Shown: positions 1-64,000, counted from the first letter of the stretch. The stretch: 64,000 bases of DNA from Chloroflexota bacterium (GCA_026709625.1 JAPOSR010000041.1:19732-83731); one strand, 5' to 3'. Numbers and translations: made by a program. The notes: generated by a model from the sequence alone, not told the origin.

Positions 1-1139
1 CCAAGAGCTTGTGGCTGACAGTCGATGCCGATTTGCAGCGCTATATCAACGGCACCCTGGATACTGCCTTCGCCAATGGCCCATTTGCGGAAGACTCCAA
101 TGGCGCGGCTGTTATCATCATGGATGTCAACAATGGCGAGATCCTGGCCCTGGTCAGCTACCCCGCCTATGACAGCAATATCCTAAATCCCTTCCCGGTC
201 ATCGGGCGCGCGGCAGCGGATGCGGCGCTGGAAGAACTGGTCGCTGATGAACGCAATCCGCTGCTCAACCGTGGCGCGCAGGGCACCTATGTAACTGGCT
301 CGGTCATGAAAGTGCCTAGCGCGATCGCGGCGCTGGAAAGCGGCGTTTATACGCAAGATACGCGCTACACCTGCAGCGGCAGTTGGGTCTACGGGACTGA
401 CCTGCGCTATGACTGGCTGCCCACCGGGCATGGCGTGATGTCGACGCAGACGGGGATCACCAACAGCTGCAACCCGTTCTTTTATGAAGTCGGCTTCCGA
501 CTGAATGCGCAAGACCCGCAGCTGCTGCCCGATTATGCGCAGAGGCTGGGCTTGGGACAGCCGACCGGCATCAGCGCCATTACCGAAGCCGCCGGTTACA
601 TTCCCGCGCCAGACACCATACAGCGACTGACCGGCGCGCCTTGGTCTTATGCGCACGCGGTGAACCTGGCCATCGGACAAGGCGAAGTGCAGATTACCCC
701 CCTGCAAATGCTGCGGATATACGCGGCGGTGGCAAACGGCGGCTATCTGCTGCGTCCGCATCTGGTGCGCGAGCAGGGCATTCTGGACGAACGCGAGCCG
801 GTTGCCCGGCGCGATGTAATGCGCGACCTGGCTTTGGCGGCGGACAACCTGGCGGCTATCCAACGCGGCATGTGCGATGTCACCAGTACCTATTCGGGCA
901 CGGCAGCGGCGCAGTTTGCCTATTCCCCCCTGTTGGATCTGGGCGTGTGCGGCAAGACCGGCACAGCGCAGGTGCCGGGCGAATCCAAACAGCCACACAG
1001 CTGGTTCATCGCGTATGCCCCAGCCAAAGAACCGCAGATTGCCATCGTCACACTGGTGGAGAATGGCGGCGAAGGCTCGTCTGTCGCTGCGCCACTGACG
1101 CGGGAGATCCTCGAATACTATTACTTTTCGGGGCTGTGA
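1..1139 (+). CDS. Penicillin-binding protein transpeptidase domain (FtsI/PbpA-like), 5' truncated by window edge
   Basis: Frame is open to the window edge (KSLWLTVDADLQRYI); SVMK (SxxK), TNSCN (SxN) and CGKTGTAQ (KTG) motifs. Confidence 0.88.
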   Translation, partial: KSLWLTVDADLQRYINGTLDTAFANGPFAEDSNGAAVIIMDVNNGEILALVSYPAYDSNILNPFPVIGRAAADAALEELVADERNPLLNRGAQGTYVTGSVMKVPSAIAALESGVYTQDTRYTCSGSWVYGTDLRYDWLPTGHGVMSTQTGITNSCNPFFYEVGFRLNAQDPQLLPDYAQRLGLGQPTGISAITEAAGYIPAPDTIQRLTGAPWSYAHAVNLAIGQGEVQITPLQMLRIYAAVANGGYLLRPHLVREQGILDEREPVARRDVMRDLALAADNLAAIQRGMCDVTSTYSGTAAAQFAYSPLLDLGVCGKTGTAQVPGESKQPHSWFIAYAPAKEPQIAIVTLVENGGEGSSVAAPLTREILEYYYFSGL

Positions 1140-1294
1140 TTGGCAGTCAATCGATCAAGCGAAAAGATTAATTTGATTTGCGATTGTCATAGACCACTAT
1201 GCCGTTCGCCCTTGCCCAACACTTCTAGCGAGGTCAAAGGCTTGCTTGACCAGTTGAACGATCTGGGAATAGACTTTCTCAGACATTTTCAGCA

Positions 1295-2122
1295 TCAGAC
1301 CAGGCAACTAGCCAAACGGCGATTGGCAAGTTTAACAAAGTCTGTGCGCAATTCGATCCCAATGAATTCACGACCATGCCTTTTACAGACTAACGGACAA
1401 GTGCCAACGCCTGAAAATGGATCGAGCACGAAGTCGCCCGGGTTGGAACTCGCCAAGACGATTCGCTCAATTAGTTTCTCCGGTTTCTGGATAGTGTTAA
1501 GCGCCTCTCTGCATACCAGTTCCTTAGATTTATAAGTGAGCTGCTTGATGTCGCCCCAGACATCGCCTGGATTCTTCCCCTTGCAGTTGAATTTTGTTTT
1601 GCTGTATTTGCCATTCTTGACAGAAGGCACTCTTTCGACACGCAGACGATGTTCAAGCTCTACGAGTTGCGGCACTCTGATGTCTTCCAAGTTGTAGCAG
1701 CGAGGTCTGTCGCCTTTGATGAAGTAGCAGATGATGTCGTAGTTGTTTGTATAGTTGATCCGGCCTTGAGCCAGTCGGCTAGGTTGATACCAGACTATTT
1801 TCGACTTCAAAGTCAGATACGGGCGATAATCAATGAAGTCAATGCAATTGGGCTTGCCGAACAGATACAGCGCTCCGCCCTTTTTCAGTTTGGGCGCAAA
1901 ACGTCTGATGAGTTCCAGGTTGTATTCTTGCAAGTTATGAATGCGATCCCATTCATGTTGTGTTACTCCATAAGGACCGTCACATACGATAAGATCAACC
2001 GAATCATCATCAATCCTGCCGATCAACTTGAGCGAGACGCCTTGGTAGATGCGATTCCGTTGCAAGCGCATTGCAATCTCCGCAATACCCGAGGTGGCGC
2101 GATTGACGTTGTCCGCCGGCAT
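1295..2122 (-). CDS. Site-specific DNA methyltransferase, beta-class N4/N6 type (start may be ATG at 2071)
   Basis: DGPYG (motif IV) precedes VLDPFSGVGTCPLVCKRHGREFIGIEL (motif I/X region). Confidence 0.82.
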   Translation of the reverse strand: MPADNVNRATSGIAEIAMRLQRNRIYQGVSLKLIGRIDDDSVDLIVCDGPYGVTQHEWDRIHNLQEYNLELIRRFAPKLKKGGALYLFGKPNCIDFIDYRPYLTLKSKIVWYQPSRLAQGRINYTNNYDIICYFIKGDRPRCYNLEDIRVPQLVELEHRLRVERVPSVKNGKYSKTKFNCKGKNPGDVWGDIKQLTYKSKELVCREALNTIQKPEKLIERIVLASSNPGDFVLDPFSGVGTCPLVCKRHGREFIGIELRTDFVKLANRRLASCLV

Positions 2123-2348
2123 CGTGTCGCTACCAGCGCGGCTGTCCTGTCAATTAAGACCCATTCCACAGCCAGCATCTACTACTCGCCGAGGCAAGCA
2201 TACCGCAATTCGCGGCAGAACAGGAACTTGAAATGGGCGCGGCTTTCGTCTAGACTTGTGAACAATAGTACAAGCGGCATAATCTGACCCGCAGCCGCCG
2301 CGACGATTGGCGATCTGGGTGGCGTAGAATGGCAGGTGAGTCTCGCAG

Positions 2349-3647
2349 ATGAACAACAACCGCAATCGTACGCCGTCAGTCAGTCCGGCCGCGGTGGTGG
2401 TCGCCGCCATCTTTTTGCTGGTGAGCGTCGTCGGCATCAACTGGTTCACCAGCTTTGTGCCAGCGGTGCTGCCGCCGCAAGCCTCCGCCGAATCCAAGAG
2501 CGTCGACGAGCTCTTTTATGTGCTGGTCATCATTGGCGGCATCGTCTTTTTCTTGATACAAGGCATGCTGTTGATCTCGGTCATCTTCTTCCGCGCGAAG
2601 AGCGGCGACCCAAGCGATGGGCCTGCCTATCATGGCAACGCGCTGCTCGAGATCGTCTGGACGATCATCCCGGCTGGCGTGGTCGTTTTCCTGGCTGTGC
2701 TCAGCTTCAATGTATGGATGCAAAATACCGAGCCAAAAGCCATGGTGAATCTGATTGATGGCGATGAAGTCAAGATCAATGTCAGCGGCGCGCGCTATGC
2801 CTGGACGCATAGCTATCAGACCGGGCGGATCGACCCAGATGGCGAGCAGATCGTCATCAACAGCGGCGACAGGCTGCACACCTACATCGGCCAGCATATC
2901 GAGCTGGAGCTGCGCACGCAAGATGTCATCCACTCGTACTGGGTGCCAGCGATGCGCGTCAAGCAAGACCTGCTGCCAGGCAACCCAGCCACTGGCGGAC
3001 GCCCCACCGAAATCCGCTTCACGCCTGTGCGTGTCGAAGGCGAGACCTATCCGGCCGCCTACCCGATCGTCTGCGCAGAGCTGTGCGGCGATGGCCACGG
3101 GCGAATGACCGGCGAGGTTGTTGTCTATGAAGATGAAAACCAGTTCTTGCAAGCCTTCTATGAGCCAGCCATCGATGCTATCTTGAACCCGCCCGCCGAC
3201 CCCGTGCTGCGCGGCGAGATCGTCATTCAGCAATACATCTGCAACAGCTGCCACACCCTGGACAGCCTGGGTTGGACCAGCCGCACTGGACCTTCGCTGA
3301 ATGGCATCGCCGACCGCGCTGGCGAACGCGTGCCCGGCCAATCGGCAGAAGAATATATCGTACAATCCGTCTGGAATACCCAGGCATTTGTCGTGCCTGG
3401 CTATACCGAGCAGATGCCGGCCTTTGGCCCCGACCAGACCGACGCCAATGCCATGAATGCCGAGCAGCTCTATGCCATCACAGCGTTTTTGTGCACGCAG
3501 GGCGAGCAGAGCGACTGCGACAGCGAAAACCAGACCACCGCCATCCCCGCCGCCATCAAAACCGCCTTTGGGCTTGAGGTCGATATCACCTTTGGGCAAG
3601 GCGACGGCGCGTCAACAGACAGCAGCGAAGCACCAGACGAGGACTAG
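2349..3647 (+). CDS. coxB: Cytochrome c oxidase subunit II with fused C-terminal cytochrome c domain (caa3 type)
   Basis: CuA motif CAELCGDGHGRM; heme c motif CNSCH; two N-terminal TM segments. Confidence 0.95.
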   Translation: MNNNRNRTPSVSPAAVVVAAIFLLVSVVGINWFTSFVPAVLPPQASAESKSVDELFYVLVIIGGIVFFLIQGMLLISVIFFRAKSGDPSDGPAYHGNALLEIVWTIIPAGVVVFLAVLSFNVWMQNTEPKAMVNLIDGDEVKINVSGARYAWTHSYQTGRIDPDGEQIVINSGDRLHTYIGQHIELELRTQDVIHSYWVPAMRVKQDLLPGNPATGGRPTEIRFTPVRVEGETYPAAYPIVCAELCGDGHGRMTGEVVVYEDENQFLQAFYEPAIDAILNPPADPVLRGEIVIQQYICNSCHTLDSLGWTSRTGPSLNGIADRAGERVPGQSAEEYIVQSVWNTQAFVVPGYTEQMPAFGPDQTDANAMNAEQLYAITAFLCTQGEQSDCDSENQTTAIPAAIKTAFGLEVDITFGQGDGASTDSSEAPDED

Positions 3648-3649
3648 AC

Positions 3650-5335
3650 ATGGCAACCATCGCGGTCCCGATCGGCACGCAAGCAGAGCAGCGCGAGGCG
3701 GAAGCGGTTCGCCGCCCGGCGTTGAGCGAATACCTGCGCTGGAGCGTCGATCACAAGATCATCGGCGTGCAATACGGCATCAGCTCCTTTCTGTTTTTCC
3801 TGGTGGGTGGCGCGATGGCCATGGGCATCCGGCTGGAGCTGCTGACGCCTGGGCTGGATCTGATGGTCTCTGGCTCTGCCTACAACAGCCTCTTCACCAT
3901 GCACGGGACGGTGATGATCTTCCTGTTCATCATCCCCATGTGGGCGGCATTTGGCAACTTTGTGGTGCCGCTGCAGCTGGGCGCAAAAGACATGGCATTC
4001 CCTTGGTTGAACGCCTTCGCCTTTTGGTTGATTCCCCCTGCCGCCATCATCATATTGATGGGCTATTTCGTCACGCCAGCCGAGGCCGGCTGGACAGCAT
4101 ACCCGCCGCTGTCGACGCTCTTCAGTGGCGATGGGCAGACCTTGTGGGCATTGGGCGCGCACCTGCTGGGCATCTCGTCTATCATGGGCAGCATCAACTT
4201 CATCGTCACCATTTTGAATATGCGCCCGGAAGGCATGACCCTGTGGCGCATGCCCCTGCTGTGCTGGGCGGTGCTGGCCACCAGCATCATCGCGGTGATG
4301 GCGACGCCTTTTTTGGCTGGCGCGCTGACCCTGCTGCTGCTCGACCGCGTGGCTGGAACGACCTTCTTTGATGCCGCGGGCGGCGGCGATGTGCTGCTGT
4401 GGCAGAACATCTTCTGGTTTTACAGCCACCCCGCCGTCTACATCATGGTGCTGCCGGGCATGGGCGTGCTGTCGGAGGTGCTGTCCATCCACAGCCGCAA
4501 GCCGGTCTTTGGCTATCGGATGGTGGGCTTGTCGAGCATGGGCATCGCCTTTGTAGGCTTCACAGTCTGGGCGCACCACATGTTCACGAGTTTGCAGCCA
4601 GAGCTGCGCATACCTTTCATGATCACCACCATGATCATCGCCGTGCCGACTGGCATCAAAATGTTCAGCTGGCTGGGCACGATCTGGGGCGGCAAGATCC
4701 GCTTCACCAGCGCCATGCTCTTCGCACTGGGCTTCCTTTCCATGTTTGTCATCGGCGGCATCACCGGGGTCATGCTGGCGGCGCTGCCTTTCGATATTCA
4801 TGTACACGACACCTATTTTGTCGTCAGCCACTTTCATTTCGTGCTCTTTGGCGGCAGCGTCTTCGCCATTTATGCAGCGCTTTATCACTGGTTCCCCAAG
4901 GTTACCGGGCGCATGATGAACGAGCGGCTGGGGCGCATTCATTTCGTCTTCACCTATTTTGGATTCCTGTTCACCTTCTTCCCGATGCACATTGTGGGCA
5001 TGCTGGGGATGCCGCGGCGGGTGGCTGTGTATGACCCGGCTTTTACGCAATGGAATCAGCTAATCGGCATAGCGGCATTTGTACTGGGATTCTCCACCTT
5101 CATCGTCGTCTACAATGTCATCCACTCCTACTTCCGCGGTCCAGTCGCTGGCGCCAACCCTTGGCGCGCGTTGACCTTGGAATGGGCGACAACCTCGCCG
5201 CCGCCTGTCACCAATTTCATTGATGACCCCATTCCCTACGAAGATCCCTATGGCTATGGCACCGAAGCGGCAACCGCCTATCTGGACGCGGTCGATGAAA
5301 CTTTCCGCAATGGCGCGCCGGCCAGCAGCCGCTAG
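3650..5335 (+). CDS. coxA: Cytochrome c oxidase subunit I (A2-type heme-copper oxidase)
   Basis: FYSHPAVYIMVLPGMG, WAHHMFT and HDTYFVVSHFHFVL motifs. Confidence 0.96.
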   Translation: MATIAVPIGTQAEQREAEAVRRPALSEYLRWSVDHKIIGVQYGISSFLFFLVGGAMAMGIRLELLTPGLDLMVSGSAYNSLFTMHGTVMIFLFIIPMWAAFGNFVVPLQLGAKDMAFPWLNAFAFWLIPPAAIIILMGYFVTPAEAGWTAYPPLSTLFSGDGQTLWALGAHLLGISSIMGSINFIVTILNMRPEGMTLWRMPLLCWAVLATSIIAVMATPFLAGALTLLLLDRVAGTTFFDAAGGGDVLLWQNIFWFYSHPAVYIMVLPGMGVLSEVLSIHSRKPVFGYRMVGLSSMGIAFVGFTVWAHHMFTSLQPELRIPFMITTMIIAVPTGIKMFSWLGTIWGGKIRFTSAMLFALGFLSMFVIGGITGVMLAALPFDIHVHDTYFVVSHFHFVLFGGSVFAIYAALYHWFPKVTGRMMNERLGRIHFVFTYFGFLFTFFPMHIVGMLGMPRRVAVYDPAFTQWNQLIGIAAFVLGFSTFIVVYNVIHSYFRGPVAGANPWRALTLEWATTSPPPVTNFIDDPIPYEDPYGYGTEAATAYLDAVDETFRNGAPASSR

Positions 5336-5352
5336 CCAGAGCAGAGCGCGCG

Positions 5353-5964
5353 ATGAGCAACGGCATCAGCCACGGGCAAAAAGCCAAGCCCCGCGACCAG
5401 CAGAGCGCGGCGCTGCGCCTGAAAAACAACCGCCTGGGGATGAACATCTTCCAGGTCAGTTGGATCATGGTTTTCTTCGCTTTGATCGTGGTCAATTGGC
5501 AGCTGCGATTCAGCTATGCGCAATGGCCGCCGGTTGGCGTGACGCCTTTCGAGCCGCTGCTGCCCAGCCTGGCGACATTGGCGCTGCTTGGCAGCTCGTT
5601 TTTTGCGCAGCGCGGCTTGGCAGCTTTTCGCAGCGCAGAGATTAAGGACTTTGCGCTTTGCTGGCGACTGACGATGACCTTGGGCATCGTCTTCATGGCT
5701 TTGATTGCACGCGAGTTTGCGATGGTTTCGGCAGCGGCGCTGGCCACCCAGTATGGAGTGACCATGCGTTTGATGACCGGTTTTCACATTGTGCATGCGC
5801 TGGTGATCGTAGGCATAATGCTGGCGGTGTATCGTCGAGCCGGCGCAGGCGCGTATCGTGGCGGCGAGGCGGCCGGTTGGGCCGTGGAAGGCGCCGCCAA
5901 GCTGTGGCATTTTGTCACAGTCGCCTGGATGTTGTTTTATTTGGTGCTCTACTGGCTGCGCTGA
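5353..5964 (+). CDS. Cytochrome c oxidase subunit III-like membrane protein (short form)
   Basis: TGFHIVHALVIVGI and KLWHFVTVAWMLFYLVLY; position in cox operon. Confidence 0.75.
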   Translation: MSNGISHGQKAKPRDQQSAALRLKNNRLGMNIFQVSWIMVFFALIVVNWQLRFSYAQWPPVGVTPFEPLLPSLATLALLGSSFFAQRGLAAFRSAEIKDFALCWRLTMTLGIVFMALIAREFAMVSAAALATQYGVTMRLMTGFHIVHALVIVGIMLAVYRRAGAGAYRGGEAAGWAVEGAAKLWHFVTVAWMLFYLVLYWLR

Positions 5965-5990
5965 AAGAATAAGGCTGCCACAGCGACACG

Positions 5991-7040
5991 GTGTTTGACG
6001 ATTGGCGTCTGTGGCGACAGGAGCGACAAACGATGGACAAACCAGGGATGACACGGGCGATACCAGCGATGATGGTGGGCTTCATCGGCTCGCTGGCTTT
6101 TGTCTACGCCACCCGTGTTCTGCAAAATATGGACCCCGTGTGGATGAATGCCGAAACCAGCGAAGGCGCGCAGGTGGGCTTGGTCTTGGCGGCATTTGTC
6201 TCCATGGCGACCTTTATGTGGGGCGTCGGCGCTTTCGACCCCAAGATGAGCGAACATGGCGAACACGCGCATGAAGCAGACGAGAGCGCGCCCGAAAAAG
6301 ACTTTGCCTTGCGCACAACAGGCGGCGTATTCGGCGCGGGCAAATGGTGCTGGGATCTGGCTTGGCGCATCATCAACGACTCGCCCAAGCCGATGCGCTT
6401 CCCCTACCTGAATGTTGGTTTCTTGCTGCTGCGCTGGTTGGTCAATGTACTCTGGTTTGTCATTTGGCTGGGCATATTTGGCGGCTGGCGCTTCTTCTTG
6501 GGCGCGGTCGCGGGCTTGCCGGGCACAATCGGCGTCATTTTGATGAGCCTGTCCTGCTTGGGGCAGACAGTCGCTTTTTATGCCGGGCAACTCTTCTTGG
6601 TCTTGACGCTGGCGGTTATAACCACGATCGTGCTGTTTACGGTGGCGCTCCTGCCCCACGGCTTGAGCTTGCAGATCGCCCACGAGCCCAACGCGGACTT
6701 TGCCGCCAATGGCTTTGGCGATTTCATTATCCCTATCCAGGAAGTTCTGGGGCTGGTCTTGCCACCCGACGACTTTGCCAACCAGACGATCGCAGGCACA
6801 AGCCAATTCACTGTGCTGCTGGGCTTCATTTTGATCATCTTTGTTTCGCTGGCGCTGGCGACGGGTGGCATCGCTGTCTTCTTTTATTTGGCGCATCGTG
6901 GCGTGCGCGAGGCAAAAGACATCGACCCGACCGATGGCCAGCGAACACAGATTCTGCCCATCCGCGAGACCGGCAAGATCGCTGGTGGCGTGGCTGCCGT
7001 CATCCGAGCCGTGCCGCGGGCTATCGGCTATCAAAAGTAA
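5991..7040 (+). CDS. Multi-TM membrane protein of unknown function inside the cox operon
   Basis: Long hydrophobic ORF, colinear with and tightly spaced to cox genes; family not recognised. Confidence 0.75.
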   Translation: MFDDWRLWRQERQTMDKPGMTRAIPAMMVGFIGSLAFVYATRVLQNMDPVWMNAETSEGAQVGLVLAAFVSMATFMWGVGAFDPKMSEHGEHAHEADESAPEKDFALRTTGGVFGAGKWCWDLAWRIINDSPKPMRFPYLNVGFLLLRWLVNVLWFVIWLGIFGGWRFFLGAVAGLPGTIGVILMSLSCLGQTVAFYAGQLFLVLTLAVITTIVLFTVALLPHGLSLQIAHEPNADFAANGFGDFIIPIQEVLGLVLPPDDFANQTIAGTSQFTVLLGFILIIFVSLALATGGIAVFFYLAHRGVREAKDIDPTDGQRTQILPIRETGKIAGGVAAVIRAVPRAIGYQK

Positions 7041-7055
7041 AGCGAGAGACAGAGC

Positions 7056-7691
7056 ATGGCACAACTGACAGCCGACCAGCTTGCAGCGTCAGTCCATGAT
7101 GATCATGGGCATATGAGCGTCGAAGACAGCAACAACAACCTCAAGCTGGGTGTTTGGCTCTACCTAGCATCAGAAGTCGTCATCTTCTCCATCATGATCG
7201 TTGGCTATGTGCTGCTGCGCATCAACGAGCCGGACATTGTTGCCGAGGCCCACGAACAGCTCGGCGTCGGGCTGGTGACCGCCAATACCTTCGTTTTGCT
7301 GGCCAGCAGCTTCTTCATGGTCATGGGCTTGCGCGCCATGCAGCAGGGCAACCGCGCTGGCATGCTGCGCTGGATCGGGCTGACGGCGCTGGGTGGCATC
7401 GTCTTCCTCGGCGGGCAATACATCGAATACCGAGAGCTTTCGCACCTGGGCATCGTGCTGGGTTACGATCTGGAATCGCAGTGGAGCACTTTGGGCATGC
7501 GCTTCTATGCGCCGACCTTCTTTCATGGCGCGCATGTTTTTGTGGGCGTGCTGTGGGCGCTGGAAGTGCTGCGGCGCGGCACGAAAGGCCGTTATGACCA
7601 CAACCCAATTGGCATTGAGATGTTCGGCTTATACTGGCACTTTGTCGATGTCGTCTGGATTATGCTGTTCACGCTGATATACCTGGTTTAG
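7056..7691 (+). CDS. coxC: Cytochrome c oxidase subunit III
   Basis: KLGVWLYLASEVVIFS, FHGAHVFVGVLW and YWHFVDVVWIMLFTLIYLV. Confidence 0.93.
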   Translation: MAQLTADQLAASVHDDHGHMSVEDSNNNLKLGVWLYLASEVVIFSIMIVGYVLLRINEPDIVAEAHEQLGVGLVTANTFVLLASSFFMVMGLRAMQQGNRAGMLRWIGLTALGGIVFLGGQYIEYRELSHLGIVLGYDLESQWSTLGMRFYAPTFFHGAHVFVGVLWALEVLRRGTKGRYDHNPIGIEMFGLYWHFVDVVWIMLFTLIYLV

Positions 7692-7701
7692 GAGCCGCAC
7701 C

Positions 7702-8082
7702 ATGGCGCAAGCGACGCATCAAGACGATGGGCATCACAGCAATACTGTCAGACTGCTGGGCAGGCAGATCACAGTCGAAGGCGGCGTCTACACGGTTGTC
7801 TTTGTCGCTTTGGCGATTTTGACAGTCATCGAAGTGATCAGCGCTGAGGGCTTGAAGGGCGCGATTCACGATTTCCCGGACGCCGCCGCGACGCTGGAAG
7901 CCATCAAAGCCGCCATATTGCTCATCATCGCCGTCATCAAATCTACGTTGGTCATCTGGTTCTACATGCACCTGCGCGATGAAAAGCCGCTGCTGGCTGT
8001 CGTGCTGCTGCTGCCGCTGCTCATCGCGGGCTTGTCGATCCTCTACCTGCTGGCCATCCCGCCAGGCGGCTACAGCTTGTGA
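7702..8082 (+). CDS. Cytochrome c oxidase subunit IV-like protein
   Basis: IKSTLVIWFYMHLRDEKPL typical of prokaryotic subunit IV; end of cox operon. Confidence 0.8.
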   Translation: MAQATHQDDGHHSNTVRLLGRQITVEGGVYTVVFVALAILTVIEVISAEGLKGAIHDFPDAAATLEAIKAAILLIIAVIKSTLVIWFYMHLRDEKPLLAVVLLLPLLIAGLSILYLLAIPPGGYSL

Positions 8083-8133
8083 TGCCGCGCTGACACCCAC
8101 TGCCAGGACAAAAAGCGGGCATTGCGTTGCCTG

Positions 8134-8142
8134 TGTTATAGT
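8134..8142 (+). promoter_or_regulatory. Possible extended -10 (TGTTATAGT) upstream of Uma2 gene 1
   Basis: TGnTATAGT 30 nt upstream of ATG 8172; no convincing -35. Confidence 0.4.
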
Positions 8143-8171
8143 TGGCTGCAAGTCCATGCGGGAGGCTGAAC

Positions 8172-8783
8172 ATGGCAGTCAGCGAGTTGTCGCGCGTCAA
8201 AACAAAGACCTATACCATCGATGATGTCTGGGCTATGGAATGCGACCCCGTCAACGAAGGACGCTACTTCTATCTGATTGACGGCGAACTGCGCGAGGAG
8301 CCCATGCCAAATTGGACTCATACGGAACTGGCAGCGCTCATCGCCCATCTGCTTCTGCGCTATGTCATGCCGCGCAAACTTGGCTCGGTCAATGTTGAAT
8401 TCAGCGCGCATCCGCCTGACTCACGACATACACTGCTAGTACCTGATGTAGCTTTTACCCGTGCCGAACGAGTGCCGGTTCCGAGACCCAAAGGTTATGC
8501 GCCGCTTTTCCCCGATATCGCTGTTGAGATCAAATCCCCCAGCAACAGCATGGCGCAGCTGCGGCGAAAAGCGCGCACTTATCTACAGCATGGCGCGACA
8601 CTCGTGTGGCTGGTCTTGCCCGAGCAGAGCGCAGTCGAAGAATGGCAGGTGGGTGATGATGGGAAATTGCGGCACAGGCTTGTCGAACGCGCCGGAGCGC
8701 TGGACGGCGGGACGGCTCTGCCCGGCTTTGAACTGGCGCTGAGCGAGATCTTCCCGCAAACTGACAAACACAGGGGCGGCTGA
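8172..8783 (+). CDS. Uma2 family (DUF820) PD-(D/E)XK endonuclease-like protein, copy 1
   Basis: PDIAVEIKSPSNSMAQLRRKARTYLQHGATLVWLVLP, classic Uma2 core. Confidence 0.88.
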   Translation: MAVSELSRVKTKTYTIDDVWAMECDPVNEGRYFYLIDGELREEPMPNWTHTELAALIAHLLLRYVMPRKLGSVNVEFSAHPPDSRHTLLVPDVAFTRAERVPVPRPKGYAPLFPDIAVEIKSPSNSMAQLRRKARTYLQHGATLVWLVLPEQSAVEEWQVGDDGKLRHRLVERAGALDGGTALPGFELALSEIFPQTDKHRGG

Positions 8784-8785
8784 AC

Positions 8786-9403
8786 ATGGCAGTCAGCGAG
8801 TTGCCGCGCGTCAAAACAAAGACCTATACCATCGATGATGTCTGGGCTATGGAATGCGACCCCGTCAACGAAGGACGCTACTTCTATCTGATTGACGGGG
8901 AATTGCTTGAGGAGCCCATGCCAAATTGGACTCACGCTAAATTGGCGATGCTAATCGGCCATCTTTTGCTGAGCTATGTCAGACCTCGCAAACTCGGCGA
9001 GGTTACAGTCGAACCAGGCATGCATCCTCAACATTCCCGGCACACGCTGCTTATGCCTGATATTGCCTTCCTTCGCTATGACCGACTGCCCGACTCGCCA
9101 CCTGAAGTCTATATGCCTACCATGCCCGATATCGCTGTTGAGATCAAATCCCCCAGCAACAGCATGGCGCAGCTGCGGCGAAAAGCGCGCACTTATCTAC
9201 AGCATGGCGCGACACTCGTGTGGCTGGTCTTGCCCGAGCAGAGCGCAGTCGAAGAATGGCAGGTGGGTGATGATGAGAAATTGCGGCGCAGGCTTGTCGA
9301 ACGCGCCGGAGCGCTGGAAGGCGGGACGGCTCTGCCCGGCTTTGAACTCAAACTGAGTCTGCTTTTTCCACCAGACGACAACGGAGAAGACCATGCCAGT
9401 TGA
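8786..9403 (+). CDS. Uma2 family endonuclease-like protein, copy 2 (tandem duplicate)
   Basis: Same family motifs; nearly identical ends to copy 1 at a constant 614-nt offset. Confidence 0.88.
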   Translation: MAVSELPRVKTKTYTIDDVWAMECDPVNEGRYFYLIDGELLEEPMPNWTHAKLAMLIGHLLLSYVRPRKLGEVTVEPGMHPQHSRHTLLMPDIAFLRYDRLPDSPPEVYMPTMPDIAVEIKSPSNSMAQLRRKARTYLQHGATLVWLVLPEQSAVEEWQVGDDEKLRRRLVERAGALEGGTALPGFELKLSLLFPPDDNGEDHAS

Positions 9404-9818
9404 AATCACTTTGGGCGAGGGAACACGCGCGACAATCCGCATCCGCAGACACGAATGGCATGCCGACGAGCCTCTGGAAGCTGGCGGCAGCGACACCGGA
9501 CCCACACCCGGCGAGATGATGCTGGGCGCGCTCGGCTCGTGCATGGCCATCACTTGCCGCCTCTATGCCGAGCGCAAAGGCTGGGATTTGCAAGGGGTGG
9601 ATGTGGCGCTGGATTATGAGCGCTTCCGCGGACGCGACTATCCCGCGCACACCGGCGATGATCTGTTTGTGCACGAAATCCGCGAGGCGCTGGTTTTCCG
9701 TGGCGATCTGGATGAGAAGCAGCTGGCGCGGCTGCGCGATATTGCCAGCAAATGCCCGGTGCACCGACTGTTAGACTATCCAACCTATTTTGTCAATCTT
9801 GCGCTGGGCGAAGAATAG
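9393..9818 (+). CDS. OsmC family protein
   Basis: GPTPGEMMLGALGSCMAITCRLYAERKG and CPVHRLL motifs. Confidence 0.88.
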   Translation: MPVEITLGEGTRATIRIRRHEWHADEPLEAGGSDTGPTPGEMMLGALGSCMAITCRLYAERKGWDLQGVDVALDYERFRGRDYPAHTGDDLFVHEIREALVFRGDLDEKQLARLRDIASKCPVHRLLDYPTYFVNLALGEE

Positions 9819-9920
9819 CCGCGCCATTCACATGCTTTGTATGCGCCAGGCGCAAGATAAGATCGTTCAATGCCTGAGCAAGATCAGCCAGCTTGTTGAT
9901 CATCGAGAACCGAGATTGGC

Positions 9921-10448
9921 TCATCTGCGGTGGGCGCGGATCCAACCGCCGCGTATAAACTCGGAATGTTCCACCGTCACAAAAGCATCTGGCTTGATCG
10001 TGTGAATGATGCGGATGACCTGCGGCAAGTCGCGCCGATGCGCAATGATGCGCAGTTCTTCGACCTCGCCATGCGCGCCCTTGCCCATGATCTCAGTCAC
10101 GCCATGCCCAGCCTCGCGCAGCGCCAAGGCCATGGCCTGCGCTGTTTCGCGCGAGGCGATGGCGGTTATGCATTCGTAGGCTTTGACAAAGCGGTTTTCC
10201 ACCTGTACGCCGACGAGACCGCCAACCGCGAAACCCAGCACATAAGCCACCAGCTTGGGCAAATTCTCCAGATCGGTAATAACTTGACCAGCCGTATACG
10301 CAAAGAGCAGCGACTCCAACGAAGCGAATCCAAAGCTCCAAGCGCGCCGTCCCCGCGAAACCAGGATGAGCCGCACTGTGCCGATCACATTGTTGCCGAC
10401 GCGCAGCAGAAAGATGAAGAGCGGAATCGCTAGCGATTCAATAGGCAT
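9921..10448 (-). CDS. UPF0316 / DUF2179-type membrane protein
   Basis: RVGNNVIGTVRLILVSRGRR...ESLLFAY...GFAVGGLVGVQVENR pattern. Confidence 0.75.
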   Translation of the reverse strand: MPIESLAIPLFIFLLRVGNNVIGTVRLILVSRGRRAWSFGFASLESLLFAYTAGQVITDLENLPKLVAYVLGFAVGGLVGVQVENRFVKAYECITAIASRETAQAMALALREAGHGVTEIMGKGAHGEVEELRIIAHRRDLPQVIRIIHTIKPDAFVTVEHSEFIRGGWIRAHRR

Positions 10449-10566
10449 GGTGGGCGCATTCGTGCCTGTGCAATGCCCCCAGTGTAGCAGAAACTGAATG
10501 CGCCACAGACACCCGCCCTACCCAGAAGCGCGCGCCTGTGGTCAACTGTTAAGCTGAGGTGAGGCC

Positions 10567-11403
10567 ATGTCGCAGAGCCCAAAAGCGCTGCTTGAACAAT
10601 ATCGGGTGCTGCCCAAAAAGAGCTTGGGCCAGCATTTCATGCACGATCCCGGCACGCTGGCGAAACTGGTCGCGGCTGCCGAAATCACAGCGGCGGACAC
10701 AGTGGTCGAAGTTGGCGCTGGCACCGGCTCGTTGACAGCATGGCTGGCGGCGCAAGCCCGGCAGGTCTATGCCATCGAAGTGGATGCGCGCTTGCAGCCT
10801 GTTCTGGAAGACCGCTTTGACGATGCAGACAATGTCTATCTCGTCTTCGGCGACATCCTCAAGCTGGACATTGCGGCACTGCTGGGCGCGGGCGACTATG
10901 TCGTGGTGGCAAATGTGCCCTATTATATCAGCAGTGCCATCATCTGGCATTTTATCGAGTCGCGATTGCCGCCACGCCGGCTGGCGCTGACCATGCAATA
11001 CGAAGTTGCCGAGCGCATCGCGGGGGCAAAGAGCGCGCAGAACCTGCTATCGATGGCGGCGCAGTTTTATGGAAAGGCGCGCATCATCGGCAAGCTGAGC
11101 CCGGCGGTATTCGTGCCGCGCCCGCGCATCGACAGCGCCATCGTGCGCATCGACACGCATGCTCAGCCACCAGTAGATGTGCCGGGAGCAGCCGCTTTCT
11201 TCCGCGTGCTGCGAGCCGGCTTCAGCCAAAAACGCAAACAGCTGAAGAACTCGCTTGCCAGCGGCTTGAGTATTAAAGCGGCGGCGGCGGGACGTTTGCT
11301 GCGCCAGGCGGATATCGACCCGCAGCGGCGCGCCGAGACCCTGTCGCTGAATGAATGGGCGCGCCTGACGCGAGCAGTTCATGGCGATAAACGCGACTCT
11401 TGA
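10567..11403 (+). CDS. rsmA: 16S rRNA (adenine1518-N6/adenine1519-N6)-dimethyltransferase
   Basis: KKSLGQHFMHDP, VEVGAGTGSLT and ANVPYYISSAIIW motifs. Confidence 0.95.
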   Translation: MSQSPKALLEQYRVLPKKSLGQHFMHDPGTLAKLVAAAEITAADTVVEVGAGTGSLTAWLAAQARQVYAIEVDARLQPVLEDRFDDADNVYLVFGDILKLDIAALLGAGDYVVVANVPYYISSAIIWHFIESRLPPRRLALTMQYEVAERIAGAKSAQNLLSMAAQFYGKARIIGKLSPAVFVPRPRIDSAIVRIDTHAQPPVDVPGAAAFFRVLRAGFSQKRKQLKNSLASGLSIKAAAAGRLLRQADIDPQRRAETLSLNEWARLTRAVHGDKRDS

Positions 11404-11457
11404 CTTATGATGTGGCTATGAACAGGCGAGTTGAACAGGCAGACGGGGAGAAACATA

Positions 11458-11994
11458 ATGAGCGCGGAAATAACGACATTGGGCGGTGGCTGCTTTTGGT
11501 GCATCGAAGCGATTTACAACCAGCTAAACGGAGTTGAGTCGGCGATATCAGGCTATATGGGCGGGCATGTCGAAAACCCAAGCTATGAGCAGGTCTGCGG
11601 CAAGATGACGGGACATGCCGAAGTCGTGCAGGTCACTTTTGACAGCGAGGTGGCGAGTTTTCAAGATATCTTGAATATCTTTTTCACTGTGCATGATCCC
11701 ACCACACCCAACCGGCAGGGGCCAGATATCGGTCCGCAGTATCGCTCTGGCATCTGGTATCACAGCGAGGAGCAGCGAAAAATCGCCGAGGCGACGATCC
11801 AACGGCTTGATGAAGAAGGCATTTATAGCAGCAAGATCGTCACAGAAGTGAGCCCAGCCGGCACATTTTGGGTCGCTGAGGCTTATCATCAGGGCTATTT
11901 CCTCAACAATTCGCGGCAGGGCTACTGCGCTTATGTGGTCGCCCCCAAGGTAGCCAAGTTCCGCAAGCAGTACTTCGACCGCCTCAAAGCTTGA
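11458..11994 (+). CDS. msrA: Peptide-methionine (S)-S-oxide reductase
   Basis: GGGCFWCIEAIYNQLNGVESAISGYMGG; ATG at 11458. Confidence 0.95.
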   Translation: MSAEITTLGGGCFWCIEAIYNQLNGVESAISGYMGGHVENPSYEQVCGKMTGHAEVVQVTFDSEVASFQDILNIFFTVHDPTTPNRQGPDIGPQYRSGIWYHSEEQRKIAEATIQRLDEEGIYSSKIVTEVSPAGTFWVAEAYHQGYFLNNSRQGYCAYVVAPKVAKFRKQYFDRLKA

Positions 11995-12055
11995 GCAGGA
12001 GCAAGGCGGTGCCGCGCCTTTCTCAGAAAAAACGGGCGACGCCAGCCTCCTTGGC

Positions 12056-12092
12056 CAGCAAAAAAGTCCCCCCAATGGCGATTGAGGGGACT
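12056..12092 (-). terminator. Intrinsic terminator of hsp20 (minus strand)
   Basis: AGTCCCCTCAAT-CGCC-ATTGGGGGGACT hairpin followed by TTTTTT on the minus strand, about 20 nt after the hsp20 stop codon. Confidence 0.85.
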
Positions 12093-12113
12093 CCGATTGC
12101 TGGCTGGATGCGG

Positions 12114-12554
12114 CTAGCTCGCGCTGCCCATCGCGCTGACGGGGATCTGCCGCGGGGTGTGCGCCTGGGCCTTGGGCAGGCTGATGATCAGCACGCCGTC
12201 TTCTAGGCTGGCGCTGACAGCGTCGCCATCGACGATGCCCGGGAAGCGCAGGCTGCGGCTGAACTTGCCGGCGCGGCGCTCGCGGATGAGCCACTTGCCG
12301 TCTTCGCTCTGCGGCGCGCTGGTGGTCTCGCCACTGATGGTCAGCACATCTTCGTGAATGCTGACATCGATGTCATCCAACTTGACGCCGGGCAGGTTGG
12401 CTCGCAGTGTATAGTCAAGGGCAGTTTCTTCGACATCCAGCGCCAGCCCCAAGGGGAGGTTGGCGAATTCACTGCGGACTCCCAGATATGGGCGGGCATC
12501 TTGCATCAGGCGGTCAACCATGCGAAAGTAGGGATTGCGTGTGCGGTACAACAT
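12114..12554 (-). CDS. Hsp20/alpha-crystallin small heat shock protein
   Basis: YTLRANLPGVKLDDIDVSIHEDVLTISGE and FSRSLRFPGIVDGDAVSASLEDGVLIISLPKA. Confidence 0.94.
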   Translation of the reverse strand: MLYRTRNPYFRMVDRLMQDARPYLGVRSEFANLPLGLALDVEETALDYTLRANLPGVKLDDIDVSIHEDVLTISGETTSAPQSEDGKWLIRERRAGKFSRSLRFPGIVDGDAVSASLEDGVLIISLPKAQAHTPRQIPVSAMGSAS

Positions 12555-12754
12555 GATCTTGTCTCCTTCGTTGCTTTCTTAACTTGCACTCAGGATAGAC
12601 GCGCTGCATAAGAGAAAGAAAAGCGCCGCATAAACACAGCAAAAGAAGCGCATAAGCAACATGTTAGCGGACAGCGCCAGCGCATATTCAGTTTGGGGAA
12701 GCCGGCGGCATGATGGCGCAGTCATATGATCGAGCAAGGCAGCAGGATGGGACG

Positions 12755-14734
12755 ATGCGCGCGGGCGTGGATATTGGCGGCACTTTCACCGACCTCGTGC
12801 TGAGCGAAGGCGGGCGGCTTTCCATACACAAGCTACTCAGCTCACCGGCAAAACCCGAACGAGCCATGCTGGCTGGCTTGAACAAGCTGGCGCCGGGGGG
12901 CATCGCGGCGCTGCGGCAAGTGGCGCATGGATCGACTGTCGCCACCAATGCCATTTTGGAACGCAAAGGTGCTCGCGCGGCGCTGCTGACGACCGCCGGC
13001 TTTCGTGACCTGCTCTTCATCGGGCGGCAAGACCGACCGGATCTCTATGCTATTCATCCGCGCATCCCGCCACCGCTTATCCCGCGCGAACGCTGCTACG
13101 AAGTACCTGAACGACTCGACTTCCGCGGCGACACGCTGCTGGACCTAGATGAGGCGGCGCTGGAAAATGTGCTGGACGCGGTGGCAGCGCAGAGATGCGA
13201 GGCGATTGCCGTCTGTTTCTTGTTCAGTTATATCAATGCCGCCCACGAGCAACGGGTCAAGCAGCGAATCCTGGCGCGCGGCATCGTCCAACACGACTGG
13301 CAGGTGGTGCTGTCCTCAGAAGCGATGCCAGAATTCCGCGAATACGAACTTGCCAGCACAGTCGCTTTGGAAGCCTATGTGAGACCGGTCATGTCGCGGT
13401 ACATCGGCGTGCTGGAGTCGCGGCTGCCACCCAGCCTGCCCCTGCGAATCATGAAGTCGGACGGCGGCGTGATGCGCGCTGGCCGCGTTCGCCAGCAAGC
13501 CATCCACACAGCGCTCAGCGGGCCAGCCGCCGGCGTGATTGGCGCTTGGCGCCTGGCGCGGGCCGCGGGCTGCCACAAAATCATCACGCTGGATATGGGC
13601 GGCACTTCCACCGATGTCTCGCTGGTGGACGAGCAGCCGGTTCCTCGCCCCGAATCGGCTATCGATGGCCTGCCTCTGCGCGTGCGCATGCTGGATATTG
13701 AAACGATCGGCGCGGGTGGCGGTTCAATCGGGCGCGTGGACGCTGGTGGCGCGCTGCGCGTCGGCCCGCAATCGGCTGGCGCAGACCCGGGACCAGCGGT
13801 CTATGGACGCGGCGGCACGTTGCCCACGCTGAGCGATGCCAATGCGCTGCTGGGACGGCTGGATGCCGACCATGTGCTGGGCGGCGCGCTGGCGCTGGAT
13901 TTGGCGGCTGGTGAACGAGCGCTGGCTGGCTTGGCGCGAACGATCAACCTCAGCCCTCTCGAAGCCGCCAAAGGCGTGATTGACATCGCCACGGTCAACA
14001 TCGACCGCGCTATCCGGCGCGTTTCTGTCGCTCGCGGCCACGACCCGCGCGATTTTACCCTGGTGGCATTTGGCGGCGCTGGACCGCTGCACGCTTGCGA
14101 GGCGGCGGCGCGACTGGAAATCCCGCGGGTGTTGGTGCCGCCGACGCCGGGCGTTTTGTGCGCGCTGGGCTTGCTGCTGGCTGATGTGGCGGTCGAGATC
14201 AGCCGTTCGGTGATGCAAGCGGCCACAGACGACTGCCTGGCTGATTTGCGCGCGACCCAGGATAAGCTGCTGGAACAGGCGGGCAGCGAACTGGCACGCG
14301 AAGGGATTGACGATGCCGAGCGCGTCTTCGCTGTTTCGCTGGATATGCGCTATCAAGGGCAAGCTTACGAGCTGAATATCCCCTACAGCGCCGAGGCCGC
14401 AGACCACTTTCATGCAGCGCACGAAAGAACTTACGGTCATGCCATGCGCTGGCGGACAGTTGAAATTGTCAGCCTGCGCGTCAATGGGCGCGGCATCAGC
14501 GACAAGCCCGAATTTGCCGCGCGTGAAGTCGCGGAGCGCCTGCCTGCGCCGCTCGAGGAGAAGCCTTCGCCGCTGGGTGGCGCGATGACTCTATACAGGC
14601 GCGACATGCTGCTGCCCGGCGCGACCTTTGCGGGCGAGGCGCTGGTCTTGCAACTGGACAGCACTACGTATGTGCCGGCGGGTTGGCAGGCGCGCGTCGA
14701 TAGCTTGGGCAATATGTTGTTGTCGCGCGGCTGA
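12755..14734 (+). CDS. Hydantoinase/oxoprolinase subunit A (HyuA family)
   Basis: GVDIGGTFTDLVL, HGSTVATNAILERKGA, TLDMGGTSTDVSL, GAGGGSIGRVD; ORF could start at 12710. Confidence 0.93.
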   Translation: MRAGVDIGGTFTDLVLSEGGRLSIHKLLSSPAKPERAMLAGLNKLAPGGIAALRQVAHGSTVATNAILERKGARAALLTTAGFRDLLFIGRQDRPDLYAIHPRIPPPLIPRERCYEVPERLDFRGDTLLDLDEAALENVLDAVAAQRCEAIAVCFLFSYINAAHEQRVKQRILARGIVQHDWQVVLSSEAMPEFREYELASTVALEAYVRPVMSRYIGVLESRLPPSLPLRIMKSDGGVMRAGRVRQQAIHTALSGPAAGVIGAWRLARAAGCHKIITLDMGGTSTDVSLVDEQPVPRPESAIDGLPLRVRMLDIETIGAGGGSIGRVDAGGALRVGPQSAGADPGPAVYGRGGTLPTLSDANALLGRLDADHVLGGALALDLAAGERALAGLARTINLSPLEAAKGVIDIATVNIDRAIRRVSVARGHDPRDFTLVAFGGAGPLHACEAAARLEIPRVLVPPTPGVLCALGLLLADVAVEISRSVMQAATDDCLADLRATQDKLLEQAGSELAREGIDDAERVFAVSLDMRYQGQAYELNIPYSAEAADHFHAAHERTYGHAMRWRTVEIVSLRVNGRGISDKPEFAAREVAERLPAPLEEKPSPLGGAMTLYRRDMLLPGATFAGEALVLQLDSTTYVPAGWQARVDSLGNMLLSRG

Positions 14735-14739
14735 AGAAC

Positions 14740-15219
14740 TCATGCATAGGCGACCGCTCCTTCAATCTCCACGCACATATTAAAAGGCAGCGCTGCCATG
14801 CCCACTGCCGAGCGAGCATGAGCGCCGCGCTCTGCCCCATAAAGCGCTAAAATCAGCTGCGAACAGCCATTGATGACCGCCGGCTGCTGCGCAAAGTCGG
14901 GCGCGCAGTTGACCATGCCATGCAGCCGCAGCCAATGAGCGACGCGGTCGAGGTCGCCCAGCGCCCGCTTTAAGCTGCCCAGCATAGAAAGTCCCACTGC
15001 CTGGGCGGCCGCGCAGCCAGCTTCGATCGTGACATCAGCGCCCACCTTGCCAAAAGGACCAGCCAGCGAGCCATCGGCCGTCTGAGGACCGTGCCCGGAA
15101 ATATAGGCGATGCCCGCGTGCAAGCGCACAAAGCTCAAAGGCAGCTCAACCCCCGCCGGCGGCAAGACAGGTGGCGGCAGCGCCAAGCCCATTTCGGCTA
15201 ATTTCGCTTCGATTTCCAT
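14740..15219 (-). CDS. RidA (YjgF/YER057c/UK114) family protein
   Basis: YISGHGP...VGLSMLGSLKRALGDLDRV...VEIEGAVAYA; ATG at 15219. Confidence 0.88.
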   Translation of the reverse strand: MEIEAKLAEMGLALPPPVLPPAGVELPLSFVRLHAGIAYISGHGPQTADGSLAGPFGKVGADVTIEAGCAAAQAVGLSMLGSLKRALGDLDRVAHWLRLHGMVNCAPDFAQQPAVINGCSQLILALYGAERGAHARSAVGMAALPFNMCVEIEGAVAYA

Positions 15220-15310
15220 AATTTCCTCGTCAACAGTGGCGAATTTGCTGGATGCCAAGTTATTCGCACTGAGTCGCCCGCATTTCCCCCCAGAAAGAAA
15301 CTGCGGCGGC

Positions 15311-16327
15311 TTAATATCCTTTGGCGCGATCCAGCTGATTGAGGAGCGGACGGTTATCCAGATAGCGGCGCAGATTTTCTTTGAAGACCAGAGCGGCTTT
15401 CTCATGATAATCGCGGGTAAAGCCAGCGATGTGCGGCGTGATGACGACATTGTCCAGCGCCCAAAGCGGACTGGTGCTGGGCAAAGGCTCTTGTTCGAAG
15501 ACATCCAGCGCCGCTCCGCCGATCATTCCCGAAGACAGCGCGTTGATGAGCGCCTGCTCGTCCACCACCGCCCCGCGCGCGACATTCACCAAGATGCCGC
15601 TGGGTTTCATCGCCGCGAAGACCTCGTCGCCGATCAAGCGCTCGGTATCTTTGGTGAGCGGCACAGTGACCACCAGATAATCGCAGTCTTTCGCCATCGA
15701 AGCGACTGTATCGGCAGGATAGATGCGGTCGGGAATGTCGCCACTGGAGTCGCCGGTATTGGGCAGTTGGAAAGCTTTGTCTTCGGCAATATTGCGCAGG
15801 TCGCGCTTCGAAGCCAGCACAGTCATGCCCATCGCCGCGCACAGCCGCGCCAGTTCACGACCGATGCTGCCATAGCCGACGATACCCACAGTCTGCCGCT
15901 CCATATCGACCGGCATAAAGGCTTCTGGCGAATGCTCCAGCCACTCGGCTCTGGATTGCAGATCCAGCGCCATGCGGATTTTGTAATTGAAGATCAGCAT
16001 CATCATCAAACAATAGTGCGCCATATTGGTGGCGTGGATGCCGCTGGTCGAGGTGACGATGATGTCTTCAGCTTGCATGACCGGGTGGCGCAGCGCATGA
16101 TTCAAGCCAGCGGAATTAAGCTGGATCCAGCGCAGCTTGGGGGCTTGCTCGGGATCGGGGAAGTAGCCGGTGGTATAGAGCACTTCGCTGCGGGCGATGG
16201 CCTCGGGCGGGACAACCGGAAAGTGCCGCTCGACTTGCAGGCGCGGCGATATCTCACGCAGTTCCACGAGAATATCATCAGAGAAATCGATGGCAATTGT
16301 GACGACGATGCGCTCGGATTCGGGCAT
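15311..16327 (-). CDS. D-isomer specific 2-hydroxyacid dehydrogenase
   Basis: VGIVGYGSIGRELARLCAAMGM and KPSGILVNVARGAVVDEQALINAL...GAALDVFEQEPLP. Confidence 0.93.
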   Translation of the reverse strand: MPESERIVVTIAIDFSDDILVELREISPRLQVERHFPVVPPEAIARSEVLYTTGYFPDPEQAPKLRWIQLNSAGLNHALRHPVMQAEDIIVTSTSGIHATNMAHYCLMMMLIFNYKIRMALDLQSRAEWLEHSPEAFMPVDMERQTVGIVGYGSIGRELARLCAAMGMTVLASKRDLRNIAEDKAFQLPNTGDSSGDIPDRIYPADTVASMAKDCDYLVVTVPLTKDTERLIGDEVFAAMKPSGILVNVARGAVVDEQALINALSSGMIGGAALDVFEQEPLPSTSPLWALDNVVITPHIAGFTRDYHEKAALVFKENLRRYLDNRPLLNQLDRAKGY

Positions 16328-16444
16328 ATGCGCCCCCTCTAGCGGGCTTAGCGGCTCGCGCGCCGATATGGTAAAATCGCTGGCGATATGCGCGATTTTA
16401 ACAAGGTCGACAAGTGCTGACAATAGAAACGCGGGGAGAGTTCG

Positions 16445-17245
16445 ATGGGTATGCTGGATGGCAAGGTCGCGTTGGTATTTGGCGTCGCCAACAAACATTC
16501 AATCGGCTGGGGGATTGCGCGCGCCTTGCACCGTGAAGGCGCAACAGTCGCGCTGAGCTATGCCATGGCCAAGCTGGCGCGCCGTGTCAAGCCGCTGGGC
16601 GAAGCGCTTGGCTGCGAGTTGGTGCTGCAAGCCGATGTAGGCGATGCCGACGAGCTGGATGCCGTCTTTGCCGCGGTCGCAGCACAATATGGCAAGCTGG
16701 ATGTGCTGGTGCATTCGGTGGCATTTGCCGAGCGCGATGCCCTCAGTGGCCGTTTTGTTGACCTGCGGCGGGATGCGCTGCTGAGCGCCATCGACATCAG
16801 CGCCGTCAGTTTGATCGAGCTAACGCGCCGCGCCGAACCCCTAATGCGCGGTGGCGGCAGCATCATGAGCCTGACCTACAACGCCTCGCAAAAAGTCATC
16901 CCCAATTACAACGCTATGGCCATCGCCAAAGCCGCGCTGGAGGCGATTACGATGTATCTGGCGGCGGATGTGGGCGGCAGCAAGATCCGCGTCAATGCCA
17001 TCAGCGCTGGCGCAATCAAGACTCTTTCAGCCGGTGGCATCGCCGGCTTCCGCGACCTCTTGAAATACGCCGAGGTCACTTCGCCGATGAACGAGCTGGT
17101 CAGCCAGGACGATGTGGGGGATTTGGCGCTATTCCTGGCGTCAGATTTGTCGCGGCGCATCACCGGCGAAGTCATCTATGTCGATGCCGGTTACAACATT
17201 ATGGGCTATACCGATGTTCATGCGCTGATGAAAGCCGAGGGTTAG
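16445..17245 (+). CDS. fabI: Enoyl-[acyl-carrier-protein] reductase (NADH)
   Basis: GVANKHSIGWGIARALHREGA, YNASQKVIPNYNAMAIAKAALE, GAIKTLSAGGI. Confidence 0.95.
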   Translation: MGMLDGKVALVFGVANKHSIGWGIARALHREGATVALSYAMAKLARRVKPLGEALGCELVLQADVGDADELDAVFAAVAAQYGKLDVLVHSVAFAERDALSGRFVDLRRDALLSAIDISAVSLIELTRRAEPLMRGGGSIMSLTYNASQKVIPNYNAMAIAKAALEAITMYLAADVGGSKIRVNAISAGAIKTLSAGGIAGFRDLLKYAEVTSPMNELVSQDDVGDLALFLASDLSRRITGEVIYVDAGYNIMGYTDVHALMKAEG

Positions 17246-18633
17246 TCCATAGACAGCGAGAACATCGCCGCGAAACGGTCGCCGGGCACCAACCTGGCTT
17301 GGCGGCTTGCGCGCTTTACCCGGCGCAGACTCCAGGCAGCGAGCAGGATGCCCAGCAAACCGCTGACAAAGACGGCTCCATAGGCAGTCGCATGTTGCCC
17401 GGATATGCCCTTGGCGATTTCTAAGAGGACGCCGCCGCCAGCCACGCCAACGCCACGCGCGATGGTCACGCAAAACGACCAGAAACCCAGAAATGTGCCG
17501 GCGCGCCCGTTTGGGCTCATGTCCATCATCAGACCCAGCGTGCCGATGTTCCACGCGCCCAAACCCAAACCCAGCAGAAGCAGCGAGGGCATCACCAAAG
17601 CTTGCATGGTCAGCAGCGAAGACGCGGACAAGGTTAGATAAGCCGCCGCCAGCACAGCCAGCCCCAGCATGGAAGCGCTGCTGTGGGTAAAGCGCCCCGA
17701 GCCGCGCATCAAAGCCAGCGTGGCAAAGGAGCTAAGGATGGCAGCTGTGCCCCAATAGGCTGAGTAGCGATTGGTCTGGCTGGCATCAATCCCGAAGACC
17801 TGCCCGGCGAAGGGCTCAAGCACCGAATCTTGGAAAAAGGCAAAAAGCATCGACAGGGTCAGATAGAGCAGAAAATGCCGCAGTGGCGGGCTGCGCCAAA
17901 CCACCGACAGGTCGGCGCGCAGGCTTCTCTCCAGGTTGTCGGGCGTGGGCGCGGGCGCATGGGTGGCGCGCCGTTCTTCGCCCAGCATCGATACGACCCA
18001 CAAGATGCACAATGCCGCCGCCGCCGCCAGGAATAGATTCAACAGCGCATCGGCGCTATAGCCAAGCGCGGTGCCCTCTTGCTGGGGCAGCAGCACGCCG
18101 AAGAAAACGCCGCTGGCCGCAAAGCCGATTAACAAAAATGTCCAGACCAAGCCGACAGCGCGCCCACGTTGATGCTGCGCGGCGCGGTCATAAATCAATG
18201 CCAGGAAGGTGCTGCCCGATATGGCGTTGCCCAGGCTGAATAACAAAAAGCCGGCAGCCAGCGCCAGCCACAGCGCCGCCGGCACCGGCTCGCCGAGCGT
18301 TCGCACCAGTTGCGATGTAACAAAGCCCAGTGCCAAAGTGCTCAGCACCATCATCGCCCGCCCCAGCCATATCCAGAACAGGCGCCGATAGCCCCCGATC
18401 GTATGCGTATCTGACCAGCGCCCAGCCAGCACGCCCAAAGGTGCCAAGAAGTATCGCAAGCCCGTCAACAAACCGACCAGCGCCGCGCTAAAACCCAAAT
18501 CGGCGACCATTACGCGGTTCCAGACGCCAGTGGTCAAGACATCCGCCATGCCCGAGCCCAGATGAAAAAGGGCGATCTTCAAATTGCGGGCGATAGACAA
18601 ATGGGATGGTTGAGGATCTGTCATCGATGGCAT
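17242..18633 (-). CDS. MFS transporter of the PucC/BCH2-like family
   Basis: 12-TM-like ORF; FHLGSGMADVLTTGVWNRVMVADLGFSAALVGLL...SDTHTIGGYRRLFWIWLGR matches the PucC pattern. Confidence 0.78.
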   Translation of the reverse strand: MPSMTDPQPSHLSIARNLKIALFHLGSGMADVLTTGVWNRVMVADLGFSAALVGLLTGLRYFLAPLGVLAGRWSDTHTIGGYRRLFWIWLGRAMMVLSTLALGFVTSQLVRTLGEPVPAALWLALAAGFLLFSLGNAISGSTFLALIYDRAAQHQRGRAVGLVWTFLLIGFAASGVFFGVLLPQQEGTALGYSADALLNLFLAAAAALCILWVVSMLGEERRATHAPAPTPDNLERSLRADLSVVWRSPPLRHFLLYLTLSMLFAFFQDSVLEPFAGQVFGIDASQTNRYSAYWGTAAILSSFATLALMRGSGRFTHSSASMLGLAVLAAAYLTLSASSLLTMQALVMPSLLLLGLGLGAWNIGTLGLMMDMSPNGRAGTFLGFWSFCVTIARGVGVAGGGVLLEIAKGISGQHATAYGAVFVSGLLGILLAAWSLRRVKRASRQARLVPGDRFAAMFSLSMD

Positions 18634-18756
18634 TCACAGTGCGACAGGTTTTGCCGATTGCGCAATCGTATGCGGCGCCACCAAACGCGTCAAGGGGCGA
18701 TTGCCGCAGGCACAGCAGCCCACCAGCATTTTGCCTGCTTTTCGTTTTCGCGCCTA

Positions 18757-18765
18757 TGCTATACT
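18757..18765 (+). promoter_or_regulatory. Possible extended -10 (TGCTATACT) for the universal stress gene
   Basis: TGCTATACT about 36 nt before ATG 18801; no good -35 seen. Confidence 0.45.
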
Positions 18766-18800
18766 GTATTCAACGTGATTCATCACAAAGCGAGGCTGCA

Positions 18801-19262
18801 ATGTTTCAACACCGTCCCTTTAAGAAAATTGTCGTGCCCACAGATGGCTCTGCTTGGAGCGAGCGCGCCGTGCCCTACGCCGTCGACTTTGCGCGCATCA
18901 GCGGTGGCGAGGTGGTTCTTGTGCATGTTTTTACGCCGCCTATGCACGAATTTGTCGATTCGCTCGCTATCGCCGGCGAATTTGAATTGGCAAACCGCAT
19001 CCGCGAAGAAATCAAGCAGCACTTGCTCAACCTGCGCAATGAAGTGCGCGCGGAAGGCGTGAACTGCCGCCTGCACATTATAGACGCTGTGGGCGTGGCG
19101 CAGCATGTCATCGAATATATCGAGGAAGAGACAGCTGATTTGGTGGTCATGACGACGCATGGACACTCGGGCTTGGTGCGGCTGGTCTTTGGCAGCGTCG
19201 CCAACAAGGTTATGCACGATGTCAATGTGCCGGTGCTGGTGATCCGTCCCGACCTCGAATAG
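18801..19262 (+). CDS. UspA-type universal stress protein
   Basis: KKIVVPTDGSAWSERAVPYAVDFA...VVMTTHGHSGLVRLVFGSVANKVMHDVNVPVLVIRP. Confidence 0.94.
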   Translation: MFQHRPFKKIVVPTDGSAWSERAVPYAVDFARISGGEVVLVHVFTPPMHEFVDSLAIAGEFELANRIREEIKQHLLNLRNEVRAEGVNCRLHIIDAVGVAQHVIEYIEEETADLVVMTTHGHSGLVRLVFGSVANKVMHDVNVPVLVIRPDLE

Positions 19263-19733
19263 TCGCGTCGATTTCGTCAAAAGGCGGCTGGCGCAGGTCG
19301 ACCATCGCCGCAGCTCAGCCACCGCCCGCCTCGCTGCCGCTTGCTCGCCTGGTTCGAGCGCAAGCTGCGCGAATTCGTCTTCATCGACCAGCAGCGCGCG
19401 TCCATCGGGATAGACAAACAAATCGAGGCAGAGATCATCAGCCATGATCTGTTCGCCAGCCATGACAGGCGGGCGGGTGATATTGCAATACCAGCCTTTC
19501 AGCGCGCCGCTGGGGGTATCGCCAACGCGAAAGATGTTGTACCAACGCCCAAAATAGAACCACTCGCGGAAGCGGTCGCCGCGGCGCAGCTGGATATAAC
19601 CCAAATTGCGGTCGGCCAATGCAAACGTGGCATCGATGCATACAAACGCGGCGGTCTGCTGGTGGATGACGCCGCGATAGCGCAGTTGCTCCTGGCCGGC
19701 TGCGTCGCGTTTGATGATGATGAGAGAACGCAT
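19222..19733 (-). CDS. DUF402 family protein, probable frameshift near 19300
   Basis: N-terminal part YFGRWYNIFRVGD...GWYCNITRPP...DDLCLDLFVYPDGR...VDEDEF is DUF402-like; its frame then runs antisense through the stress gene, while the adjacent frame gives MVDLRQPPFDEIDATIRG. Confidence 0.7.
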
Positions 19734-20404
19734 TAAGCCCGCCCGGTCGTGTGCGTCAGCAGCAGCAGTCCGCCACCCAGCTCGACCTCCGCCTCGGCAG
19801 CGAGCATGACATTGCTGATGCCGCGCGCAGGCCCCAGCAGCAAGGTCTCGCTGCGCAGCGCATATTGCAATCCGCGCGTCGTGATGCCAGTCGCCGCGCC
19901 CCGCAGCGGGACGAGCGAGACTGTATCGCCAGCCGCGCCAGCAATTTTGTGAACGCCCGCCGAGAGCAAGCGAATCGTCTGCGCGCCATCGACCAACTCA
20001 ATGCGCATAGACGCCAGCGCCGGCAGGGTCAAGAGCAGGATATTCGCCAGTGTCTGATCGAAACGACCGCCCAAGCCACCCAAAATCGTGACTGCCTTTG
20101 CGCCCATTTCCTGGCAAAAGCGCAGCGCCAACTCCAGATCCGTTTCATCTTTTTCAGGCGGATGCTGGATGATCTGCGCGCCAGCCGCTTCAAAGGCGCG
20201 AGCATCAGCCGCGCTCAGCGAATCCATGTCGCCGATGATGAACTGTGGCTGCAGCCCAAGCGCGCGGGCATGCAGCGCTCCGCCATCGGCGCAGACAATT
20301 GTTGACGAGCTTTGTGTGGCGAGGACGCGCCGCACCGCTTCACCCGGCCTAAGGATGCCATTGGCAAAGAGCAATGCGGATGATTGCCCCTTGCAGTCAA
20401 TCAT
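19733..20404 (-). CDS. thiN: Thiamine pyrophosphokinase
   Basis: VCADGGALHARALGLQPQFIIGDMDSL, PPEKDETDLELAL, GGLGGRFDQTLANI. Confidence 0.93.
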   Translation of the reverse strand: MIDCKGQSSALLFANGILRPGEAVRRVLATQSSSTIVCADGGALHARALGLQPQFIIGDMDSLSAADARAFEAAGAQIIQHPPEKDETDLELALRFCQEMGAKAVTILGGLGGRFDQTLANILLLTLPALASMRIELVDGAQTIRLLSAGVHKIAGAAGDTVSLVPLRGAATGITTRGLQYALRSETLLLGPARGISNVMLAAEAEVELGGGLLLLTHTTGRA

Positions 20405-20682
20405 CTGGCTGCCTTCCGACTATCTGCCCCACGCGCCAACTCTAAATGGCTTGGCGGCTGATTTCAAACCCTGTGCCGAGAATCTCGGTCGAACCAGGCA
20501 GACCATGTCAAATTTACGCGGGTGACCTGGCAGCTCGTCCCTACATCTCATCTTTGCGAGTCAGTTTTCATAATCAGCGCGGGATTGCTTCGGCATCTCT
20601 GTGGCAAAATCTGCGCTTTCTTCCACCTCTCCAGGCTGAAATCGCTATAGTATGCTGGACTGGGACAAAGTGAGGCGCGCCT

Positions 20683-22245
20683 ATGGCAGTCGATGCGATC
20701 AGCTTGGAGGTGTTCAAGAATCTGTTTGCGGCTGTCGCCGAAGAGATGGGACTTGTCTTGCAGCGCGCCAGCTTCAGCCCCAATATCCGCGAGCGTCTCG
20801 ATTTCAGCTGCGCCGTCTTCGACGCCCAAGCGCGCATGATCGCCCAAGCCGCGCATATTCCAGTGCACCTGGGCAGCATGCCCGCTTCGGTCGCTGCCGC
20901 TGTCGCCGCGTTTGATGAATTGTATCCGGGCGATGTCGTCGTGCTCAACGATCCTTATCATGGCGGCACGCACCTGCCGGATATCACCATGATTTCGCCG
21001 GTATTTGCTGGTGGCGAGCTGTGTTATTTCGTCGCCAGCCGCGCGCACCATGCCGATGTCGGCGGGATGACACCGGGGTCTTCACCCCAAAGCACCGAGC
21101 TGTATCAAGAGGGTCTCATTATCCCGCCTGTGAAGCTGCGCTTGAGCGGTTGGCTGAACGAAGGCGCGCTGGCGCTGCTGGTTGCCAACAGCCGCAACCC
21201 AGCCGAGCGCATCGGCGATATTGAAGCGCAGTTGGCTGCGCAGCGCGTCGGCGAAAGTCGGCTCTGCGATTTGATGATCGAACAAGGCGTGGAAGCGACT
21301 GCCGAACATGCTGTGGCTTTGCAGGATTATTCGCAGCGCATGATGCAGGCGGTTATCGCGCGCCTGCCCGATGGCGTTTATTGCTATGAAGATCACATGG
21401 AAGGCGATGGGCAAGCGGAGTTTGATATCCCGATTCGCGTGCGCATTGATGTCACGGGCGAGTCGCTGCGCGTCGATTTCAGCGGCAGCGCCCCCCAGGT
21501 ACGCGGCAATGTCAACGCCGTGCCTGCCATCGTACGCTCAGCCACCTGGTATTGCGCGCGGCTGCTGGCGGAAGAGGACATCCCCGTCAATGCGGGCTGC
21601 TTCCAACCCGTTGAAGTCATCACCCAGGCGGGCAGTCTGCTGGATCCAGAGTTTCCGGCGGCGGTCGTGCTGGGCAATACCGAAACCAGCCAGCGCATCG
21701 TGGATGTTGTGCTGGGCGCCTTGGGCAAAGCGCTGCCAGACAGCCTGCCCGCCGCTTCGCAAGGCACGATGAACAATTTCACTGTCGGCGGCTCGGACAG
21801 GGGCGCGCAATTTGTCTATTACGAGACCTTGGGTGGCGGTCATGGCGCATCGAGACTTGGCGCGGGCTTGTCAGGGCGGCATTGCCACATGTCCAATACC
21901 CTGAACACGCCGGTCGAGGCGCTGGAGCACAGCCTGCCTATGCGCGTGTGGCGCTATGATCTGCGCGAAGGCAGTGGCGGGACGGGGGCGCACAGCGGTG
22001 GCGATGGCATCTTGCGCGAATATGAACTGCTTGCGCCAGCGACTGTCACCATCAATGCCGAACGGCGGCAGCGAGCGCCTTATGGCCTCCAAGGCGGAGC
22101 GCAGGGCGCTTGTGGGGTCAATACCGTGATTCGAGGTGGCCGCAGCCAAGTCGTCAGCGGCAAGCACAGCGCGCAGCTGCAAACCGGCGACCGCGTCATC
22201 ATCGAGACGCCGGGCGGTGGCGGCTGGGGCGCGCCGGCCGAGTAA
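20683..22245 (+). CDS. Hydantoinase B/oxoprolinase family protein (HyuB)
   Basis: NIRERLDFSCAVFDAQARMIAQAAHIPVHLGSMP, SRAHHADVGGMTPGSSP, PGGGGWG. Confidence 0.94.
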   Translation: MAVDAISLEVFKNLFAAVAEEMGLVLQRASFSPNIRERLDFSCAVFDAQARMIAQAAHIPVHLGSMPASVAAAVAAFDELYPGDVVVLNDPYHGGTHLPDITMISPVFAGGELCYFVASRAHHADVGGMTPGSSPQSTELYQEGLIIPPVKLRLSGWLNEGALALLVANSRNPAERIGDIEAQLAAQRVGESRLCDLMIEQGVEATAEHAVALQDYSQRMMQAVIARLPDGVYCYEDHMEGDGQAEFDIPIRVRIDVTGESLRVDFSGSAPQVRGNVNAVPAIVRSATWYCARLLAEEDIPVNAGCFQPVEVITQAGSLLDPEFPAAVVLGNTETSQRIVDVVLGALGKALPDSLPAASQGTMNNFTVGGSDRGAQFVYYETLGGGHGASRLGAGLSGRHCHMSNTLNTPVEALEHSLPMRVWRYDLREGSGGTGAHSGGDGILREYELLAPATVTINAERRQRAPYGLQGGAQGACGVNTVIRGGRSQVVSGKHSAQLQTGDRVIIETPGGGGWGAPAE

Positions 22246-22272
22246 GACTACAGCGCCAAAAATACCGACAGG

Positions 22273-22301
22273 CAAGCCCCTCATTTTTGGAGAGGAGCTT
22301 G
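22273..22301. terminator. Possible bidirectional hairpin between convergent hyuB and rplA
   Basis: CAAGCCCCTC-ATTTTTG-GAGAGGAGCTTG imperfect stem; no clear U tract. Confidence 0.35.
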
Positions 22302-22330
22302 GAGTGGGCAATCAGGCTGAGGCGCTTTCG

Positions 22331-23014
22331 CTAGAAAAGGCCTGCCACGCGCACACCCGGCCCCATGGTCGAGCTGAGTGTCATGCGGCGTATATAAGCG
22401 CCTTTTTGCGATTCAGGTTTGACGGCGAGCACGGTATCCAGCACAGCCTGCAAGTTTTCCGACAACTGGTCGTAGGGGAAGCTGGCTTTGCCAACTGGCA
22501 CATGCAGGTTGCCGGTGCGGTCATTGCGAAATTCCACGCGCCCGGCTTTCAGCTCGCCAATAACGCGCTCGATATCAGCGGGTTGGACGACGGTGCCGGC
22601 TTTGGGATTGGGCATCAAACCGCGCGGGCCAAGAATGCGCGCGATCTGCCCGACCTTGCGCATCATGGGCGGCATGGCGATGGCGACATCAAAGTCCAGC
22701 CAGCCATCGCGGATCTTGGCAATGACTTCATCGGTGCCGATGATATCAGCGCCAGCCGCCAAGGTCGATTCTTCCAGCTGCTCATCAACAAATGCCAAGA
22801 CACGGACCTGCTTGCCCGTCCCGTGTGGCAGCATAACGGTCGTGCGCACTTGCTGGTCGCTGTGCCGCGGGTCGATGCCCAGGCGGAAGTGCGCCTCGAT
22901 TGTTTCGTCAAACTTGGCGGTGGCATTGGCTTGCACCAACCGCAGAGCCTCGTCCAGCGGATAATAGGTCTGACGGTCGAAGCGAGCGAGCGCGTCTTTG
23001 TAACGTTTTCCCAT
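22331..23014 (-). CDS. rplA: 50S ribosomal protein L1
   Basis: RILGPRGLMPNPKAGTVV; synteny. Confidence 0.97.
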   Translation of the reverse strand: MGKRYKDALARFDRQTYYPLDEALRLVQANATAKFDETIEAHFRLGIDPRHSDQQVRTTVMLPHGTGKQVRVLAFVDEQLEESTLAAGADIIGTDEVIAKIRDGWLDFDVAIAMPPMMRKVGQIARILGPRGLMPNPKAGTVVQPADIERVIGELKAGRVEFRNDRTGNLHVPVGKASFPYDQLSENLQAVLDTVLAVKPESQKGAYIRRMTLSSTMGPGVRVAGLF

Positions 23015-23077
23015 TGCTGTTCTCCTCGGTGGTATGCGGGCGGCAGCGCCCTCCCACGATGTAGGTTGCGGCCGCGC

Positions 23078-23503
23078 TCAGTCGGCGACCTTGATGCCCA
23101 TTTGCCGCGCCGTGCCTTCGACCTGTCGCATCGCGCCTTCGATATCGATGGCATTCATGTCGTTCATCTTGGCTTGGGCGATCTCGCGCACCTGCTCGCG
23201 CATGAGGGTAGCGACAGTTTCCGTGGCCGGGTTGGATGCCGCTTTGGCAATGCCAGCCGCGCGTTTGATCAAAAAAGACGTCGGCGGGCTCTTCAACGCG
23301 AACTTGAAGGAGCCGTCGCTGAAGATGGTGATTTCCGCAGGTACGATATCGCCCATGCGGCTGGATGTGCGGCCATTGTATTCCTTGCAGAATTGCATCA
23401 GGTTGATGCCGTGCTGGGCGAGCGCGGGGCCGATCGGCGGCGCTGGATTGGCTTTGCCAGCCGGGATCTGCAATTTGACGACCGCCTTGATTTTCTTTGC
23501 CAT
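23078..23503 (-). CDS. rplK: 50S ribosomal protein L11
   Basis: KLQIPAGKANPAPPIGPALAQHGINLMQFCKEYN. Confidence 0.97.
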   Translation of the reverse strand: MAKKIKAVVKLQIPAGKANPAPPIGPALAQHGINLMQFCKEYNGRTSSRMGDIVPAEITIFSDGSFKFALKSPPTSFLIKRAAGIAKAASNPATETVATLMREQVREIAQAKMNDMNAIDIEGAMRQVEGTARQMGIKVAD

Positions 23504-23599
23504 GCTGCTTCCTCAGTTCTCTTTCTCACTCATCGCTTGCTTCGCGCCGCTTAAGTCCTTGCCGCGAAGGGTCGGAGAGGGGCGCAATCGGCGCGAAAC

Positions 23600-24241
23600 C
23601 TACATCCGCTCGACTTCCATGAAGCTGAGCACAACGGCTGTTTCGCGGCCGAAAAAATCGACCATAACACGCACTTGCTCGCGGCCCGGGTCAAGCGAAG
23701 CGACTGTGCCTGGGAAGTCGTTGAAAGGCCCGCCCACGATGCGCACGCGCTCGCCAATCCGATAATCCACCTTGACGACCTTGTCTTCGGAGTCCATGCG
23801 ATCCATGATTTTCTTGACTTCTTCAGGACGCAAGGGGATGGGGTCGTTGCCGCCGCCAACAAAACCAGTGACGCCAGGCGTATTGCGCACCACATACCAA
23901 CTGTCTTCGTCCAGCGTCATTTGCACCATGACATAACCGGGGAAGACGCGCTTTTCGACTGTGCGGCGCTTGCCATCTTTGACTTCGATCTCGTCTTCGG
24001 TAGGGATTAGCACATCGTAGATCTTGTCTTTCATGCCCATGGTGTCGATGCGCTGGCGCAGGGCGTGCTCCACCCTTTTTTCATAGCCGGAATAGCAATG
24101 GACGAAATACCACAGGCGCGTGGGATCATCTTCGTCCGCGGGCGCTTCCAGCGAGATATTCAAGCCGTCATCATCCGCCTCGTCCAGGATAACCGGCTCT
24201 GGGTCGTGGTCGATGAATGGGTTGTGCGGTTGCTTGTTCAT
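23600..24241 (-). CDS. nusG: Transcription termination/antitermination protein NusG
   Basis: WYFVHCYSGYEKRVEHAL, VFPGYVMVQM, TPGVTGFVGG, KOW region. Confidence 0.96.
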   Translation of the reverse strand: MNKQPHNPFIDHDPEPVILDEADDDGLNISLEAPADEDDPTRLWYFVHCYSGYEKRVEHALRQRIDTMGMKDKIYDVLIPTEDEIEVKDGKRRTVEKRVFPGYVMVQMTLDEDSWYVVRNTPGVTGFVGGGNDPIPLRPEEVKKIMDRMDSEDKVVKVDYRIGERVRIVGGPFNDFPGTVASLDPGREQVRVMVDFFGRETAVVLSFMEVERM

Positions 24242-24267
24242 GCGCTACCTCGTGGCAGCCAGGTTAG

Positions 24268-24786
24268 TCAAATCGAGCCGCGGCGGATCATATACAATGC
24301 GCCAGCCAGCATGGCGACGATCACAGCCATCAACAGCCACGCCATGTTGGGCTGCAAGCCAATGCGCATAAATTCTGACCAGATGACGGCTAATATGCCC
24401 AAGAAGATCGCCGAGGCAATCGTCACATTGATACATAGAATGGTCAAGCGGCGCGTGTCTTCGCGGCTAGGCCAAGCGACCTTGTTCATTTCCGAGCGGA
24501 CATTGCCGAAGTAGTCGACCGTCATATACAGCGGGCGCGTTAGAACATTGCCCTGCGGCTCGACTCTGGCGGTCTTGACCTTGCGCGTGCGCCGGCCCGG
24601 GGTGGCTTTGCCCTTCTTTTCGGTAATCGCGCTTTGCGGCTGTTCGTTGTCGGGCGCGCCACCGTTGCTAGCGACCGCGACAGCATTGCCGCGGCGCGAA
24701 CGTTTGCCAGGCGTCGCCCGCCCCTTCTTGGCGGTGGTGGCGCCACCCGCTTGACCATTCGCTGCTGATTCTACCGCCATCGGCAC
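24268..24786 (-). CDS. secE: Preprotein translocase subunit SecE with long basic N-terminal extension
   Basis: SEMNKVAWPSREDTRRLTILC plus one TM; located between tRNA-Trp and nusG. Confidence 0.92.
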   Translation of the reverse strand: MPMAVESAANGQAGGATTAKKGRATPGKRSRRGNAVAVASNGGAPDNEQPQSAITEKKGKATPGRRTRKVKTARVEPQGNVLTRPLYMTVDYFGNVRSEMNKVAWPSREDTRRLTILCINVTIASAIFLGILAVIWSEFMRIGLQPNMAWLLMAVIVAMLAGALYMIRRGSI

Positions 24787-24871
24787 ATGCTCCTCTTGTC
24801 ATCGGCAGGAAGTCGCTGCCGCCGCATAGATAAACACCGTCGCGGCGGACGGTGTTCACGATATGGCTAGC

Positions 24872-24943
24872 AGGGGCAGAAAGACTCGAACTCTCGACCT
24901 ACGGTTTTGGAGACCGTCGCTCTACCAACTGAGCTATACCCCT
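24872..24943 (-). tRNA. tRNA-Trp (CCA)
   Basis: Minus strand AGGGGTATAGCTCAGTTGG...CGGTCTCCAAAACCG...GTTCGAGTC...CCCCT cloverleaf. Confidence 0.95.
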
Positions 24944-24998
24944 ATTCGCTGATGCGTCCTGTCATCAGTGTACTAAAAGACTCATCGGCTTGGCAAGG

Positions 24999-25160
24999 CT
25001 ATTTTGTTTCACGATAGACAACATGCCGGCGCAGGTAGGGGTCATACTTGCGCAGCTCAAGCCGCTTTTGCGTGTTGCGGCGGCTCTTTTCGGTAATGTA
25101 GATGTGTCCGCTTTCGGTGCTGCGCAGCTTGACGACGATGCGCTGACCCTTCTTTGCCAT
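24999..25160 (-). CDS. rpmG: 50S ribosomal protein L33 (53 aa, below ORF-track cutoff)
   Basis: [53 protein letters not shown]. Confidence 0.95.
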
Positions 25161-25207
25161 GTGCTTCCCTCGTTATGTCTTTCTTCGCGCCGCCGCGGCG
25201 GTCGCAG

Positions 25208-25279
25208 AGCCTCCGATGAGATTTGAACTCATGACCTCGCCCTTACCAAGGGAGCGCTCTACCCCTGAGCTACGGAGGC
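25208..25279 (-). tRNA. tRNA-Thr (GGT)
   Basis: Minus strand GCCTCCGTAGCTCAGGGG...CCCTTGGTAAGGG...GTTCAAATCTCATCGGAGGC. Confidence 0.94.
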
Positions 25280-25288
25280 GAAACAAAG

Positions 25289-25371
25289 TGGGCCGGACTG
25301 GATTCGAACCAGTGTAGGCTCTCGCCAGCGAATTTACAGTCCGCCCCCTTTAGCCACTCGGGCACCGACCC
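25289..25371 (-). tRNA. tRNA-Tyr (GTA)
   Basis: Minus strand GGGTCGGTGCCCGAGTGG...GGACTGTAAATTC, long variable arm, GGTTCGAATCC, CCGGCCCA. Confidence 0.95.
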
Positions 25372-25396
25372 ATTTGTTCTTCGGCTGTTAAGCCAG

Positions 25397-25469
25397 AGCC
25401 ACCACCGGGACTCGAACCCGGAACAACCTGTTTACAAAACAGGTGCTCTGCCAATTGAGCTATGGTGGC
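25397..25469 (-). tRNA. tRNA-Thr (TGT)
   Basis: Minus strand GCCACCATAGCTCAATTGG...CCTGTTTTGTAAACAGG...GGTTCGAGTCCCGGTGGTGGCT. Confidence 0.94.
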
Positions 25470-25542
25470 AGGCAGAGCACAGTATCACGCAAAACCGCGC
25501 AACTTCAGCGGTTCGTTTCCCCACAAGCGGTCAACGCGAAAC

Positions 25543-25571
25543 ATTGTACGCGGCTGTCAAATCGGTGTCAA
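25543..25571 (-). promoter_or_regulatory. Sigma70-type promoter for the tRNA-rpmG-secE transcription unit
   Basis: Minus strand TTGACA-N17-TACAAT about 75 nt upstream of tRNA-Thr(TGT). Confidence 0.75.
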
Positions 25572-25589
25572 GAGCTGTGAGCAGGCGGA

Positions 25590-25730
25590 AGTGGCTATTT
25601 GCGTAGATACGCCAACCAAGCCCCATCCCCCGGCCCCTTGCCTCCCAGAACGAGGGAGGGGAGTTTTCCCTGCGCTTCCGCAGGCATGGTAGCCCCTCCC
25701 GCATTTTGTTGAGAGAGGGGCTTGAGGGAA
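25590..25730 (+). repeat. Intergenic repeat family, copy A (3' end divergent)
   Basis: AAGCCCCATCCCCCGGCCCCTTGCC..CCAGAACGAGG..GGGGAGTTTTCCCTGCGCTTCCGCAG, shared with copies B-D. Confidence 0.8.
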
Positions 25731-25749
25731 AGTCCAGAGGAAAGCGCCG

Positions 25750-26577
25750 TTAGCGAGGCCGTCCCGCAATCATCAGCCGCTCGCTGCTGACGAACTGCGA
25801 CTGATAGACATAGCTATCCATGCGCAGCGCGTTTTGCTGGGCCGCGAGAATCATGGCGCAGCCATCGCGCAGGCAACGCAGCACGTCGTCGCCCGGCCCC
25901 GTCTGCGTCAAGACAACCTGCGACCGCTCTTTGTAAGTTAGATGCTGTTCTTTCTGCCGGAAGGCTTTGCTGGCGTCATAGTAGATGACACCGGCATCGC
26001 TCTCGGCAAACAGCCGCGTCTGCGATGCCGCGAACTGCTCGCGCTGGCTCATCGTGAATTCACGCTCGGTCGTCATGACCATGCTGATCTTTGGCTGCTG
26101 CTTGATGCGCTCAAGCTCGGCTCTGGCTTGGCGGGAATCGGCGGTTGCCGCTTTGTAGCTGCGGTCGGTTTGCGCCAAGGTCTGCGCTGCCTCGCGCAAG
26201 CCGCGTTTCAAATCGTTCCGCTCGGCGCTGAGCGCGTCAATCTCGGCATTTGCGGCGGCAAGCGCTTGGCCAGCCAGTCGCAATTGGCGTGCCTGGCTGT
26301 CGTTTGCCTGAACTGATCTTGCGAGGTCAGACTGCGATTGCGCCAACACAGCTTTGGCGTTGTCGAGGTGCGCCTTGATATAAGCCGTTTCCGCCCGACT
26401 CGCTGTCAAAGCGTCATGGGCATCCGCGAGCTCGCTCATCAAGCCTTGCACGCCGCCGAATACCAGCAAGGTGGCGATAGCAAAGGCGATAAGCACCCCC
26501 AAGAGCCGCGACCAGAACCTGGATCTGTTGCGAACATTTTCTGTGGACTTCATGTTGACCTCCGGGTAGCTATACAT
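25750..26577 (-). CDS. Membrane-anchored coiled-coil protein of unknown function
   Basis: One N-terminal TM then Ala/Gln/Glu-rich heptad-like region; probable start MKSTENV. Confidence 0.7.
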   Translation of the reverse strand: MYSYPEVNMKSTENVRNRSRFWSRLLGVLIAFAIATLLVFGGVQGLMSELADAHDALTASRAETAYIKAHLDNAKAVLAQSQSDLARSVQANDSQARQLRLAGQALAAANAEIDALSAERNDLKRGLREAAQTLAQTDRSYKAATADSRQARAELERIKQQPKISMVMTTEREFTMSQREQFAASQTRLFAESDAGVIYYDASKAFRQKEQHLTYKERSQVVLTQTGPGDDVLRCLRDGCAMILAAQQNALRMDSYVYQSQFVSSERLMIAGRPR

Positions 26578-26621
26578 TGACGGATTGCTGCGGACAAAGC
26601 CAGCCAGTTATGCTGCTGAGG

Positions 26622-27365
26622 CTAGTGTATCGCATCCGGCTGGATGATGCCAGAAGTTGCGCCTTTTCGAATCGCCAGCTTGACCTCGCCGATGGCTTTG
26701 GTGACTTCGATATCGCGCGGGCAAGCTGGCGTGCAGTTGAAGATCGTGCGGCAGCGCCAGACGCCATTCGGCTCGCCCAGCACATCCAGCCGCTCCGCGC
26801 CGGCTTGGTCGCGCGTATCAAAGATGAACCGATGCGCCTGGACGATGGCAGCCGGACCAACATACTGCTCGTTCGCCCAGAAGCTGGGGCAGGCGGTCGT
26901 GCAGCAGGCGCAGAGGATGCACTTGGTGCTGTCGTCAAATTGCTCGCGGTCGCTCTGGGTTTGCAGGCGCTCGCGCCCATCGGCGGGCAGCGGCTCGTCA
27001 TTGACAAAGAAAGGCATCACCTGCTTGTAATGGTCGAAGAAAGGCTGCATGTCCACGATCAGGTCTTTGATGACGGGCAGCCCCAAAATCGGCTCGACCT
27101 GGATCTTCTCGCCGAGATCGCGCACGAGGATCTTGCAAGCCAGGCGGTTGACGCCGTTGATGCGCATGGCATCAGAGCCACAGACGCCGTGCGCGCACGA
27201 ACGCCGCAGCGAGAGGCTGCCATCCTGCTCCCATTTGATGCGGTGCAGCAGCTCTAGCACGCGGTCGGTCGGCTCAACCTCGTTCAGCGTGAATTCTTGC
27301 CAATAAGGCTTTTGCTGGTCGGGCACATCCGGGTTGCGCCGTCTGATTTTGAAAGTGACATCCAT
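26622..27365 (-). CDS. sdhB: Succinate dehydrogenase/fumarate reductase iron-sulfur subunit
   Basis: RRSCAHGVCGSDAM, CILCACCTTACPSFW, CTPACPRDIEVTKAI. Confidence 0.95.
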   Translation of the reverse strand: MDVTFKIRRRNPDVPDQQKPYWQEFTLNEVEPTDRVLELLHRIKWEQDGSLSLRRSCAHGVCGSDAMRINGVNRLACKILVRDLGEKIQVEPILGLPVIKDLIVDMQPFFDHYKQVMPFFVNDEPLPADGRERLQTQSDREQFDDSTKCILCACCTTACPSFWANEQYVGPAAIVQAHRFIFDTRDQAGAERLDVLGEPNGVWRCRTIFNCTPACPRDIEVTKAIGEVKLAIRKGATSGIIQPDAIH

Positions 27366-27435
27366 GTTGGTCAAGTCTCCCTGGTTGGCGGGCGAATCAG
27401 TGAGCCGTCCCGGCAACTGTCATTCAGTATGCCGG

Positions 27436-29280
27436 CTAATAGACGCGTTCTTTCGGGCGAAACTTTTGCTGGTCGGCGGCGATGCCCTGCGCGATCTCTG
27501 CTTCCCACAGCGACAGGTCGACCTTTTTGTCAAAGCTGGTTTGAATGTTGGGCGCAGCCCAGTCGCCATCATGATGCGCCAGCGAATGCGCCAGATAATT
27601 CTCGTCATCGCGCTGTTGATAATCTTCGCGGCTGTGGGCGCCACGGCTTTCTTTGCGCTCGATGGCGGCGCGGGCAGTCACATCAGCCAGATCTAGCAGA
27701 CAGCCGAGTTCCCAGGCTTCCATCAGGTCGGTGTTGAAGACGTGCGATTTGTCGTCAATCCGCAAGTCGGCGTAAAACCTTTCACGCAGCTCAGCCAGGT
27801 CGTCAATGCCCTGCTGCAATGTTTCCTGCGTGCGAAAGACGCCGACATTGTCCATCATCGTCTGCTGCATTTTGGCGCGCAGCATACCGGGGCGCGATTG
27901 ACCATCTCCATTGCGGATGCGCTCGAACTCAGCCTGGATCTCGCTGCCAGCGTCTTTGGGCAAGTCTGTCCAATCGACGCGTTTGACATAGTCAGCCATG
28001 CGCATGCCGCCGCGCCGCCCAAACACCACCAGGTCGACCAGCGAGTTGGTGCCGAGTCGGTTTGCGCCGTGCACGCTGACGCAGGCAGTCTCGCCAGCGG
28101 CAAACGCGCCCGGCATCACTGTCCCGGCCGCGTCAATAATCACTTCGGCATCGACATTGGTGGGGATGCCGCCCATGGCATAATGCGCGGTCGGCTGGAC
28201 GGGCATTGGCTCGCGCACGGGATCAACGCCCAGATAGGTTCGGCAGAAATCCAGAATGTCGGGCAATTTGCGCTCGACAGTCGCGTCATCAATGAAGTCG
28301 CTGCGGTCCTTGCCCTCTTCGGCGAAGTAGCGATTGACTGTCTGGGGGCGGACATCCAAATGGACATAGCCGCGATTTTTGATGCTGCGTCCGGCGCGCG
28401 TCTCGAGATAAATGGCGCGGCTGACGACATCGCGCGAAGCCAGGTCTTTGGCGCTGGGCGCATACCTTTCCATAAAGCGCTCGCCACGGTCGTTGATCAG
28501 CACGCCGCCCTCGCCACGCACGCCTTCGGTGATCAAAATGCCCATGCGATAGATGCCAGTCGGGTGAAATTGAAAGAACTCCATATCCTGCATAGGCACG
28601 CCGCGCCGCAAGGCTATCGCCGCCCCATCGCCAGTCAGGGCATGCGCGTTGCTCGTCACCGACCAGCAGCGCCCCCAGCCGCCGGTGGCGAAGAAATGGG
28701 CTTTGCCATGAAAAATGTGAAACTCGCCCGTGCCCAGCTCAATCGCCACGACGCCAGCGCAGACGCCATCCACGACGATCATATCGACCACCTGGAATTC
28801 GTCGAAGAAAGCAACTTCGTTTTTGATGCACTGTTGATACAGGGTTTGCAAGATCATGTGCCCGGTGCGGTCGGCGGCATGACAGGCGCGGCGCACCAGT
28901 TCTTTGCCAAATTCACGCGTGTGCCCGCCAAAGCGGCGCTGGCTGATGCGCATGGCGGATGTGCGGTCGAATGGCAAGCCCATGTGCTCCAGCTCGATCA
29001 CGGCATCGACTGCGTTTTCGGCGAGGATCTTGGCTGCGTGCTGGTCGGTCAGATAATCGCCGCCTTTGATGGTGTCGTAGGTGTGATAAATCGGCTTGTC
29101 GTCGTCGAGGTTGCCCAGCGCCGCGCCGATGCCGCCCTGCGCCGTGCCGGTGTGGCTGCGAGTCGGGTATAATTTGCTGACCACAGCGACATCCGCGCCG
29201 CCTTTGCTGGCATACAGCGCCGCCATCAATCCCGCGCCGCCCGCGCCGATGATGATCGCGTCATGCTTGTGTATGTGCAT
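27436..29280 (-). CDS. sdhA: Succinate dehydrogenase/fumarate reductase flavoprotein subunit
   Basis: HDAIIIGAGGAGLMAALYA, SHTGTAQGGIGAALGN, HGANRLGTNSLVDLVVFGRR. Confidence 0.97.
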   Translation of the reverse strand: MHIHKHDAIIIGAGGAGLMAALYASKGGADVAVVSKLYPTRSHTGTAQGGIGAALGNLDDDKPIYHTYDTIKGGDYLTDQHAAKILAENAVDAVIELEHMGLPFDRTSAMRISQRRFGGHTREFGKELVRRACHAADRTGHMILQTLYQQCIKNEVAFFDEFQVVDMIVVDGVCAGVVAIELGTGEFHIFHGKAHFFATGGWGRCWSVTSNAHALTGDGAAIALRRGVPMQDMEFFQFHPTGIYRMGILITEGVRGEGGVLINDRGERFMERYAPSAKDLASRDVVSRAIYLETRAGRSIKNRGYVHLDVRPQTVNRYFAEEGKDRSDFIDDATVERKLPDILDFCRTYLGVDPVREPMPVQPTAHYAMGGIPTNVDAEVIIDAAGTVMPGAFAAGETACVSVHGANRLGTNSLVDLVVFGRRGGMRMADYVKRVDWTDLPKDAGSEIQAEFERIRNGDGQSRPGMLRAKMQQTMMDNVGVFRTQETLQQGIDDLAELRERFYADLRIDDKSHVFNTDLMEAWELGCLLDLADVTARAAIERKESRGAHSREDYQQRDDENYLAHSLAHHDGDWAAPNIQTSFDKKVDLSLWEAEIAQGIAADQQKFRPKERVY

Positions 29281-29315
29281 TCCACCCCCAATGTGGATGT
29301 CTCAGCGAAACAACT

Positions 29316-30407
29316 CTACTGATCATGTTCATCCAAATAGGCTTGCAGTTCGGCTGGCAGCTCTGCGCCGCGCAGCTCATAGACTTCGGCTGTGGCAAAC
29401 ATGGCTTCTTCGATGATCTTCTTCTCCAGCGGCACAAAGAGCGCCGCCGCGCCCAAAGCCAGCAAGACAGCCGCCGTCACCGTGCAGAAGGCCACCGCGG
29501 TGCGGCGCGCAAAGTCGTGCCCGCTGGTATAGTCGGTCAATACATAGCGCAAGCCATTGAAGCCATGCAGCACCACCAACACCAGTAAAAACAGATCATA
29601 GACGCGCCAGATAAAGACGCCGCCCGCCGCATAACTCCAGCGATGATAGACGAACTCGACCGCGCTGGGCACGCCGCCGATCTCGCCATTGACCGCCAAC
29701 GTCCCCGCTACATTCTGCGCGGCGGTGATGTCGAACACGCCTTGAATCACATGCATCAGCGCCAGATGGCCAAAAACCAGCGGCACGATGGCGATGCCAC
29801 TGACGCGCATAAAGGACCACCAAAATTTCTCGACCGGGCTGCTGGACAGCTTGCCAGACTGCCCGCCCGGCTCGCCGCGGACGAGGCTGTAGAGCGCCGC
29901 CAGCACAATCGCCGCAGCCAGCATCGCCACAAAGCCGGCGATGAAAGGCAGCTGCTCGAGGATGGAGAAGACCACCACATCTAGCAGTTTATGACTGGCG
30001 ATGGCGCTTTCGTGCACATAAAAGTCGATGACATGCCCCAGCATGCCCAAAAAGACCGGCGCCAGCAAAAGGCAGGTCAACAGCAGCACAGCCACAGCCG
30101 CGCGCGCTTGATGCCGCCACAACTGTGGATTCCAGTCGAAGATGATGATGCGCAAACCATTGAAAGCGTGATACACAACCGCGAAGACCAAGCCAAACTC
30201 GCCGATGGTGAAGATGGGCGACTGGTAGGCGGCGATCGCCTTGACATAGAGATCCGGGTAGAAGACCGCCCAGGATGTATCGACCACATGCAGCGCCAGG
30301 AAGAGCGCAACGCCCACGCCAGTCAGCCGATGCAGCACCCAGCTCCATTGACCGATCGCCCCACGATAGCGCAGAGTCTCTCTGACCGTCAGCGCCAGTG
30401 ATGTCAT
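29316..30407 (-). CDS. Succinate dehydrogenase membrane anchor, apparently fused SdhC+SdhD-like domains
   Basis: HRLTGVGVALFLALHV...YHAFNGLRIIIFD and MRVSGIAIVPLVFGHLALMHV...LHGFNGLRYVLTDY in one ORF upstream of sdhA. Confidence 0.82.
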   Translation of the reverse strand: MTSLALTVRETLRYRGAIGQWSWVLHRLTGVGVALFLALHVVDTSWAVFYPDLYVKAIAAYQSPIFTIGEFGLVFAVVYHAFNGLRIIIFDWNPQLWRHQARAAVAVLLLTCLLLAPVFLGMLGHVIDFYVHESAIASHKLLDVVVFSILEQLPFIAGFVAMLAAAIVLAALYSLVRGEPGGQSGKLSSSPVEKFWWSFMRVSGIAIVPLVFGHLALMHVIQGVFDITAAQNVAGTLAVNGEIGGVPSAVEFVYHRWSYAAGGVFIWRVYDLFLLVLVVLHGFNGLRYVLTDYTSGHDFARRTAVAFCTVTAAVLLALGAAALFVPLEKKIIEEAMFATAEVYELRGAELPAELQAYLDEHDQ

Positions 30408-30561
30408 GCCGATGCCTTTCGCTTGCCCACCATAAGAAAAAAGATTGTAACACGAGCGGCGGGCACTGTCCAATCGCAGCTGCCAGGCAACCGGGCAATC
30501 GCTTCAACAAATAAAGAAACAGCTTGATGCGATAGCCCCGCGCCCGCGCTTCTATTTCGGT

Positions 30562-30756
30562 AGTGGGGGTTTTGGTGGATACGCGTTGCTTTGCCCCCGC
30601 CCCAAGCCCCTCCCCGACCGCCTGTGTCTACGCGGCGCAACATGAGGGAGGGGCTACCATGCTGCGGAGGCGCAGGAAAAACTCCCCTCCCCTCGTTCTG
30701 GGGGCAAGTGACCGGGGGATGGAGGGCTTGGTTGCCATATCCACGCATTCACCACT
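30562..30756 (-). repeat. Intergenic repeat family, copy B (imperfect TIRs, MITE-like)
   Basis: Reverse orientation to A and C; ends AGTGGGGGTTTTGGTGGATACGCGTTGC / GGATATCC-type CATATCCACGCATTCACCACT. Confidence 0.85.
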
Positions 30757-30838
30757 CTCTCTATTTCGCTGCTATAGCCAGGCGCGTGTTTCCGCGTTAC
30801 AATCTGCGCAATAGCAGACCAGCGACAAGGGGCGCGGC

Positions 30839-31606
30839 ATGCTTGAGCACCAGGAAAATCAAAGCGCCGCTGGCGATTCTGGCGTCCGCGCGCGCATCGG
30901 GCTGAACGGTATTGTCATCTGCGCGCTCTGTTTTGCGCTGGGTCTTCTGCTCGGCCAGTCCATAACGCGGAGCGGCATAGACGAAACGCAGCTGCGCGCC
31001 ATCATCGCCAGCGCGCTCGCCGAGCAGGCAGACGCGGCGCAGCCAGCCGACGATGAATCTGACCGCTTCGGCTTGGTCGATGACGACCCCTACTTGGGCG
31101 CGGTGGATGCCCCGGTGGTCATCGTGGAATTCAGCGACTTTTTCTGTGTCTATTGCAAGCGCCACTTCGAGCAGACCTTTGTGCCGCTGCTGGAGAATTA
31201 TGGCGAGCATATCCGCTATGTCTATCGCGATTTCGCTCGCTTGACTCCCGAATCAACCCCAGCCGCCGCCGCCGCCCAGTGCGCCTTCGCCCAAGGCAGG
31301 TTCTGGGAGTTTCACCGGGCATTCTTCGACAATCAGCAATCGCTGGGACGGGATTTTTACATCCAGGTGGCAGCCGACAATCAACTTGACATGGAGGCCT
31401 ATGCCGCTTGCCTGGACGACAACGCCGCCTTGGACGAGGTCGGGTTTGACGGGCTGGACGGACAGCTGGCGGGCGTTCAAGGCACGCCGGGCTTCTTCGT
31501 CAACGGGCAGATCCTCAGCGGCGCGCAGCCCTACCGCATCTTCGAGCGCATGGTCCAGCGCGAGCTGGATAAAGCCGGCATCGACTACGCGCCCGTGAGT
31601 GGCTAA
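30839..31606 (+). CDS. DsbA-family thioredoxin-fold protein, membrane anchored
   Basis: VVIVEFSDFFCVYCKRHFEQTFVPLL...IRYVYRDFARL...GVQGTPGFFVNGQ; N-terminal TM. Confidence 0.9.
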   Translation: MLEHQENQSAAGDSGVRARIGLNGIVICALCFALGLLLGQSITRSGIDETQLRAIIASALAEQADAAQPADDESDRFGLVDDDPYLGAVDAPVVIVEFSDFFCVYCKRHFEQTFVPLLENYGEHIRYVYRDFARLTPESTPAAAAAQCAFAQGRFWEFHRAFFDNQQSLGRDFYIQVAADNQLDMEAYAACLDDNAALDEVGFDGLDGQLAGVQGTPGFFVNGQILSGAQPYRIFERMVQRELDKAGIDYAPVSG

Positions 31607-32888
31607 AAAACGCAGACCGCAGCAGCGGCGACCTGAGAACCTAGCTGCGCAGCGCATTCGGCTGGAACTGCGCGATATGGGGCACGGCGGCAAAGCCCTG
31701 GGCTTGTATCGTGGCAAGCCAGTATTTGTGCCTTACACCCTCCCTGGCGAAGTCATCACTGCCGAAATCATCGGCGGCAGTGGCGGCGCAATGTTCGCGC
31801 GCGGCTTGACAGTGCAGGCAGCTTCTGCCGACCGAATCGCCCCACGCTGCCCGCATTTTGGCCCCGGCGCTTGCTGGGGCTGCCACTGGCAGCACATCGA
31901 TTATGCGGCGCAGCTGCTCTTGAAACAAGATGTGCTGGCCGACCAGCTTGCGCGGCTGGGGCGTCTGCCCGACCACCTAATCGAATCAGCGCTGCAGCCA
32001 GTCTTGCCGGCAAACACAATCTGGCGCTACCAACACAGCTTGCGGCTGGCGCGCAGCCCGGCTGGCTGGGGACTGCCGCGCGAAGGTGGCGGGATCGAAG
32101 CGATCGGCGACTGTCATCTGGCGCATCCCGACCTGGTCGCCCTGTTGGCGCAGTTGGACTTGGCGTATGCGCGCGCGCGGCGAATGACCCTGCGGCGTGG
32201 CAGCGATGGACGGCTGATGCTGATCATGGAAGTCGATGCGGAAGTCGATCCCGAGCTGCGCACCGACCTGCCTCTGAGCGTGAATCTGCTGCTGCCCAGC
32301 CGCGAACCAATCAACCTGATCGGCTATGCGCACAGCCGCTACACAATCAACGAGAAAGTTTTTCGCGCGACAGCCGGATCCGCCATCCGCGCCAACATAA
32401 GCGGCATCGAACAACTGGTGGCGGCGGCGCTGGCGGCGCTGCAGCTGAGCGACCAGCAGCATGCGCTGGATCTGTATGCGGGCATCGGCATTTTCAGCGC
32501 GTTTATGGCGGACGAGGCAGCGTTGGTCACAACAGTCGAAAGCTATCCGCCAGCCGCCACTGATGCCGATTTTAACCTGCGCGACCATGACAATATCGAT
32601 TTGATTGAGGGCGGAGTCGCGGCGGCGCTGGCCGAGCTGGCCGAAGCGGGCGCGAAGGTTGACGCGGCGCTGGTTGACCCGCCAAGCGCCGGGCTGGGCG
32701 CGGATGTCATCGCGAAGCTGGCGCAGCTGCCCCTCAAGCGGCTGGTCTATGTGAGTGGCGACCCAGCCTCGTTGGCTCGCGACACGCGGCAGCTGCGAGA
32801 GCGCGGGTTTCAGCTGAAGCGCATCCAGCCAATCGACCTGTCGCCGCAGACTTATTTTATCGACTGCGTCGCGGCATTCGCGCGCTAG
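31599..32888 (+). CDS. TrmA/RlmD-family (uracil-5)-RNA methyltransferase-like protein, catalytic Cys replaced by Gly
   Basis: CPHFGPGACWGCHWQHI Fe-S region; DLYAGIGIFS; VDPPSAGL; YVSGDPASLARD where YVSCNPATLARD is expected. Confidence 0.85.
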   Translation: MAKKRRPQQRRPENLAAQRIRLELRDMGHGGKALGLYRGKPVFVPYTLPGEVITAEIIGGSGGAMFARGLTVQAASADRIAPRCPHFGPGACWGCHWQHIDYAAQLLLKQDVLADQLARLGRLPDHLIESALQPVLPANTIWRYQHSLRLARSPAGWGLPREGGGIEAIGDCHLAHPDLVALLAQLDLAYARARRMTLRRGSDGRLMLIMEVDAEVDPELRTDLPLSVNLLLPSREPINLIGYAHSRYTINEKVFRATAGSAIRANISGIEQLVAAALAALQLSDQQHALDLYAGIGIFSAFMADEAALVTTVESYPPAATDADFNLRDHDNIDLIEGGVAAALAELAEAGAKVDAALVDPPSAGLGADVIAKLAQLPLKRLVYVSGDPASLARDTRQLRERGFQLKRIQPIDLSPQTYFIDCVAAFAR

Positions 32889-34006
32889 CCCAGCAAGTCT
32901 CCAAGCGCCGCCAGCAAATGGTCAATGTCGCCGGCATTGTTGTACGCCGCCACCGACAGCCGCAAGCCGCAGCGCCCCATAAACATGCCGACCGGGATTT
33001 CAATGCTGTGCTCGTCATAGAGGCGGGCTTTGATCTGCGCGGCATCACAGGGCGGCAGTGGAATCGTCACCATCTGCGCGAACTGCCCCTGCGAATAGCT
33101 TTCCAGATTATAGCGCTGGCAGAGGCGGTCTTGCGCCTGCGTCGCCAAATTATGACAGTCCGCCACCACCGAGTCCCAATCATGCTTTCGCAAGAAGGCG
33201 ATGGCGGCGGGCACGGTCAAGAATGCGGCGATATCGCGCGTGCCACCCCATTCGTTGCGCTCGACAAAATCGCTGTCATCGCGCCAGCCATGCGAGATGA
33301 TCAGCGGCTCGAGCCAGGCGTGATGCTCGCGGCGCGCATGCAAAAAGCCCGCCCCCTTGGGCGCGCACAGCCACTTATGAAAGTTGCCCGTATAGATGTC
33401 CGCGCCGATTGAATCTAGGTCAAGCGGCAGCTGGCCCGGCGCGTGCGCTCCATCAACGATGGTCAAGATGCCCTGCTGGCGGGCGCGCTGGCAGATCTGC
33501 GCGATGGGGAAGATCAAAGCCGATGGCGAGGTGATATGGCTGATGACGATGGCTCTGGTGCGCGGCGTCGCCAAAGCGAATAGCGCCTCGGTGAAGTCGC
33601 TGTCGCTGGCATAGGGCAGCTTCACCTCGTGCCGCACGATGCGCGCGCCGGTCTTGGCGGCAGTATATGCCAGCAGGCGGTTGATCGCGCCATATTCATG
33701 GCTGGTGGTGAGGATTTCGTCGCCAGCTCGCAGTGGCAGCGAACGCAGCGCGATATTCATGCCCGATGTGGCGTTGGTGACGAAGACAATATCGTCTGCG
33801 GAAACATTGAGATACGCGGCGATCTGTTCGCAGGCATCTGCCATCAAAGCCACTCGCTCGCGCAGCAGGAAAGCGACCGGCTGTCGTTCCAACCGCAGCT
33901 GCCAGGCCTGATATTGCGCAAACACGCGCTTTGGGCAGGCACCAAAAGAGCCGTGGTTGAGAAAGGTGATGTCGTCGCGGATCAAAAAGTCGGCGCGCGT
34001 GAGCAT
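32885..34006 (-). CDS. Class V aminotransferase/cysteine desulfurase-like (isopenicillin-N epimerase-like) PLP enzyme
   Basis: FLNHGSFGACPKRV, VDGAHAPGQLPLDLDSIGADIYTGNFHKWLCAPKGAGFL. Confidence 0.9.
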   Translation of the reverse strand: MLTRADFLIRDDITFLNHGSFGACPKRVFAQYQAWQLRLERQPVAFLLRERVALMADACEQIAAYLNVSADDIVFVTNATSGMNIALRSLPLRAGDEILTTSHEYGAINRLLAYTAAKTGARIVRHEVKLPYASDSDFTEALFALATPRTRAIVISHITSPSALIFPIAQICQRARQQGILTIVDGAHAPGQLPLDLDSIGADIYTGNFHKWLCAPKGAGFLHARREHHAWLEPLIISHGWRDDSDFVERNEWGGTRDIAAFLTVPAAIAFLRKHDWDSVVADCHNLATQAQDRLCQRYNLESYSQGQFAQMVTIPLPPCDAAQIKARLYDEHSIEIPVGMFMGRCGLRLSVAAYNNAGDIDHLLAALGDLLG

Positions 34007-34096
34007 GGGCGGACTCCGAAGATTGAGCAAGCTCCCGCTATTGTAACGATGCGACTCGCAGGGGCAAGCAAGACCAAAGCACAAAGAAGCAGGTGG

Positions 34097-34252
34097 AGTG
34101 GTGAATGCGTGGATATGCAAGCAAGCCCTCATCCCCGGCCCCTTGCCCCCAGAACGAGGCAAGGGGAGTTTTTCCTGCGCTTCCGCAGCATGCAAGCCCC
34201 TCTCTCATTTTTTGGGGGGGCAAAGCAACGCGTATCCACCAAAATCACCACT
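34097..34252 (+). repeat. Intergenic repeat family, copy C (imperfect TIRs, MITE-like)
   Basis: 5' AGTGGTGAATGCGTGGATATGC; 3' GCAACGCGTATCCACCAAAATCACCACT; shared core. Confidence 0.85.
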
Positions 34253-34354
34253 CCCAAGAACACGAAGACAAGACGAGCCAAAGCGCTTTGTCATAGGCGC
34301 GCGGAGGAATGGCGCAGGGTGATTGCTCGGCTCGGCAATGCCCATTTGCATGAA

Positions 34355-35197
34355 TTATCTGGACTGATTGAACATCAGGCGCGCGATGCGATCCAGCCCG
34401 GCATAATCGTGCAGAATCGATGCCTCTGCGCCACACCGTTCCCACGCGAGCCGCTGGACTGCCTGTCCCTGTCCCGCGCCGATCTCGAGCAGCGCATGCG
34501 CGCCGAGCGAGCAAATCGCCATCGCCTGATCCAGCAAAGCGCGAATGCAGTCCAAGCCATCCGCCCCCCCGTCCAGCGCCAGGCGAGGCTCATAGGCGCT
34601 TACCGCCAGTCCTGGCAGTTCGCCGCTGGCGATGTAGGGCAGATTCGCCATCAGCAGGTCGACTCGTATGCCACGCTCGAACAAAGGCTGCGCAAGATCT
34701 CCCCGCAAGAAGCGCAGCGACACATTATTCTGCCGCGCATTTTCCTTCGCCAGACACAGCGCCGCCGCGCAGATGTCAGTGGCATAGACTGTGTCCAGCG
34801 GACGCAAGCGCTTGTAGGCGATAGCCAGCGCGCCACTGCCTGTGCCGATATCAGCCGCAACAACATCCGCAGCCTGGGCAGTCAGCCGCAGCGCTTCTTC
34901 CAGCAGCAGCTCGCTTTCTGGACGCGGGATTAGCACAGCCGGATTCACGCGCAGCTCGATATCATAAAAGCCAGCAGCGCCCAAGATGTAGGCGATCGGC
35001 TCGCCAGCGGCTCGGCGCGCCAGCCAATTCTGATATTCGCACAGCTGCGCGGGCAACAGTGGCTGCTCGGGATGCGTGAAAAGAAAAGCGCGGTCGCTAT
35101 CCAGCGCGCGCGCCAAGAGCAGCTGCGCGTCAAGGTCGGGGCTGTCGCTATTGGCCAGTCGCCGCCTTGCCAGCTGCAGCGCCTCGCGGATGGTCAT
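34355..35197 (-). CDS. prmC: Peptide chain release factor N5-glutamine methyltransferase
   Basis: ADIGTGSGALAIAYKRL, MANLPYIASGEL; ATGA overlap with prfA. Confidence 0.93.
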   Translation of the reverse strand: MTIREALQLARRRLANSDSPDLDAQLLLARALDSDRAFLFTHPEQPLLPAQLCEYQNWLARRAAGEPIAYILGAAGFYDIELRVNPAVLIPRPESELLLEEALRLTAQAADVVAADIGTGSGALAIAYKRLRPLDTVYATDICAAALCLAKENARQNNVSLRFLRGDLAQPLFERGIRVDLLMANLPYIASGELPGLAVSAYEPRLALDGGADGLDCIRALLDQAMAICSLGAHALLEIGAGQGQAVQRLAWERCGAEASILHDYAGLDRIARLMFNQSR

Positions 35198-36267
35198 TCG
35201 CCGCTGCCCGCCGCCAGCTGCCGGGCTTGTTCTTGCGTGGCCAGTTGGTCGATGAAGGCATCGAGCGCGCCATCCATCACCGCTGGCAGGTTGTAACTGC
35301 TGAAGCCGATGCGGTGGTCGGTGACGCGCCCCTGCGGAAAGTTGTAGGTGCGGATTTTCTCGCTGCGGTCGCCACTGCCGACTTGTCCACGGCGTTCGGC
35401 TTCTCGCTCGCTGCGTTGCCGCTCGACTTCAGCATCGTACAAGCGGGCGATGAGCACCTGCTTGGCGCGCAGCTTGTTTTGCAGCTGGCTGCGTTCGTCT
35501 TGCATCTCGACCACAACGCCAGTCGGCTTATGAATCAAGCGCACCGCCGAGTCGGTGGTATTGACTGATTGTCCGCCGGCGCCGCGCGCGCGAAAGACCT
35601 GCGTCTCGACATCGCTCATATCCAACTGCACATCGACTTCGTCCATCTCGGCCAACACGGCGACAGTCGCGGTGCTGGTGTGGATGCGTCCCTGGCTTTC
35701 TGTGGTGGGGACGCGCTGGACGCGGTGCACGCCGCTTTCGTATTTCAGACGGCTGAAAGCGCCAGCGCCCTTGATTTGGAAAGTGATGTTCTTGAAGACG
35801 CTGTTGCCCTGCTCGTTGACATCCAGCAGCTCGACCCGCCACCGTTTGCCCTCGGCATACCGGGTATACAGGCGCAGCAGGTCGCCCGCGAATATGCCCG
35901 CTTCGTCGCCGCCGGCGCCAGCGCGGATCTCGACGATGACATCTTTGCTGTCGCGCGGGTCTTTGGGCAGCAGCAGCAGTCGCAGCCGCTCCAGCAACTC
36001 ACTGGCGCTGGCTTGCAAGCTGGCGATCTCGTCTTGCGCCAGCTCGCGCATCTCGGCGTCGTCAGCCAACTCCAGCAATTCGCGCGCGCCGGCCAGTTCG
36101 TCGGCTTGGCGTTTGTAGAGGCGAAAGGCATCGACAACAGCTTGCAAACTGGCGCGTTCTTTTGCCAGATCGGCAACGCGCTCATAGTCACCGGCGATAG
36201 CTGGGTCGCCCATCAGCGCTTCCAGCTCCAGGTAACGGGATTCGACTTCGGCAAGTTTGTCGAGCAT
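35194..36267 (-). CDS. prfA: Peptide chain release factor 1
   Basis: RARGAGGQSVNTTDSAVRLIHKPTG; VPTTESQGRIHTSTATVAVL. Confidence 0.96.
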   Translation of the reverse strand: MLDKLAEVESRYLELEALMGDPAIAGDYERVADLAKERASLQAVVDAFRLYKRQADELAGARELLELADDAEMRELAQDEIASLQASASELLERLRLLLLPKDPRDSKDVIVEIRAGAGGDEAGIFAGDLLRLYTRYAEGKRWRVELLDVNEQGNSVFKNITFQIKGAGAFSRLKYESGVHRVQRVPTTESQGRIHTSTATVAVLAEMDEVDVQLDMSDVETQVFRARGAGGQSVNTTDSAVRLIHKPTGVVVEMQDERSQLQNKLRAKQVLIARLYDAEVERQRSEREAERRGQVGSGDRSEKIRTYNFPQGRVTDHRIGFSSYNLPAVMDGALDAFIDQLATQEQARQLAAGSGE

Positions 36268-36360
36268 TTCGCTTGTTTTCGTCCAGGTGGCGCGAGAAAG
36301 CCGTCTACATTATCATTATAGCTTCCGATATGCAGCCGCAAAGGGACGGTTGGCAGGAAC

Positions 36361-37323
36361 ATGACCAGTCTAGCCAATGGGCGCAATCCCGGCATGCCGC
36401 TGGACATGGGCTGGGTGCGCGCCACGACAATCAACCGCAGCGCCACACAGCGCCGTGTCGGCAGCCTGGCTGCGCGCCGCAGCGTCAAAAAAAACTGGCA
36501 GGCGGCTTGGCTGCTGCGCGCCATCACCCTGATCGATTTGACCACTTTGGCTGGCGATGATACGCCGGGCAAGGTGCGGCGACTGTGCGCCAAAGCGCGC
36601 CAGCCCCTGCGTCAAGATCTGGTCGAAGCGCTGGCCGCCGGTTCGCTGAACATCATGGTGGGCGCGGTATGCGTTTATCATGCGCGGGTGCACGAGGCGC
36701 TCGGCGCGCTGCAGGGCAGTGGCATCCCGGTGGCGGCTGTTTCGACCGGCTTTCCAGCTGGCCAGAGCGCCTATGCCCAGCGCATCGAAGAAATTCATCA
36801 ATCGGTCGAGGCGGGCGCGGACGAAATCGACATTGTTATCTCTCGTGAACACGCCCTGCGCGGCGACTGGCGGCGTCTGTATGACGAAGTGCGCGACATG
36901 CGGGCTGCCTGTGGCGATGCGCGCATGAAAGCCATCTTGGCGACCGGCGAGCTGGGGACCTTGTGGACGGTCGCGCGCGCCAGCAAGGTTTGCATGATGG
37001 CCGGAGCCGACTTCATCAAGACCAGCACCGGCAAAGAGCCGGTCAACGCCACGTTGGAAGTCGGCTTGACGATGGCGCGCGAGATCCGCGCCTATGCAGA
37101 GATAACCGGCTGCCAGGTCGGCTTCAAGCCAGCCGGCGGCATCCGCAGCGCCAAAGACGCGGTGAATTGGATGGTCTTGATGAAAGAAGAGCTGGGCGAT
37201 AGCTGGCTGGACAAGCGCCTGTTTCGCTTCGGCGCATCAGGCTTGCTGACAGATATTGAACGCCAGCTCTCGCACCATGTCAGCGGACGCTATGCCGCGA
37301 GGCATCATATGCCGATGGCTTAG
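36361..37323 (+). CDS. deoC: Deoxyribose-phosphate aldolase
   Basis: IDLTTLAGDDTPGKV, ADFIKTSTGKEPVNATLE, VGFKPAGGIRSAKDA. Confidence 0.94.
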   Translation: MTSLANGRNPGMPLDMGWVRATTINRSATQRRVGSLAARRSVKKNWQAAWLLRAITLIDLTTLAGDDTPGKVRRLCAKARQPLRQDLVEALAAGSLNIMVGAVCVYHARVHEALGALQGSGIPVAAVSTGFPAGQSAYAQRIEEIHQSVEAGADEIDIVISREHALRGDWRRLYDEVRDMRAACGDARMKAILATGELGTLWTVARASKVCMMAGADFIKTSTGKEPVNATLEVGLTMAREIRAYAEITGCQVGFKPAGGIRSAKDAVNWMVLMKEELGDSWLDKRLFRFGASGLLTDIERQLSHHVSGRYAARHHMPMA

Positions 37324-37354
37324 TCATTCGCGCCAGCAGCATGCAAATATCGGG

Positions 37355-37530
37355 AGTGGCAATTTTTATGGATGCGCGTTGCTTTGTTCCCACCCCAAGC
37401 CCCTCTCCGACCGCCTGTGTCTACGCGGCGCAAACATGAGGGCGAGGCTTACTTGCCGCGGAAGCGCAGGAAAACTCCCCTTCCCTCGTTCTGGGGGCAA
37501 GGGGCCGGGGGATGGGGGGCTTGGCTGCCT
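37355..37530 (-). repeat. Intergenic repeat family, copy D (one TIR degraded)
   Basis: GATGCGCGTTGCTTTG...GACCGCCTGTGTCTACGCGGCGCAAACATGAGG...GAAGCGCAGGAAAACTCCCC...GGGGGCAAGGGGCCGGGGGATGGGGGGCTTGG. Confidence 0.82.
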
Positions 37531-37584
37531 TTCGCCGCCTATACTTGTTGACTATCGTTTCCATTGACTGGCGCGCTATCGCAG

Positions 37585-39198
37585 ATGTTGACCCTGGAAG
37601 AAGCGCTTCAATCACCCATATTGAATCAAGCGAAGGTCGTGGCTGGCGCAGGGGGGCTGGCGCGCGCCATCCGCTGGGTGCATATCGTCAATGTGCCCAA
37701 CATGGCCGACTGGCTGCATGGCGGCGAGTTGGTGCTGACGACCGTGCTGAATATGCCCGCTGGCGAAGATGCCCAGCGCGAATTTCTGCGCCAGTTGGCC
37801 GCCAGGGGCATTGTGGCTGTCGTCATCACCACCGGCTTGATGGTCGACGAAATCCCCGAACACCTGCGCGCGCTGGGTGACAAGCTGGGCTTGCCGCTGA
37901 TCGAGCTGCCCTACCAGACGCGCTTCGTCGACATCGCCAAGATCATCAACGAGCGCATCGCCCAAGCCAACCTCGATACCCTCAGCCGCGCGCTGTCTAT
38001 CCAACAGCAGCTTTCGCGGCTGGTGTTGGAGGGCGGCGGCTTTGTCGAGCTGGCGAATATGCTGGCGGAGCAGGTTGGGCACTCCATCAGCATCGAAAAC
38101 GAGCGCTTCGAGGCGATCGCCAGCAAGAATATCGCCGCGGTAGATTCGGCGCGCCGCTATACGATCGAGCATGGGCGCACCAATCCACAACTGATTGACG
38201 CGCTGGAAGGCGAATACCTGCCGCGTATCCGCGCTACATTGCGCCCTGTGCAGCTGCCTGTTATGCCCGCGCTGGGCTTGGAGATGGAACGTTTGCTGGC
38301 GCCCATTGTCGTGCACAGCGAGATTTATGGCTATATGTGGATCATCGCTGATGTGCAGGCGCTGACGCCTATCGACATGATGGCGATTGAGATCGGCGCG
38401 ACGGTGGCGGCGCTGCTGATGCTGCACCGAGAGTCATTGGCGGCGGCAGAGGCTTCGCTAAAAGGCAGCTTCGTGGCGCAGTTGATTGAAGCAAAAGGCG
38501 ATCCACAAAGCCTCTTGAGCGACCAGGCGCTGCGCTATGGGGTCGATCTGCGCTTGCCTTGGCGTATGCTGCTGGTCAGCCTGGGGGCGGCTTTGGCGCC
38601 GGCTGCCACACGCGCCTACCGCGTCATCAACCGCGTTGTAGCGCAGCGAGGAGCCGAGGCGGTGGCGGCGCAATTTGCCGGGCAAGTGGTCATCCTGGCG
38701 CAGGATGACGCCAACAACTGCCAAGCGCTGGCGGCGGCGCTGTTGGAGCGGCTGGAAGCCGGCGCGCGCATCGGCATAAGCGGCGTCTGCCAAGGAGCGC
38801 AAACAGTTGGCGATGCCCACCAGCAATGCGCGGATACGTTGATCATCGGCAGAAAGATCCAGCATGCCCAGCGACTTCACCATTTCGACGCGCTCGGCTA
38901 TATCCATACCTTGTATCAGGCAGGCGCGAGCAGCCTGTCGCGCAATGCCCAGGCACCGCTGCTGCGCCGCTTGCAGGCAGAGCAACAAGCCGACCTTTTT
39001 AATACGCTGGAAGTCTACCTGGATGCTGGCGGCAACAGCGTCCAGACCGCGCAGACGCTTTGCATCCACCGCAGCACCTTGAATTATCGGCTGGCGAGGA
39101 TTCGTGAAGTCTGCGCGGTGGATTTGTCTGCGCCGGTCACGCGGCTCGACCTGCAAGTCGCTCTCAAGCTGATGCGACTATTTGACGACACCGATTGA
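37585..39198 (+). CDS. PucR-type transcriptional regulator
   Basis: N-terminal PucR domain (VRWVHIVNVPNMADWLHGGELVLTT-like) and C-terminal HTH (GNSVQTAQTLCIHRSTLNYRLARI). Confidence 0.9.
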   Translation: MLTLEEALQSPILNQAKVVAGAGGLARAIRWVHIVNVPNMADWLHGGELVLTTVLNMPAGEDAQREFLRQLAARGIVAVVITTGLMVDEIPEHLRALGDKLGLPLIELPYQTRFVDIAKIINERIAQANLDTLSRALSIQQQLSRLVLEGGGFVELANMLAEQVGHSISIENERFEAIASKNIAAVDSARRYTIEHGRTNPQLIDALEGEYLPRIRATLRPVQLPVMPALGLEMERLLAPIVVHSEIYGYMWIIADVQALTPIDMMAIEIGATVAALLMLHRESLAAAEASLKGSFVAQLIEAKGDPQSLLSDQALRYGVDLRLPWRMLLVSLGAALAPAATRAYRVINRVVAQRGAEAVAAQFAGQVVILAQDDANNCQALAAALLERLEAGARIGISGVCQGAQTVGDAHQQCADTLIIGRKIQHAQRLHHFDALGYIHTLYQAGASSLSRNAQAPLLRRLQAEQQADLFNTLEVYLDAGGNSVQTAQTLCIHRSTLNYRLARIREVCAVDLSAPVTRLDLQVALKLMRLFDDTD

Positions 39199-39242
39199 CA
39201 GCGCGGCTGCCTGGGGGCAAGGCGCGAATCATCGCCTCGCCG

Positions 39243-39623
39243 CTACTCGACATGTTGTGGTGCCAGCGCCACAGCCATGGCGATCGCGTGCGTTTGGGTA
39301 TGGCTGAGGCTGATATCCCAAGCCGCCAGCTGCAATGTATCCGCCAGCCGCCGCGCCGCGCCATGCAAGACCAGGCTGGGTCGCCGCCGCGGGTTGTCGG
39401 TGCGGATTTCGATCTCGCGCCAAGCCACATCGCCGATGCCGCTGCCCAGCGCTTTTGCCACCGCTTCTTTGCCAGCGAAACGCGCAGCCAGCCGATGGGC
39501 TTTGCCAGCGCAGTCTTGCCGTTCGCCAGCGGTGAAGAAACGGTTAAGAAAGCGCTCGCCGCCGCGTTCGATCCCCGCCTTGATGCGCGCGCATTCGACC
39601 ATATCCACGCCACAGCGAATCAT
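39243..39623 (-). CDS. acpS: Holo-[acyl-carrier-protein] synthase
   Basis: MIRCGVDMVECARIKAGIERGGERFLNRFFT...RLAARFAGKEAVAKALG...SLSHTQTHAIAM. Confidence 0.92.
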   Translation of the reverse strand: MIRCGVDMVECARIKAGIERGGERFLNRFFTAGERQDCAGKAHRLAARFAGKEAVAKALGSGIGDVAWREIEIRTDNPRRRPSLVLHGAARRLADTLQLAAWDISLSHTQTHAIAMAVALAPQHVE

Positions 39624-39706
39624 TGGCAGATGCCCGCCTCGCTGCTAGCGCGATGCCGACACCACTGCGATAATGGCAGCGCACTTGCCCAACAGGCTGA
39701 GGATGC

Positions 39707-40303
39707 ATGATGTTTCATTGTCGGTTCACTATGGTTTTGTGTCTGTGCGTCTTGACGATGGTCGGCTGCGCAAACACAGCAGAGTCTACCCCGACGCCCA
39801 CACCAACGCAACACCACCAGGTAACCTACCTGGCCAACCGTCTGCGCCCCGGCTTCAAATTAACGCTGCCGGTGGACTGGCGCTATCGAGTGACCGAAAG
39901 CGGGCTTATGCTGGCGAACGACGCGCGCGCGCTGGAAGCGACGAACAACAGCAGCGTTATGCCCGCCGATACTTTGGTGGCAGATCTGTCGCTGCGGACA
40001 CCAGCCGAAATCATCACGGCAGGCGCGCGCAATGCCACGGAGCTTCTGGACGCCTTTGTGGGCAGGTCGCCCGATGCCTCTGAGGAATCGCAGTACCAAG
40101 TTGTCGACCTGCTGGAAATTGATGGTCGGGACGCGGCGCAGCTCTCGGCAACAATCGCCGCCAACGATACATTGCTGCTGGCGGTGGCGCTGGATGACCA
40201 TTATCTGCTGGCGGTGATCGTCGCGACAACGGACAAACTGCAAGAGCTGGCTGCGGACTTGAGCGATATCTTCGCTTCTGCGCAACTGCTGCAAACGCAA
40301 TAG
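39707..40303 (+). CDS. Putative lipoprotein of unknown function
   Basis: Signal peptide with lipobox-like MVGCAN, Thr/Pro linker. Confidence 0.75.
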   Translation: MMFHCRFTMVLCLCVLTMVGCANTAESTPTPTPTQHHQVTYLANRLRPGFKLTLPVDWRYRVTESGLMLANDARALEATNNSSVMPADTLVADLSLRTPAEIITAGARNATELLDAFVGRSPDASEESQYQVVDLLEIDGRDAAQLSATIAANDTLLLAVALDDHYLLAVIVATTDKLQELAADLSDIFASAQLLQTQ

Positions 40304-40328
40304 AAGCGCCTGAACGAGAGGGAAGCCC

Positions 40329-41003
40329 ATGGCGAGTTTTCGCTTTCGTTTGCGTCAGCGCTATTGGGCATGGGCAGCGCCGCATCAAATCCGCGGTTAC
40401 TTGCGGTCGGCTGCAGAGCCACGTCTGCAGATCGGCACGGGACCCAATCCCTTGCCCGGCTGGCTGAATACCACATTGACGCCTTTCCAGCCCGGCACAA
40501 TCTTCCTGGATGCCAGCCGCCCTTTCCCTATGCCCGATGCCAGCTTTGCGCTCATCTTCGGCGAGCATGTCATCGAGCATCTGGAATTTCACGAAGCCGC
40601 GCTGATGCTGGGCGAGTGCTTTCGCGCGCTGCGGTCTGGCGGCATATTGCGGGTGGCCACGCCCGACCTGGCGCAGATTATCGCGCTATATACATGCCCG
40701 GAAGCGCCGCCACAGCGCGCCTACATCCGCTGGATCATGGATACCTTCCGTTCGCAGATCGGCGAATACAACCCTGCCCATGCCATCAACCAGTCTTTTC
40801 ATGGCTGGCGGCACAAGTTTATCTATGACGCCCCGACCTTGATTCAAGCGCTCGCGGCTGCGGGCTTCATCAGGATCGAACGTTGCGAGCCCGGCGAAAG
40901 CGGCGATGACCGGCTGCGTGGCATCGAGCAGCACGGCGACCTGGTGAGCAATGATGCCGCCATGCGCTATGAAACCATGGTCTATGAAGCGCGCAAGCCA
41001 TGA
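40329..41003 (+). CDS. Class I SAM-dependent methyltransferase-like protein
   Basis: LQIGTGPNPLPGWLNT...PDASFALIFGEHVIEHL...ALRSGGILRVATPDL. Confidence 0.85.
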   Translation: MASFRFRLRQRYWAWAAPHQIRGYLRSAAEPRLQIGTGPNPLPGWLNTTLTPFQPGTIFLDASRPFPMPDASFALIFGEHVIEHLEFHEAALMLGECFRALRSGGILRVATPDLAQIIALYTCPEAPPQRAYIRWIMDTFRSQIGEYNPAHAINQSFHGWRHKFIYDAPTLIQALAAAGFIRIERCEPGESGDDRLRGIEQHGDLVSNDAAMRYETMVYEARKP

Positions 41004-41100
41004 GCCAGCCCACTCGGTCAGAATTCACAATGCCATTTGCAGGCATGTTCGGCTATGATGCGCTCAGATGCGACAGCAGTGATCCGAATGGTGCGCGCCT

Positions 41101-41412
41101 ATGCCTATTTATACCTATCGCCGTGAGGACGGCACGACATTTGATATCCGCCAGCGCTTTGGCGACAGCCCGCTGCAAACTTGTCCAGACACCCGGCAGG
41201 CGGTCCAGCGCGTGATCCAGCCAGCCGGCATCATCTTCAAGGGCAGCGGCTTTTATGTCAACGACAACAATAAAGCCAAGAACCCTGCCAAACCAGCCGC
41301 CAATGGCAATGGCAAATCCGCGGACAAGGACGCAAAAACCGCCACAAAAGCCGAAAGCAAACAAGCCAGCCAATCGCCCAGCCAAGACAAGGCTCCAGCA
41401 GCGGCGAAGTAA
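41101..41412 (+). CDS. FmdB-like putative regulatory protein lacking the zinc-ribbon cysteines
   Basis: MPIYTYRREDGTTFDIRQ...VIQPAGIIFKGSGFYVND. Confidence 0.8.
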   Translation: MPIYTYRREDGTTFDIRQRFGDSPLQTCPDTRQAVQRVIQPAGIIFKGSGFYVNDNNKAKNPAKPAANGNGKSADKDAKTATKAESKQASQSPSQDKAPAAAK

Positions 41413-41431
41413 CCGCGGCGGCAACGATAGG

Positions 41432-42538
41432 ATGCCCCCTATGCGACTGTATTTTGTGCGACATGGCATTGCCGAAGACCTGACAAGCAGCGACTTCATG
41501 CGCGAGCTGACCCCGCGTGGCGAACGGCGCGTCAAGACATCTGCCGCGGTGATGCGAGCGCTCGGCATCCAGCCACAGCGCATCTATAGCAGCCCTCGTC
41601 TGCGCGCGCGGCAAACCGCCGACATCATCGCGCAGGCGCTGGGTATGGGTGTAGAGCTGGCCGATTCGGTCAATTTCGGCTTTGACCTGGCTGATGCGCG
41701 CCGCCTGAGCGCCGATTGCGACGCCGAAATCATGTTTGTCGGGCACAACCCAGATATGAGCGAGATCGTCAGCGAGCTGACTGGCGCGGCGGTCTCCATG
41801 AAAAAGGGCGGCTTGGCGCGAGTGGACGCGTTTGCTGCAGAGGCGGGCGCTGGCGAGTTGGTCTGGCTGGTCGCGCCCAAAGTGTTTGACGCGCTGGCAG
41901 ACAACAAACAGACGGGCATTGTCCCTGCCCCAGCGCAGAAATTGCCCGATGTGAATGGCGGCTTGCACGAGTTGATTCGCCAGCGCTGGAGCCCGGTCGG
42001 CTTTGACCGCGAGCGCCCAATCAAGCGCGAAACCCTGCTGGGCATATTGGAAGCGGCGCGTTGGGCGGCATCGTCCAGCAACTTGCAGCCGTGGCGGTTT
42101 ATCGTGGCTCGCCGCGAAGACGAAGCGCAATTCGCCAAGCTGCTGTTGACGCTGCGCGAAGGCAATATCGCCTGGGCGCAACATGCCGCCGCGCTGATGG
42201 TCGCCTGCTCGCGCAAGTTCCGCAAAGAGACTGTGCCAAACCGACACGCCGGGCATGATCTGGGCTTGGCTGTGGGGCAGATGGTCTTGCAGGCGCTTTC
42301 GCAAGGCGTCTATGTCCACCAGATGGGCGGCTTCTTCCCAGAAAAAGCCCGCCAGCTCTATGCCATTCCCGACGACTTTGACCCGTACACCTGCATCGCC
42401 TTTGGGTATCGCGCCACCGAGCTTGGCCACTTGGCTGAGGCGCAGCGGGGACGAGATGCCTCGCCACGCGAACGTCAACCGCTTGACGAGATGGTCTTTG
42501 GCGGCGGCTGGGCGCAGGCAGCCAATTTCCTCGACTAG
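41432..42538 (+). CDS. Fusion: SixA-type phosphohistidine phosphatase + nitroreductase domain
   Basis: MRLYFVRHGIAED...IYSSPRLRARQTADII...FVGHNPDMSEI followed in frame by RQRWSPVGFDRERPI...EAARWAASSSNLQPWRFIVA. Confidence 0.88.
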   Translation: MPPMRLYFVRHGIAEDLTSSDFMRELTPRGERRVKTSAAVMRALGIQPQRIYSSPRLRARQTADIIAQALGMGVELADSVNFGFDLADARRLSADCDAEIMFVGHNPDMSEIVSELTGAAVSMKKGGLARVDAFAAEAGAGELVWLVAPKVFDALADNKQTGIVPAPAQKLPDVNGGLHELIRQRWSPVGFDRERPIKRETLLGILEAARWAASSSNLQPWRFIVARREDEAQFAKLLLTLREGNIAWAQHAAALMVACSRKFRKETVPNRHAGHDLGLAVGQMVLQALSQGVYVHQMGGFFPEKARQLYAIPDDFDPYTCIAFGYRATELGHLAEAQRGRDASPRERQPLDEMVFGGGWAQAANFLD

Positions 42539-42556
42539 CAGGCAAAGACGACAGCT

Positions 42557-43594
42557 ATGGCGCGGTATTTACTCACAGGCGGCGCGGGTTTTCTGGGCAT
42601 CAACCTGTGCAGGCATCTGCTGGCGCGCGGGCACGAAGTTGTTTCGCTGGATATCGCCGACTTTGATTATCCCGAGCGCGACCAAATCCGCGAGGTCTGC
42701 GGCGACATCCGCGACCGCGCCACTGTCGACCAAGCTATGCAAGGCGCAGATATTGTCGTGCATTGCGCGGCCGCCCTGCCCCTGTATACACAGGACGAGA
42801 TCATGAGCACCGACGTCGATGGCACGCGCGCGGTCCTCGAATCGGCGCGGCAGCACGGCGTCGAGCGCTTGATTCACATCTCGTCCACAGCGGTGTATGG
42901 CATTCCTGATCATCATCCTCTGCATGAAGACGATCCGCGCATCGGCGTCGGCGCCTATGGCGAGGCGAAGATCCTGGCGGAAGATATTTGCTTCGCCGAA
43001 CGCGAGCAGGGCTTGGTCGTACCGGTAATCCGCCCCAAGTCTTTCGTCGGTCCCGAGCGGCTGGGCGTGTTCGCCCTGCTGTATGACTGGGCGAAAGATG
43101 GTCGCGGCTTCCCTTTGCTGGGCGACGGGCGCAACCGCTATCAACTGCTGGATGTCGCCGACCTGTGCGAGGCAATCAGCCTGTGCGCCGAGCTGGGAGC
43201 CGAGCGCGTCAACGATACGTTCAATATCGGCGCAAAAGATTTCGCCACGATGGGCGAAGACTACCAAGCTGTGCTGGATTATGCCGGCTTTGGCAAGCGC
43301 ATCACCCACCTGCCCGCCACCCCGGCGATTTGGCTGCTGCGCGCGCTGGAGATGTTAAATCTGTCGCCGCTGTATACATGGGTCTATGAAACAGCCGCCA
43401 AAGACTCTTTTGTGTCGATCGAGCGAGCAGAGGCGCAGTTGGGCTTTGCGCCGCAATACAGCAACCAGGACGCCCTGCTGCGCAACTTCCAGTGGTATCT
43501 GGACAATCTGGCGGCTTTTGAAGACAGCGCCGGCATCTCGCACCGAGTCCCTTGGCGGCAGGGAGCCTTGCAGCTGGCCAAGCTGTTTTTCTAG
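42557..43594 (+). CDS. NAD-dependent epimerase/dehydratase (extended SDR)
   Basis: YLLTGGAGFLGINLCRHLLARGHEV; Y-x3-K region GAYGEAKILAE. Confidence 0.92.
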   Translation: MARYLLTGGAGFLGINLCRHLLARGHEVVSLDIADFDYPERDQIREVCGDIRDRATVDQAMQGADIVVHCAAALPLYTQDEIMSTDVDGTRAVLESARQHGVERLIHISSTAVYGIPDHHPLHEDDPRIGVGAYGEAKILAEDICFAEREQGLVVPVIRPKSFVGPERLGVFALLYDWAKDGRGFPLLGDGRNRYQLLDVADLCEAISLCAELGAERVNDTFNIGAKDFATMGEDYQAVLDYAGFGKRITHLPATPAIWLLRALEMLNLSPLYTWVYETAAKDSFVSIERAEAQLGFAPQYSNQDALLRNFQWYLDNLAAFEDSAGISHRVPWRQGALQLAKLFF

Positions 43595-43699
43595 CTGGCC
43601 AGCTCAGCGGCAATGCCTTGCTGGTTCTCGGCCTACGCTGCGGTTGGTTTTTTTACAACGTATACAGCCTGAACAATGCGCCAAGATTGAGAAACTGAC

Positions 43700-45250
43700 A
43701 TGGACGATATCAAGCGTGGCGGCATCGCTGTCATCGACTATGGATCGCAGACGACGCAGTTGATCGCCCGGCGCATCCGCGAGCTGGGTGTCTATGCCGA
43801 AATCTTCGCGCATGATGCAGCGCCAGAAGCAATCGAGCGGCGCCAGCCGGCTGGCTATATCTTGTCCGGCGGGCCCAGCAGCGTCTATGCGCCCGGCGCG
43901 CCGACCTTGTCGCCGTTTGTGTTGGAGCATGGCAAGCCGGTCCTGGGCATCTGCTATGGCATGCAGCTGCTGACGGCGGCATTGGGCGGGACAGTGGCGG
44001 CTTCTGCCAGCCGGGAATATGGACCTGCCCAGATCCAGCAGCGCGCTCACAGTCGCCTCTTGGCTGATACAGCGGCGGCGCAGCCGGTCTGGATGTCGCA
44101 TGGCGATCGCATCGAAGAACTGCCAGATGGTTTTCAGACGCTGGCCTATACCGCCAATTCGCCCTACGCGGCGATCGGCGATGTGGCGCGGCACCGCTAT
44201 GGCTTGCAATTTCATCCCGAAGTCGGGCACAGTCCACAAGGTAGCCAGATGCTGGGCAATTTCGTCTTTGGCATCTGCGGCTGCCAAGCCAAATGGAGCG
44301 CGGCCGCCTTCATTGATGAGGCTGTCGCGCGCATCCAGACACAGGTCGGCGATGAACGCGTGCTGCTGGCATTAAGCGGTGGAGTCGACTCGGCTGTTGC
44401 TGGGGCTTTGATCCAACGGGCGATCGGCAAGCGATTAACCTGCGTGTTTGTCGACAATGGCTTGCTGCGGCAGGGCGAAGCGGCGCAGGTCCTGCGCGTC
44501 TTTCGCAAAGAGCGCGGCATGCGGCTTATCGCGGTGAATGCGGCGGAAGAATTTTTGCAGGCATTGGCTGGCATCACCGAGCCAGAAACCAAGCGCAAAA
44601 TCATCGGCGCGCAATTCATCGATGTGTTCTCGCGGCAAGCGCGGCAGCTGCGTGGTCTGCGATTTTTGGCGCAAGGCACGATCTATCCCGATGTCATCGA
44701 AAGCGCGGCGGCGGGAAAATCTGCTCGGACGATCAAATCTCATCACAATGTCGGCGGCTTGCCAGAGGACCTCGACTTTGACTTGGTAGAGCCGCTGCGC
44801 GATTGCTTCAAAGACGAGGTGCGCAGGGCCGGCGAGGCGCTGGGCCTGCCCAGCTCGATCGTGTGGCGGCAGCCTTTCCCCGGCCCCGGGTTGGCGATCC
44901 GCTGTCTGGGCGAGTTAAGCTGGCAGCGCCTCGAGACACTGCGTCGCGCCGATGCCATTTTCACCGGCGAGCTGGTGGCGGCTGGCTTGCTGCGCGGCGA
45001 GACTGCGCAATGCTTTGCGGTGCTGCTGCCAGTCAGAAGCGTCGGCGTGATGGGCGACAAGCGCAGTTATGAAGAGACACTGGCGCTGCGGGCGGTTGCG
45101 ACAGACGACTTCATGACCGCCGACTGGGCGCGCCTGCCCTATGACTTGCTGGCAAAAATTAGCGCGCGCATCGTCAACGAGGTGGCGGGCATCAATCGCG
45201 TTGTCTACGACATCACCAGCAAGCCGCCGGGCACGATAGAATGGGAATAG
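43700..45250 (+). CDS. guaA: GMP synthase (glutamine-hydrolysing)
   Basis: [38 protein letters not shown]-terminal KPPGTIEWE. Confidence 0.97.
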
Positions 45251-45268
45251 ACAAACCAGGAGGACGTT

Positions 45269-45502
45269 ATGCCAGCCGCTTATATCTTGATAGACTTGAA
45301 CATGTCGGTGGATTTCGCCGATTCGCTGCGGGAATTGCGCGATATTGACGGGGTAAAGCGCGCCGACCTGGTGGTGGGCCCCGACGACTGCATCGCCTAT
45401 GTCGAAGCCGCCGACAGCGCGCAGATGATGAATACCATTCGCGCCATCCGCAATGCGGCCGGCGTCAGCAAGACCGACACGCGCTCCATCGCCGAGGTGT
45501 AG
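45269..45502 (+). CDS. Stand-alone Lrp/AsnC-type ligand-binding (RAM-like) domain protein
   Basis: AYILIDLNMSVDFADSLRELRDIDGVKRADLVVGPDDCIAYVEAAD; no HTH. Confidence 0.75.
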   Translation: MPAAYILIDLNMSVDFADSLRELRDIDGVKRADLVVGPDDCIAYVEAADSAQMMNTIRAIRNAAGVSKTDTRSIAEV

Positions 45503-45894
45503 TGCGGCCAGCGCTGTTTGTCGCCGCGTTGATGATGCTGGCGGGTTGCAGCGCGCTGCTGCCAGCCCGTCCGCCAGCCCAGCTCGCCCATACGCCAGGC
45601 GCGCCTATCATCATCAGCGAGGGCAGCGTCGATGCCGGCGTTTTTCATGTCGACTATCCGCCGGCTTGGCGCGTCGTCAAGCTCAATGAAGCTGGTGGCG
45701 GCCTGCACCTGGCTTTTGTCGCGCCTGGTGGCGGCAGCATCACCCTGGCGCAGGTGGCTGGCGATACGGAAGGCGAAGAAATCTTGCGGCTGGACAATGG
45801 CTGGGGCGTGAAAGTCACCATTGTGCTGGCCGACACGCCCTCGCCTCACTTTCCCCGACAGGCGCAGGCGCTGGTCGCGTCGATCCACGCTTAG
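45502..45894 (+). CDS. Putative lipoprotein (GTG start overlapping preceding stop)
   Basis: MRPALFVAALMMLAGCSALLPARP lipobox. Confidence 0.7.
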   Translation: MRPALFVAALMMLAGCSALLPARPPAQLAHTPGAPIIISEGSVDAGVFHVDYPPAWRVVKLNEAGGGLHLAFVAPGGGSITLAQVAGDTEGEEILRLDNGWGVKVTIVLADTPSPHFPRQAQALVASIHA

Positions 45895-46115
45895 CTTTCA
45901 TCAGTTGTTTCAGCGGGGTCATTGCGCAGTTCGTTGAGCAGGCGCGCGATATCCACCAGCAAGTCGTCCAGGCGGCTTTCGGTGCGCTGGCTAACTTCGT
46001 CGAGGCGCTCGATAAGCTGGGCTGTCTCGCTGGGCGGGAAGCTGCGAAAAGCCAGCCAATACACCAGCGTAACCAGCGCCAGTGTTAATATCTGAAAAAC
46101 TTGCTCGAATTCCAT
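45891..46115 (-). CDS. Small membrane-anchored coiled-coil protein
   Basis: MEFEQVFQILTLALVTLVYWLAFRSFPPSETAQLIERLDEVSQRTESRLDDLLVDIARLLNELRN. Confidence 0.65.
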   Translation of the reverse strand: MEFEQVFQILTLALVTLVYWLAFRSFPPSETAQLIERLDEVSQRTESRLDDLLVDIARLLNELRNDPAETTDES

Positions 46116-46146
46116 AAAGCCTCCTTCGGCACGGCTATGCGCGCCG

Positions 46147-46656
46147 CTACATTTCTTTCGCCCAGAATTGCGGATGCAAGCTGGAGATTTCCATGCTGGC
46201 GGTATTGCTTCGGTGGGTTTTCCAGCGCAGTTTGAATGTGTGCGCGCCGGCATCCAGGTCGGTTATCAGCACAACCAGGCACAGCGGCACAGACTGATTG
46301 CGAAAGCCGTCTGCGCCAATCACAGACTGCGTGATGCCGTCGTCGGCGAAATAAAGCGAGCCATCAACAGCCAGGTTGAAGTGGACGGGTCTGGCGATCG
46401 CCGTCGATTTGACCGTGCCGGTGAAGCCGACCAGCACATCGCCGCCATGGGTCAGCAGCGATACCGAGAATTTGTCGCTTTCAATATCGACAAAGGTTTC
46501 CGACCGTGTGGAGAGCGTAGTGTTGCCAGTTACGATGACATTGGCGCTGTTGTCCAAGCGGTCTTTCAGGTGGTCCTGATTGTCGCGGACATACGTATTG
46601 AGGTCGGACGAAGTCAGCGGTTCGCTCGACCAAGTCTTTGGGCTGGTCCAAGCCAC
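46147..46656 (-). CDS. Orphan phage structural/tail-like protein
   Basis: VAWTSPKTWSSEPLTSSDLNTYVRDNQDHLKDRLDN resembles the N-terminal motif of phage minor structural proteins; start codon uncertain. Confidence 0.6.
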   Translation of the reverse strand: MAWTSPKTWSSEPLTSSDLNTYVRDNQDHLKDRLDNSANVIVTGNTTLSTRSETFVDIESDKFSVSLLTHGGDVLVGFTGTVKSTAIARPVHFNLAVDGSLYFADDGITQSVIGADGFRNQSVPLCLVVLITDLDAGAHTFKLRWKTHRSNTASMEISSLHPQFWAKEM

Positions 46657-46887
46657 GGCGCATCCTTTCTGGCAGGCGGGCAATGACAATAAACTAGAGC
46701 GTGTGTTCTGTTTTGGGGCGACTGGATGGTCGCTGCGGCAAAGCTGGACAAGGCAGGTCGCGCGAAAGCCAAGCGCAAAGACAGCGTGGATGCGCCATGC
46801 AGCAACAGATGCACGGGGAGCGTCGGCCTAGCGCTCGCTCAGCTAGCTCTATGGTGACTGGCTTTTTTCAAGTTTTGCTTGGGCTGC

Positions 46888-48090
46888 TCACGCTGGTTTG
46901 ATCTGCCCATTGACCACATGATATACAGCCGCGCGCGCCAGAAAGTCCGCGTCGAAGCTGTGCAAATCGGCGCTGGTCAGCAAGGTCTGGGCGCTGCCAT
47001 CCAGCCGATCCAGCAAAAAGCGCCGCCGTCGCGCATCCAGCTCGGCAGCCACTTCATCCAGCAGGAAGATCGGATATTCGTCAAGCTGGTCGCGCATCCA
47101 GCTTAGCTCGGCAAAGCGCAGCGCCATGACAGCGGTACGCGCCTGGCCGCGGCTGCCAAAATCGCCACAATCGCGCTCATTGATTAACAGGCGCAGTTCG
47201 TCCCGGTGCGGACCAGCCAAGGTCATGCCGCGCGCGATTGCTTCCTGCCGCCGTTCCAGCAGCTGCGCGCAGAATTGTGGCTGGATCTGTTCGGCTGTCA
47301 GCTGTCGGTCGAGGTCCAAGCCTGGCAGGTTGAAAGTGCGCTGGCGGCCATCGCCATCGGCAGCAGGCAGCAGGCTGGGCAAATAACGCAGGCTGAGCAT
47401 TTCGCGTCCACCGCTCAGCCTATGGTGGTTGTCCCGCGCCAAAATCTCCAGCTCGCGCAAGAATCGCTGCCGCCCGGCGATGATGACCGCGCCATGGCCG
47501 GCCAGCTGCTCGTCCCAGTAGGCCAGCTCCGCCGCGCCAGCCCGGCGGTCGGCGATGCGCTTTAGCAAGGCGTTGCGCTGGGGCAGGACCTTCTCATAGT
47601 CGTGCAGCGCCAGCCGATACTCGCGGTCAATTTGGCGCAGGGCGGTGTCCATGAAGCGGCGGCGGTCGCTGGGCGCGCCTTCGATGAGCGACAAGTCTTG
47701 TGGCAAGAAGAGCACGACATTCAGCAGGCCCACCACATCCACCACGCGCTTTTCGACACCATTGAGCTTGACCGACTTTTTGAACCGCGGCGACCCGCTG
47801 GTCATATCTAGCATCAAAGTAATATCGAGCTTCTGATAGGCACCGCCACCCAGCTGCGCGGACAAGCGGGCGAAAGGAATCGGCTCGCCCTCTGTGCGCC
47901 AGTGGATCAGTTGGCGGTCGCTGGTCGTATAGGGCGAGGTCGCTGTCGCCAGGTAGGTGATGGCTTCCAGGATGCTGGTTTTGCCCTGGGCATTTTCGCC
48001 ATAGAGCAGGACAGGCTCCTGGGCGGGCAGGCTCAGCTCGAGGCGGGCATAATTGCGAAAGTTGGTCAGCGACAGATGCTCAATGCGCAT
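46888..48090 (-). CDS. recF: DNA replication and repair protein RecF
   Basis: LTNFRNYARLELSL, YGENAQGKTSILEAI, LAGPHRDEL, GQARTAVMALRFAEL, FLLDEVAAELD. Confidence 0.95.
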   Translation of the reverse strand: MRIEHLSLTNFRNYARLELSLPAQEPVLLYGENAQGKTSILEAITYLATATSPYTTSDRQLIHWRTEGEPIPFARLSAQLGGGAYQKLDITLMLDMTSGSPRFKKSVKLNGVEKRVVDVVGLLNVVLFLPQDLSLIEGAPSDRRRFMDTALRQIDREYRLALHDYEKVLPQRNALLKRIADRRAGAAELAYWDEQLAGHGAVIIAGRQRFLRELEILARDNHHRLSGGREMLSLRYLPSLLPAADGDGRQRTFNLPGLDLDRQLTAEQIQPQFCAQLLERRQEAIARGMTLAGPHRDELRLLINERDCGDFGSRGQARTAVMALRFAELSWMRDQLDEYPIFLLDEVAAELDARRRRFLLDRLDGSAQTLLTSADLHSFDADFLARAAVYHVVNGQIKPA

Positions 48091-48279
48091 GCAGCTATTC
48101 TAGTGCAGCGACTGCCCTGCCCCAATGCCCGAATGCGCAGGCTCTTTGACACAGAGAGCAGTCCAAGTTAAACTGTGTTAGTTATGTTCAAGGGTGATGA
48201 TTTGAGAAATCAAAAAAATTAAACGATTATTCGCACCGTTTACCTGTGCTCTGTTTGTTCTAGGACATGAGGTTTGATT

Positions 48280-48444
48280 ATGCCATTGCCCGGGAGAATT
48301 CCGAATCCAACGTCTACAGAATGGCATGGGAACGATCAGCCAGTTGATAGGCCTACCCGCCAAAATATAGGCTTGGTGGTTTTGCTGTGCGCTCTCTTTG
48401 TGGCCGGCGGGCTTGTTTGCTGGCTCGTATTGTCAAGCAGCTAG
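48280..48444 (+). CDS. Small single-TM protein (54 aa, below ORF-track cutoff)
   Basis: MPLPGRIPNPTSTEWHGNDQPVDRPTRQNIGLVVLLCALFVAGGLVCWLVLSSS. Confidence 0.5.
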   Translation: MPLPGRIPNPTSTEWHGNDQPVDRPTRQNIGLVVLLCALFVAGGLVCWLVLSSS

Positions 48445-48535
48445 ACGGGCAGGCTGTCACCCCTGGTCTGTAAAATCACGCAGCGTTTGAGAAAAACCCA
48501 ATACGCCTTCTTTCGCCGCGGTTGGTGTTTTTGTT

Positions 48536-48928
48536 TTGTCTGCTTTTGCCGTGTTCTTCGTCAACGCGCAGAGTCATCTAACCTTCGGGCAGATATTGGG
48601 GAATCGGATTGCTTGGAATACCTGGGATCTGGCAACATTCAATTATCCAAGCGCCAACACATCGAGCATCGAAAGTACCTGCTGGCGTAAATTGGGGCTT
48701 TCTGCGTCCACAACTTCTGCCGAAAGGGCGGCGCTAAATAGCTGCGTCGATGGCATTAAGAGGGCTCAGGAGATGGCTAAACGTAATCAGAACTTGCGTG
48801 ATCGGTATCAAATCATCGCGAAGACCTATGAGTTAGCTAGCAGGCATTGCAATGCCTATCTTGATGGCTGGCTTCGTGGGAGTTGTCGAAGCGGCATTCT
48901 TCGAGAAGTCCGCCGATTGACGGGATAA
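48536..48928 (+). CDS. Hypothetical, possibly secreted, small protein (start uncertain)
   Basis: Hydrophobic N-terminus VGVFVLSAFAVFFVNA followed by a polar region with 4-5 Cys. Confidence 0.5.
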   Translation: MSAFAVFFVNAQSHLTFGQILGNRIAWNTWDLATFNYPSANTSSIESTCWRKLGLSASTTSAERAALNSCVDGIKRAQEMAKRNQNLRDRYQIIAKTYELASRHCNAYLDGWLRGSCRSGILREVRRLTG

Positions 48929-48980
48929 AAGGGCATGGGGCAATGCGCATGGCGTCTATTGCAGGGGAAGGACCGCCCCG

Positions 48981-50120
48981 TCAAGCGCCAACCCAGACCG
49001 GCAGGTACGCATCCGCCCTGATTTTGTGGGTTTGCGCGCTTGCCAGCTCGTGCACCCAGACCTCGGGCAGCGCATCGCGAACAGTCTCGCCAGCCGCATC
49101 CAGCAGAGGAAATCGCTGCAAGACCAGGGCATCGCCAGCCGCATGCCAGCGCATGTAGGAGTTGTTGTAGCGCTCATCGTAGACCAGCGGCAGCAGCGCA
49201 TCGGGCTCGTCGCCCAGGCTGCGCAGGTAGAGTTGGTGGCCCGGCGTCCAGCGAGCATCGGTGTAGCGCCGCGCCAGGGCGACCTGATCGCCATCGGGAT
49301 GCCACTGTGCAGCCGCGTCATCGCCAGCCCCATGCGGGTCGGTGAAATTGGCAAATTCTTTCTGACGCAGGTCGGCGATGCGCAGGTGCGTGAAGAATTG
49401 ATTGCCGCGGCGGATCAGCTCCGGGTAGATTATGCGTCCGCCATCAGGCGACAGAGTCCCCATCGTGCCTTGCGTCGTCGGTAAAAATCGCAGCTGCACG
49501 CCGTCATCGCCACTGGGAACGAATTCATAGATGAGAATGCCCGGCTGGGTCGAATCGGCGCTATAAAAAGCGATTGTATTGCTGTCTGCCGACCAGACCG
49601 CGCTGTGCCCTACCACCTGCGAATCGGCGATCAGTGGCGCGGTGGCATAGTCGGGGCTGTGCATATCCACCAGCCAAATGCGCGACAAGCCGAAACGGTC
49701 GCCCAGCGACTCGGCGCGTTGATAAGCCAGCAGCGCGCCATCAGGGCTGAATACTGGCGAAGTGCAATAAGCCGCCAGCGCCACGCAATCAACCAGATCG
49801 CGCGAGCCGCCACTGGGGATATCCAGCAGGCGCAGGGTTACCATGCCGCTGTCGCTGCGTTCCGCATAAGCCAGCCAACGTCCATCGGGGCTGACAGCAA
49901 AATCGTAAATGCCGTTCGCGCTGTCGGTCAGCTGCTGGTGGGCAGCTGGCGCGTTGATGTCGGCGACCCAGACATTTTGCTGCGCCGCGGAAGCAGGATA
50001 CAGATAGGCGACGCGCCGTGGTTGCCGGGATGGATCCGTGATGAATGCGGCGATGGCAACACCAGCCAGGCAAAGCGCGCTGATGATGAAAACAGCGAAA
50101 TCGAGACGGTCGGGCTTCAT
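48981..50120 (-). CDS. TolB/WD40-like beta-propeller (PD40 repeat) protein, membrane anchored
   Basis: Repeats such as FAVSPDGRWLAYAERSDSG, FSPDGALLAYQRAES, WSADSNTIAFYSADS, LSPDGGRIIYPEL. Confidence 0.88.
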   Translation of the reverse strand: MKPDRLDFAVFIISALCLAGVAIAAFITDPSRQPRRVAYLYPASAAQQNVWVADINAPAAHQQLTDSANGIYDFAVSPDGRWLAYAERSDSGMVTLRLLDIPSGGSRDLVDCVALAAYCTSPVFSPDGALLAYQRAESLGDRFGLSRIWLVDMHSPDYATAPLIADSQVVGHSAVWSADSNTIAFYSADSTQPGILIYEFVPSGDDGVQLRFLPTTQGTMGTLSPDGGRIIYPELIRRGNQFFTHLRIADLRQKEFANFTDPHGAGDDAAAQWHPDGDQVALARRYTDARWTPGHQLYLRSLGDEPDALLPLVYDERYNNSYMRWHAAGDALVLQRFPLLDAAGETVRDALPEVWVHELASAQTHKIRADAYLPVWVGA

Positions 50121-50243
50121 GCGACTCCTTCTTTTTTACCGCCTCGGCGCCCACGAATTGCCGGAGCAAAGCGGCCTGGCGGGCGTCTCTGCATTCTGAT
50201 TATGCCTAGAGATTCGCATGAAAAAACACGGAGTCATGATGGC

Positions 50244-50963
50244 TTAAGGATACAAATAAGGCTGTTCGGGTTCATCGACCGGTTCCAGCGATTCGACTGT
50301 GATGACAGGCAGCGGTTCGCCGGCGAAATTGGCGGCAGTCAACCTGCCTTGCACGCGCACCCAGCTGCCGACCGCCACCTCGTCAATGAAATCGGCGCGG
50401 GCTGGCATGCCGATCGGGAAGGCATCGGCTACGCAGCAGCTCATGGTAAAGCGCGAGACGAGGAATTCATCGGCGGCATGAACGGGCTCGCGGTACACAA
50501 AGCCGATTACATCTACTGGCAGGTCATTGAACTCCGCAGGCGTGGCGCGGCTAAACTCGCGCAGCCAGTCCAGGATATTGCGGTCCAGCGGGCTGCGGGC
50601 GAATGTCGCAGCATTGCCAACGCCGACCGGACGCAGACTGACCCCGCCATTGATCGCTTCGATGCCCAGCGAACGCGAGGGAATCAACAAAGCCAGCGCG
50701 AGCGGAAAAGCGGCGATCAGCAAAATGTCCCAGCCGATGCGATAATGCTGATGCCCGTGCAGAGACGGCATGATGCGTTGCAGCAGGCTCGCCAGCGCCA
50801 GCGCAAAGAATATGCCCGCGCCGACATACGCCAGCCAAGCAAAGCGCTGGTTGATGTAATTGGTCAGGTTGCCGCTGATGATAAGCTGAGTCAGATAAAT
50901 GCCCATGCCCAGCAAAATCAGCAGCTTTGCCCATGTAATGCGGCTGTCGCGAGCGCTCATCAA
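50244..50963 (-). CDS. TIGR03943/YcgQ-like (DUF1980) membrane protein
   Basis: Partner of adjacent permease; DVIGFVYRE...FLVSRFTMSCCVADAFPIGMPARAD pattern. Confidence 0.82.
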   Translation of the reverse strand: MMSARDSRITWAKLLILLGMGIYLTQLIISGNLTNYINQRFAWLAYVGAGIFFALALASLLQRIMPSLHGHQHYRIGWDILLIAAFPLALALLIPSRSLGIEAINGGVSLRPVGVGNAATFARSPLDRNILDWLREFSRATPAEFNDLPVDVIGFVYREPVHAADEFLVSRFTMSCCVADAFPIGMPARADFIDEVAVGSWVRVQGRLTAANFAGEPLPVITVESLEPVDEPEQPYLYP

Positions 50964-50972
50964 GCCGCCTCC

Positions 50973-51950
<978 letters not shown>

Positions 51951-52031
51951 ACTGTGCGAGCGCTCAGTTGTGAACGGTTCGTTTTCAAGCTACAGCATCA
52001 GCAAAACTTGCGCCGAGCATTCGCGCCTGGC

Positions 52032-52205
52032 TCAAGGATCGTTGTTGTCCAGCCCGCTGAGTGTAAAAGCGAATACCAGAGCGAGCATCGCGCCGGTGGG
52101 CATGCCCAGCGCCACATTGCCGATGATGATGCCAAATATGACGCCGACAGCCAACCCGCAAGCGACGCCAGCCATAAACAGCAACTGCGTCGAAGGCGGC
52201 CTCAC
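52032..52205 (-). CDS. Small membrane protein (57 aa, GTG start, overlaps cyclase stop)
   Basis: VRPPSTQLLFMAGVACGLAVGVIFGIIIGNVALGMPTGAMLALVFAFTLSGLDNNDP; GTGA overlap. Confidence 0.65.
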   Translation of the reverse strand: MRPPSTQLLFMAGVACGLAVGVIFGIIIGNVALGMPTGAMLALVFAFTLSGLDNNDP

Positions 52206-53956
52206 GGGCGCGCCTCGCTATCGTCAAGCGAGATTCGATACAATACAGCGAACTGCTGGAAGCCGTCTGGCGCTTTTGTGGGCTGAAAAGGCTGGGCGCG
52301 AATGCGCTCGCCCACCAGCGCATAAGTCGTCGGGCTGAGGACAATCTCGCCAGGTTCGGCATTTTCTTGCAAGAACTTGCTGGCGCTGGCTGCCTCGCCC
52401 AATACGGCATATTCACTGCGCTGTGTGCCACCCACCATGCCCAGCACAGCCGGCCCGGTGTGGATGCCGATGCCAAAGTGCAGCCGGTGGTCGGGCTGGA
52501 GCACAGTGTGCAAAGCCCGCGCAGCCGCCATGATGCCTTGCGCCGCGCGCAGGGCTCGAATGGCATGGTCTTCCTGGGGATTTAGCTGCGTATTCCACGA
52601 GGCTTTGATGGCATCGCCCAGGTATTGGTCGACGATGCCGTCTTGGGCGTCGATCGCATCGCTGGCTGCGCCCAAATAACGGTTGATGATGCGCATGAGG
52701 TCTTCGGGCTGCAATGTCTCGCTAAACGCGGTAAAGCCACGCACATCAGCGAACATGGCGGTGATGGCGCGTTCGACCGGGCTGGTATCCAGCGTGTCAA
52801 TCGAGCCGATGTTCGCCAGCAGCGCCTCGGGGATAAATGTGCCCAGCAGGCGGCGCTGCTCTTCTTGCTCTTTGCGCTCGGTCAAGTCGTCGATCACCAG
52901 CGCCAGGCCAGAAATCATCCGGTCATCGCCACGCAGCGGGCTGGCCACCACCTGCCAATAGCATTCGCGCTCCATGTGGCAAAAGCGCTCAGCCCAGATA
53001 TGTGGGGTGTGCTCGCGGCGGACGCGCTCAATCTCGGCGTAGAAATCGCTCGATACCGGCGGCAGCAAGTCGGACAAGAGCAGGCCAATCGCCGCTTCAG
53101 CGCTCTTGCCTGTCAGGGCTTCAGTCGCCAGATTGCACATGATGACGCGATCTTGACTGTCGATGGTGATGATGCCCGAGCCAATAGACGCGAAGATATT
53201 GGACAAGCGCACCTGCATCTCTTCGATCAGCGCCGTTTGCGCGCGGATTTCTTCAAACAAGCGGGCGTTTTCGATGGCCACAGCGGCTTGCTGGCCGAAG
53301 CTGGTCAACAGGTTCAGTTCGTTTTCTTTGAACAAGCCAGCCATGACGCGGTTGTCACAGTAAGCCACGCCGATCAGTTGGTCGCGCGCTTTTAGCGGCA
53401 CCGCCAAAATGCTGCGCAGGTTGAAGCCGACGATGCTTTCGCTGGCGCTGAGGTTGTCGTCGGCTCCCGCGTCCATGGTCAACACCGCCTCGCCAGTCGC
53501 CACGACCTGGTTGATGACCGACCAGCTGACGATGCGACCGCCAGCCGCGGTTTCTTCTGCGCTCAAGCCCCGAGCGACTTTGAACTCCAGCTCACCCGTG
53601 TCATGATTTTTCAGCACGATATAGCCGCGCTCGGCTTGGGTCAAGCTGATTACGGTGTCGACGACCTGGTTGAGCACCTGGTCGGTTTTTTGGGTGGAAT
53701 TGATAAGGGCGGTGGTTTCTGCCAGTCGGCGGAGCTGCGCCAGCTGCATTTGCGTGTCGACCATATCGACCGAGAGTCTGTCGATGCTGCTGCGCAGGTT
53801 CCACAGACGGTCGACCGCGTCGCTGGGTAGGCGGATGCCGCGGCGGCGCAAAAGCTGCTGCTGCTGCTCAAGCAGCGTCTTGACTTCGTCGGCGCGCTCT
53901 TTCAACCCGCGCAGTTGAGCTTGAAGCGCGCCAAATGCGCTCGTCCCGCCAGTCAT
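52202..53956 (-). CDS. GAF-PAS-class III nucleotide cyclase homolog, protein A (metal Asp retained, Asn/Arg lost)
   Basis: GAF LTQAERGYIVLKN; PAS IFASIGSGIITIDSQDRVIMCNLATEALTG; cyclase AITAMFADVRGFTAFSE...DQYLGDAIKA...YAVLGEAASASKFLQ; ATG 53956. Confidence 0.9.
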   Translation of the reverse strand: MTGGTSAFGALQAQLRGLKERADEVKTLLEQQQQLLRRRGIRLPSDAVDRLWNLRSSIDRLSVDMVDTQMQLAQLRRLAETTALINSTQKTDQVLNQVVDTVISLTQAERGYIVLKNHDTGELEFKVARGLSAEETAAGGRIVSWSVINQVVATGEAVLTMDAGADDNLSASESIVGFNLRSILAVPLKARDQLIGVAYCDNRVMAGLFKENELNLLTSFGQQAAVAIENARLFEEIRAQTALIEEMQVRLSNIFASIGSGIITIDSQDRVIMCNLATEALTGKSAEAAIGLLLSDLLPPVSSDFYAEIERVRREHTPHIWAERFCHMERECYWQVVASPLRGDDRMISGLALVIDDLTERKEQEEQRRLLGTFIPEALLANIGSIDTLDTSPVERAITAMFADVRGFTAFSETLQPEDLMRIINRYLGAASDAIDAQDGIVDQYLGDAIKASWNTQLNPQEDHAIRALRAAQGIMAAARALHTVLQPDHRLHFGIGIHTGPAVLGMVGGTQRSEYAVLGEAASASKFLQENAEPGEIVLSPTTYALVGERIRAQPFQPTKAPDGFQQFAVLYRISLDDSEARP

Positions 53957-55716
53957 GCGCTTCGCTGCACCTCGTAGGCATTCATGCCCGTCGAAAGCCC
54001 TTTGCCATAGATCGGCGCGCGGGCGATGAATTCGAATGGCGGCTGGCGCTTTTGCAAGAGAATAAGGTCCAAAGTGGGCTGGCCGATCGTGACGCTGCCG
54101 CGGCGGGCGTTTTCTTGCATGCGCTTGGCCGTGTTTATGGTATGCCCCAGCGCCGTGAACTCGCGCCGGCGAAAGCTGCCGATATTGCCCAGGGTGGCCA
54201 CGCCGCTGGCAATGCCGACGATATAAAAATGCGGCTCGGGCGCAATGCCCAGCTCGCTGTAGAGCTGCAAAAAGCGATCGCGCATCAGCAAGCCGCATTC
54301 GACAGCCTGGCGGGCGTGCTGCTCATCCGGGTTCAGCTGCGTGTTGAAAAGCGCCATGACCTCGCTGCCCATGTATTTGTCGATGATGCCGCCCGCGTCG
54401 TGAATGCAGCTGGTGGCAACCGCTTGATACTGGTTGAGGATGCGCAAGGTTTCGCTGGGCGCGACATCAGGCAGAGTCGTCCAAGGGCGCACATCAGCAA
54501 AAAGACAGCTGACCTCGCGCCGCATGCCGCCCATCTCGATATTGGCGATTTCGCTGATTTGGTCCACCATGCCTTCAGGCAAGATCCGCTTCATGGCATT
54601 GATGGTCGTTTCATGCTCGCGCAGGTGCGTTACATCGTCCATCACCAACGTTACGCCCTGCGTCATCTGGCTGCGGTCTTTCAATGGAGAAAAAGACATG
54701 GAAAGCGCCACAGGCCCCCTGCCCGGCAGCTCGGCAAGCATATTGAGCGTGTGGTCATCATCTTCTTCTTTGACCAAGCGCAGTTCTTCGCTGAGCTGCA
54801 GAGCCGCCTCTTGCAAGACACCCTGCAGCTGCCGTCCCAATACAGAAGCTGGCGGCAGGTTGAGGATGTCGCCAGCGGCGCGGTTGAAGGTATGCACCAG
54901 GTCATTGGAATCGATGGCGATGATGGCGCTGCCCACCGACGAAAAGATATTGTCCATCAACTCCTTGACGCGTGTAATCTCCGCCAAGATCTGTTCAGCC
55001 CGGCTGTACATGCGGGCATTGTTGATAGCCACCGCCGCCACATTGGCAAATGCCATCAACAGCGTCAGCTCGCGCTCAGTGAAGATGCCCGCCATCAGCC
55101 GATTGTCGACATAGACCGCGCCGATTGATTGGTCTTTGAAGCGCAGCGGCACACACAGCACCGACCGCAATGTGAAATTGGCGATGCTCTGGCTGTCAGA
55201 CCAGCGCTCGTCCTGGTAGGCATTGTCGGCTAAAAGAGGCTCGCCGCTGCTAATGACCTGGTTGACCACCGACATGCTGATCTGTGGTGGCGAGCCATCG
55301 GGCGTGGACAGCCCCAGCAAACCGCTCTCGCTGCTGATGCGGAAGTCGTATTGATCGCTGTCTTCCCTGGTCAAAATAATGTAGCCGCGTTCGGCTTGGG
55401 TCAGCAAAATGACCAGCTCCATCGTCTCTGCCAAGACAGTATCGGCATCCAGCGAGTTGGTCATGCGCACAGCCATCTCGCCCAATGCGCGAAGCTGGCG
55501 CAGTTCGGTCTGTTCCGCCAGCACGTCCAATTCCAGCCGCTTGAAATCTGCTTGCAGGTGGCTGAAGCTGGTGAGAACAGCCGACGGCATCGCCAGTCGA
55601 TGATTGCGCAGTTGGTCGCGCTGCACAGACAAGGCGGCTTCAACCTGCTTGATTAGATCGTCAAGCTGTCGCAGGTCGCCAAGCAGGCTGGCAGCGCCGT
55701 TAGAGGTGTCGTTCAT
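53953..55716 (-). CDS. GAF-PAS-class III nucleotide cyclase homolog, protein B (Lys/Thr/Asn/Arg retained, second metal Asp lost)
   Basis: GAF LTQAERGYIILTR; PAS IFSSVGSAIIAIDSNDLVHTFNRAAGDIL; cyclase EVSCLFADVRPWTTL...DKYMGSEVMA...FTALGHTINTAKRMQ. Confidence 0.9.
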   Translation of the reverse strand: MNDTSNGAASLLGDLRQLDDLIKQVEAALSVQRDQLRNHRLAMPSAVLTSFSHLQADFKRLELDVLAEQTELRQLRALGEMAVRMTNSLDADTVLAETMELVILLTQAERGYIILTREDSDQYDFRISSESGLLGLSTPDGSPPQISMSVVNQVISSGEPLLADNAYQDERWSDSQSIANFTLRSVLCVPLRFKDQSIGAVYVDNRLMAGIFTERELTLLMAFANVAAVAINNARMYSRAEQILAEITRVKELMDNIFSSVGSAIIAIDSNDLVHTFNRAAGDILNLPPASVLGRQLQGVLQEAALQLSEELRLVKEEDDDHTLNMLAELPGRGPVALSMSFSPLKDRSQMTQGVTLVMDDVTHLREHETTINAMKRILPEGMVDQISEIANIEMGGMRREVSCLFADVRPWTTLPDVAPSETLRILNQYQAVATSCIHDAGGIIDKYMGSEVMALFNTQLNPDEQHARQAVECGLLMRDRFLQLYSELGIAPEPHFYIVGIASGVATLGNIGSFRRREFTALGHTINTAKRMQENARRGSVTIGQPTLDLILLQKRQPPFEFIARAPIYGKGLSTGMNAYEVQRSA

Positions 55717-55824
55717 TTGGCGTTTACGATTCGCATATCGCGATAGTCATCCAACTGGTTTTACAGCGCGCATCGACAATTATACTGCAAGTATGGAGGG
55801 ATAGCAGGGCAAAATTGCGCGCGT

Positions 55825-57150
55825 TCAAGCGCTCATGGCGAGGGCAGCGGCGCGGCGACCGATCTCCACAGCATAATTGGTGCCGCGGTCCCATGGATAC
55901 ACCTGCGACATGCTCGCCCAATAGATGCCCGGCAGCGGGGTGTTCAAGCCGGGCAAGCGCTGGCTGTGACGCAGCTGGGGCACGGGCTGGGCATACGGCG
56001 CGCGCCACACCCACCATTTGCGCAGCCAGCCGCGCTCGAAGGCGGGGTTGACCTTGGCCAGCGCCGGCAGAAACCGCTCGACCAGCTCGGCTTCATCCAG
56101 GCGAAAATATTCGTGACTGGGCGGCACATAGTCGCCACAATAAACGATGTGGTCGCCGCCATAATGTTTAGGTGGCAGATAGTTGGTATGCTCGACCAGC
56201 GCCAGGAATGGAAAAGCGGATTGGGATTTTTCGGGGGTATCGGCTGGCAGACTCAGCCAGTAGGTGCCGTCTGCCAGCAATGGACGGTTCAGCGCGAAGA
56301 CGACGCACAGCCCGCCAATGCTCCTCAGCGCAGCGACCGTTTCGCCATAGGCGGTATCCGCCAATCCATCCGCCAGCCGCAGCAGCAGCTTGGGCGAAGT
56401 TGTGCAGACCAGCCGGTCGAATTGCCGCATGTCTCCAGCGATCTTCAGCCAGGGTTTGCCATTTTGGCTGCCTATGCGCTGCGCCGGCGCATTCAGACGA
56501 ATGTGCACGCCGCGTTCTCGCAGCTGCCGCGCCAGTTCGTCCAAGAATGCTTGGAATCCGCCCTGATAGGCACCCAGTTTCAATGTGCGCTTGACGATGC
56601 GCGCCCACATGAATGACATGGGCACTTGGTCGTATTCGTCCGCGAATTTGCCGATCAACAACGGCTTGAAAAAAGTTTCGTATGCTTGCCGACCCATCCA
56701 GCGGCGCATCCAGCTATCGGCAGTGACTCGCTCAAAAGGCTGCCAGCGCGGGCTTAGCTTAATCGCGAGGCCAGCCAGCGCCATGCGGATTGTGGCGTGC
56801 CAAGGCAGTGGCAAAAACAAAGCCGATGGCGAAATTTCGCTGCGCACGATCTTGCCATCCAGCCAGAAACTGGTCTTGGGACGCGGAAAGATGATCTGGT
56901 CGCGCACGCCCATCTCGTCGGCCAGACGCAGGATGTCGTGGTCGCTGGCAAACCAGTGATGGTAAAACTTCTCCAGCGTCCAATCCCAGTTGTCGTCTTT
57001 GAATCCCGCTGCCAAGCCGCCGACGCGGTCGGCCGCCTCAAAAATGGATACCCTGTGCCCGGCGCGAGCGAAATCCCATGCCGCCGCCAAGCCGGTCGCG
57101 CCTGCGCCGATGATGGCGATGTCGAGTGGCACCCCCTCATTCCGAGGCAT
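55825..57150 (-). CDS. NAD(P)/FAD-dependent oxidoreductase (protoporphyrinogen oxidase/amine oxidase-like)
   Basis: DIAIIGAGATGLAAAWDFARAGHRVSIFEAADRVGGLAAGF. Confidence 0.88.
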   Translation of the reverse strand: MPRNEGVPLDIAIIGAGATGLAAAWDFARAGHRVSIFEAADRVGGLAAGFKDDNWDWTLEKFYHHWFASDHDILRLADEMGVRDQIIFPRPKTSFWLDGKIVRSEISPSALFLPLPWHATIRMALAGLAIKLSPRWQPFERVTADSWMRRWMGRQAYETFFKPLLIGKFADEYDQVPMSFMWARIVKRTLKLGAYQGGFQAFLDELARQLRERGVHIRLNAPAQRIGSQNGKPWLKIAGDMRQFDRLVCTTSPKLLLRLADGLADTAYGETVAALRSIGGLCVVFALNRPLLADGTYWLSLPADTPEKSQSAFPFLALVEHTNYLPPKHYGGDHIVYCGDYVPPSHEYFRLDEAELVERFLPALAKVNPAFERGWLRKWWVWRAPYAQPVPQLRHSQRLPGLNTPLPGIYWASMSQVYPWDRGTNYAVEIGRRAAALAMSA

Positions 57151-58195
57151 ATACATCCTCCGCAAGCATCCAGCGCGCGCGCGCCTCGATATCCAGCCGA
57201 CTGCGCAGGCCAGCCAAATAGCGAAAATGCGCGGCTGCTCCGATCATGGCGGCATTGTCGCCGCACAAGAATAGCGGCGGGGTATAAACCGGCAGCTCCA
57301 GCCGGGCGCGCAGTTTATCGCGCAGCGACTGGTTGGCGCTGACTCCGCCGGACACGAACAAGGCGCTGGCGGCATAATCACGCATGGCGCAGTGCGCAGC
57401 GCTGACCAGAGAATCGGTCGCGGCCTCCTGAAAAGAAGCCGCGACATCAGGAATATGCACATCATCGCGCAGCCGAGCCTGGCCTTCGGCGCGGCGTTGG
57501 CTGCGGGCGCTCGGCTGCTGCGTGACCGCGCGCATCACGGCGGTTTTCAAACCACTAAAGCTCAAATCATAAACGCTGTCAGTCTTCGCTCGTGGAAAGG
57601 CATAGGCATCTGCACAACCGCATTGCGCGGCTTTCTCGATGGCGGGACCGCCCGGGAAAGGCAGGCCCAGAGTCCGCCCTACCTTGTCAAAGGCTTCGCC
57701 AGCCGCGTCATCGATCGTGCCGCCAAGCCGCCGATAGCTGCCATGCCCAAGCATCAAGAGCAGTTCGCTGTGTCCACCCGAGACGATCATCGCGATGATG
57801 GGAAAAGCGGGCTCGCGGAAATCGTCCGCCAGCCACTGCGAATAGACATGCCCTTCCAAGTGGTTGATGCCCAGCAACGGCAGGCCGGTCGCCAGCGCCA
57901 GCCCCTTGGCAAAGCTGATCCCCACCAGCAGCGAGCCAACCAAGCCGGGGCCTTGCGTGACGGCGATGGCATCCAACTGCGCATAGTCCAGGTCGGCGTC
58001 TGCCAGCGCGCGGCTGACGACAGCGCTGACGCTCTCGATGTGGGCGCGCGATGCCAACTCGGGGAAAACGCCGCCGTAGGGCGCATGCAGCTCGACCTGA
58101 GAGGCGACGATATTGGCGCGAATCACGCAGCCATCGCTGATGATGGCAGCAGCGGTTTCGTCGCAGGATGTCTCAATAGCAAGGATGGTGGCCAT
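57137..58195 (-). CDS. tsaD: tRNA N6-adenosine threonylcarbamoyltransferase
   Basis: ILAIETSCDETAAAII, VTQGPGLVGSLLVGISFAKGLA, NHLEGHVYSQWL, IVSGGHSELL. Confidence 0.96.
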   Translation of the reverse strand: MATILAIETSCDETAAAIISDGCVIRANIVASQVELHAPYGGVFPELASRAHIESVSAVVSRALADADLDYAQLDAIAVTQGPGLVGSLLVGISFAKGLALATGLPLLGINHLEGHVYSQWLADDFREPAFPIIAMIVSGGHSELLLMLGHGSYRRLGGTIDDAAGEAFDKVGRTLGLPFPGGPAIEKAAQCGCADAYAFPRAKTDSVYDLSFSGLKTAVMRAVTQQPSARSQRRAEGQARLRDDVHIPDVAASFQEAATDSLVSAAHCAMRDYAASALFVSGGVSANQSLRDKLRARLELPVYTPPLFLCGDNAAMIGAAAHFRYLAGLRSRLDIEARARWMLAEDVYASE

Positions 58196-58308
58196 GCGAA
58201 AATTCTCCAAGCTGCGCCGCGCCATTGTAGCAGTGATTTTGGCGGCTGCGGATGTATAATGCGCATGAGCGGGATGTTTGGCACTAAGTAGAAGAGGAGA
58301 CGCAGCCA

Positions 58309-59676
58309 ATGACCACAGGCAACGACCACTTCGGCTGGGTGTTGGCAAGCATCGCCGGCATGATTATCTTCGCCGCCTTCACCGCCTGGGGCGGCATTCC
58401 AGCTGAGACGAATATCGGTTTGTTTTGGCTGCAAGCAGGCATCTTTTTGCTGGTTATCTGCGCCTTTGTCCTGGCTTTCTGGCACCTGCTCATTCGCCCT
58501 TTGGCGCCGAACCTGCGCCAGCCGCAATCAAACGCATTGACCTTGCGAGCGCGACAGGCTCTGGCCTTGACCTTGGCCAGTGGCGGCATCGCGACCTTTA
58601 TCGGCGGCGTCTGGGACGAATTGTGGCACCGCAGCTATGGACTTCCCTTTGGCGAAGATCTGTTTTGGCGACCCCATCTGCTGATGTATTTTGGCTTTGC
58701 CACCGCGACTGCCGCCGGCTTTTGGGCGCTGCTGTACCTGAACCGCCAGCTGCGCGGCAACTTCCAACAGCGCTTCCGTTCCAACACAGCCGTCGGCTTG
58801 CTGATTTTGAATGCCGCGTTTCTGCTCTATGCCTTGCCTGCCGACCCGCTCTGGCACTGGATTTTTGGCGAAGACATCACCGCCTGGAGCATTCCGCATC
58901 TCATCTTGCTGACGAGCTTCATCTTGACGCAGCTGCTCGCGCTGCATCTTCAAGCATCGACCATGCGACCACAGCCGTGGCGGAGTCTGTTCGGGCTGCG
59001 GCGCGCCGACGGTCTCGCGTTGCTAATCATCGCTGCCATGCAGTTGCTGTGGCTGCAACTGATGCTCATCGACTGGGATGCGTCGCTGGCTGGCGTCCCG
59101 CCAGAATCGCTGGGACTGTATCGTCCGGAATGGCTGCTGGCGGCGAATCTGCTGGGCTGCGTCACCTTCACAGGCGTGCTGGCCACGCGCTTGCTGCGCT
59201 GTGCGGGCGCGGCGACAGCGGCTGGCTTGCTCGCGCTGGTCATTCGCATCGGCTTGATACAGCTCTTTGATGCGGATATGCTGCAATTCGTCGCCTGGCT
59301 GGCTGCGCTGCTGCCCTTGTTCGCTATTGATCTTTGGGCATATACCTGCGGCGTCATCAACAAGCGCGAGCCCGACTGGCGCGGCACCGCGGCCGCCGCA
59401 ATCGCTTCTATGACGATTAATGCGCTCGTTATCCGCAGCCTGTACAATTTGGGCGATGGAAACAATGTCGCCTATGCCGCCGCGGTTCTCACGACCGGGC
59501 TGGGCGCGAGCTGGTTCGCCAATCGAGTGGCCGACGCTTTGCTGCGCCAGCGCAAAGCAGCCCCCGCGCCGACGAGCGACTGGGTACGCATCAAACCAGC
59601 GGCATCTTTTGGCATTCTGGGTGTCTTCCTCGTCTTCATCGCCTTCTTCATCATGACAGCGACGCCGCCTGTGTAA
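58309..59676 (+). CDS. Polytopic membrane protein of unknown function
   Basis: Many TM segments; GGVWDELWHRSYGLPFGEDLFWRPHLLMYFG. Confidence 0.75.
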   Translation: MTTGNDHFGWVLASIAGMIIFAAFTAWGGIPAETNIGLFWLQAGIFLLVICAFVLAFWHLLIRPLAPNLRQPQSNALTLRARQALALTLASGGIATFIGGVWDELWHRSYGLPFGEDLFWRPHLLMYFGFATATAAGFWALLYLNRQLRGNFQQRFRSNTAVGLLILNAAFLLYALPADPLWHWIFGEDITAWSIPHLILLTSFILTQLLALHLQASTMRPQPWRSLFGLRRADGLALLIIAAMQLLWLQLMLIDWDASLAGVPPESLGLYRPEWLLAANLLGCVTFTGVLATRLLRCAGAATAAGLLALVIRIGLIQLFDADMLQFVAWLAALLPLFAIDLWAYTCGVINKREPDWRGTAAAAIASMTINALVIRSLYNLGDGNNVAYAAAVLTTGLGASWFANRVADALLRQRKAAPAPTSDWVRIKPAASFGILGVFLVFIAFFIMTATPPV

Positions 59677-59699
59677 TTTGTATGGACAGCCAGGCGGCG
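59663..59699 (+). terminator. Possible hairpin at the 3' end of the membrane protein gene
   Basis: Perfect 9-bp inverted repeat CGCCGCCTG-N19-CAGGCGGCG around the stop codon; no U tract. Confidence 0.35.
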
Positions 59700-59767
59700 C
59701 AAACGAGCGCAGTCATGTGTCGCAGCGCGCATTTTGCGTTATGCTGATTGTGACGGTTATAAGGCTG

Positions 59768-61252
59768 ATGAACTCGCTCATGGCACCTGCGACTGCGCTG
59801 ACCAAGGCATCCACCAACAGCAAACCGAGGACCAAAACGAGCGCCAAGCCGCGCCGCTATGATTATGACATCATCATCATCGGCTCGGGCCCAGCCGGCC
59901 ATCGCGCGGCCATCCAGTCGGCAAAGCTGGGCAAACGCGTGGCGGTCATCGAAAAGAAAACCTTAATCGGCGGCGCCTCGGTCAACACCGGCACGATCCC
60001 CTCCAAGACCCTGCGCGAAGCCGTCTTGCACTTGTCTGGATTTCGGCAGCGCTCGATTTATGGCGCTTCCTACACAGTCAAACAGCATATCACCATGAAC
60101 GATCTGCTGATGCGCGCCGACCATGTCATCCGCCACGAGATCGAGGTCAACAAAGTGCAGCTGCAGCGCAATCGCATCGAGCTGATCTCTGGCATCGCCA
60201 CCATCGTCGATGATCACACAGTGCATCTCAATTTCCTCGGCAAAAAAGGCGAAGACGAGCTGACGACGCGCAATATCATGATCGCCGTGGGCACCATAGT
60301 CGCCAAACCCGACAACATCCCCTTTGATGGACATACCATCTTCACCAGCGACGGCTTGCTGCGGCTGGATCACCTGCCAAAGACCTTGACAGTGGTGGGC
60401 GGCGGCGTCATCGGCTGTGAATACGCCTGCATGTTCGCCACGTTGGGCACGCGCGTCACTTTGGTCGAGATGCAAGAACGGCTGCTGACCTTTGTCGACC
60501 ACGAGATTGTCGACGCGCTCGTCTATCATATGCGCCAACAGCGCGTCACCCTGCGCCTGGGCGAAAGTGTGCGCAGCATCGACCATTGCGACACCCGCTT
60601 TGGCAGCGGCGTGAAAATCTGCCTGGAGAGCGGCAAAGAGATTGTCACGGAAAAAGCGCTCTACGCCATCGGCCGGCACGGCGCGACAAGCAAGCTGGGT
60701 TTGGAGAATGTCGGCATCGCGCCCGACCAGCGCGGCCGCATCCGCGTCAACGAGCATTACCAGACCAAGATCCCCAATATCTATGCGGTTGGCGATGTCA
60801 TCGGCTTCCCCAGCCTGGCTTCGGCATCCATGGAACAGGGACGCATGGCCGCCAGCCATGCCTTTGACGCCGAGCATTCGAGCTTTCCGCAGCTTTTCCC
60901 CTATGGCATTTATGCTATCCCAGAGATATCGACCGTGGGCGCAAATGAAGAAGAGCTGACGCGGGCGGGCACCCCCTACGAGGTGGGCAAAGCCTATTAT
61001 AAGGAAATCGCGCGCGGGCAGATCCTCGGCGACACCATCGGCATGCTCAAGCTGGTGTTTCATCGAGAAAATCACCAGCTGCTGGGCGTGCACATCATCG
61101 GCGAAGGCGCCAGCGAGCTCATCCACATCGGGCAGACGGTGATGGCTTTTGGCGGCACGGTCGACTATTTCATCAACACTGTCTTCAATTATCCAACGTT
61201 GGCGGAATGCTACAAGACAGCCGCTTTTGATGGGATTAATCGGATAATGTGA
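59768..61252 (+). CDS. sthA: Si-specific NAD(P)(+) transhydrogenase / pyridine nucleotide-disulfide oxidoreductase family (start uncertain)
   Basis: YDIIIIGSGPAGHRAAIQSAKLGKRVAVIE; GGASVNTGTIPSKTLREAVL with no redox Cys pair. Confidence 0.88.
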   Translation: MNSLMAPATALTKASTNSKPRTKTSAKPRRYDYDIIIIGSGPAGHRAAIQSAKLGKRVAVIEKKTLIGGASVNTGTIPSKTLREAVLHLSGFRQRSIYGASYTVKQHITMNDLLMRADHVIRHEIEVNKVQLQRNRIELISGIATIVDDHTVHLNFLGKKGEDELTTRNIMIAVGTIVAKPDNIPFDGHTIFTSDGLLRLDHLPKTLTVVGGGVIGCEYACMFATLGTRVTLVEMQERLLTFVDHEIVDALVYHMRQQRVTLRLGESVRSIDHCDTRFGSGVKICLESGKEIVTEKALYAIGRHGATSKLGLENVGIAPDQRGRIRVNEHYQTKIPNIYAVGDVIGFPSLASASMEQGRMAASHAFDAEHSSFPQLFPYGIYAIPEISTVGANEEELTRAGTPYEVGKAYYKEIARGQILGDTIGMLKLVFHRENHQLLGVHIIGEGASELIHIGQTVMAFGGTVDYFINTVFNYPTLAECYKTAAFDGINRIM

Positions 61253-61266
61253 GTTTCGTCAACCTG

Positions 61267-61677
61267 TCAGCTGGATTCGCTGCCATCTGGCAATTCCGGG
61301 CGGGCTGGCGGGGCTTGGCGGCGGGCGGTGAGCTCTTGGCGGCGAGTGCGGTTGCTGTAGATAAAGGTGCCAGCCGTCCCAGCAATGCTGCCGATTACGA
61401 CGCCGACGCTTTGCCAAGCGAAGCCCAGGGAAACAACATAAGCGCTCAAGGCGATCAACAACAGAGCCGCGATAAAACCGAAAAATAGCCCACACATTGC
61501 GTAGGCTATTTGAAATTTCTGCTCGCGCTCCGCCATCGACAATATACGATCCGCGCTTCCAGGCAGTACATCTTCATGCCCTCGCATTTCTTTGGGTGGC
61601 GGAATCGGGCCCGAATACCGTTCAAAGCGAGCTTCTACTCGGGTGAGGGTTTCTCGCCGTCCGCCGTCGTCTGGCAT
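61267..61677 (-). CDS. DUF2335 family membrane protein
   Basis: FERYSGPIPPPKEMRGHEDVLPGSADRILSMAEREQKFQ plus two TMs. Confidence 0.8.
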   Translation of the reverse strand: MPDDGGRRETLTRVEARFERYSGPIPPPKEMRGHEDVLPGSADRILSMAEREQKFQIAYAMCGLFFGFIAALLLIALSAYVVSLGFAWQSVGVVIGSIAGTAGTFIYSNRTRRQELTARRQAPPARPELPDGSESS

Positions 61678-61907
61678 GTTTCCTCTTCGCCTGTAGCTGG
61701 ATAGATATTGTGCTCTGCGCTATAAGAGTCCATCGCGTCGTACAGATAGCCACCTACAGCTTCCCAATAGGAATGTATCGCCTCCGCTTCGGCTTCGGCC
61801 GCGCTCTCGGCAAAAAGCCGCCGATTCAGCACATCCACCCAACTGAACATACCGCCCAAGCCACGAATGAACGCGTTTGTCCTGGCTGCCATGTCATCCT
61901 CCCTCAA
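61635..61907 (-). CDS. Hypothetical small protein overlapping the DUF2335 gene start
   Basis: ORF of 90 aa upstream of DUF2335 gene; inner ATG (MAARTNAF) possible. Confidence 0.5.
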   Translation of the reverse strand: MREDDMAARTNAFIRGLGGMFSWVDVLNRRLFAESAAEAEAEAIHSYWEAVGGYLYDAMDSYSAEHNIYPATGEEETCQTTADGEKPSPE

Positions 61908-62009
61908 CTAAATCTGCGGTACGCCAAATACTCGCTGCTGAAGCGCAACTATCTGTACAAGAGCATATAGTCAGCGCCCCCATCTGTCAACCGAGCCAGC
62001 CCTGCCCTG

Positions 62010-62018
62010 TGCTATACT
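62010..62018 (+). promoter_or_regulatory. Possible extended -10 (TGCTATACT) for the methyltransferase-nuclease gene
   Basis: TGCTATACT about 66 nt upstream of ATG 62084. Confidence 0.45.
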
Positions 62019-62074
62019 CTCCGCGCTCCCCCACCCTTAATCCCTCCCCCACAAGGAGGGAGGGACTTCACTGA

Positions 62075-63799
<1,725 letters not shown>

Positions 63800-63958
63800 G
63801 AACGGGCAAGGCGAGACCAGTATGTTGAATGGAGCACCATAACTTCTGCATAGTAATTTGCATATTTTTCAAGGTAGATTTGACAGTCGGGACACCCTTT
63901 GGTAGGATAGGGTACAGTACAAACACAAAGAGATAGGCAAAATAAGGGAATTACATAC

Positions 63959-63987
63959 TTGACTAGCCAAACATAATGTGCTACAAT
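63959..63987 (+). promoter_or_regulatory. Sigma70-type promoter for a gene beyond the window
   Basis: TTGACT-N17-TACAAT with extended -10 TGC, in an AT-rich intergenic stretch. Confidence 0.7.
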
Positions 63988-64000
63988 GCAGTTAGATGAG

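Follow-up and report, generated by a model that had tools for sequence, protein, structure and literature searches.

In mammalian transmembrane adenylyl cyclases, C1 supplies the metal-binding Asp residues and C2 the base-recognition, Asn and Arg residues. Of the two sites in such a C1/C2 unit, one is catalytic and the other degenerate (PMC3591389). In soluble guanylyl cyclase (sGC), key residues are split between alpha and beta, which leaves either homodimer inactive; the isolated catalytic domains of the human enzyme also homodimerize, again without activity (PMC3591389). The RGC/NeoR rhodopsin guanylyl cyclases of chytrid fungi are obligate heterodimers too; there, no known catalytic residue is missing from RGC1 or RGC2, and heterodimerization is not explained by residue complementation (PMC8815786). 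As regards bacteria, a 2022 review describes class III adenylyl cyclases as homodimerizing, with monomers that contribute equally to two productive sites, and gives a fused dimeric class III cyclase as unknown in this domain (PMC9552081). Searches of the open-access literature turned up no bacterial class III cyclase assembled as a heterodimer from two genes. The distribution of the two half-sites over two subunits is otherwise known from animal enzymes.

The locus described here lies in a 64,000-nucleotide stretch of DNA, the whole of which is referred to below as the window, from an uncultured Chloroflexota bacterium of an order within the Anaerolineae. This bacterium is probably sponge-dwelling; bin names suggest that many of its relatives' bins are sponge-derived. 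On the minus strand of the window, the upstream gene B (53953-55716; 587 aa) is followed by the downstream gene A (52202-53956; 584 aa), both encoding GAF-PAS-class III cyclase proteins. The two genes overlap by ATGA (53953-53956), where the 3′ end of B (...CGA AGC GCA TGA) meets the 5′ start of A (ATG ACT GGC), the ATG of A at 53956 being internal to the longest open reading frame (52202-54298). Translational coupling is a likely consequence of this overlap, which we propose favours equal synthesis and co-assembly of A and B. Open reading frames and Pfam searches thus bear out the paralogous, ATGA-overlapping GAF-PAS-cyclase genes described in the first-pass annotation, which had been made from the sequence alone. 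All GAF, PAS and Guanylate_cyc domains exceed the Pfam thresholds, located at residues 90-231, 258-366 and 401-581 in B, and at 91-227, 254-362 and 396-548 in A, with E-values for Guanylate_cyc (PF00211) of 6.7e-15 in A and 7.4e-11 in B. AlphaFold single-chain models (mean pLDDT of 78.9 for A and 80.7 for B) display class III folds, with target-normalized TM-scores of approximately 0.75-0.89 against the catalytic domains of bacterial cyclases such as CyaC, Cya2 and CyaB and against related catalytic cores; for B, the scores to Cya2, CyaC and CyaB are close to 0.8. By PF00211 domain as well as by fold, A and B are therefore both class III nucleotidyl cyclases; their nearest solved relatives in sequence and fold are Cya2 (2w01), CyaC (1wc0-1wc6) and CyaB (3r5g), and the Foldseek matches of both models include sGC chains.

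Active-site residues, numbered from the ATG of each protein, were placed by alignment with homologues and with the solved cyclases Cya2 (2w01) and 6fht. In the order metal 1, substrate Lys, metal 2, specificity, Asn and Arg, A carries D404, Q444, D448, A517, S524 and F528, while B carries D408, K447, S451, T521, N528 and R532 (all codon positions that follow are on the minus strand). A is the "metal" subunit (C1/alpha-like): it keeps Asp404, the first metal Asp, in FADVRGF (52745-52747; D in 91/91 A proteins) and Asp448, the second, in DQYLGDA (52613-52615; D in 91/91 A and 0/122 B proteins), and has lost the substrate Lys to Gln444 (52625-52627, as placed by the alignments), the transition-state Asn to Ser524 (52385-52387; Asn in just 16% of A proteins) and the transition-state Arg to Phe528 (52373-52375; Arg in 0/91). 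B is the "base/transition-state" subunit (C2/beta-like), in which Lys447 (54376-54378; K in 122/122 B proteins), Asn528 (54133-54135; N in 122/122) and Arg532 (54121-54123; R in 122/122) are kept and the second metal Asp is replaced by Ser451 in DKYMGSE (54364-54366; Asp in 0/122, with N in 71, T in 26, S in 20 and other residues in the remainder). At the specificity position, B has Thr521 (54154-54156; T in 115 and S in 7 of 122), and with its invariant Lys it thus possesses the Lys plus Thr/Ser specifying pair of class IIIb enzymes. The motif strings originally read for A and B were correct residue for residue in these alignments, and the complementary losses claimed from them lie at the expected columns. 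A shift of the alignment that would hide the missing residues was rejected, A and B occupying the same columns in independent alignments.

Neither protein therefore has all catalytic residues on one chain, as a homodimeric-type cyclase would; A lacks the Arg in 91/91 cases and B the second Asp in 122/122, and the full set for a dimer is supplied by A and B jointly (90/90 pairs) and by neither alone. One subunit provides the metal residues and its homologue those for base recognition and the transition state, leaving a degenerate pseudo-site; this is a residue division of the C1/C2 or alpha/beta type. Judged from these sequences, A and B would together make up a class IIIb adenylyl cyclase that is an obligate heterodimer, with one of its two sites catalytic and the other degenerate, a reading to which we assign a probability of about 0.88.

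With protein B as the query, relatives were detected in 147/298 genomes of the class and 144/151 genomes of the order, all records being Anaerolineae/Chloroflexota metagenome bins. Nearly all matching genomes of the order contain two copies; a single copy is present in 9/9 genomes of family f6. Both sites are fully readable in 90 of the 120 two-copy loci, the other 30 being cut by the end of the locus or contig (most of them inside A). In every one of these 90 readable pairs, which represent six families of the one order, A has both Asp residues, B has Lys, Thr/Ser, Asn and Arg, and no residue is missing from both partners. The first-pass annotation had inferred one complete A+B site opposite an incomplete one, and had suggested that homologous loci be surveyed for co-conserved complementary losses; these losses are complementary in 90/90 pairs and, at the level of residues, the A+B site is complete in 90/90 and the opposite composite site in 0/90. 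Losses from A comprise Arg in 90, Asn in 75, Thr/Ser in 26 and Lys in 4 of the pairs, and those from B comprise the second Asp in 90 and the first, which is kept in the window, in 48. Decay of the pseudo-site is thus uneven, with Lys kept in 96% of A proteins and Asn kept in A of family f4, which we count against the heterodimeric reading. Among single-copy relatives, the site is complete in all 43 proteins inspected (15 families, with 3 proteins from f6, a sister family within the order). Chance is excluded as the origin of the complementary pattern, given its conservation in 90/90 pairs and the completeness of 43/43 single-copy relatives.

Apart from contig ends, A and B were not found separately from each other in the loci inspected; in the three loci where B stands alone (L122, L140 and L156), a contig end is close by on the side expected for A. 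Two observations had been named at the outset as evidence that would overturn the heterodimeric reading, namely a solitary A or B protein bearing these same residues and a shifted alignment, and both were sought without being found. A narrow DNA pattern for the B-type motif matched 2/399 genomes of the phylum, both from the family of the window, this pattern being too strict to prove absence. All 120 pairs lie on one strand with B first, and a candidate start for A is located between -20 and +60 nt of the B stop in 108/120. The window neighbours of the pair, namely a Cu/Zn-efflux-like permease, a TIGR03943 protein and an FAD oxidoreductase, are conserved only within the genus. That the pair is kept together while its surroundings change points to a joint function; the neighbours themselves, common to the genus only, say little and were dropped as a clue to function.

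An unbiased scan of every column conserved in the single-copy relatives, comparing 91 A with 122 B proteins, recovered the second Asp (100% in A vs 0% in B), the Asn (100% in B vs 16% in A) and the Arg (100% in B vs 0% in A). It also uncovered the P-loop Gly (98% in A vs 3% in B) and, with the same trend, the P-loop Phe (100% in A vs 31% in B). A C-terminal K/R-G pair, which we interpret as the C2 triphosphate Lys region, is 99% basic and 94% Gly in B and approximately 81% basic and 44% Gly in A (the Gly being position 573). The division therefore exceeds the six residues initially considered and tracks the two faces of the class III site.

In a tree of 67 full-length proteins, SH-aLRT supports were 97 for the A clade, 99 for the B clade and 100 for A and B as sisters, with the single-copy f6 proteins outside. 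Support is weak (51) for the branch that joins the f6 proteins to the pair, such that the exact outgroup is not settled although the grouping of A with B is. Families recur as clades in both halves of the tree. This topology indicates one tandem duplication older than the families carrying the pair, after which A and B were co-inherited. The second Asp of B and the Arg of A were each lost once, at the base, and the first Asp changed at least 4 times within B, a pattern expected of a pseudo-site that can decay freely. Values of dN/dS for A/B in unsaturated comparisons were 0.16/0.10 (window vs L033), 0.07/0.16 and 0.03/0.04; both genes are under purifying selection, and pseudogene decay of either is rejected by these values together with the conservation of the proteins. 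At the single-copy loci, the cyclase genes, which are of the ancestral type, often adjoin a Ser/Thr protein kinase-like gene, with a large conserved ORF just upstream (L053 2895-5342 and 1-1806, with similar ORFs at some 20 other such loci), a context that was not seen around the duplicated pair.

The pair resembles mammalian transmembrane cyclases in that A corresponds to C1 (metal Asp) and B to C2 (base recognition, Asn and Arg), and it would likewise have one catalytic and one degenerate site. Unlike C1 and C2 of these eukaryotic enzymes, which share one polypeptide with membrane domains, A and B are separate soluble proteins of GAF-PAS type, encoded by overlapping bacterial genes that go back to an independent duplication. 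With sGC, the pair shares two separate homologous subunits and sensor domains ahead of the cyclase domain; it differs from this animal enzyme, which forms cGMP and senses NO by H-NOX, in having GAF sensors and the Lys/Thr of class IIIb adenylyl cyclases in B. Since sGC catalytic domains homodimerize inactively, the residues alone do not imply exclusive A:B pairing. RGC/NeoR likewise places two different sensors on one cyclase output, but with catalytic residues all kept rather than complementary. The homodimeric Cya2, CyaC and CyaB have all residues on each chain and two equivalent sites, a type that the single-copy Anaerolineae relatives fit and the residue-dividing A/B pair does not. Being encoded by two genes, the pair also falls outside the sAC/ADCY10 and transmembrane lineages, which have two cyclase domains on one polypeptide. 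Its resemblance to C1/C2 and to sGC alpha/beta is convergent, because by descent the pair lies within the Anaerolineae bacterial GAF-PAS cyclase family.

Single-chain proteins with two cyclase domains were also encountered in genomes of the same order (L241 1509-4688, L242 333-3560, L243 1465-3981, L244 1449-3077 and L245 1640-6391), at least that of L241 being sAC/ADCY10-like. In the proteins of L241-L244, the metal Asp is retained and Asn/Arg are lost in domain 1, with the reverse in domain 2 (FADVSGFT...GDA vs YTVMGDDVNLAARL). As read from these residues, cis pseudo-heterodimeric cyclases thus also occur in bacteria. Such ADCY10-type tandem cyclases show the same division as the pair, i.e., metal side in domain 1 and base side in domain 2; they differ in being single polypeptides of another architecture, from a lineage separate from that of the GAF-PAS pair.

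Other accounts of the pair were weighed against an obligate heterodimer. Both copies could be non-catalytic pseudoenzymes that act through protein-protein contact as GAF/PAS-gated scaffolds or regulators, as might be supposed from the catalytic incompleteness of each chain by itself and from the few cyclic-nucleotide receptors in the genome. Complementary preservation of catalytic residues is not expected of a scaffold, however, and the residues of the composite site are invariant (D and D in 91/91 A; K, N and R in 122/122 B) whereas their pseudo-site counterparts drift to many letters; we thus consider this account very unlikely. Less likely still is that one subunit forms a non-canonical homodimer (A with its Gln/Ser/Phe, or B with its substituted metal site) modulated by the other. 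Some mycobacterial class III cyclases do use non-canonical substrate-specifying residues, so that a Gln in place of the Lys need not by itself make a protein inactive, but most A proteins lack both transition-state residues and all B proteins one metal Asp; moreover, each partner keeps its own half intact, and the two are not found apart save at contig ends.

That A and B might find their partners among further class III cyclases of the same cell, and not in each other, would be compatible with the 4-8 PF00211 matches in other genera of the family. In the genome of the window, however (G000; 3.24 Mb, 96.7% complete), A and B are the sole PF00211 proteins found, and no match outside the pair was present in 3/4 other genomes of the genus checked (G190, G297 and G383), the fourth having one extra weak match below the family cut-off. 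As A and B are also adjacent in 120/120 two-copy loci with congruent family-level clades, we find this last account scarcely credible. No PF00211 protein was detected in five genomes of the family checked that are without the pair (genera g6, g8 and g197); these five (G177, G212, G374, G395 and G414) each encode 2-3 cyclic-nucleotide-binding proteins.

For the preferred heterodimeric cyclase, we envisage that a single-copy homodimeric GAF-PAS cyclase was duplicated in tandem in the ancestor of most families of this Anaerolineae order. In the downstream copy A, the transition-state Arg would have gone first, followed by other residues of the base side; the upstream copy B would have lost the second metal Asp and P-loop Gly, then often the first Asp. 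A and B would form a wreath-like dimer, with an interface that we infer by homology to class III cyclases, in which one full site is built from Asp404, Asp448 and the P-loop GF of A with Lys447, Thr521, Asn528, Arg532 and the basic residue 572 of B. Conversion of ATP to cAMP is the reaction expected for this site from the class IIIb Lys/Thr pair of B. The second site, without metal Asp on its B side and Arg on its A side, would be dead, perhaps with a regulatory role, and no activity would be expected of A:A or B:B dimers. With a GAF and a PAS sensor on either subunit, two inputs would meet on one output, with the modules of A and B presumed to sense different signals. More tentatively, and at somewhat less than even odds, the pair may represent a naturally evolved bacterial trans-heterodimeric adenylyl cyclase that serves as an AND-type (or antagonistic) integrator of signals from two differently sensing subunits. 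Its dead pseudo-site would then bind an allosteric ligand in a new role; the enzyme would be convergent with mammalian C1/C2, and the survival of an undivided sister lineage would open its evolutionary steps to testing.

An obligate-heterodimer design appears to have evolved independently in these bacteria and been kept across many genera. Its evolutionary record is clear, running from complete single-copy relatives through one duplication and the primary losses to repeated secondary decay of the dead site. The cis tandem forms lessen categorical novelty, but they do not detract from a trans version whose undivided sister lineage is still present. With this pair, how pseudo-heterodimeric cyclases arise and what they are used for become open to direct test; it would also illustrate how a single second-messenger output can be made to depend on two sensors, and it is a candidate split cyclase for engineering.

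One cyclic-nucleotide-binding protein was found in the genome of the window, a SulP-type transporter with a CRP-like C-terminal domain (L091 16-1854); this low number is counted against the heterodimeric reading, and the transporter is a possible effector of the cyclase pair. Linking the pair to receptors by presence and absence was uninformative, cyclic-nucleotide-binding proteins being present also in genomes without it. In the window itself, the permease at 50973-51950 resembles Cu/Zn efflux transporters of the SO_0444 family, with a match that falls short of the family cut-off, and contains a long His/Asp-rich loop (HDHDHDHD) arising from a simple repeat; it is followed by the TIGR03943 permease subunit.
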